A stretch of 31,880 nucleotides of DNA. Source: a virus. Every line of letters starts with the position of its first letter. Position 1 is the stretch's first letter. Made by a program: the position numbers and the translations under genes. Shown here one piece after another: positions 1 through 31,880 of this stretch. The stretch lies in IMG/VR virus record IMGVR_UViG_3300035034_000438, positions 1-31,880 of that record. One strand, written 5' to 3'. The notes beneath the pieces are model-generated. The model was not told where the DNA came from. It did no database searches and saw nothing but the letters and a program-made list of their open reading frames with translations.

Positions 1-2
1 AT

Positions 3-611
3 GCTTTTATAAAACAAGGGCATGACGCTATATCTTGCGACTTGCTGCCTACTGAATCGCCGGGGCCACATATCCAAGGTGATTTAATTTCAGTGCTTTA
101 CCAAGGTTGGGATTTGATTATCGCATTTCCGCCTTGCACGTACCTGACAGGCGCGGCAGCACGGGCGCTAAAAGACCCTGACTTTAAGCGCTATCCGGGC
201 GTCGGCTATCACCAGCGGGTTAAGCCTGGCACGTTAGTTGGTGTGGAACGTAGAGCCGCTAGAATTAACGCCGGTAACTTCGCTCAAAATATATGGGAAG
301 CTTGCGACCGCGTTGTGATTGAGAACCCGCGCGGAGGCCTAACAAAATTTATTCCTTATGCTGACCTGCAAGAAATCCAGCCTTACCAGTTTGGCGAAGA
401 CGCAAGCAAGGCCACCTGTCTCCGGCTAAAGAACATACCGCCACTAACACCTACTAGTTACGTAGCCCCAAGGATGGTAAACGGCAAGCAAAGGTGGTCT
501 AACCAGACTGACAGCGGCCAGAACAGGCTCTCGCCTGGACCAGATCGCTGGAAAGATCGTAGTCGTACATATCAAGGGATCGCTGATGCTATGGCAAGCC
601 AATGGGGATAA
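3..611 (+). CDS. Cytosine DNA methyltransferase-like protein, 5' end outside window
   Basis: The reading frame is open to the left edge, and the codons before the first internal start read AFIKQGHDAISCDLLPTE. This fits the start of the small phage and prophage C5-methyltransferase-like family, so the true start lies left of the window. The visible part carries FPPCTYL, equivalent to motif IV with its Pro-Cys nucleophile. It also has IENPRG, equivalent to the ENV-type motif VI, and a conserved tail RTYQGIADAMASQWG. The protein appears to be around 200-230 residues, much shorter than a full C5 methyltransferase, and no target-recognition domain is visible. Whether it methylates DNA, supports base modification, or is catalytically unusual is unknown. 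It is followed by a 74-residue gene 3 bases downstream. Family recognition is from motifs and memory. Confidence 0.72.
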   Translation, partial: AFIKQGHDAISCDLLPTESPGPHIQGDLISVLYQGWDLIIAFPPCTYLTGAAARALKDPDFKRYPGVGYHQRVKPGTLVGVERRAARINAGNFAQNIWEACDRVVIENPRGGLTKFIPYADLQEIQPYQFGEDASKATCLRLKNIPPLTPTSYVAPRMVNGKQRWSNQTDSGQNRLSPGPDRWKDRSRTYQGIADAMASQWG

Positions 612-614
612 ACT

Positions 615-839
615 ATGACTAACAACATAACAGAAGCAAAATTCAGAAACGATCCAAAACCAGAGCTGCTTAAAACACTCAATACGCTTATTGATCTAGC
701 AAATGAAGGCAAGATCATTTCCATAATCGCTTCGTGCGAAACATTAGATCACAGCGTGCTGACAATATCAAGCCCTATGTTCAATGTATTCGCAGCAATT
801 GGCGGCATTGAGCAATTAAAAAAGGATCTCTTAGAGTAA
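615..839 (+). CDS. Hypothetical protein, 74 residues
   Basis: I do not recognise this gene. It starts 3 bases after the stop of the methyltransferase-like gene. A purine-rich GGGGAT just upstream of ATG overlaps that stop codon, so the two are likely co-translated. The protein is acidic at its C-terminus and predicted mostly helical, with a short hydrophobic central stretch (IISIIASC) that is too short for a membrane span. It has no signal peptide. Base composition is visibly more AT-rich than the late genes on the other strand. Its TAA stop directly abuts the TAA stop of the giant minus-strand gene. It probably belongs to the early or middle accessory genes lying left of the window. Confidence 0.65.
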   Translation: MTNNITEAKFRNDPKPELLKTLNTLIDLANEGKIISIIASCETLDHSVLTISSPMFNVFAAIGGIEQLKKDLLE

Positions 840-3800
840 TTACTTCAACCACTCCGAATCCACGTCTCCATCGACGGCGTAGTCAGCCCAGCTGAGTACA
901 GACTTAGGTACTTCAGGGAACACTGAGCTGAAGGGCACTGAGCGCTCTAGCGCGGAGCCCATGCTCGTTCTACCCCGTGCCGCAGTTACCAAGCGCTCTA
1001 CGTGGTCTGCAGTGGGGCCTAGTACGTCAGAGATCACTGAGCCGCCGTATTGACGCGATTCAATCAAGTCTGGCACCATGCCAAACATGCCGTAGGCTCC
1101 TGAGCGGCGTACACCGTCGTTCAGGTAGTCTCTAAGGCCCCAATCTTCTTTCTGGTCGTCGCCTCCGGCACCGTCTGTCAGGGCATCCCGCAGCAGGTCC
1201 ATGGCGATCATCATCACGACATAACTCGACATGTTCAAGAGTGGGGCGTAGTTACCCTCAGCAGCTTGGGTGTACGCTCTACGCAGCACCTGCTCGTGGT
1301 ACGTGAAGTAAAATCCCTTCAAGTGGCTGAACAGCATCCAGTTAGGGTCGTTCATCCACGTAGGGCGCTGCGTGGGCGCTGGGCGCAGCACAGACTCATT
1401 GACCATACGGTTCAGCGCTTGTTTGACTCGATCGTCTCTAGCCACTTCGTTTAAGTTAGCGTCGGGCGAGTTCAACTGCGCTGCTCTGGCGTCACCTACG
1501 GTTCTTTTAGATCCTAACAGGGCATCTACTTCAGCTGCACTAAGCAGCTTGATATTGTCGCCTTCAGTTACTACGTCTTCAGCGACTAGATCCAGTTGTT
1601 CTAACTCGGCAATGGCCTTAGCATCTCCGGCCAGCGCTTTCTTAGCTTGTTTGTAAATGAACCTGCGCCCTGTGACCACCGCAGATAGGCGCAGTGTTCT
1701 TGTCAAGTGTTCCATACCGTTGTACTTAAAGAACAAGTCATTAACGCGCCGAGCACTACCTGACATCATGTTACCGCCGTAGAACTGGCCTAGAATCTCA
1801 AAAGTGGACGAGCGCTCGACAATACCTAGCTCTTCGCCTAGTTTACGTAGTTCAGACAGATCCTCGCCTTTAATACTCCGCTTAGTCTCTCGTATTCCCG
1901 CAGCATACCCTTCAAACGCAGCAGCCATATCCCCAGTTCTAAAAAATAGTCCGGCAGCGTCAGCCACATTAGTCATCATGGCCAGCGGAAGGATAATTAT
2001 GTTCTGGTAAACAACAATAGCGGCCATGGCTTGTCTGAACCGTACCGGGTCGTTAGTAATGGCACGGTCGATATAATATCCCTTGTCATTCTCGACCTTC
2101 TTAACTCGCCCGGTTGAGTTATTTAATTTTTTAGATTTGAGCGCAAGCTCAGCAGTTCTAAATGGCTGACCGTCCGTGTCGTACATAGGCTTCATTAACG
2201 TGGACTCTAAGGGCTTCATGACCATCTTCCAAAATGGCGATACTTCAAGCCCAACTTTACCTACGGCAGAGTCAGCCATGTTGTCCATCAGCTTTAGAGT
2301 CTGAGCATTAGCGCCAAGCGCTGCGGCACGGCGTTTTAAGTTGACTAAGCGTCTACCGTCGTTGCCGAAGGTCCGTGCGTATTCTGCACGTTTAACCAGT
2401 TGATCAATGTAAGTGTACATCGTGGTGCCTACATTGGAGCTGAACATGCTGCCGAGCAGTTCTTTAGACGCGGCATCACCATGATCTTCTAAGAATCCAA
2501 GCTCACGTTTAAACATCGCTTGGACTACGGGCGCAGTTTCGGCGTCCGTAGGATTCACAGTATCTACTAGCCCGTTGTTTTCAGAAATTATCCCGTTGAC
2601 AACATGGGTAATGAACTTACGACGCACGCTGTCGTCGAAGTTTTCTACTACGAAGCCTTTTTCTCTGGCTAGGTTCTTCCAGCCGTTTTCAAACTCAGGC
2701 TTCATCCAGTCTTCAATAATATCGTCAGCCCGTTGCGCGGTATTAATCGGATCGAAGACCCAGGGTACGTAATTCTGGCCACGGTTTCCTATAGGTACTC
2801 CGGCGCTTCGAGCGTAGTTCAACAGCCCACGCATGAGTTTACGAGTGTCGTTACGGGCTTTGATTACGGCAGGGTCTTTAGATTTAATACTTTTTAGCAT
2901 CCAGTCTTTGTACGCGACTTGCTGCTCAGTGTCTAAGTTCGCTACGATATTGTGGAACTGGCCGTGGTACTTAGCTGCGCTACGCATTTTACGTGCGAAC
3001 ATCGCTTCGCCCCAGCCTTTACTGTCCACGCTGGTGTAGATTAAGTTGGATAAGCGCATCACTGTGGCGTTGCCACTAAACCGGGCTTGCATAGCTTCGC
3101 CTATCCAGACATTCAGCATCGGAGTGGTGCGTTCCAAAAACAACGTCACGTTCTGCGCGGCTGCTTGCAGCGTGTTAGGGTTCGCGGTTACTGTTTCGAG
3201 CACGAACTGCTTGTTGGGATTAATCAGCAAGTCACTACCGGCGCTACGCAGGAGTTTCATGTACTTAGGAGTAAACACGTCATTTTTATAATCTGCTGCA
3301 AGCGAAGCGCGTTCTTTTGCAGACAGGGTATTAAATGCTTCGTTACCACTTATCTCGCCTTTAGATTTAATCACGTCAGCTAACGCCGCGACTAAGTCTG
3401 ACGACAAGGCGTACATACCAGCACGTAGATTAGAGCCCTTAGCAGCTTCGTTTGCTAATGATGCACGGGTATCTAAATCGCCGTCGTAGATGGCATTGAG
3501 TATCTGTTCTGCTTGGTCTGATTTACGCACCTTACCCATGAGCCTATGAGCGGCAGCACTAAGAGTGGCAACTGCCTTACTACTTTTAGGCTCCAACTCA
3601 ATTAGCCCGGCACGGTGCATCGCAATACCTAGACCGATAAGGTCAAAGTCAGATCTTAAGAACTGTTCGGGCATAATCCCAGCGTCACGTAAGAACTTGA
3701 TCATTGTTGATCGCACACCTTCGTCCAGCATGGCTGAAGCTATTACGTTACGTTCTTGCGGAGTGAGCTTAGCAATTGCGAAACTACGCATAGCCTCGAA

Positions 3801-6800
3801 GCCTTCGATAGTGAAGGGGCTTCGTATGGCTCTTTCAGCGTCAGCGATCTCCTCAATAGTGGCATCGTCGGGCAACGATCCGTCGATCGACGCAAGTGCC
3901 GGTCCCCGGTCCTTAGCGTCTCGGAATGCCTCTACGTCGTTATTTATGTAATACGACAACTGAGCATCCATTAATGGATTAGGATTGTAGCTATTGCTAT
4001 CTTTCAGCCCAGTAATTATTTTATCCATCTCACGCTGCATCACCGCTTCGCGGTCAGCTATAAGCATAGATTCATTAATCCAAATTATCACTTTACCGTC
4101 TTTAACGAAGTGCAGCGCAGCTACGTACTGCAGGTCTGCTTCGCTAGTAAAGTTATCATCGGACTTATCTAAGAGCACAGTGGCTTCGCTCCAGCGGATT
4201 ACTCGCACGGAGTTATCAAGCCCTGCGTCACTTAGTTGCTGAGTCAGCCTAGAACCTTCAATGGCTAGTTGCTTAGGCGACGCCATTTCGTTCTGGACAG
4301 AATCAATGTCCGAGGGATCAGTTACCCACGGGGGCACTTGCCCCGTTACCGGGGCATAGTAGTACGTGTCATCCGTGCCTGGGAAGTCGGCTTTATTCTG
4401 CCCAACCTCCTCCGCTGTGTCTTGTTGGAGTGTGGCCTTCCGCATCTCTTCGAGCATGATGCCCCAGCGCTGCTCGCTGGTCGTGGCTGAAGCCTTAGCT
4501 TCTCGGACGCGCTGCTGCTTGAGCTGGGCGTACAGAGCCATCAGTTGAGTGGCCGCTTGGTAACGGCGGGTCAAGTTAGTCCGTATCAGAGCGGCGTCGC
4601 CGTCTTCAATGGCCTGTTCCAGCTCCGCCTGCAGCCGCGTCATTTCAGCGCGTAGTCGGTTAGCCTCTACTTCCTGTTCCTCAAGTGCGTCGAGCCGCGC
4701 CTGTACCTGCTCAGTCGTAGGTTTATCCCGGCGCTTAAACGCTGGGTCTTTTCGGGCGCTGTGCTGCAGCTTACGGTCGGCTAACAGCTGCCTCAGAACA
4801 GGTGTGTCACTACTGTCGAGAGGTCGAGAAGCCAGCATCCTACCGTACAGTCTTTTCAATACACTTGCTACGGACTCAAATACTCTAAGCGCGAGGGAGT
4901 TATTCGTCGGTTTAAATCCATCTTCGACAATCATGCGGGCGACGTTATCTGCGAACCACTCACGCGGGTCGAGTACATACTCCTCCGACACTCGTTCCTC
5001 TAGCGGTTTGGACTCGGTGGATGAGGCTAACGTGCCTCGTTTCTCACTGAGGATCTTATCCAGCTCCACTCGTCGATCCGGCGCGGCATCTAAACGTGCC
5101 TCCATCTCGGATCGCCACTGCCCATACTCTGCGTTAAGTGCGGCCACTTCCTCCTTAGAGGCATTGAGTAGAGTCTCTACTTCGAGTGCGTGGCCTAGTT
5201 CATGAACTAAAGTGTGGATGAGTTTTATCTTAGGCGAGCCATCTTTATTGAACATGGCAGCGTTTAGGACAATGACATTATCTTGTGCGTAGTACAGCCC
5301 GTTCGTTCCGGGCGGTAGGTCCGAAGAAATCTCTATGGCAGGCGCTGGCATCCCCATGTTTGAGGTGAAGTCACTGACTACGTCCTCCACCCACGTTACG
5401 GCGCGTTCCACTGCCTCGGCATCTAAATTCCAGCCCGCTGCCGAAGTCATGCGTGAGCGCTTCAGACTGTTAGGCTGTGAGCTCTGCTTGAGGAAATTAT
5501 CCATACGCTTCTTAATGAAGGCAGCGCGTTTTTTAACGTCAAAGAACTCACTAAACTCGCCTTGACCTAGCGGCTCATTAGCGAACTCGTCCAAGAAATC
5601 AGTTTCAGCGCCCGGCGCAAGTACGTCTCTCGGAGCCAGCACCTTAGCATCAGGGCCTGGCTTCCAAACAGCCAGCTGCCCGCGGGTTTCTTTAATGTAG
5701 CCTCGGCTCTCTAAGAAGTCTGCGGCGGCGGCTTCGCCCGTGTTGTACGTGGTGATCCTAGCGTCGGTAACAACAGTAGCGCCAGCGGCTAACGCCGCCT
5801 GTAGTTCTGACTGCACAGAGTCACTGAACCCTACCGAGCCGCCCCGGTTCCCCTCCACGGACAAGAACACGGCGTCGTTTGGGCCGTAGCTGCCTGTGTT
5901 GGCGCGATCGCCGTAGTAGGCTTTGTACAGGTTAGTCGAAGACCGGCGCGAGCCGTGTCCTACGAACAAGGACGTGCCGCCGTTACGTTCTGCGATGTCT
6001 GCGGCCAGCTGTGCTTTAGCTTGGTCCTTGGCTGTAGTTTCGGGGCTACCGATGTCTGGGAATATCGGGACTACGGTTCTTAGCTCCGGCGCGGTCAGTG
6101 CTGCACGTTCTACTCGTATGGCCCGCAGCCTGCTGTCTGGCCAGCCTGTTAGTGCTTGGGCCAGCTGCTCCGGCGTTTTAAACTTCTCGTCACTCAGGCG
6201 CTCGATACGGCGCTCGAAGTCTTTCTGTATCGTTACAGGCGACTTCCCATCCATAGCGCGTCTCAGCGCGTCACGCTGGTTCTCCATGCTGGTGATCCGC
6301 GTACGGACAAGCCTAAGTGCTGAGCGCAGGCTGTTAGCCCAGTCTTGTTTCTCAGCCTTTGAAGCCACGGCTAAATCATCGAGCAGCGCCTGCTCTTTTA
6401 CTTTAAGCGGCCCCAGCGCTGTCAACATCCTGATATCTGAAGTCAGAGCCTGCACGGAGCGCTGGCTACCGGCTGAGCGCGTAGCGCCACCTAGAGACGT
6501 AGCGGCTCCGCCACTCGATCTAAATACTGTGGCGTTCTCGTTCAGCACAGACGCGATGGACGGCACGGCAGCGATCTCAGCGTCGATGGCTGTAGTGTCC
6601 CCACCCTGCGCTGCTATCTCGTTGCGCTCATACACGAGCCCTACCAGCGCGTCTTGGCCCTCTGGCGCGTAGCCGTTACGTACGAACAGTTCTGACAGCC
6701 CGGCTGCTACAGCCCGGCCTACGTTGTTTATGGATACACCGCCCGAACCACTGCCACTTTCAAACGCTTCGCCCCGCGCTTCGCGCTCACTGTCCGTGCC

Positions 6801-9347
6801 ACCTCTGGACTCGCGATCGACGCGGTTAATCATGGTCTGGGTCAACGCCACTAAATCAACGGCAGCGCGTCGGCCTTGTGGGTCAGCTAAGATAATTTTA
6901 GACGGGTCACTTTCAGCGCGTTTTACCGCGGCTGGACTTGTGGTTACGATCTTGCGCTGGCTAAGTTCCCCCGCCGTCAGCCGCTGCGGATCTTGGCCCG
7001 TAGCAGCGCCGGGTACACGATCTTCAACCACAGTATCGAACTGGTTCAAGAATGCTACGGCAGCGTTGTAACTGTCCACTAGAGGAGCGTCAGGGTTAAT
7101 GTTCAGTGCCCGCTCACCACTGACGGCGCGTTCTGGGTTGGCGTCAGACATACGCTGCGCCTCTTCGATAACCTGCTGCTGAATGGCGCTGTTAGTAACG
7201 GCTGTATTTGAATCGTCTAGTCCTGCCTGTAGCCGCAACATACGCACAGTGGCGTCGCCCGCAGGCACCGCTCTGAACTGGCCGCTGGAGCCAGTCTGAG
7301 TGTTGAGTTTGTCCGCTAGTACCGTCGCTCTGGTCGAAGGGGTATCGTCACGTATGCCTGGAGTCCTCGGTGATAAGAATACTGAGCCCAGCGTAGGACT
7401 AGCCTTCAGGCTCCCCATGATATCGGTATCAGTGATTACACCTGCGTCTGCTCTGGCGAATGGGGACAGAGCAGCGATGATCGACGGCTCATTGACTTCC
7501 AGAGCGTCGCCGGTAGGTGAAGTCAGTGCGTCTTCCCCGCCCTCGTCCAGCGCATCGAAGCCGGTGTTTTCTTGGTCCGAGTCCATCTCATTACGCAGCT
7601 CCTGCATACGGCGCTCGCGCAGCCGCAGCTCCTGCTCCAGAGATACTAATTCCTCGGATTCAGGATCTAGTCCATCACGTTCAGCTGCGGCTCGGCGCTC
7701 TTCGAGCAGCGTGTACAGCCGGTCGATCTGGAAATCTTCAGTCTGTGCGGATACTTCACGCGCCACTTTGAGCAGCTCACTCGATGAGATGTCGATGTTG
7801 TAGCGGTCAGCCAAGTAGTCAGCTGCGGCTTCGGCGCGTGTGGTCTCCACTCCTTCGACTTCTATTACTTCGTCGCCGTTGCCATTAGGGTCGAGCAGCG
7901 TACGTAGTGCCGTGCCGACCTCCAGTGCTACATTGAAGTCGTCACTGCCGATTAATTCTGCAGCTAAGTCATCTGCGGTAATGCCTTGCGCCGCTCCTAG
8001 TGACTCCATCACTATATTGCCTAGTGTTTGAGTCTGGCCTTGGTCGAACCGCTCGGACGGCGAGCGCGGGTCTGGCTCTCCGCTTTCAGCGCGTAGGCGC
8101 TTAGCTGTTTCTAACCGGCGCTGATTTAAGCGGTCTTTGACTTTCGATACTGCGCCGCCCTCATTATCGAATTTAATGGACGTCACGCCACCTAGAGCGC
8201 CACCGACGATAGCACCAGCGATGCCTTCCTCGATGTACTGGGCGATGGCCTCGTCCGAGAACAGCTCCACGTTATCGTTGACCATCTTGTGCGCGGCTTT
8301 CATAGCGATGCCCTGAGCCACTTCGGTACTGGCCTCCAGCACTGCCTGGCTTGCGCCACCGGCTACGACGTTAAACACGTTGCTGGACTTCAACTCGCGC
8401 ATAATGCCGCTACGGGCTACGCCTCCAAGCCCCATTCGCTCGAATACGGTCAAGATAGGCAGTGCCTCGAAACCTGCTGTAGCAAGTGCGCCACCTCCGG
8501 CGGCAATGGCTCGGTCTCGTACGCTCCGGCCACCCTCTTCATCTAGCAGGATATCAACTGCCTCGCCACTTTGTAGCCCGAAACCAGCGGCGTACGAGCC
8601 AGTGGCCATGCCGCGCCGCATCGAGCGGTTGAGCAGGGCTTTCTTAGCGGAGCCCATGGCGGCTTTGGTCGGCGCAACGATGGCGCGGCCAGCCGTTTTA
8701 TCCCTAGCTTTCTTCAGCGCGTAGCGCCTAGCTGCTGTGGATGTAGTCCTGTTGAGAGCGACTGCGCCAGCGCCTCGCACTGCTACGCCGCCGATGCCAG
8801 CTGATGCGATCATGGAGGCCATGACAGGAGCCTGGCTACCTAGTATTCCTGCTACGTAGGAGCCTACGCCCGCCCGCCCTGCTGCTACGTCTGCTGCGGT
8901 GGTCTGTGGCCCCAGTGCTGCGCCTCGCGCTTGGATCTGCGCGGCTCGCTCTGCGTTGCCAATAGCGCCTTCCTCATTACCGGCGACGCCTTGGATAATA
9001 GAAGTCACGGCAGGTATGGTGGCCCGCATCGTGTTCATGCCTTGGTCTAAGCCCCGCATAAAGGAGTTCTTACCCCGGCGTATAGAAGCCAGCGCCGTAT
9101 CGTTCTGGTCAACAAGGCCTGACAACGACATCGTGTTGGGCCTGTCGCCCGTGATTGATAAGTCTCTGAGCTGGCTACGCGGCGCTGGAGGCGCTGGAGG
9201 AGTCAGCAGCTCGCTCTTCACGTCTTCAATGATCGAAGCAGCCTCGGTGGGCTGCTTAGATTTCAGAGTAATCGGCTCTTCGGCGCGGGGTAAGTCACTC
9301 GGCTTATCTTCGTCGAGTGTACCTCTCAGGTTAATTTTATCGACCAC
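840..9347 (-). CDS. Giant polyvalent virion protein with zinc-metalloprotease motif (probable ejected internal protein)
   Basis: This is a 2835-residue protein. I prefer GTG at 9347, because GAGGTG sits six bases upstream; GTG at 9356 would add three residues and lies inside that Shine-Dalgarno. The order seen is: a charged N-terminus; Gly/Ala-rich hydrophobic helices at about 159-199 and 279-390; a coiled coil at about 540-592; and a glycine-rich segment starting FVGHGSR at about 1128, of uncertain family. A gluzincin-like HELGHA follows (His1382, Glu1383, His1386), with a candidate third ligand Glu1463 in REWFAD. Then comes a coiled coil at about 1540-1625, and hydrophobic helices at about 2439-2469 and 2697-2722. 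The C-terminal part, with FFKYNGMEHLTRTLR and LKGFYFTYHEQVLRR, resembles the conserved end of phage large polyvalent proteins. Its place at the end of the structural operon and its membrane-seeking ends suggest ejection with the DNA. No lysozyme, transglycosylase or RNA polymerase motif was found. Function is inferred. Confidence 0.85.
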   Translation of the reverse strand: MVDKINLRGTLDEDKPSDLPRAEEPITLKSKQPTEAASIIEDVKSELLTPPAPPAPRSQLRDLSITGDRPNTMSLSGLVDQNDTALASIRRGKNSFMRGLDQGMNTMRATIPAVTSIIQGVAGNEEGAIGNAERAAQIQARGAALGPQTTAADVAAGRAGVGSYVAGILGSQAPVMASMIASAGIGGVAVRGAGAVALNRTTSTAARRYALKKARDKTAGRAIVAPTKAAMGSAKKALLNRSMRRGMATGSYAAGFGLQSGEAVDILLDEEGGRSVRDRAIAAGGGALATAGFEALPILTVFERMGLGGVARSGIMRELKSSNVFNVVAGGASQAVLEASTEVAQGIAMKAAHKMVNDNVELFSDEAIAQYIEEGIAGAIVGGALGGVTSIKFDNEGGAVSKVKDRLNQRRLETAKRLRAESGEPDPRSPSERFDQGQTQTLGNIVMESLGAAQGITADDLAAELIGSDDFNVALEVGTALRTLLDPNGNGDEVIEVEGVETTRAEAAADYLADRYNIDISSSELLKVAREVSAQTEDFQIDRLYTLLEERRAAAERDGLDPESEELVSLEQELRLRERRMQELRNEMDSDQENTGFDALDEGGEDALTSPTGDALEVNEPSIIAALSPFARADAGVITDTDIMGSLKASPTLGSVFLSPRTPGIRDDTPSTRATVLADKLNTQTGSSGQFRAVPAGDATVRMLRLQAGLDDSNTAVTNSAIQQQVIEEAQRMSDANPERAVSGERALNINPDAPLVDSYNAAVAFLNQFDTVVEDRVPGAATGQDPQRLTAGELSQRKIVTTSPAAVKRAESDPSKIILADPQGRRAAVDLVALTQTMINRVDRESRGGTDSEREARGEAFESGSGSGGVSINNVGRAVAAGLSELFVRNGYAPEGQDALVGLVYERNEIAAQGGDTTAIDAEIAAVPSIASVLNENATVFRSSGGAATSLGGATRSAGSQRSVQALTSDIRMLTALGPLKVKEQALLDDLAVASKAEKQDWANSLRSALRLVRTRITSMENQRDALRRAMDGKSPVTIQKDFERRIERLSDEKFKTPEQLAQALTGWPDSRLRAIRVERAALTAPELRTVVPIFPDIGSPETTAKDQAKAQLAADIAERNGGTSLFVGHGSRRSSTNLYKAYYGDRANTGSYGPNDAVFLSVEGNRGGSVGFSDSVQSELQAALAAGATVVTDARITTYNTGEAAAADFLESRGYIKETRGQLAVWKPGPDAKVLAPRDVLAPGAETDFLDEFANEPLGQGEFSEFFDVKKRAAFIKKRMDNFLKQSSQPNSLKRSRMTSAAGWNLDAEAVERAVTWVEDVVSDFTSNMGMPAPAIEISSDLPPGTNGLYYAQDNVIVLNAAMFNKDGSPKIKLIHTLVHELGHALEVETLLNASKEEVAALNAEYGQWRSEMEARLDAAPDRRVELDKILSEKRGTLASSTESKPLEERVSEEYVLDPREWFADNVARMIVEDGFKPTNNSLALRVFESVASVLKRLYGRMLASRPLDSSDTPVLRQLLADRKLQHSARKDPAFKRRDKPTTEQVQARLDALEEQEVEANRLRAEMTRLQAELEQAIEDGDAALIRTNLTRRYQAATQLMALYAQLKQQRVREAKASATTSEQRWGIMLEEMRKATLQQDTAEEVGQNKADFPGTDDTYYYAPVTGQVPPWVTDPSDIDSVQNEMASPKQLAIEGSRLTQQLSDAGLDNSVRVIRWSEATVLLDKSDDNFTSEADLQYVAALHFVKDGKVIIWINESMLIADREAVMQREMDKIITGLKDSNSYNPNPLMDAQLSYYINNDVEAFRDAKDRGPALASIDGSLPDDATIEEIADAERAIRSPFTIEGFEAMRSFAIAKLTPQERNVIASAMLDEGVRSTMIKFLRDAGIMPEQFLRSDFDLIGLGIAMHRAGLIELEPKSSKAVATLSAAAHRLMGKVRKSDQAEQILNAIYDGDLDTRASLANEAAKGSNLRAGMYALSSDLVAALADVIKSKGEISGNEAFNTLSAKERASLAADYKNDVFTPKYMKLLRSAGSDLLINPNKQFVLETVTANPNTLQAAAQNVTLFLERTTPMLNVWIGEAMQARFSGNATVMRLSNLIYTSVDSKGWGEAMFARKMRSAAKYHGQFHNIVANLDTEQQVAYKDWMLKSIKSKDPAVIKARNDTRKLMRGLLNYARSAGVPIGNRGQNYVPWVFDPINTAQRADDIIEDWMKPEFENGWKNLAREKGFVVENFDDSVRRKFITHVVNGIISENNGLVDTVNPTDAETAPVVQAMFKRELGFLEDHGDAASKELLGSMFSSNVGTTMYTYIDQLVKRAEYARTFGNDGRRLVNLKRRAAALGANAQTLKLMDNMADSAVGKVGLEVSPFWKMVMKPLESTLMKPMYDTDGQPFRTAELALKSKKLNNSTGRVKKVENDKGYYIDRAITNDPVRFRQAMAAIVVYQNIIILPLAMMTNVADAAGLFFRTGDMAAAFEGYAAGIRETKRSIKGEDLSELRKLGEELGIVERSSTFEILGQFYGGNMMSGSARRVNDLFFKYNGMEHLTRTLRLSAVVTGRRFIYKQAKKALAGDAKAIAELEQLDLVAEDVVTEGDNIKLLSAAEVDALLGSKRTVGDARAAQLNSPDANLNEVARDDRVKQALNRMVNESVLRPAPTQRPTWMNDPNWMLFSHLKGFYFTYHEQVLRRAYTQAAEGNYAPLLNMSSYVVMMIAMDLLRDALTDGAGGDDQKEDWGLRDYLNDGVRRSGAYGMFGMVPDLIESRQYGGSVISDVLGPTADHVERLVTAARGRTSMGSALERSVPFSSVFPEVPKSVLSWADYAVDGDVDSEWLK

Positions 9348-10761
9348 CGCCGCCACCTCGCGTTAAGGACTGAGCATCTGCCTCTTCATTCTGTTCTCTT
9401 AGCTGGCGGAGCTTAGCCCCCCTTATGCTTGGCCCACTCTCTGATTTAGCCCTCTCACCTGCCGCAGCAATCCTATCACGTAGATTTGCAGCTATCCGCT
9501 GGGCATCAGCTTCGGCCTGCTCGGCTTCGGCCTGCTGGTCGAGAACCTGCTGTTCCTGTTGGGTAAACGATACAGTAGACTCGCCTTCCTTGATACCAAA
9601 CTGCTCACGCTGCTCCGCCGTCAGCTCATTCCCGGCAGCTACGAAGTCCATCACTTCCTGTTTCTGCGCGGCGCTCTTGGCAAAGCCTTGGCGGGCTCTA
9701 CCAGCGATGTTCTCTAGCTGCGCCCGGTACTGTTCTGGGATACGACCAGTGTCTACTTGACCGCCTGATATATCCTCAAACTTTCTCTGGCCTGGATTCA
9801 GCGCCATACGCTCGACTAACGCCAGCATCGGTTCAGGACCTTGGTTATTAATACCTTCCTGCCCAAATATAGTATCGAAGCCTTCAACGTTACCGGATAA
9901 TGCAGTCAATAGGCCTATGTCCTCAGAAGTAGCGTCGAATGGAATAGCACCGGAAGCAAAGGCTCTGGCAGTAGCGGCCACTGCTACTGGATTAAGTCCG
10001 GGTCCTTCTGGATCTCCAGATAAATCATTCGCTACTGTATTGCCAAATTCTACCGCCCCTGCATTAAATGCTTGGGAGCCCGGCTGATTAGCTGGCCCGT
10101 TTCGGAGTGAGTCAGCTATAGCCTCTTGACGGTCTGTTCCGGCTCTGAAGCGGTCGATCTGGTTCCGCGCTTCGTCACGGGTCGTGGTATTGATCGTATT
10201 CCCGGCTTCGGGAGTAACAGCGCCACTTGCCACGTCTCTTGGTAAATTACGTAGCGTGGTAGCTCGGTCTTGTAACTGGTTGCCAGCAATCCTAGCGCTG
10301 TCGCGTTCTGGGTCAGCGATGATCTTCTGATCGACGCCCCGCTGGATCGAAGCATTGTCGAATGTAGGTACGCCGTCCGCGTTAGTGCTTGAGGCCAAGC
10401 CTGCATTTGGAACTGGTTGGGTAGTATCTGGAGCCTGACCAGAGCCTAGGCGCAAGCGCTCCCCGAAAGAGTTGAACGGGAGCGCTTTAGCATTCCCACC
10501 TAAGTCGATCGCGCCACCAGCATTTCTTCTGGCTTCACGGGCTTGACGTAAGCCCCCTTCCATCCCCGGACTGATCGTGGAATCAGGTCTTATATTCATC
10601 AGCTCCTCTTCTTTTTCAGGGCTGATAGGAGTCGTAGACCGTAGCCCACCCATAAGCTCCTTACGGGCGGCTTGCCGCGTAGGGTTAGGCTTACGCAGCT
10701 GCTGCGATGCGACTGGCGCGGGGTCCCGTAAACCGGGCGGTTGGTTTCTGCGATCTACCAT
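9337..10761 (-). CDS. Putative internal virion protein, largely disordered (474 residues)
   Basis: No catalytic motif is recognised. The protein is rich in Asn, Gln, Gly, Pro and charged residues and looks largely disordered through about residue 240. A helical part containing QREQFGIKEGES and a Glu/Ala/Gln coiled-coil-like segment at about 400-440 follow, and the protein ends in a glycine run (RGGGGGR). The ATG start has GAGG about seven bases upstream. It begins 3 bases after the 121-residue gene and ends inside the start region of the giant gene, so translation is probably coupled. By position it is a good candidate for a minor virion or ejection protein acting with the giant protein, comparable in role, not in sequence, to internal proteins of other podoviruses. 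Structural role is inferred from context only. Confidence 0.7.
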   Translation of the reverse strand: MVDRRNQPPGLRDPAPVASQQLRKPNPTRQAARKELMGGLRSTTPISPEKEEELMNIRPDSTISPGMEGGLRQAREARRNAGGAIDLGGNAKALPFNSFGERLRLGSGQAPDTTQPVPNAGLASSTNADGVPTFDNASIQRGVDQKIIADPERDSARIAGNQLQDRATTLRNLPRDVASGAVTPEAGNTINTTTRDEARNQIDRFRAGTDRQEAIADSLRNGPANQPGSQAFNAGAVEFGNTVANDLSGDPEGPGLNPVAVAATARAFASGAIPFDATSEDIGLLTALSGNVEGFDTIFGQEGINNQGPEPMLALVERMALNPGQRKFEDISGGQVDTGRIPEQYRAQLENIAGRARQGFAKSAAQKQEVMDFVAAGNELTAEQREQFGIKEGESTVSFTQQEQQVLDQQAEAEQAEADAQRIAANLRDRIAAAGERAKSESGPSIRGAKLRQLREQNEEADAQSLTRGGGGGR

Positions 10762-10764
10762 GAC

Positions 10765-11130
10765 TCAATCCTCTTCAGAAAATCTATCTCGTCTGCGCCT
10801 TAGTATACTACCTGGACGCGCATCGAGCGTATTGTACAAAACGCCACGCTCCGGCCTGTCCTCCTTAGCTACTCTGGAACGGAGCAGGTTATCTAACCCC
10901 CGCTTACGACGCTCCTCGTATTTAGCCATGGGGTCGAACTTAGTCACCGGGCCACGGAGGCGCGAGTTGCCGCTACTAAAGCCCGGCTGCTGTTTAGCAG
11001 CATCATCGCCTTTCGGCCTGTTCAAATTAGCCAAGCCTGTTTTACGTCGCTCTTCGTATTTAGCCATGGGGTCGAATGAGGTTTTTGGTCCGCCTCTTCT
11101 GTTCCTACGGTCGAAGATACTATCAGTCAT
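10765..11130 (-). CDS. Small basic protein with an internal duplication (121 residues)
   Basis: This is an unrecognised, very Arg/Lys-rich and probably disordered protein. It contains two copies of a 26-residue module at residues 14-39 and 60-85, sharing the exact core FDPMAKYEERRK followed by GL-NL-R. The copies are 46 residues apart, and the DNA under the cores is nearly identical, which points to a fairly recent internal duplication. The C-terminus has a run of arginines. It starts two bases after the stop of the coiled-coil virion protein and is followed 3 bases later by the 474-residue gene. The basic character and place in the ejection-protein end of the operon suggest a DNA- or protein-binding virion component, but this is inference. 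Confidence 0.68.
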   Translation of the reverse strand: MTDSIFDRRNRRGGPKTSFDPMAKYEERRKTGLANLNRPKGDDAAKQQPGFSSGNSRLRGPVTKFDPMAKYEERRKRGLDNLLRSRVAKEDRPERGVLYNTLDARPGSILRRRRDRFSEED

Positions 11131-11132
11131 AG

Positions 11133-13001
11133 TTACCTACTCTCGTTGACGTTGAAACTCTGACTCCAGCTGTTCGATGCGCTGCCAGACTCACTGATGT
11201 TAGCCGACGCACTTACGGCGCTGAAGGACGAAGCAGCCAGCTGACTAGCGGCCTGTGCTGCGCCACGTAGAGACTCGACCGCCTGATTAGTCAGTGCGAT
11301 GCTCTGCTGTACTTGGAGCGACGCTTCGGCCAATGACGCTTCGGACAAGGCTCTTGACGCTTCAAGCGCGGCTTGGAACTGTCGAGTATTAGCGTCAGCC
11401 TCAGAGGCACTGATCTGGCCATCTGCTGAGTAAATAGATGCCTCGGCATCGAACACCGTAGCGATTGACCGGGCGCGAGTGGCTTCGGCTTCGATCTGAG
11501 CTTGAACACCTGCGATGACAGCGCGGTAGTTATCAGCCACGAGTGACTGCTGCTCCAGCTGTAGGCGCGGTACGATGGCCTGAGCGTTGGCTCCTTCGGC
11601 AAACGCTTGGGTACGCGCCACGAAGGCTTGGGTCTCAGCACGGTATGCCTCGACTTTACCCAGCTCACCACGGATCTGCTCACCCCATGCTCTGAACTCT
11701 GATTCTTTGGCTTGGACCTCTGAATTAAAAGCGTCGATCGTAGAGGCGTAAGCGCGGATCGTACTCTCATTAGTCTGTGCCACAACCCGCGCACTTTCCA
11801 GCTGCAGGTTATAGATTGAAATTATCGTGTTCACTGCTTCGATCTGGGTGCGGTACAGGTCGATGCGCTGCTGGTTAATCTCACCTTTCAATCGTTCAGC
11901 CTCGATCTGAGCGCGGAACACCTCGACCTTAGACAGCTCAGCTCTGATCAAGCTCTCGAATACCTCAGCGTCAATCCTGAATGCTTGGATCTCTGCATTA
12001 AATATCTCGACGCGGGCGCGGAAAATATTCAGCACCAGATCACGGACGGCGATGGCCGCTTGGAGCTGCAGCTCTTCAGCTTGGAAGTGGAGCTGGCCGT
12101 ACAGACTCTCAGCTGCGATGCCCTGCTGGACGGCGAAGCGTAAGTTCTCGACTTCGACCTCATGGATACGGATCATAATCTCGCGGTTCGTGCCGCTCTT
12201 GTTGGCACGGTTCTCTTGGCGAGCGCGACGTACTCTGGCCTCTTCCATACCGGACGGTAGAGTGAATCCTCGCGCTGCGTGTTCTGCGCGGATAGTATCT
12301 ATGGCCTGCTGGCTGATCTGGTCTTCGCGGTCATTGACCCGACCAAACAGCGCCTGTTCAATAGCTGGGGGTAGCCCCGTACCGCCTTGGAGCATACGCG
12401 ACACTTCAGTGGTGACTTCGTTAAGTATCGTCGGCGTAAACTGAGTGTACTGGTACTCAAAATCACCATCAGGCACGTCTACGTCAAACGTAGGCCGCAC
12501 CGCGTCGAATATGGGCTGGATAATGTCCGGCGCTGCGGGTAAGTTCAGCTGCTCGAACGTAGGCAGCTGGGGCAGCAGGATATCGGGTGAGTCAGGAATT
12601 TCTACCGGCAGTAGTGACGGCGCTGGCGGCGGTGTCTTAGCAAACGGCTGTGGCCGACCGCTGAAGTCTAGGATCGGCGCGTCCTTGTCAAACGGCGCGG
12701 GCAGATCCCCGAAGTCGGGTATGGTGATCCCAGTCAGCGAGGGAGCTGACGGTATGTTCACGTTAAAGTCAAAGATGCCGGGGGCGTTGGGCCTGTCGGG
12801 ACGGGCGAAGCCAGTGAGCAGCGCCGTAGGCACAGTAAACGACGTGTCGAAGGCCACAGCTGTAGGTGTGAAGTCGGCCAGTTGCCCGACGAGCCCTAGT
12901 GCCGTACTGAACGATTGACTGCCGTAGTTCTGTGCCTGGGCAAACGCTTGTGAGACCGTGGCGTTAGCACCGACTGATGTAATTGGGGGCGAAAAACTCA
13001 T
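11133..13001 (-). CDS. Long coiled-coil virion protein (622 residues)
   Basis: The N-terminal third (about residues 60-190) is proline-rich, with many PDIP/LPAP-like steps. The middle and C-terminal parts (about 200-590) form a long alpha-helical coiled coil with repeating patterns such as VEVFRAQIEAE, IDLYRTQIEA and VEAYRAETQAF. The last 50 residues are Ser/Ala-rich. Proteins of this type are common among tail or internal proteins of short-tailed phages, and I recognise the pattern but no named family. The start is supported by AGGAG nine bases upstream of ATG and by the ATGA overlap with the stop of the preceding tail gene. It is most likely a minor tail, fibre-linker or internal core protein; no enzymatic motif is visible. 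Confidence 0.75.
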   Translation of the reverse strand: MSFSPPITSVGANATVSQAFAQAQNYGSQSFSTALGLVGQLADFTPTAVAFDTSFTVPTALLTGFARPDRPNAPGIFDFNVNIPSAPSLTGITIPDFGDLPAPFDKDAPILDFSGRPQPFAKTPPPAPSLLPVEIPDSPDILLPQLPTFEQLNLPAAPDIIQPIFDAVRPTFDVDVPDGDFEYQYTQFTPTILNEVTTEVSRMLQGGTGLPPAIEQALFGRVNDREDQISQQAIDTIRAEHAARGFTLPSGMEEARVRRARQENRANKSGTNREIMIRIHEVEVENLRFAVQQGIAAESLYGQLHFQAEELQLQAAIAVRDLVLNIFRARVEIFNAEIQAFRIDAEVFESLIRAELSKVEVFRAQIEAERLKGEINQQRIDLYRTQIEAVNTIISIYNLQLESARVVAQTNESTIRAYASTIDAFNSEVQAKESEFRAWGEQIRGELGKVEAYRAETQAFVARTQAFAEGANAQAIVPRLQLEQQSLVADNYRAVIAGVQAQIEAEATRARSIATVFDAEASIYSADGQISASEADANTRQFQAALEASRALSEASLAEASLQVQQSIALTNQAVESLRGAAQAASQLAASSFSAVSASANISESGSASNSWSQSFNVNESR

Positions 13002-14239
13002 TGCCGGATTCTCCTAGATAGGACTTCGTACAGTATGGTCACGTCTTCGATATCGAAGTCTTCACCATCTTGGTTAGCTAGTTCAAACTGCCAGTAGGTA
13101 GAGCGTAGACCGCGCTGCGGTGTAAAGCGCCCGGTGTGCATACCTGCGTGAGCGCCCATCTTCTCCTTATACCAGTATTCATGGAGCTCACCGGCTTTCT
13201 CTACTGTCACTTTCAATACTAACACGCCGTCGCTGTTTTTCCCAACGTACACGGCCTTGCAGTCCTTGATGGCGCGGCGTCGGAACGATGTCAGCTTAGT
13301 CTTGATGCTGGCTTGGATAGGGTCGCCTGCGTCGTCGTCGCCTTCAAGTAAGTAGATGCCATCCGCCGCCGTTGCATAAGGTTTGCCGTTGTGCATAACA
13401 AGGCTATTGAACGGATAGTTAGAATATTCGGTAAACGCTGCGCTGTCCGTAGCGAAGACCCAGCCCTGATAGACATCGTCTCCCAGCTTGAAGATTGCTT
13501 GGCACTCCATAGCGTCGAACAAGTCCATGCGGAGCGTAGCTAAGCTGTCGAGCGAGTCCTCCATGCTGGCCGACGAGAACAGGGCCATGCTGATGCTCTG
13601 GCTCGAAGTAAACTCCGCTGCCATGCCCATCGTGGACACGGCGTCTACTACGGCTGTGTAGCGGCGCTCGAACGCTGCTGACAGCTCCATCGTAGATACT
13701 GAGTCTAAGTTCCTGCCGTACGCGGTGAGGCTGGTCAAGGTCATGGCTGACGCTAGGTCAACAGCGAACGCTACGGAGTCCGTGTAGGACCCCAGCATAG
13801 CCAGCGTGGACAGGAACGCCATGTTCTTGGAGTGGTTAATCTCCATCGAGCCTGCCATGCCTAGCGTAGACATAAGCTGCATGATGTGGACGATACGGAC
13901 TTCGTCCGACAGTTCCATAACATCTCGGAAATCCATCTGTCCTACGATCGACGTAACTACACTGTCAGTGAACCTCATGCGGGACACGAAGTTTGATATG
14001 AGGTCGATGGCGATTGCGTCAGACATCGCTAAAGTGCTGCGGAGCGCGAACCCGGACAAGACTGGGTCCGGCATAGTAGCCCCCAGCCCCATGGTTGAGG
14101 ATGAATCTAACCAGTCGGGCTTCATATCGTAGGACGCCGCCAGCTCCATCGTGGATTGTAGATCCAGCCTGATACCCAGATCCTCCAGCGTATTAGCGGA
14201 GATCGGTCCTGAGCTAATCGGTCCTGAGCTAATAGCCAC
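12998..14239 (-). CDS. Tail-associated protein with degenerate STM repeats (413 residues)
   Basis: I chose GTG at 14239: it lies one base after the stop of the preceding fibre gene and has GGAG ten bases upstream. A start at ATG 14302 would overlap that gene by 62 bases. The N-terminal half (to about residue 250) has repeated short segments such as STMELAAS, STMGLGAT, STLAMSD, STLGMAGS, STMELSAA and STMGMAAE, which could be an elongated beta or solenoid fold. The C-terminal 160 residues (GKPYATAADGIYLLEGDDDAG onward, with the YWQFELANQDGEDFDIE pattern) resemble a conserved domain found in tail proteins of many podovirus-like phages. It is probably part of the tail tip or fibre complex. The exact role is unknown. 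Confidence 0.72.
   Translation of the reverse strand: MAISSGPISSGPISANTLEDLGIRLDLQSTMELAASYDMKPDWLDSSSTMGLGATMPDPVLSGFALRSTLAMSDAIAIDLISNFVSRMRFTDSVVTSIVGQMDFRDVMELSDEVRIVHIMQLMSTLGMAGSMEINHSKNMAFLSTLAMLGSYTDSVAFAVDLASAMTLTSLTAYGRNLDSVSTMELSAAFERRYTAVVDAVSTMGMAAEFTSSQSISMALFSSASMEDSLDSLATLRMDLFDAMECQAIFKLGDDVYQGWVFATDSAAFTEYSNYPFNSLVMHNGKPYATAADGIYLLEGDDDAGDPIQASIKTKLTSFRRRAIKDCKAVYVGKNSDGVLVLKVTVEKAGELHEYWYKEKMGAHAGMHTGRFTPQRGLRSTYWQFELANQDGEDFDIEDVTILYEVLSRRIRQ
14204..14233. repeat. Perfect 15-bp tandem duplication at the start of the tail gene
   Basis: The unit CGGTCCTGAGCTAAT is present twice in direct succession. It is read on the minus strand as ISSGP-ISSGP within the first residues after the GTG start at 14239. 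The duplication is in frame and looks recent, because the two copies are identical. Confidence 0.9.
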
Positions 14240-14240
14240 G

Positions 14241-15137
14241 CTACACAGGCTCCATGTAGGTAACGGTAGTCTTTGCCGTCCAGTCGATGTTAGTAGTCGC
14301 AAGCCCTGTTACTTGGACGCGCGTGAAGTTGCCAGAGAACACTACTGCCGCCGTCGCAGAAGATAGTGCCGCGTCTTCAGCTTCGACCGTCGTAGAGATC
14401 GTACCCACGAGAGCTTCGCCCGAACCATTGTCTCGTGTAGCCGCTCTGATCGTAATTACCTTACTGGGGAACGGCGCTGAGCCTGAAGTGCGTTGGGCAA
14501 GCACGACCACCTCGACAAACATAATGAACCGGGACGTCGTAGAAGCACTGAATGCTGCCACGTCGGCAGTGGTGGCATTAGTTGTCTGGGCGCGTTTAAT
14601 GCTAGTTTCAGTATGGCAGCGGCCCTCCCCTAACTGCCCCGTTACGGCATTAGCTGGGGCTTGCACACAGGGAAATACGTATCCAGATGGTATAACAACT
14701 CCCTGCAGTCGGTTGATTGACTCTATGGATAATGGAAAGCCACTATCATGTTCCACTTCCAGGTAGCCTTTGGATACGAGCAGGGCTGGATCTACTAGGG
14801 TGATGGTTCGGTTAGCTGCAGTGCCAAAATCCACTCTGGCCCCATCGTTACTGGATGCTAGGGTCTGGCTGCTCCCGCGATCCCAGTTCGCGTTAGTACT
14901 ACTTCCCGAAGTAAATTGTTCAAGGAATAGCCCTAACTCCCAATCCCCTGTGGCTTCGTCTTCAATAAGGAATGGCCACAGAGAAGCGCCTGGCTCTGTA
15001 GTATCGGAGGGGATTAGAAAACCGTCAACCCTTGTGTTTTCTACGTCGAAACTGGGCGGGTTGATCGTGCCCGCAGTACCGCCCACTTCGGAAACAAATT
15101 TTATCCGGTCATGAATTGCTATTCTTGAAGTTGCCAT
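14241..15137 (-). CDS. Short tail-fibre-like protein (298 residues)
   Basis: The first 110 residues fit a widespread phage fibre domain. It begins with HDRIKFVSEVGGTAGTI and includes a WELGLFLEQFTSG strand pair and a segment containing QTLASSNDGARVDFGTA. The C-terminal part (about residues 175-298: RCHTETSIKRAQTTNAT, repeated beta strands, TNIDWTAKTTVTY) resembles the conserved beta-rich receptor-side domain of similar phage proteins. AGAGGA lies eight bases before ATG. Upstream, in the same transcription direction, lies a tiny frame whose protein starts like a copy of this one. Likely location is the distal short tail. No depolymerase or hydrolase motif is visible. Domain assignment is from recognised pattern only. 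Confidence 0.75.
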   Translation of the reverse strand: MATSRIAIHDRIKFVSEVGGTAGTINPPSFDVENTRVDGFLIPSDTTEPGASLWPFLIEDEATGDWELGLFLEQFTSGSSTNANWDRGSSQTLASSNDGARVDFGTAANRTITLVDPALLVSKGYLEVEHDSGFPLSIESINRLQGVVIPSGYVFPCVQAPANAVTGQLGEGRCHTETSIKRAQTTNATTADVAAFSASTTSRFIMFVEVVVLAQRTSGSAPFPSKVITIRAATRDNGSGEALVGTISTTVEAEDAALSSATAAVVFSGNFTRVQVTGLATTNIDWTAKTTVTYMEPV

Positions 15138-15186
15138 AGTCTTATCCTCTAAAAAACACCTAACTCATTGTAATCGAAATTTGCAC

Positions 15187-15237
15187 TTAAGCTAAGAATT
15201 TTACGCGGTCGTAGAAGGGTACTTTTATATTAGCCAT
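15187..15237 (-). pseudogene. Possible remnant of a duplicated fibre gene start (16 codons)
   Basis: A frame of 16 codons encodes MANIKVPFYDRVKFLA and then stops. It resembles the start of the adjacent fibre protein (DRVKF against DRIKF) and the usual N-terminus of this fibre family. AGGA lies ten bases upstream of its ATG, so it could still be translated. It sits in the 125-bp gap between two tail genes. It could be the stub of a deleted or recombined fibre gene, or a real micropeptide; the similarity is short, so confidence is low. Confidence 0.38.
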
Positions 15238-15262
15238 GGTATTGAGTCCTAGTGTGTCGGTA

Positions 15263-17443
15263 TTATACGTTCTTGACGGAGTAGGCAAAAGCGCCTGTAG
15301 GGAATACTATCGGTTCTAAGCTCTGGTCGCCTATCTGGTATTCAGTGTAGTTATCGAAACCGATTGTACTGTTGCTATACAAAACCACAAAAAAATCCCT
15401 GTTGAAACAGGCTGCGGCCTGCGCGTTCTGGGTGGCTAGTCGGCGTATACCACTCCCTATAAAACTGGATCGGCCCCCAGTTGTAAGTGCGTTTATTGCG
15501 TTTGGAGTAGTAGTTTTTTGTACGAGCCCCGTATCCAAGCCCTGGAAATCAACCACATCATCAGAGAAGGTACTTGTAGAGGACGGTTCCCTAGAAGTAG
15601 GGGGTATTCCATCGCTTCTAATCCGTGTAGTGAATACGCTAGGGAATGTAACAACTTGATTAAATCCCGGCCCGGATGACTCCACATCCGCATTATCCTC
15701 GCGTATGAACTTCAGTTTTCGGGAAGCTGCTGTAGAGGACGCCCGGCCTGACGAGCTACCTCCAACTCTGCCTGAAAACGTAGCGAAGTTAAAGTTGGGC
15801 TGTGCTATCGCGTCGGAGGTGGGTAAGACCGCGGTTGAGTTCTCCTCTTGTGATCTATCAGAGGACCGTACCGCTGTCTCAGTGGCCAGAAACTCCCGCC
15901 GCAGATCTACATGTGTGATTCTGGAGTATTGGGCATTACCATCTTCCATAGACAAGCGTCTATTATTAATTTCAGTAAAACCCAATGTGGGGGTATCCGG
16001 TGGATTAACTATTGTTGGGTCGTACCGGAAGAATCTATTATTTACTACTAAGGCATCGAACTCCTCATCTAAGATTACGGGATCAGAGACCCATGCCTCT
16101 TCGCCATCCAGCACGAGTGAAAGCCTGGGATACGTGATCTTCAAGGAGTAGTCTGTTGAAGTAGTCGCAGCTGTGTCACTTTGAATACCCGGTACCCCGT
16201 ACCTGGGGTCTTCGTCAGGGTCTGTCGTGAGTGGGTGTATGCTGGCGGAAGTGCCAGACGAAGTAAAACTCAAGGACATATCGGCTTCTGGCTCCATAAC
16301 TTTGATTTCCAGCCTCTGCTCCACGCCAGCGGGGGAGTAGTCCACACAAACTAGACGCATATCTGATGGAGTGGCCCAGCTCACTCCCGCATCTGCGCTT
16401 ACATCGTTAAATTCTGAGCTCACTAGAGTAACGGTAGAGTTGCTTGCGCTGGTAGCGAATGCCGAGAAATTTGAAGAAGACGAGTTTTGTATGCGTATTT
16501 TCGGAGAAAATTCATAGGACATTGGCTTACTAAACCCGCCCAGACTCAACGAGCCGCTAGAGTATCTCAGTTCTACCCAGGCCTCCTCGTCTTTAGAGTT
16601 GCTGTCGAGCTCGTCTAAGTTGTCCAGCACTACTGCTGCTGATGTCCCACTGGGATTAAAAAACGCGGGAGATCTAGGGAGGAAGTCCATGCCATTCTGA
16701 GTGCGGGATACTGAGCTGCCTATGGAGGGTGGGTCGGACGTGCCTAATTGTTTAGTCAGGACTCTGTAAGCTACTGAGTCCATCGCTATCACCACTAGGG
16801 TACTGGCATCTAGTAAGGCCGCGCCCAGCACGGAATACCCTGGAAATTCCGCCAAAACCTTACCTGCCTGGTATACATTTGGGCCGAAAGTAGTCAGTCC
16901 ACTATCTATAGGCACGACTCCCCGCGACAAAGGGCCATCCCAGCTTATGGTCCCAAGTTCTTCCGACTGCCAATCCAAAGCTCCGGCTTCTATTTTGCTA
17001 GGGAACAGCGTACCTATGTAGCTGGGTATGGCTAAGCTAGTAGTTACTAAGCCGCCTGCATCCTCAATGTTGGAGAATGCCGAAAAGGTTAAACCGCCCG
17101 AGTTCCTAGCTGCAGTGAATAATACGTCAGTATCTGATGAGAACTGCCATACGATGCCAGACGGCAGCTGGATATCCTCGCTGAAAGTAGGGGTTCCCGT
17201 GGGGTATATGCGTATCTGTAGTATCGGTTGCCCACCGAAATTGTCCGTTACGTATGCCTCGTAGTAAGAGTTGTCTACGAAACGTCCTATCCTACTAGCG
17301 GTATTGAGACTACTCGACTGGACTTCAGATACTAAACCACCGAGTACGACTCGGCCTTGGTTACGTAGCCAGGCAAGGCGGGAGTCACTCAGAGTGTCCT
17401 CCCCCTGCACTGTTATCCTAGCTGGTCCTGTCCAGCGGCCCAT
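15263..17443 (-). CDS. Putative tail protein, beta-rich (726 residues)
   Basis: I do not recognise a named family. The protein is Ser/Thr/Gly-rich with many alternating hydrophobic strands and few charged helices, as expected of a beta-structured tail or fibre component. It has no signal peptide and no membrane segment, and I see no glycosidase or peptidase motif. It begins two bases after the stop of the 191-residue structural gene with no strong ribosome binding site, so translation is probably coupled. It ends just before the fibre remnant. Its place between the nozzle-like protein and the short fibre supports a tail-structural role, possibly a large tail-side or tip subunit. Homology search and structure prediction would be needed to define domains. 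Confidence 0.72.
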   Translation of the reverse strand: MGRWTGPARITVQGEDTLSDSRLAWLRNQGRVVLGGLVSEVQSSSLNTASRIGRFVDNSYYEAYVTDNFGGQPILQIRIYPTGTPTFSEDIQLPSGIVWQFSSDTDVLFTAARNSGGLTFSAFSNIEDAGGLVTTSLAIPSYIGTLFPSKIEAGALDWQSEELGTISWDGPLSRGVVPIDSGLTTFGPNVYQAGKVLAEFPGYSVLGAALLDASTLVVIAMDSVAYRVLTKQLGTSDPPSIGSSVSRTQNGMDFLPRSPAFFNPSGTSAAVVLDNLDELDSNSKDEEAWVELRYSSGSLSLGGFSKPMSYEFSPKIRIQNSSSSNFSAFATSASNSTVTLVSSEFNDVSADAGVSWATPSDMRLVCVDYSPAGVEQRLEIKVMEPEADMSLSFTSSGTSASIHPLTTDPDEDPRYGVPGIQSDTAATTSTDYSLKITYPRLSLVLDGEEAWVSDPVILDEEFDALVVNNRFFRYDPTIVNPPDTPTLGFTEINNRRLSMEDGNAQYSRITHVDLRREFLATETAVRSSDRSQEENSTAVLPTSDAIAQPNFNFATFSGRVGGSSSGRASSTAASRKLKFIREDNADVESSGPGFNQVVTFPSVFTTRIRSDGIPPTSREPSSTSTFSDDVVDFQGLDTGLVQKTTTPNAINALTTGGRSSFIGSGIRRLATQNAQAAACFNRDFFVVLYSNSTIGFDNYTEYQIGDQSLEPIVFPTGAFAYSVKNV

Positions 17444-17445
17444 TG

Positions 17446-18021
17446 TTAGCTGGCGTCGTTCAGCACGATCGTGTAGCTCAGGGTGATCTCGTCACCATCC
17501 ACTAGGTTTTCTCGCGCTGCTGAAGCTCTAGCTGCGGCAACTAACACGCCGGAGGTGGCGCTCTTAGCGGAGCTGGATAGAAGCGCAGCACCCCAGATCG
17601 TAGTTTGAGCCGCGCCGCCGATCGTGAATGTGGCCCGAGAAGCTACGTTCGAGATACCAAAAGCGCTGACCGCGCCTACGTCCCATTCTTGCCGTGCAGC
17701 TTCGTCGTAGTTCGTAAACTCTGTGGCGCTGGAGGTGAAGTTAGCTGCCGTCCATGAAGCCGCTGGAGTCACGTTACCCGCGTACGGTGCGATGTAGTAA
17801 GTGCCGATCTTAGCTGTCGCACCGAACAACTGCTCAAGTGCGCTGGTTCGGAACTGGTTCACGATCGTGTTATTGAAGGACTGCTCGTCTTGTCCGTTTA
17901 CAGCCATTGTAAATACCCCACCTAAAGCCAGCTTAGATTTGGGGAAGACGATACCGTTCTTGCTCTGCTCAAAGTCGTTGTTAGCTAAGGCCCGACTAAG
18001 TTCTCGCTTTAACTTATTCAT
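17446..18021 (-). CDS. Conserved phage structural protein (191 residues)
   Basis: The sequence fits a conserved but poorly characterised family of phage and prophage structural proteins. The visible pattern is a short basic N-terminal helix, the segment FEQSKNGIVFPKSKLALGG, then YYIAPYAGNVTPAASWTAA, TEFTNYDEAAR, and a C-terminal beta region with SASRATFTI-like and LSYTIVLND strands. GGAG lies seven bases upstream of ATG, and the start overlaps the preceding stop as ATGA. It lies between the nozzle-like protein and the large beta-rich tail protein, so it probably forms part of the tail or tail-fibre attachment. Function beyond virion structure cannot be assigned. Confidence 0.74.
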   Translation of the reverse strand: MNKLKRELSRALANNDFEQSKNGIVFPKSKLALGGVFTMAVNGQDEQSFNNTIVNQFRTSALEQLFGATAKIGTYYIAPYAGNVTPAASWTAANFTSSATEFTNYDEAARQEWDVGAVSAFGISNVASRATFTIGGAAQTTIWGAALLSSSAKSATSGVLVAAARASAARENLVDGDEITLSYTIVLNDAS

Positions 18022-19274
18022 ATCTCTACTCCATTCCGATGTACTGTAATTTCAACTGAATCACTGAAGCTCAAAGCCGAGTCCCCAGCAGGGTTTTTCA
18101 TAATGGACACAATCTGCTTAGATCCGTCCCGCTGTATCTGAGCCATGACCGCGCTTTCTGCTGCCGAAGTAGAGAACTCCATGTCCCGTACAATCTCGGC
18201 TGAGCCGTCAGGCATACCTATAATCATAACGCCTTCGACTGTCCACCACAAGACCAGCGTACGGCCTTGATACTTGTCGTTTATGTACCCACCGTCGATC
18301 TCGATGGCTGCGCGGTCGATGGCCGTAGCAGATACCCACGAACGGGTGAAGTTTTGAGGGTCTTCGCCGGAGTAGTAATAGACTCCTTCAGCGCATCCTA
18401 CGAACAGCCCGCCTTCGCCCGCCTGGAGCATGTTTATTTCACTGGCCTCGACAAAATACCCTTCGGTACTGTCGTAGGACCAGAAGTGCATCGGGCGCGA
18501 GACAAATGCTGTTCGCCCCACCGCTCTAAACATAGTCCCATTGTGTATGGCTGCTAGGGAGCTGGGGGGCATCTTCTGGGTGAACTGAGTGATTAGCTGC
18601 CGCTGCGGGGGTAAGTTCCCGACAACTGCTGTAGTTACGCCCGGCGCTACGGACCTACGGAAATACAGAGTCTGCCCGTTAGGGTCAGAAGCGTAGATGT
18701 TTACTGCTGTGATACCCGGTGCTTGTGGGATGTTGGTAAGCTCGATTCCCTGCCCCTGAACCACGTCGATGTACGAAGCCTCACCTGTCCCTGATTCTAA
18801 GCCATCGCGCTGATGTGTAACAGCGACCATGACGTGCCCGGAGTTCATCCCGCCGTTGGGGGAGACTGCCACGACGGGTTGGGCTTGTACGTCTTGGATG
18901 CCAAATTCAGTGGTAGCGCCATCCATATAGACCATACCGTCCATATTGTCAGCCGACCACACTACATAATCATTAATCCTGACGTAACTGACTAGCCCGA
19001 TTAGGCCCGTAGCTACGGTCGTCGGCGTACCTTCGGGGTTGGCCCACTGTTTGAGCTCCCCGTTCTCGACCGCCAGTAGCGATCGACCTAAAGAAAACAG
19101 AGAGTGCATGGCCGCGCCGTCGTAGACCTTGCGGTAGCCCTGTCTGCGACGGGGTTTCCCCTCGTTTATGAGATCTACGTTACGGGCTTCGCGTAAGGAA
19201 GTGCCGGGAGCCTGGTCTTTACGGCTTACGTTATTAATGCCGTCAGGCCAGCCAGGGAATCTGAAATCTGACAT
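18018..19274 (-). CDS. Tail nozzle or stabilisation-like protein (418 residues)
   Basis: The N-terminal pattern GWPDGINNVSRKD...REARNVDLINEGKPRRRQGYRK is typical of tail proteins that close the head-tail channel in short-tailed phages, where an arginine/lysine-rich NVD...GKPRRR motif begins a beta-propeller-like fold. The rest alternates short beta strands with Gly and Asp turns (VYMDGATTEFG, LFVGCAEGVYYYSGEDP), consistent with propeller blades. The ATG start overlaps the upstream adaptor stop by one base (TAATG). Position directly after the adaptor agrees with a nozzle or plug located below the connector. I cannot say whether it is closer to P22 gp10 or T7 gp12 type proteins; the assignment is by pattern and gene order. 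Confidence 0.72.
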   Translation of the reverse strand: MSDFRFPGWPDGINNVSRKDQAPGTSLREARNVDLINEGKPRRRQGYRKVYDGAAMHSLFSLGRSLLAVENGELKQWANPEGTPTTVATGLIGLVSYVRINDYVVWSADNMDGMVYMDGATTEFGIQDVQAQPVVAVSPNGGMNSGHVMVAVTHQRDGLESGTGEASYIDVVQGQGIELTNIPQAPGITAVNIYASDPNGQTLYFRRSVAPGVTTAVVGNLPPQRQLITQFTQKMPPSSLAAIHNGTMFRAVGRTAFVSRPMHFWSYDSTEGYFVEASEINMLQAGEGGLFVGCAEGVYYYSGEDPQNFTRSWVSATAIDRAAIEIDGGYINDKYQGRTLVLWWTVEGVMIIGMPDGSAEIVRDMEFSTSAAESAVMAQIQRDGSKQIVSIMKNPAGDSALSFSDSVEITVHRNGVEI

Positions 19275-19972
19275 TAGAGGCCCCCGTATACTATCTGGCC
19301 GGGGGTTCTAGTCCGGCGCGTTATCTCAGCCTTGGTCTGCTGCTTAGAGCTCTCAAACATGGCTGCATAGCGGGCGGCTTGGTCGGGGCTGTACACGTCG
19401 GCGTCCTGCTTCAAATAAGCCTCGCGCATCATACCGGCCAGCAGCATACGGATATGACGCTGCTTCCTGATATCAAGCGAGTCATTGAAGTCACATACCT
19501 CACTGGCCTCTAGGTACGCTGGTAGGAGTAGTTCGTCATCCATCGTAGGCGTAGGGTATAGGCGCAGTTCCCCAGAAGTGTGGTCAAACGTATACACCCG
19601 CGGTACGCCGGGGGAGCCATTCATAAATAAATTAGTAGTCGCCCGCTGGCCATAGTCATCGACCACCATAGCCTCGTTGATATTGCGCTCGCACACGGTA
19701 ACGCCGTGATTGACCAGCGTAGCTTGTTCGTAGCGAGGTTCGATTATGCTCTCAGGTACAACTACGACAGGGTCGCCCGCGACGACTGTTAGGGGCACTA
19801 CCCCGCGCTTATATCTGGTGTCACGGACAAATTCTTCGTGGGCAATGTTGATGTAATCTAATACGTCAAGATCAGACCAAAGAAGACCCGACTGATCAGT
19901 CGGGTCTATGTCTTTATCGTCTACCGCAGCCCTAAAACGGGTTTTGAGGTAGTCCAGAGCTTCTCTGGACAT
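19274..19972 (-). CDS. Head-tail adaptor protein (232 residues)
   Basis: This matches the pattern of phage adaptor proteins. It has an N-terminal helical bundle (LKTRFRAAVDD, LWSDLDVLDYINIAHEEFVRDTR), a central beta-rich part (VVAGDPVVVVPESI, LRLYPTP) and a long C-terminal helix (IRKQRHIRMLLAGMMREAYLKQD...MFESSKQQTKAEI). The helical bundle with the IN-AHEEF motif is characteristic of SU10/P22-like adaptors that form a ring under the portal. It lies two bases after the preceding gene and overlaps the nozzle-like gene by one base. Family assignment is from pattern recognition; role in the connector is well supported by gene order (capsid, adaptor, nozzle). Confidence 0.8.
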   Translation of the reverse strand: MSREALDYLKTRFRAAVDDKDIDPTDQSGLLWSDLDVLDYINIAHEEFVRDTRYKRGVVPLTVVAGDPVVVVPESIIEPRYEQATLVNHGVTVCERNINEAMVVDDYGQRATTNLFMNGSPGVPRVYTFDHTSGELRLYPTPTMDDELLLPAYLEASEVCDFNDSLDIRKQRHIRMLLAGMMREAYLKQDADVYSPDQAARYAAMFESSKQQTKAEITRRTRTPGQIVYGGL

Positions 19973-19974
19973 TG

Positions 19975-20481
19975 TTACGCGCCTTTAGCTGGCAGTTCGC
20001 CTGCCTCACGCATGGCGGCTACAACTTCATCGCGTACGCTTACGGTAATGTCCTCAGATAATACGGCATTGAGCACGTTCATCTTGGGCAGGCCGTCAGC
20101 GGTCAATGTACCATCTTTCTTTTCGGCTACGATGACTGCGATCGCAGAACGCACATCGACATTACCGGGCGATACTTTTGTATCTTCCTTGGCCGTTTCC
20201 GTAGCGTATTCGCTGGAATCTACCTCTTCTACATTAGTGATATCACCCACTTCCGTATGCCGAATCAACGTGGATTGCATAGTCGCTCGATTAGTTTCTG
20301 GTACGTCGGCTGACAAGTCGCGGAAACGCTTTACCTGTCTTGCGCCATACTTCTCGCATTCGGCTACCATGGATGGGGGGACGAAACGCTCTTCCCCCGC
20401 TAGGAATTGAATTGTGTGTCCTGAGCTACCAGAAACAGTGAAACTGCCCGGCGCTTTCATAATTGCAGCTTTGACTTTCAT
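19975..20481 (-). CDS. Hypothetical head-region protein (168 residues)
   Basis: This is an unnamed protein between the capsid/decoration genes and the adaptor. The N-terminal 55 residues (GSSGHTIQFLAGEERFVPPSMVAECEKYGA) look like a small beta domain seen in short genes at this position in related head modules. The middle is acidic and probably flexible. The C-terminal 60 residues form a helical pair (VRSAIAVIVAEKKDG, DITVSVRDEVVAAMREAG). The ribosome binding site GAGGAAG is well placed upstream of ATG, just past the terminator-like hairpin at 20507-20533. It is a likely virion or head-completion factor, inferred only from context. Confidence 0.68.
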   Translation of the reverse strand: MKVKAAIMKAPGSFTVSGSSGHTIQFLAGEERFVPPSMVAECEKYGARQVKRFRDLSADVPETNRATMQSTLIRHTEVGDITNVEEVDSSEYATETAKEDTKVSPGNVDVRSAIAVIVAEKKDGTLTADGLPKMNVLNAVLSEDITVSVRDEVVAAMREAGELPAKGA

Positions 20482-20506
20482 AATAAGACTTCCTCAATGG
20501 GTTTTG

Positions 20507-20533
20507 AAAAGGGGGGGCATGAGCCCCCTCTTT
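20507..20533 (-). terminator. Terminator-like GC hairpin, possibly bidirectional
   Basis: A 6-bp perfect G/C stem (20513-20518 with 20523-20528, loop ATGA) extends to about 11 bp with one mismatch through flanking A and T residues. On the minus strand it is followed by TTTT; on the plus strand it is followed by TCTTTGTTT. It lies between the decoration-protein gene and the 168-residue gene. It probably reduces rather than stops late transcription, since adaptor and tail genes lie beyond it with no obvious promoter. Confidence 0.6.
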
Positions 20534-20535
20534 GT

Positions 20536-20919
20536 TTACACGGTTTCAGTAGCCCGGTTCTCACGCAGGCACGTAAACTCGATAACTAACTCACCTGCCG
20601 TGGCGGCAGTACCAGCCTCAGCAAATACCAGAGCGAGCTTATCGGGAGCGCCATAAACAGTCCCATCCAGCGTAAACGCTGTCCGGCCTGCTGTGGCGAG
20701 ATCCACTCCATCAAGGTAACGGTCTGCGGTGTCTGAATCACCTAGATCCACCGTAGCTGATGTGCCGGAGTCCCATGGAGTTACTACAGTGATTGAACCA
20801 CCTGTAATAACTTCGCCGTGGAGTACCTGAGCCAGCTCATAACCATCGACTACTTGCGCGAAGGTCAACCGAATAACATCACCCAGAGGCCACTGTCGTA
20901 CATTTCTTAACGTATTCAT
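20536..20919 (-). CDS. Probable capsid decoration protein (127 residues)
   Basis: This is a small beta-rich protein directly after the capsid gene. The stretch TAFTLDGTVYGAPDKLALVF and the ATAGELVIEF ending fit a phage family with repeated strands and a conserved TAGE turn near the end. Such proteins next to N4-gp56-type capsid genes are often head-surface or structural proteins, but I know of no proven role for this one. It has a perfect AAGGAGG nine bases before ATG, overlapping the capsid stop codon, which implies high expression expected for a multicopy virion component. It is followed by the terminator-like hairpin. Decoration role is inferred. Confidence 0.7.
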   Translation of the reverse strand: MNTLRNVRQWPLGDVIRLTFAQVVDGYELAQVLHGEVITGGSITVVTPWDSGTSATVDLGDSDTADRYLDGVDLATAGRTAFTLDGTVYGAPDKLALVFAEAGTAATAGELVIEFTCLRENRATETV

Positions 20920-20933
20920 TAGATGTATCCTCC

Positions 20934-22076
20934 TTAGAGTGCTGTGTCAATTACGAATGAGCCAAAGTCTTCGAGTAAGCCTGAGTCTACGCCTTTGAAC
21001 TGCGGACGTAGGAGGCCACACATCTTACCTGCTGAAATGCCAGGCTTGTTCTCAAAGTCAAACTCTTTCTCGACCCATTTTGGTCGTCCAATATCGGCTT
21101 TAGCAAGCGCCTGAGCACCAGCTACGATAATGCGCTGTCCATCCACTGCGCCACCAGCGCCCCACTTACTGCCTGCGGGAGCGTTACGGTTGTTAAACGT
21201 CATCTTGTGCGGGTAGATGGCAATGCCGTCTAGCCAGATAACATCAGTGCCCTTGAACAGCGGGTTATCTGCTGAACGGGGTAGCGCATCCTTGTAAGCC
21301 GCTTTGAAATCAGGGTCCATCTTCAGCGCTTTGATACCGTCCGGGGTCATGAACATGTTGAAGTGTTCGATGCCGCCTTTAGAGTAAATTGGCTGCAGGT
21401 AGGAGTTCTCGGCTGCGGTCTTAGCGGCCAACACCATTTCATACGTAGGTGTATCGGCTGCTACGATGTTTGCGTTACCGAAACCAGCTTGCCCTGCGCG
21501 GAGTAGCCCGTTGGTGGCATCCCACTGGAATTGGCGGTTAGCTGTAAGAGGCTTAGCAGCATCAGCAGCGAACTTCAGCAACTGTAACTGAGAGCTCAAT
21601 GGGTTCTGGGCGGTGGTGCCTCGTAAAGCGCCTCGCGTGGTGTAAGCATATGAAATGCCTGACAAGTGCAAGAACGCCATTTGATCCCAGCGGTTAGCCA
21701 GCCAGTAAGCTAGTTTGTCCCGTGACTGCAAGCGGAAATTTACTACGCTACGCTGGTTAGCCATCGCGCCTTCGTGAAGGACAGCGTGGCGGAGTTGATC
21801 AACGTCGATCACTTGGTCGGAACTGGTCATCGCCTCTTCGTTACCTTCCAGAGTACGGTCGCCAGCTACGCCATCACCTTCGAGATCATGGATAAGTGTA
21901 ATTACCGCCCGAGCACCTTTTTCGGTCTGCTTCAGCTCAGTAATGCGCTGGATCATGTTAGTAGCTTCGGTGCCCTCGAACTTAGCAGTGAAAGACCGAT
22001 CGCGGGCTTGCTTCCACACGCCCATTGACCAAATTGTCTTTTCTTCTTCCGTCTGATTAGCAAAATTAGTAAACAT
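20934..22076 (-). CDS. Major capsid protein, N4-gp56 family (380 residues)
   Basis: The sequence fits the N4-gp56 family of HK97-fold major capsid proteins. It shows an N-terminal arm, the GDRTLEGNEEAM signature, VDQLRHAV, RDKLAYWLANRWDQMAFLHLSG, and a late segment FNMFMTPDGIKALKMD. Length is usual for the family. AGAGG lies nine bases before ATG. The 247-bp leader between the scaffold stop and this start carries three 29-bp hairpin repeats and one strong hairpin, which is unusual in an operon otherwise packed tightly. The protein would be assembled with the scaffold and portal into the procapsid, and the gene is followed directly by a probable decoration protein. Confidence 0.9.
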   Translation of the reverse strand: MFTNFANQTEEEKTIWSMGVWKQARDRSFTAKFEGTEATNMIQRITELKQTEKGARAVITLIHDLEGDGVAGDRTLEGNEEAMTSSDQVIDVDQLRHAVLHEGAMANQRSVVNFRLQSRDKLAYWLANRWDQMAFLHLSGISYAYTTRGALRGTTAQNPLSSQLQLLKFAADAAKPLTANRQFQWDATNGLLRAGQAGFGNANIVAADTPTYEMVLAAKTAAENSYLQPIYSKGGIEHFNMFMTPDGIKALKMDPDFKAAYKDALPRSADNPLFKGTDVIWLDGIAIYPHKMTFNNRNAPAGSKWGAGGAVDGQRIIVAGAQALAKADIGRPKWVEKEFDFENKPGISAGKMCGLLRPQFKGVDSGLLEDFGSFVIDTAL

Positions 22077-22140
22077 TTTGGAATACCTCTTAAAAATAGA
22101 TGATTTATTGGTTTCCCGTTCTTCGCTAACGGTGAGCGTT

Positions 22141-22275
22141 TATCATGTATTTTTTTCGAGACTGCTCTCGCTCCAAACTGTCGCGTCTGGCGGTCGGTAT
22201 CAGTGTTTAATGAGACTGCTCTCAAACCGTTTATCGCAACGATGGGCGGAATCAGTATTTATTGAGACTGCTCTC
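22141..22275 (-). repeat. Three spaced 29-bp repeats with hairpin cores in the capsid-gene leader
   Basis: Copies lie at 22141-22169, 22195-22223 and 22247-22275 (spacing 54 and 52 bases). Each has the core GAGAGCAGTCTC on the minus strand, which pairs as GAGA/TCTC around GCAG. Copies two and three match at 26 of 29 positions; the first is more diverged outside the core. The closing pair is C-G in the first copy and T-A in the others, a paired change that supports hairpin folding. They sit 65-199 bases before the capsid ATG. Function is unknown: RNA processing, mRNA stability or protein binding are possible. Confidence 0.8.
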
Positions 22276-22278
22276 AGA

Positions 22279-22313
22279 TTTATAGGCGGAGTATACCGCA
22301 CTCCGCCTATAAA
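22279..22313 (-). promoter_or_regulatory. Perfect 14-bp hairpin after the scaffold gene
   Basis: Arms 22279-22292 and 22300-22313 are perfectly complementary around a 7-base loop. The minus-strand continuation is AATCTGAG with no T run, so it is not a normal intrinsic terminator. It begins 11 bases after the scaffold stop codon. It may act as an RNA processing site or mRNA stabiliser separating scaffold and capsid messages. The structure itself is certain; the role is inferred. Confidence 0.7.
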
Positions 22314-22323
22314 ATGCAAACGG

Positions 22324-23373
22324 CTAAACTGAGGGTAAGTGGTCGCCGCGATATTTGGACTTCAACTTCTCGTCCATTTTCTCGTAGTCCTCCATCGACA
22401 TGTTGAGAATATCTACGTCATCTTCTGTATCCAATGCCGCTCTCTTATTATCCACCCTAGCCGGTTGGGAAGTAGCGACCTTCTTATTACGGGTTGTATT
22501 CGTAGTGCGCTTCTTACCAGACAGCGATGGTTTTTCGTCATCAGCTTCTAAGTCCGGCATATCCAACTGAAATTTGACGCGAGTGTATTCAAACGCTTTG
22601 AGCATGGCTTCTACTCTGCCCCGCCCAGCTTTCATGAAGTCCTGGGATAGTTCCAGCGTCTCGCGCACTAATGGCTCGTTGAAGTTGTCCGAAGATGAAT
22701 CGAACTGGGTGTAGTCCGCTTCGATCCGGTCTACCAAACTGTCAAATTTTGTATCCTCAATAGCTTGGTCTCGCGCAGTCCTAGTAGCCTCGCTGATACG
22801 GATCTCAGTCAGATCGCGGTTTAGCTTGGACTCTTCGGTCCGCAGCTTGGAAATTTTTTCTGAGTCAGCATCAACTAAGGCGCCTGTAAGCTCAGTGCTT
22901 AATGCGTCTAAGCGGTCGTTGATGGTTTTGACCTGGTCTGAAGTATCTGCCGGTGCCGCACTGTCGATTTTGCCGAAGCGCCGCTCGTACTCAGCTACCT
23001 TCTTCACCGCGTCTTTCTTCTGCTTAGTTATCTCATTAATGCGGGATTGAGGTATGCGGATCGAGTTGGCTTTCTTGGCTGGTTTGGCGTCGTCATCCGT
23101 GGCGTCGTCATCCGTGGTGTCGTCATCCGTGGTGTCGTCATCCGTGGTGTCGTCGTCCGTGGTGTCGTCATCCGTGGTGTCGTCATCCGTGGTGTCGTCA
23201 TCCGTGGTGTCGTCATCCGTGGTGTCGTCGTCCGTGGTGTCGTCATCCGTGGTGTCGTCGTCCGTGGTGTCGTCGTCCGTAGGTAGGAAGTCGCCTCTTA
23301 ACTTAGGGTCGTCTACGAAATTCTCCAGCGCTTCAGCGTCTGCGTTCCCTACTTCGATGCCATCTACTTTCAT
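22324..23373 (-). CDS. Scaffold protein with an Asp/Thr repeat tract (349 residues)
   Basis: This is called scaffold by position between portal and major capsid protein and by composition: highly charged, almost wholly helical, no catalytic motif. ATG at 23373 has GGAG eight bases upstream and is preferred; GTG at 23379, which overlaps the portal stop, is too close to that site. Residues about 31-95 are thirteen copies of a TDDD(T/A) pentapeptide. They are followed by a basic linker, a coiled coil (about 115-210), and a C-terminal region with a basic patch (KKRTTNTTRNKK) and a final helix EDYEKMDEKLKSKYRGD. Basic C-terminal helices that bind capsid protein are known in other phage scaffolds. 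The acidic repeat at the N-terminus is an unusual addition. Confidence 0.8.
   Translation of the reverse strand: MKVDGIEVGNADAEALENFVDDPKLRGDFLPTDDDTTDDDTTDDDTTDDDTTDDDTTDDDTTDDDTTDDDTTDDDTTDDDTTDDDTTDDDATDDDAKPAKKANSIRIPQSRINEITKQKKDAVKKVAEYERRFGKIDSAAPADTSDQVKTINDRLDALSTELTGALVDADSEKISKLRTEESKLNRDLTEIRISEATRTARDQAIEDTKFDSLVDRIEADYTQFDSSSDNFNEPLVRETLELSQDFMKAGRGRVEAMLKAFEYTRVKFQLDMPDLEADDEKPSLSGKKRTTNTTRNKKVATSQPARVDNKRAALDTEDDVDILNMSMEDYEKMDEKLKSKYRGDHLPSV
23086..23280. repeat. Minisatellite: thirteen 15-bp units inside the scaffold gene
   Basis: The units are exact copies of GG(T/C)GTCGTC(A/G)TCCGT on the plus strand. Only two positions vary: C in the first two units at base 3 (Thr to Ala) and A or G at base 10, a synonymous Asp wobble (pattern AAAAGAAAAGAGG). 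Read on the minus strand each unit encodes TDDDT or TDDDA. The low divergence points to recent expansion by slippage or unequal recombination, always in frame because the unit is 15 bp. Confidence 0.97.
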
Positions 23374-23375
23374 AA

Positions 23376-25493
23376 TCACTGCTCCGTGGTTTGTTCAGGT
23401 TGTGCGCCTTCTTGCTGCGCGGGTACGGCGGCGCTCTCTTCCTGCCTAGCGTCGTCTAGTAAAGTCTTCATTTCGTCCGCCCTCTGCGCTCTGGATCTTA
23501 TATCTACGACAGCAGCGTCATTGGCTTCCTTAACATCCAACATGCGGGCTCTCAGCATGAGATCCATCTCCTCTCGGACGGATAAATTCCCGCCTTCAAT
23601 CTCGCTCATCACTTTGCGGGCTCTGGCTTCGGACAATGTGGCCTGGGCGATGCGGTTACGTACATCGGCCTGCTTCAGCTCCATTTCCAACTTCGCCATC
23701 TCCTGCTGGGCCTGCCGCTCCTCCTCAGTCGGAGTATCCGTACCTGAAGCCTTACGAAGCTCTTCAGCCAGTTCCTCTTTCCGGCTAAACGAGCTGTGCT
23801 CCACAAACATGTACGTAGGGACGGTAATGCCTAGTTTCTGAAGTTCGATCAGTTCGTTGAACTGCTGATTGTCGAATGTATCCCGGACGGCTGTGGAAGT
23901 GATCACTACGTTGTAATCACCTTCGGTAATGTCATTCACTACCTCGCCGGTTTCCTCGTCCACTTGGTTCAATGTAATGTGTTCTGTTTGAGCATTGATG
24001 CCGCGAGACGTTATTGATATAACGCGCTCGTCATCATAAAACCGCTTTATCAGCTTTAATATCCGCGCAGCCAGTAACTCATGTGTCAGAGACAAGTTAG
24101 TCAGGTGGGGCGTAAATGCTGTGAGGGATGCTTGTCTGCGAGCGCCAATGGCTTTACCCGCGACATCAGCTCTCGCAACTCCACGGGTTTCGTCCTGGAT
24201 GCCTGAGATAGAACCCAGATCTTCATCCGCTTTGTTAGATATGCGATCCAGCCCGGTGGGGATCTTAACTGGCTCGATCCTAGTAATGTCGTCGGAGCTG
24301 TCATTGTACTCAATGACCAAGCCAGTCATTGAACCGCGCTGCTCCAGATCGGAGGTGTTCATGTTAGTTAGAGAGCCGGTTTTTACCTTCCAACCACTGT
24401 TGGACGTGCCGTTCACGATATGCAGCTCTTGCGACCGCAACTTGTTGTAATTGCGCTGCGGGTCGATCAAGTCTTCTACTGCGCCCGATGTCTTACCTCT
24501 GAGAAAGAACGGGAAGAACGGTACGATCGTAAAATGGTCGTAAGGGCTTAACTTGTCGTGGAGTAATGCGCTGCCAGTGGATACGGTCCAGCGAATTACT
24601 TTAGCGTCCTTCTTCACCACTTTGAGTTTAGGATTCTCTGCCAGCTTTTCCTCGACGGTAGCAGGGTCCCAATCCATCGGAATACGGTAAGACTCTCCAG
24701 TGCTCCCATTAATTAGGAAGTCCACTTTCTCAATCTGCTTGTACTGGCGTTCTATAATCAGGTAATTCTTTCTAGTCGGGTCTTCTAAGTCTTCCGCCCC
24801 GTCGCTGGCAAACTCAGCGTCGGTCCCGCCGAAACTGCCGTCCTCGTCCAGCTTAGTATCGTTGTCAGAATGGACTGTCGTGCCGTGCGCTATCACAGCG
24901 TCCACATACTTCTTGCCATAGCGTCGCTCGATGTCCATTAACGTCTGTCTGGACACGATCATCACCTCGTTCCAAGTATCAGGATCATACTCGTCTGCGT
25001 CGGGGTCTGGAATAACTGAACGGGGGTTCGGAGTTGTTATGGAAACTTTGCCCATGTGGTTATCGTCGAAAGCTATCCGCACGTCGTAATACGCCCGCGA
25101 CGTTACAATCCCTTCCAGGAATAAGTTCGAGTCTAGGTGCTCTAGTTTCTGGTCGTTACTTACGTCTATGTAGACCTTGTTGAGCAACGTCGCAGTATCA
25201 GATGAGCCATTAGCCGAAGGTACGAATTTCACTTCCGTACGGTTTTGCTGGTATTCACCCAGCATCGTCTGGACTATAGGCTTGATCTTATTAATTGTGA
25301 GGGCGGGGCGCTTGGCAGTTTTTAATGCCTTAATGTCTTTCTCGTCCCACTGCTCAGAGAAAAGGAATTTGTTACATAGGTTGGCCTTGGCGACGAATCT
25401 ATCGTGGCCTTTTTTTCTAGCGTACACCAGCCGCGCATGATTGTTCTCAGCTGCGGTGGAAGCTGAAACTGGTTTTTTAGGTGCGTCTTTCAT
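23376..25493 (-). CDS. Portal protein, P22-like (705 residues)
   Basis: Length, gene position and motifs fit the P22-type portal family. There is an N-terminal segment with WDEKDIKALKTAKRPALTINKIKPIV and LGEYQQNRTEVKFVP, and the stem-side pattern NPRSVIPDPDADEYDPDTWNEVMIV. An IRWTVSTGSALL region and the YNKLRSQELHIVNG helix follow, and then a long C-terminal helical region (about 610-690) rich in Glu, Arg and Gln. The ATG overlaps the TerL stop as ATGA. It forms the dodecameric ring through which TerL packages DNA and to which the adaptor binds. A P22-like portal paired with an N4-gp56-type capsid is a combination seen in other podovirus-like phages. Confidence 0.88.
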   Translation of the reverse strand: MKDAPKKPVSASTAAENNHARLVYARKKGHDRFVAKANLCNKFLFSEQWDEKDIKALKTAKRPALTINKIKPIVQTMLGEYQQNRTEVKFVPSANGSSDTATLLNKVYIDVSNDQKLEHLDSNLFLEGIVTSRAYYDVRIAFDDNHMGKVSITTPNPRSVIPDPDADEYDPDTWNEVMIVSRQTLMDIERRYGKKYVDAVIAHGTTVHSDNDTKLDEDGSFGGTDAEFASDGAEDLEDPTRKNYLIIERQYKQIEKVDFLINGSTGESYRIPMDWDPATVEEKLAENPKLKVVKKDAKVIRWTVSTGSALLHDKLSPYDHFTIVPFFPFFLRGKTSGAVEDLIDPQRNYNKLRSQELHIVNGTSNSGWKVKTGSLTNMNTSDLEQRGSMTGLVIEYNDSSDDITRIEPVKIPTGLDRISNKADEDLGSISGIQDETRGVARADVAGKAIGARRQASLTAFTPHLTNLSLTHELLAARILKLIKRFYDDERVISITSRGINAQTEHITLNQVDEETGEVVNDITEGDYNVVITSTAVRDTFDNQQFNELIELQKLGITVPTYMFVEHSSFSRKEELAEELRKASGTDTPTEEERQAQQEMAKLEMELKQADVRNRIAQATLSEARARKVMSEIEGGNLSVREEMDLMLRARMLDVKEANDAAVVDIRSRAQRADEMKTLLDDARQEESAAVPAQQEGAQPEQTTEQ

Positions 25494-27313
25494 TGTGACA
25501 TATACCCTAAGTCAGCGCCGGAGCCCTGGTTTCTGTAGTATTCCTCCAGCATTTGCTCGGTTGACTTACCACTGCTGGGGGCGGAGTAGGTTTTTATAGT
25601 TGGCCTATTATGTACCATACGCACCAACCATGCTAGAGCATCCACTATATCATCATTCACGCCGGAATCAAACCGCAGCAGTTCCTCCTTGGCCTTGAGC
25701 ATCCACGGCTGGTCTTTAGGAAACCACACTCTGTGGTTGTTCATCCAGCCCTGCAGCGGCGTAGCTCTTACGCGCTTATCGTTGATGGGTTTTAGGATGT
25801 CGCTGAATAGTGGTGTAGTGTTCTTTTTTTTGAACGCGGCTTTCAGGCGTTGCTCAATGGCCAGCCAGATCTGCCCATGCTCAATTCCCAGTGCAGCGGC
25901 GTTTGATTTGTACTTCATGTACATGTTGACGATGGCTTGGAGCTGATCTTTGTCTCGTACGCGATTCCTGAACATGTCAAGGATATACAACTCGTTCACC
26001 CCGTCTCTAGGTATCAGGGCTCCAGCTACGCCTACGGTATAGTCGTTGTTCCTGCGTAGGCCGATCGCAAGATCCCAAGCGAAAAACACAGGGTATTGGT
26101 GAAGCTGGGGGACGTTATTGTAGTACATAAAGTCCTCTTCCCTGAAATACTCCCCGGACGCCGGGATAGGGTTCTGCTGGAACAAGGCGCTCCATTGGTT
26201 ATCCGGCATATTGACTTTTTTACGCAAGAGGAATTGTCGGGAGTACCGAGCTGGGTGCAGCGCATCTCCTGTCTTACGTACCAGAATCCTATTTTCGTAA
26301 GGCTCGTCGAAGAAATCGAGCGTCGTCTTATCTATGTATTCGTCACTTTCTGCGATAGCGGGGAACGATACTACTTCCCAGTTCTGCAGGTACTCTTCTG
26401 CGATCCCGTCTTCCCGGTTCTCCTTTTCCAATCTCAGCTGCCAGCCGGACAAGTCGTCGTCATTCCAGCGTGTCTGGACTACGATCACCCCGCCTTGTGG
26501 TGCCAGTCTATTCTCTGCAGTCGTGGTGTACCAGTTCTTTACAGTTTCCCGGATAGTAGGTGACTGAGCGTCCTCATAATCCTTGATGGGGTCGTCGATA
26601 ATGAATACGTTTGCTCCAAAACCTGAGATACCAGTGCCTACGCCAGCGCACTTCAAACCGCCGCGCTTAGTCGTCATCCACTCTTCGGCGCTGGTGCTCG
26701 TCTTATCTAAATTCGTTTCAGGAAAAACAGCCTTGTACTCTGCGCTGTCTATTCTTTGGCGGTTAGCCTTCGAGAACCTGATAGGTAGGCCGATGGTATG
26801 GGAGGCCATGATGATCTCCCACTTCGGCTCTTTACCCAGTATCCAAGAGGGGAAATTATTGGAAACGATCTCGGACTTTCCGTGCCGAGGTGGAACAAAT
26901 ATCATGAGCCGTGGCTGCTTGCCTGCTTTAACGTCTTCATAAAACTTCTCTAGCTTGGCAGCGAATACTTTATGCACCCACCCCACTTTATAGTCCGGCA
27001 TGAACCTCTGTATGAATGGGATTAGGTGCCGTCGCGAAAGCTCGCGCTGCGCCATTTCTTTAGCCGCAACATCTTCTTTTTTTAGTCGCCTGACTTCACT
27101 GAATGCGGCTGCTTTGGGTTTTGGCTTGTAGGCACTGGCTGGAGGCTGCTTTACTTGCTGACGCTTCTTTTTATGTTTAGCTAGTCGCTCTTCTAATTTC
27201 CCTGACTCCTCAGCTATTAGGCATTTGCGGCAAGTTTTATCAACTAGGCTACCTAGCGTCTTATTAGTTACACTACTTCCACACTTAGCGCATGGGAAAG
27301 ACCGGCTAGACAT
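25490..27313 (-). CDS. terL: Terminase large subunit with N-terminal zinc-ribbon-like extension (607 residues)
   Basis: ATPase: Walker A PPRHGKS at residues 141-147 (Lys146), Walker B VFIIDDP at 236-242, and the coupling motif TRWNDDDLSG at about 281-290. Nuclease: Asp414 in AWDLA, Glu478 in LGIEHG, and Asp554, Asp555 and Asp558 in NDDIVDALAW. Before the usual start of such proteins (RHLIPFIQRF at about 93) there is an extension with two CxxC pairs (PCAKCG and TCRKC) and a lysine/arginine-rich linker. ATG at 27313 is chosen because it has GGAG ten bases upstream and overlaps the TerS stop by 8 bases; a start at 27340 has no well-spaced ribosome site. It packages DNA with TerS at the portal. 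Confidence 0.92.
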   Translation of the reverse strand: MSSRSFPCAKCGSSVTNKTLGSLVDKTCRKCLIAEESGKLEERLAKHKKKRQQVKQPPASAYKPKPKAAAFSEVRRLKKEDVAAKEMAQRELSRRHLIPFIQRFMPDYKVGWVHKVFAAKLEKFYEDVKAGKQPRLMIFVPPRHGKSEIVSNNFPSWILGKEPKWEIIMASHTIGLPIRFSKANRQRIDSAEYKAVFPETNLDKTSTSAEEWMTTKRGGLKCAGVGTGISGFGANVFIIDDPIKDYEDAQSPTIRETVKNWYTTTAENRLAPQGGVIVVQTRWNDDDLSGWQLRLEKENREDGIAEEYLQNWEVVSFPAIAESDEYIDKTTLDFFDEPYENRILVRKTGDALHPARYSRQFLLRKKVNMPDNQWSALFQQNPIPASGEYFREEDFMYYNNVPQLHQYPVFFAWDLAIGLRRNNDYTVGVAGALIPRDGVNELYILDMFRNRVRDKDQLQAIVNMYMKYKSNAAALGIEHGQIWLAIEQRLKAAFKKKNTTPLFSDILKPINDKRVRATPLQGWMNNHRVWFPKDQPWMLKAKEELLRFDSGVNDDIVDALAWLVRMVHNRPTIKTYSAPSSGKSTEQMLEEYYRNQGSGADLGYMSQ

Positions 27314-27788
27314 CAGTGCCGTCACTCCGCCTAAAGTCATCCTCAGAGAGCTCGATCGTACTGCCTGACCCCGCTATACGCGCAACGTCCGCCGTATTCA
27401 TGGACTTCATGGTGTTGATAAGGTCGATGGCTTCTTCCGGCAAGTCATGGATGACTCGTTCAGGTGCGTTCAAGCCTTGTAGCTTGGCCAAAGATTCCCA
27501 GCCTCTAATTTCTGTAGCTGGCTCCCCCAGCATCTTAGCCCGCCCGATAGCGTCGAGAATACCCTCCACCACATTCTCTCTGCGGATCTCAAAACGCTTT
27601 TCTTGGTGTTGGCGGACTTTGCTTAGGTATCTCACGACCCGCTCGTCTTTCAGTATTCCCCTGACTGACGCAGTTGACAACCCTGCGTAAGCAGCGGCTT
27701 CCGCAGTGGTCATTCCCATAGACCCGATAGCCTCTACGACTTTTAGCCTGCGAGTGTGCGCGGATTCGTTATTAGCTAACTGGTTCAT
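27306..27788 (-). CDS. terS: Terminase small subunit (160 residues)
   Basis: A helix-turn-helix candidate lies near the N-terminus (TTAEAAAYAGLSTASVRGIL, residues about 27-46). It is followed by the helical segment ENVVEGILDAIGRAKMLGEP and then WESLAKLQGLNAPE, a pattern shared with many small terminase subunits. The C-terminus is acidic (ELSEDDFRR). It sits directly before TerL, with an 8-base overlap, and its ATG overlaps the stop of the lipoprotein spanin as ATGA. It would recognise the packaging site and regulate TerL. The packaging site itself could not be identified in this window. Confidence 0.85.
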   Translation of the reverse strand: MNQLANNESAHTRRLKVVEAIGSMGMTTAEAAAYAGLSTASVRGILKDERVVRYLSKVRQHQEKRFEIRRENVVEGILDAIGRAKMLGEPATEIRGWESLAKLQGLNAPERVIHDLPEEAIDLINTMKSMNTADVARIAGSGSTIELSEDDFRRSDGTDV

Positions 27789-28246
27789 AACCCATAAAAC
27801 CCTACCGCTGTTAGAAGAACGCCTGCCGTTCCAGCTATCCCAAAACGGAGTAACCTGCAGCTGTTAGCTTCATCCATGTACAGCTGTCTATACAGATCGG
27901 CCAGCTGCTCTGTGGATCTCCCAGCGAGTATTAGATGCAGAACTTGTAGCTCCTGTGCCTGTATCTGGGCATTACGAAGCTTTAAAATGTCGGTATTAGA
28001 GATAGCGGCTTCCACAAACAGTTCAAGCTTGACGAACTCCTCCACTGACATGAGTATAGTATTGTCGTCCAGAATTTCCACGTTTGGAGCCTGCGGGAGT
28101 TGGATGTATGTAGTGTCGCTGAACGAAGGAGTCCAGTCCCTGAAGGATCTATCGACCTCGGGGAGATTAAGACCGGCGCAGCCCGTTACGCTTGCGATAG
28201 CTGTCAACCCTATCAGCAAGATTACTATTGTTTTTCCGTAGCTCAT
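27785..28246 (-). CDS. Outer-membrane lipoprotein spanin with C-terminal membrane segment (153 residues)
   Basis: It has an N-terminal signal peptide with a lipobox VTGC, giving a mature N-terminal Cys23, so it should be an outer-membrane lipoprotein. The mature chain has a proline-containing linker, a helical region (about 66-115), and a hydrophobic C-terminal stretch (LLRFGIAGTAGVLLTAVGFYG, 132-152) that could span a membrane. Its start lies 80 bases inside the coding region of the upstream inner-membrane partner, with GAGG nine bases before ATG, an arrangement like Rz/Rz1 pairs. Classical Rz1 lacks the C-terminal hydrophobic segment; unimolecular spanins have both. It therefore combines features of both types. 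Role in fusing inner and outer membranes at lysis is inferred. Confidence 0.72.
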   Translation of the reverse strand: MSYGKTIVILLIGLTAIASVTGCAGLNLPEVDRSFRDWTPSFSDTTYIQLPQAPNVEILDDNTILMSVEEFVKLELFVEAAISNTDILKLRNAQIQAQELQVLHLILAGRSTEQLADLYRQLYMDEANSCRLLRFGIAGTAGVLLTAVGFYGL

Positions 28247-28478
28247 CTAACTTTTCCTCGCCTTTGAGTTTGGCAGCGTCTGCTCTTAGCCTATGATAAT
28301 TTATAGTTTTCTGAGTTTCTCGGGCTTGCTCTATATGAACAGTCTTCGACGCGGATTCTTTGTTCAGTGCGTCTATAACCACCTTCTTTTTATGGGAGCT
28401 TCTGCCCTCAAGCCAAAAGAAAATAACAGCGGTGATCATTGTAGCTACTGCTACCATGTATGCCCACGCCCTTTTCAT
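28167..28478 (-). CDS. i-spanin (Rz-like), 103 residues
   Basis: The protein has a single N-terminal membrane segment (about residues 5-23, AYMVAVATMITAVIFFWL) followed by a positively charged junction and a long helical periplasmic part (about 35-100, heptad-like with many Lys, Glu and Leu). This is the layout of Rz-type inner-membrane spanins. Its ATG overlaps the holin stop by one base (TAATG). The start of the lipoprotein partner lies within its 3' part in another frame. It likely works with that lipoprotein to disrupt the outer membrane after endolysin action. There is no enzymatic motif. Confidence 0.75.
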   Translation of the reverse strand: MKRAWAYMVAVATMITAVIFFWLEGRSSHKKKVVIDALNKESASKTVHIEQARETQKTINYHRLRADAAKLKGEEKLDELRKNNSNLADRVDSYRKRNGLRRS

Positions 28479-28816
28479 TATGGATCCCCGGACAGTGTTT
28501 TTGCAAATTCCGGGAAGAACCTTTTCGCCAGCGCTATTACTAATTTATAAGTGACTGGGGATATCAATGCTGCAAAACAGGCTAACCAGAATGCCCCCCA
28601 GTCCCAAGCAAAACCTGGCGGGGGAGCCAGAGTGTATGTCGGTAAGAAAGCAGCTACGGCAGCGAAGAGTGTAGCGCGGCCTCCATGTAGCTTAGGCAGG
28701 TTAGTTTTCAGTACCTGCGTAAGAGCCCAGGAAATAGATAACCCTAGAAGCAATGCTAGAACGTGCGCTTGGTCTAAACCAATGACATCAATTAGATCGC
28801 GTAGCCAGCCCATCAT
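28478..28816 (-). CDS. Holin candidate with three membrane segments (112 residues)
   Basis: Three hydrophobic helices are visible at about residues 18-36, 47-64 and 73-96. The C-terminus is short and charged (KRFFPEFAKTLSGDP). Size, topology and location between the endolysin and spanin genes fit a class I holin. The ATG overlaps the endolysin stop as ATGA. Two consecutive ATG codons follow AAGGAG; the second (28813) is six bases away and better spaced, so use of both starts is possible. Two other small membrane proteins lie upstream, and any of them may also take part in timing lysis. Function is inferred from topology and context. Confidence 0.65.
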   Translation of the reverse strand: MMGWLRDLIDVIGLDQAHVLALLLGLSISWALTQVLKTNLPKLHGGRATLFAAVAAFLPTYTLAPPPGFAWDWGAFWLACFAALISPVTYKLVIALAKRFFPEFAKTLSGDP

Positions 28817-29289
28817 GCTCTCCTTACCTTGTCAATTAGTGCCCAAAATTGGGCGCTGTTTTTATGTAGAAAGACCATCTTACCCTTGTAGTCCCTTACC
28901 CAGAAAATCCTTTTACCTGGTCTGCAATCCAAATGCATCATCGGGCCGGGTTGGAATTTAGATCTGCGGGTATCTAGGTACAGTCCGAACCCTCCCCACA
29001 GGGGATTCTCCATCGCTGCCAGCCAGCAATCCAATACGTTAGAGGCTGGGAAGAAATCCGCAGCGTCAGATAGCCTGCCCTCTGCATAATGCCTGCTGGT
29101 TTTACTACCTGTAAATCGTGCCCACCCGTCTGACAACCTAGATGGGTGAAGCGCTATACCAGATCCCTCCCTGAGCGTATCCATCCCTACCAAAACCTTA
29201 GAATCTACGTACTCTAAAATCCCTGCATCACTCCACTCGCTTGGGTTGAAGTGCCTGCTGTTTGGTAAGTATTCTAAAGCCGTAGCCAT
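28813..29289 (-). CDS. Endolysin, peptidase M15-like (158 residues)
   Basis: It fits the M15 family of zinc peptidases that cut peptidoglycan peptide stems. It has an N-terminal HFNPSEW pattern, a LREGSG turn, SRHYAEG with His67, SDAADFF with Asp78 (Asp75 nearby), and MHLDCR with His119 and Asp121. His67, Asp78 and His119 are the likely zinc ligands. There is no signal peptide or membrane segment, so export would depend on a holin. ATG follows the previous stop directly, with GGAG eight bases upstream. It is flanked by holin-like and spanin genes. The catalytic assignment is by motif; the exact bond cleaved is not shown. Confidence 0.8.
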   Translation of the reverse strand: MATALEYLPNSRHFNPSEWSDAGILEYVDSKVLVGMDTLREGSGIALHPSRLSDGWARFTGSKTSRHYAEGRLSDAADFFPASNVLDCWLAAMENPLWGGFGLYLDTRRSKFQPGPMMHLDCRPGKRIFWVRDYKGKMVFLHKNSAQFWALIDKVRRA

Positions 29290-29640
29290 CTAGTCATCTC
29301 CACGTTCTATGTAGCGGTTGAGCTTGTCTTCTATCCGGCTTAGCTGCGAGCGCAACTCAACTCGGTCCGACTGCATCTGACTGTTCGCCCGCGAAGCTGC
29401 CATTTCAACTGCGGCAATGCGTATCTGGTTTTTCTCGATTTCCTGCTGGGTGACTTGACGGCTTAACTCACCTGCGGCCCTGTTGGCCTCTATCCTACGG
29501 TCCGTAGTAATGACCATAGCCACGATCGTTATAGTCAGCGCCGCCGTAGTTATCAAATGGCCTGCCGATAGGGACTTGTTTAAGTGCCACTTCTGCTCTC
29601 TGAACGGCTTGTCGTCATTTGTTAGGGTTGTCTCGCTCAT
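29290..29640 (-). CDS. Small membrane coiled-coil protein, lysis-associated (116 residues)
   Basis: It has a hydrophilic N-terminus containing KWHLNKSLS, one membrane segment at about residues 28-46 (HLITTAALTITIVAMVITT), and a long helix (about 50-112) with Arg, Glu and Gln and a final RIEDKLNRY segment. Similar small proteins precede endolysins in many phages, but a role is not established; a holin, antiholin or membrane scaffold are possible. Its ATG overlaps the TGA of the 56-residue gene, and its stop is directly followed by the endolysin ATG. It is probably a lysis accessory. Confidence 0.62.
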   Translation of the reverse strand: MSETTLTNDDKPFREQKWHLNKSLSAGHLITTAALTITIVAMVITTDRRIEANRAAGELSRQVTQQEIEKNQIRIAAVEMAASRANSQMQSDRVELRSQLSRIEDKLNRYIERGDD

Positions 29641-29807
29641 GTCCGCGACGTCCTAGTGACTAGCTGTTGAAAAGCGGTGTAGGGCCAGCGTACCGCACGT
29701 GCCGCTACGGGGAGCCAGCTGTCGCCTTGCCCGCGAGCGTACCCAGACATGGCCGCAAAGCCCAGTAAATACATACCCACGATAAATTCTATAATTACGC
29801 CTAACAT
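29637..29807 (-). CDS. Small membrane protein, possible holin (56 residues)
   Basis: A short frame starts at ATG 29807 with a strong AGGAG seven bases upstream. It ends with TGA that overlaps the ATG of the next gene (ATGA). The protein has one membrane segment at residues about 2-22 (LGVIIEFIVGMYLLGFAAMSG), followed by RGQGDSW and a Trp-Pro-Tyr stretch, with an Arg/Thr-rich end. Overlap with its neighbour and the strong ribosome site argue that it is real despite its size. Its place at the start of the lysis group suggests a pinholin, antiholin or regulator, but no family is recognised. Confidence 0.66.
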   Translation of the reverse strand: MLGVIIEFIVGMYLLGFAAMSGYARGQGDSWLPVAARAVRWPYTAFQQLVTRTSRT

Positions 29808-29841
29808 CACACGCTCCTGGTATTTGAGTGCTGCGGGTATT

Positions 29842-31641
29842 CTACACTAACCGCTGGTCCATTACGATCACTTCACCATCGTGCTCCAGCGTAAGCCCTT
29901 CATCAGTAACCTCTATGTGGCACTCTATGTCGTCCGAGAACTGAGCTTCCTTGGTGCTGAGGAATGAGCTTCGAGTAACCAGACATGAACCACCGTTCAG
30001 GTCGTTATCAAGGTTCAGGTAGCGCCATTGAGCTGGCTGGAATAGCCACCCTGCCTGACCAAACTCGTTACGGATCAACAGCACACCTTCATGCTTACGC
30101 CCATTAACTTGATCAGAGTCACACCACCAGCCGCTGCCTTCTCCTGCTACAGCAGCCATCGACAGCAGCATCTGCCCTCTATGCCCGTCTAGTACGAACA
30201 TGAACTCACCAATAAACGCATCATCGAAGCCAATACGTCCTCTGCCTACATCGACCAGCCTACCGTCGATCTCGTCACGGATAATCACTTTGGCAACGCC
30301 ATCAACTACTGACCCTTGAACAGTCATCCACCGCCCATGTCCTCGTCCTTCACGCTGTTGAGTCTGAGTGAACCAGCAGCCGTTGAAGCTTTCTGGCATT
30401 GGTGTGCCGTCGTCCTGTACATAGGCTGGCTTGTAGAACATCACTAGCCCCTGCTTACCAAACCGTGTGTCTTCCCAAACACCTGAGTGAACAGCGTTGA
30501 CCGGCATCGTACTGATCACGGGTAGTGGCTGTGTTGGGTGTGGTGTACCTACCCCTAATAGCATCCCGCTCTTGCGGGCTGAGACGTGTAGCATACCGTC
30601 GATGTATGCCAGTGGTTCAATCTGCCAGCCTTTGTACTCAAGCCGTTCGCCCATACGAACTACGCCTACAGTGTAGTTGCCACTGCTGGCCAGTTCATGC
30701 ACATGCAGTGATTCTGCTGGCCCACCGCTGGTGTAAAGACCTAGCGGTGTGCGTTGAGATAGGTAAATGCCCATCCCGTTGTTTGTATTGTCACCCAGCA
30801 AACGCACTGCGATGTTAGCGCCGTCCGGTATAGCTGACGGGATTGACTCGACAGGTACCAGCACTGCTGTTACTGAGTCGGCTGATTCAAGCACATGGTC
30901 ATCCCATAACAATCCCATTGATCGACGTGAAAGAGCGTTCATCCTACGTTCTAATGAACCCATGCAATCGCTACCGTCAATTCTTGAATACTCATTGGAA
31001 GTACCATCAGCCTTCCAGTCTTTGTTATGTGGAGCGCCTTGACCGTGGCCGATGGTTTCGTGTACCGCGAGTTTTATGCGCCCCATCGAAATGTAGACGG
31101 ATGAAAATGCGCCTGAGTTATGCCCGCCAGCGCCGTTAAACAATGGGCCACCAAAGGTCAGGTGATCGGTAGGAACCCAATCGCCCCAAGCTCCGGTGTC
31201 AAGGAAGTCGAAGATTGCCCTTCGGAAAAATGAATGCGGGTGCGTACCTACATCTGATCGTATGACAACACCCCGGACTTCTTTCACTAACCACGGTGGG
31301 TTCTCTTGATCTAACCACGACTGCATTTCTCGGACGCGCTGATCGCAAATCCGCTGCATCAAATCTTCGTGGGACTGAGTTGCGCCGGGTCTGATGCGAA
31401 CGTAAATGCCCAGCCGCATATCGTTGACATTATGTGACCCCGGCCCAGCTTCTGCCGCAACCACCCAAGACAGGAACTTAATCGACTCATCAGTAACTTC
31501 AACCTCAGCATCAACGAACTCATTAGGCTTAGGGAAGTCAGCAGACTGATCGACCTGCCAAGACTGGCGCATGTCCGGTGTTTCAAATAGAAAGCCAGTG
31601 TCGTGGCCGGTTATAGTCTTGACTGTGCCTGATATTTTCAT
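29842..31641 (-). CDS. Gametolysin-like zinc metalloprotease with beta-rich C-terminus (599 residues)
   Basis: The N-terminal 65 residues form a small beta domain. The central part (about 70-250) resembles gametolysin-type (M11-like) proteases. It has HETIGHGQGAPH with His194, Glu195, His199 and His205, then EYSRIDGSDCMGS (a Met-turn-like CMGS) and the MNALSRRSMGLLW pattern, close to the usual NA-R-LGW. The helix has one residue more than the standard HExxH spacing, giving HExxxH. The C-terminal half contains strands of the secreted type SGVWEDTRFGKQGLVM and WFTQTQ, seen in proteobacterial extracellular proteins. There is no signal peptide. It is first in the minus-strand operon, before the lysis genes. 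It could be a virion-associated or cell-surface degrading protein, or a cargo gene; activity is not shown. Confidence 0.7.
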   Translation of the reverse strand: MKISGTVKTITGHDTGFLFETPDMRQSWQVDQSADFPKPNEFVDAEVEVTDESIKFLSWVVAAEAGPGSHNVNDMRLGIYVRIRPGATQSHEDLMQRICDQRVREMQSWLDQENPPWLVKEVRGVVIRSDVGTHPHSFFRRAIFDFLDTGAWGDWVPTDHLTFGGPLFNGAGGHNSGAFSSVYISMGRIKLAVHETIGHGQGAPHNKDWKADGTSNEYSRIDGSDCMGSLERRMNALSRRSMGLLWDDHVLESADSVTAVLVPVESIPSAIPDGANIAVRLLGDNTNNGMGIYLSQRTPLGLYTSGGPAESLHVHELASSGNYTVGVVRMGERLEYKGWQIEPLAYIDGMLHVSARKSGMLLGVGTPHPTQPLPVISTMPVNAVHSGVWEDTRFGKQGLVMFYKPAYVQDDGTPMPESFNGCWFTQTQQREGRGHGRWMTVQGSVVDGVAKVIIRDEIDGRLVDVGRGRIGFDDAFIGEFMFVLDGHRGQMLLSMAAVAGEGSGWWCDSDQVNGRKHEGVLLIRNEFGQAGWLFQPAQWRYLNLDNDLNGGSCLVTRSSFLSTKEAQFSDDIECHIEVTDEGLTLEHDGEVIVMDQRLV

Positions 31642-31880
31642 ACTTGATATTCCATGTTAATACAGTTTGTTTGTGCTTGATAGTTTCATTTTAATATGCT
31701 GCTAATATACAGCCATAATGTGGATTGCTATTTACATTGACTCCCTGAAGCTTGCCACACTCCGTGCCATGCTTCCCTGCCCCGGCCAAGTGCCGGGGAT
31801 TTTTTATTACGGCCCCTTGGTAACTATCATGCCGCCTCGCAGAAGGCTTGCGGACGCAGAGTTTAGCCTGCGGAGTCGGA
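31642..31880. other. AT-rich leader region upstream of the late operon
   Basis: The first 100 bases are AT-rich, with several TAATAT-like sequences (31692-31697, 31703-31708), but no convincing -35/-10 pair at proper spacing on either strand. A hairpin with 10 of 12 pairs lies at 31747-31775 and the intrinsic terminator at 31780-31805. A short plus-strand frame runs from ATG 31829 off the window edge. The late promoter is probably here or to the right, but I could not locate it. Confidence 0.45.
31780..31805 (+). terminator. Intrinsic terminator on the plus strand
   Basis: A perfect 7-bp stem (CCCCGGC with GCCGGGG) with loop CAAGT is followed by ATTTTTT. This is a canonical Rho-independent terminator for plus-strand transcription. 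No plus-strand gene ends nearby, so it may end a small RNA that starts in the AT-rich leader or block read-through towards the right. Confidence 0.78.

Follow-up and report, generated by a model that had tools for sequence, protein, structure and literature searches.

The major capsid protein (MCP) gene of the DNA stretch analysed here (the window, 31,880 bases of the virus record IMGVR_UViG_3300035034_000438) is preceded by a leader RNA that is conserved, strand-specific and capsid-specific, a conclusion that is well supported and of which we have very little doubt. The conserved pairings of this leader suggest, at the level of sequence, that it governs the timing or the strength of capsid-gene translation, and translational control through the Shine-Dalgarno site (SD) would be its best-supported role, with chances slightly above even. 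The best explanation as a whole, with a probability of about 0.5, would be a translational-control leader RNA in which hairpins with a CGAYA loop bind a factor that shifts the balance between a second hairpin (HP2) and the SD.

The MCP gene belongs to a minus-strand operon with the order terminase large subunit, portal, 351-aa protein and MCP:

25490-27340, minus strand: terminase large subunit gene, operon member
23376-25493, minus strand: portal gene, operon member
22324-23379, minus strand: gene of the 351-aa protein, in scaffold position directly upstream of the MCP leader
20934-22076, minus strand: MCP gene, phrog_334 major head protein

A PHROG search with the 351-aa protein of 22324-23379 gave no match, and the MCP was about 51% identical to those of the nearest isolated phages, KPP25, R18 and CRPAP1904. 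The initial annotation had placed 247 bases before the capsid gene in an operon otherwise free of gaps. The 247 bases, lying between 20934-22076 and 22324-23379, were exact, but gaps of 54 (20482-20535) and 125 bases (15138-15262) also occur in the operon. Downstream of MCP, a strong GC hairpin with T-rich sequence behind it stands between two genes (20510-20529) and may be a terminator within the late operon. A plus-strand gene at 42-611, opposite in orientation to the late operon, matched phrog_757 (DNA methyltransferase). The PHROG matches of the 2838-aa virion protein (840-9356) were virion structural only and C-terminal (phrog_30152); neither a Pfam family nor a solved structure (PDB) was matched by its sequence, and an N4-type virion RNA polymerase was looked for in it without a match.

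The elements of the leader are the following:

22077-22323, minus strand: whole MCP leader according to gene coordinates, 5' end at the 22323 side, start codon at 22074-22076
22314-22319, minus strand: weak -35-like hexamer TTGCAT, from the sequence, 18 nt from the -10
22290-22295, minus strand: -10-like hexamer TATACT, from the sequence, with the same hexamer and spacing in leaders L005 and L006
22279-22313, minus strand: P0, perfect 14-nt inverted repeat with a 7-nt loop, overlapping the -10, from an inverted-repeat search
22263-22276, minus strand: HP2 copy 1, T-GAGA[GCAG]TCTC-A, from the sequence and an exact repeat search
22228-22241, minus strand: CGATA-loop hairpin, CGTT[GCGATA]AACG, from the loop survey and covariance model
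22211-22224, minus strand: HP2 copy 2, T-GAGA[GCAG]TCTC-A, from the sequence, repeat search and covariance model
22173-22190, minus strand: CGACA-loop hairpin, CCAGAC[GCGACA]GTTTGG, from the loop survey and covariance model
22157-22170, minus strand: HP2 copy 3, C-GAGA[GCAG]TCTC-G, from the sequence and an exact repeat search
22142-22154, minus strand: P3 5' strand AAAAATACATGAT, 12/13 complementary to 22092-22104, in the MFE fold
22116-22132, minus strand: HP3, CCGTT[AGCGAAG]AACGG, with a divergent loop, in the MFE fold and aligned to the HP3 of the model
22092-22104, minus strand: P3 3' strand ATCATCTATTTTT, from inverted-repeat complementarity and the MFE fold
22086-22091, minus strand: SD AAGAGG, able to pair with the TCTC of HP2 copy 3

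The 252-nt leader RNA folded better than 200 of 200 dinucleotide shuffles (z -4.1). A 29-bp element had been reported in it in three copies, and the exact core GAGAGCAGTCTC is present three times on the minus strand within the 247 bases (plus-strand GAGACTGCTCTC at 22158-22169, 22212-22223 and 22264-22275), spaced by 54 and 52 bases, in agreement with the 52-54 described. The repeat proved to be longer than claimed, 33 nt in register, with 88% and 61% identity to the middle copy. A search for further copies of GAGACTGCTCTC elsewhere in the window gave none, also when as many as 2 mismatches were allowed. The outer stem pair is C-G in one copy (22157/22170) but T-A in two, as had been noticed; taken alone, this one difference among three copies is insufficient to show selected RNA hairpins. 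The initial annotation overlooked a second kind of hairpin, located between or after the three elements (22228-22241, 22173-22190 and 22116-22132). The real repeat unit comprises both hairpin kinds, the GAGAGCAGTCTC copies being one half of a larger module of about 53 nt with the order CGAYA-loop hairpin, short HP2 (GAGA-GCAG-TCTC in the window), A-rich stretch and next CGAYA hairpin. The window leader contains three HP2 in total.

MCP homologues were gathered from viral contigs and genome contigs and their leaders were extracted, giving 97 non-redundant leaders. Related phages and prophages whose MCP is about 40-64% identical had leaders with usually one and sometimes two modules. Their shared layout consists of HP1 with a CGAYA loop, the adjoining HP2, a TAAAA-like segment, a linker, HP3 with a CGAYA loop, the SD and the start codon, and it recurs among relatives with differing stems. 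When the 1024 possible loop pentamers were ranked over the 97 leaders, CGACA (48) was first and CGATA (42) second, the median being 2. The 90 CGAYA hairpins observed, against about 3.5 expected from dinucleotide shuffles, have 61 distinct 5' arms and are 18-fold denser in leaders than in flanking DNA (5.0 and 0.27 per kb, respectively). At least one CG[AT]NA hairpin was present in 83/97 leaders and at least two in 61/97. The leader L256 of an Azoarcus prophage (G011:C202:8130-8257) carries two tandem modules at an offset of 54 nt and is thus a precedent for the tandem array of the window. A strong leader with one module belongs to the prophage of Uliginosibacterium gangwonense DSM 18521 (L204/L249). 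Among more distant MCP relatives (about 30% identity, L011-L023) such a leader is mostly absent, and the leaders of the KPP25-type phage R18 and of phiA008 were not recognised by the covariance model.

The initial annotation had proposed aligning the leader in related phages and looking for covariation of the stem. In a MAFFT alignment of 20 relatives, from which the window was left out, 77.9% of the cells were paired under the three-helix structure (shuffles: 55.9%), and its covariation score was 0.509 against 0.175 in shuffles (0/500) and at most 0.203 for slid structures. Shuffles ignore relatedness while the slide control retains it, and the structure, having been chosen on the same sequences, is somewhat favoured in these comparisons. 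Two-sided changes were found in this alignment at every pair of HP1 and HP3; HP2 was the weakest helix, with such changes at 1/3 pairs. The result was repeated on a 34-sequence alignment fitted to the model, which is biased towards the structure.

A covariance model (R1) trained without the window gave a sole match in its 31.9 kb, at 22173-22244 on the minus strand (24.8 bits, E 2.1e-5). This match spans a complete module, namely the CGATA hairpin, HP2 copy 2 and the CGACA hairpin, and a second model (R2) scored it at 24.6 bits with filters off. The module at 22116-22191 reached 13.1 bits with R1 when the search was confined there and 16 bits with R2, which with default filters returned this module only (E 0.11 in 332 kb). 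The first module of the window (22227-22306) scored 2.7 bits, which leaves model support for modules 2 and 3 only. R1 also detected leaders beyond its training set (L245, L006, L204, L213 and L256).

Two pairings link the module with the start of the gene. The segment following HP2 pairs with the segment preceding the SD, forming the helix P3, and in relatives the HP2 3' arm plus TAAAA is complementary to the SD itself. When each of 39 leaders was compared with swapped partners, the predicted HP2 arm/SD duplex was more stable in the own pairing (mean -7.3 against -6.0 kcal/mol, Z -4.5, 0/20000), as was P3 (-11.0 against -9.7 kcal/mol, Z -3.4, 17/20000). The linker against the SD, used as negative control on the same 39 leaders, gave no signal (Z 0.1). 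For a second negative control, the HP2 arm against the gap, a weak signal was obtained (Z -2.1), so common composition or ancestry may account for part of the pairing signal. A wider own-against-swapped test on the 97 leaders gave 0/20000. Matched variants were also recognised by eye: the SD variants CCTCCGTAA of L246, CCTCGTAAA of L168 and CCTCCTAA of L207 are matched by TTACGGAGG, TTTACGAGG and TTAGGAGG, respectively. In the window TCTCGAAAAAAATACATGAT pairs with ATCATCTATTTTTAAGAGG, and the predicted duplex including P3 has -11.1 kcal/mol, a value as low being reached by 11/5000 shuffles; the 13-nt arms of P3 were also found independently by the inverted-repeat search.

As the HP2 3' arm co-varies with the SD, HP2 and the SD are competitors for a single strand. 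In ensemble folding of 33 relatives, whose pairing energies are predictions like the rest, the HP2 3' arm was paired to the SD at a mean probability of 0.44 and the SD was unpaired at 0.22. These relatives are therefore predicted to lean to a closed SD, whereas the window leans to HP2, its more stable alternative, with a mostly open SD. Among close relatives, L165, L174 and L006 showed no HP2 arm/SD pairing in ensemble folding.

The leader would thus be a cis-acting RNA of the capsid mRNA, transcribed from a promoter just upstream. The nascent RNA would fold at least one module (CGAYA hairpin, HP2 and A-rich segment) and then the long-range helix P3, with the SD following closely on its 3' strand. 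P3 could be extended by pairing of the HP2 3' arm with the SD, for which HP2 would have to open. The hairpins with their conserved loops, the co-varying stems, P3, the co-variation of the HP2 arm with the SD, the restriction to the sense strand and the capsid-gene specificity are computational results. We infer that this competition acts as a switch and that a protein binds the CGAYA hairpins beside HP2, shifting the HP2/SD balance in one or the other direction and tuning MCP synthesis; factor binding at these loops is proposed because the loop is conserved on changing stems. Control of translation by a bound protein had been among the roles first suggested and is plausible, the protein itself being still hypothetical. 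The factor would most simply be phage-encoded, with the capsid or scaffold protein as candidates, a guess consistent with the gene specificity of the leader. The first two modules of the window have no P3 or SD partner and would need another job, such as extra binding sites, stability or transcription, which counts against this explanation, as do the mostly open SD predicted for the window and the close relatives L165, L174 and L006, in which the HP2 arm leaves the SD free. Quite tentatively, CGAYA/HP2 units, one to three in tandem, may form a new class of capsid-mRNA control RNA in which binding of capsid or scaffold opens or closes the SD, adjusting synthesis to assembly.

The leader is linked to a single gene. 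In the nearly complete genome G002 the sole strong model match was the MCP leader, and in the nearly complete genome G001 it was the best match, although weak (14.3 bits); nothing similar was found at other intergenic sites of both genomes, by eye or by model. In 12 host genomes (about 45 Mb) every match below 1e-3 falls in an MCP leader. Model matches in two host genomes (L325 and L327) had E about 0.02, lacked a recognised capsid context and were put down to chance. A scan of viral contigs with TGAGAGCAGTCTCA gave over 100 matches, plausibly chance at that collection size, and was not used.

The main rival is an unlikely one, namely that the leader is a nascent-RNA antiterminator placed after a late promoter, acting alone as in HK022 put or with a phage protein as in lambda nut/N, and allowing readthrough of the late operon of about 20 kb. 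Good sigma70-like promoters (at least 10/12) were found upstream of 18/97 leaders against 1.1 expected, and none in the coding control, so that in relatives the leader lies directly downstream of a promoter. At the place of the weaker TTGCAT-18-TATACT of the window, L005 and L006 have TTGACA-18-TATACT. HK022 put suppresses termination through the zinc-binding domain of the RNA polymerase beta' subunit, and putL is also just downstream of its promoter, with two stem-loops in about 70 nt of nascent phage RNA (PMC9378689). The hairpins of the leader differ from those of put in number and kind, and the leader precedes a capsid gene and co-varies with the SD. Modules standing in tandem without an SD partner also agree with antitermination. 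However, antitermination does not predict the co-variation of P3 and of the HP2 arm with the SD, no second copy was found near other promoters in the nearly complete genomes of relatives, and the element keeps to the MCP gene both in prophages and in phages.

That relatives have a separate promoter ahead of the leader also agrees with the earlier idea of raising capsid output over scaffold. In L005, L006, L165 and L174, too, the -10 is overlapped by an inverted repeat, its arms being different, and the arms of P0 in close relatives differ yet remain complementary, around a shared GAGT...ACTC core; P0 is a candidate terminator, processing hairpin or operator.

Somewhat less probable than antitermination is a 5' stabiliser or processing array, in which the hairpins would shield the capsid mRNA from decay, or be cut by a host RNase, and so raise capsid output. 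Capsid protein is required in large amounts, the leader lies where the MCP transcript probably begins, and several of its hairpins stand in series. Any stable hairpin would nevertheless serve this function, yet the CGAYA loop is kept while the stems vary freely, which calls for specific recognition. We give a little less credence still to a host partner, be it an RNA-binding protein or a ribosomal component, that would bind these sites in place of a phage protein. The element occurs in prophages of several bacterial groups and its partner could therefore be a common host factor, but in the 12 host genomes scanned no host gene was strongly matched. CsrA/Rsm binding sites carry GGA in hairpin loops, and the loops of the window are CGAYA and GCAG, with no GGA. 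Finally, a chance repeat or a DNA-level operator or cruciform is strongly disfavoured, as only the inverted repeat at 22279-22313 overlapping the -10 speaks for a DNA role, against the co-varying stems, the long-range SD pairing and a strand asymmetry of 90 sense to 5 antisense CGAYA hairpins in the 97 leaders; of the selected RNA or DNA hairpins first suggested, it is the RNA that the relatives support well.

Returning to translational control, the leader combines conserved structure with compensatory changes in homologous leaders, a fixed link to one gene (5' UTR of MCP only, on the same strand) and a structure that bears on the ribosome binding site through the HP2 arm/SD and P3 co-variation, as is characteristic of cis-regulatory RNAs. 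Its nearest functional parallels would be, by analogy, the autogenous translational operators of T4, a hairpin for gp43 and a pseudoknot for gp32, which are likewise RNA structures that precede a phage gene, close to its ribosome binding site, and that control translation in T4 as is proposed here (PMC3014915). The T4 operators belong to replication proteins and consist of one hairpin or pseudoknot, whereas here a capsid gene is preceded by an array of two hairpin types with the HP2 arm competing for the SD. Mutually exclusive helices, one of them covering the SD, are known from ribosomal-protein leaders and translational riboswitches; the leader shares this principle but belongs to a phage capsid gene and matches no Rfam family. 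In Rfam 15 no family reached the gathering threshold for the window or its relatives, and permissive thresholds gave chance-level matches only. The Mu-gpT-DE RNA motif, a structured RNA candidate, is likewise associated with the gene for the major head protein of a phage; it is set apart from the leader by the Rfam scans without match only. A direct DNA similarity search of the leader against phage records gave no match, and no description of this capsid leader was found in the literature searched, which covered few subscription journals.

To our knowledge, the amount and timing of capsid protein relative to scaffold in tailed phages have mostly been studied at the promoter level. A widespread leader with conserved loops and a strand shared by HP2 and the SD would be a directly testable control at the RNA level. 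It provides an annotation family, marks this clade of capsid genes and may represent a new small RNA-protein pair.

Two other arrangements were observed in the genomes of relatives. About ten tandem copies of the 26-nt unit GCAACTGAAACGTTACGCAACGCTCT occupy an intergenic region of G002 (L152:5140-5800). In L028 (MW202615.1, 3000-4031) an endonuclease-like gene is followed by MCP homology from residue 73 onwards, as if the capsid gene contained an intron or an inserted homing element.
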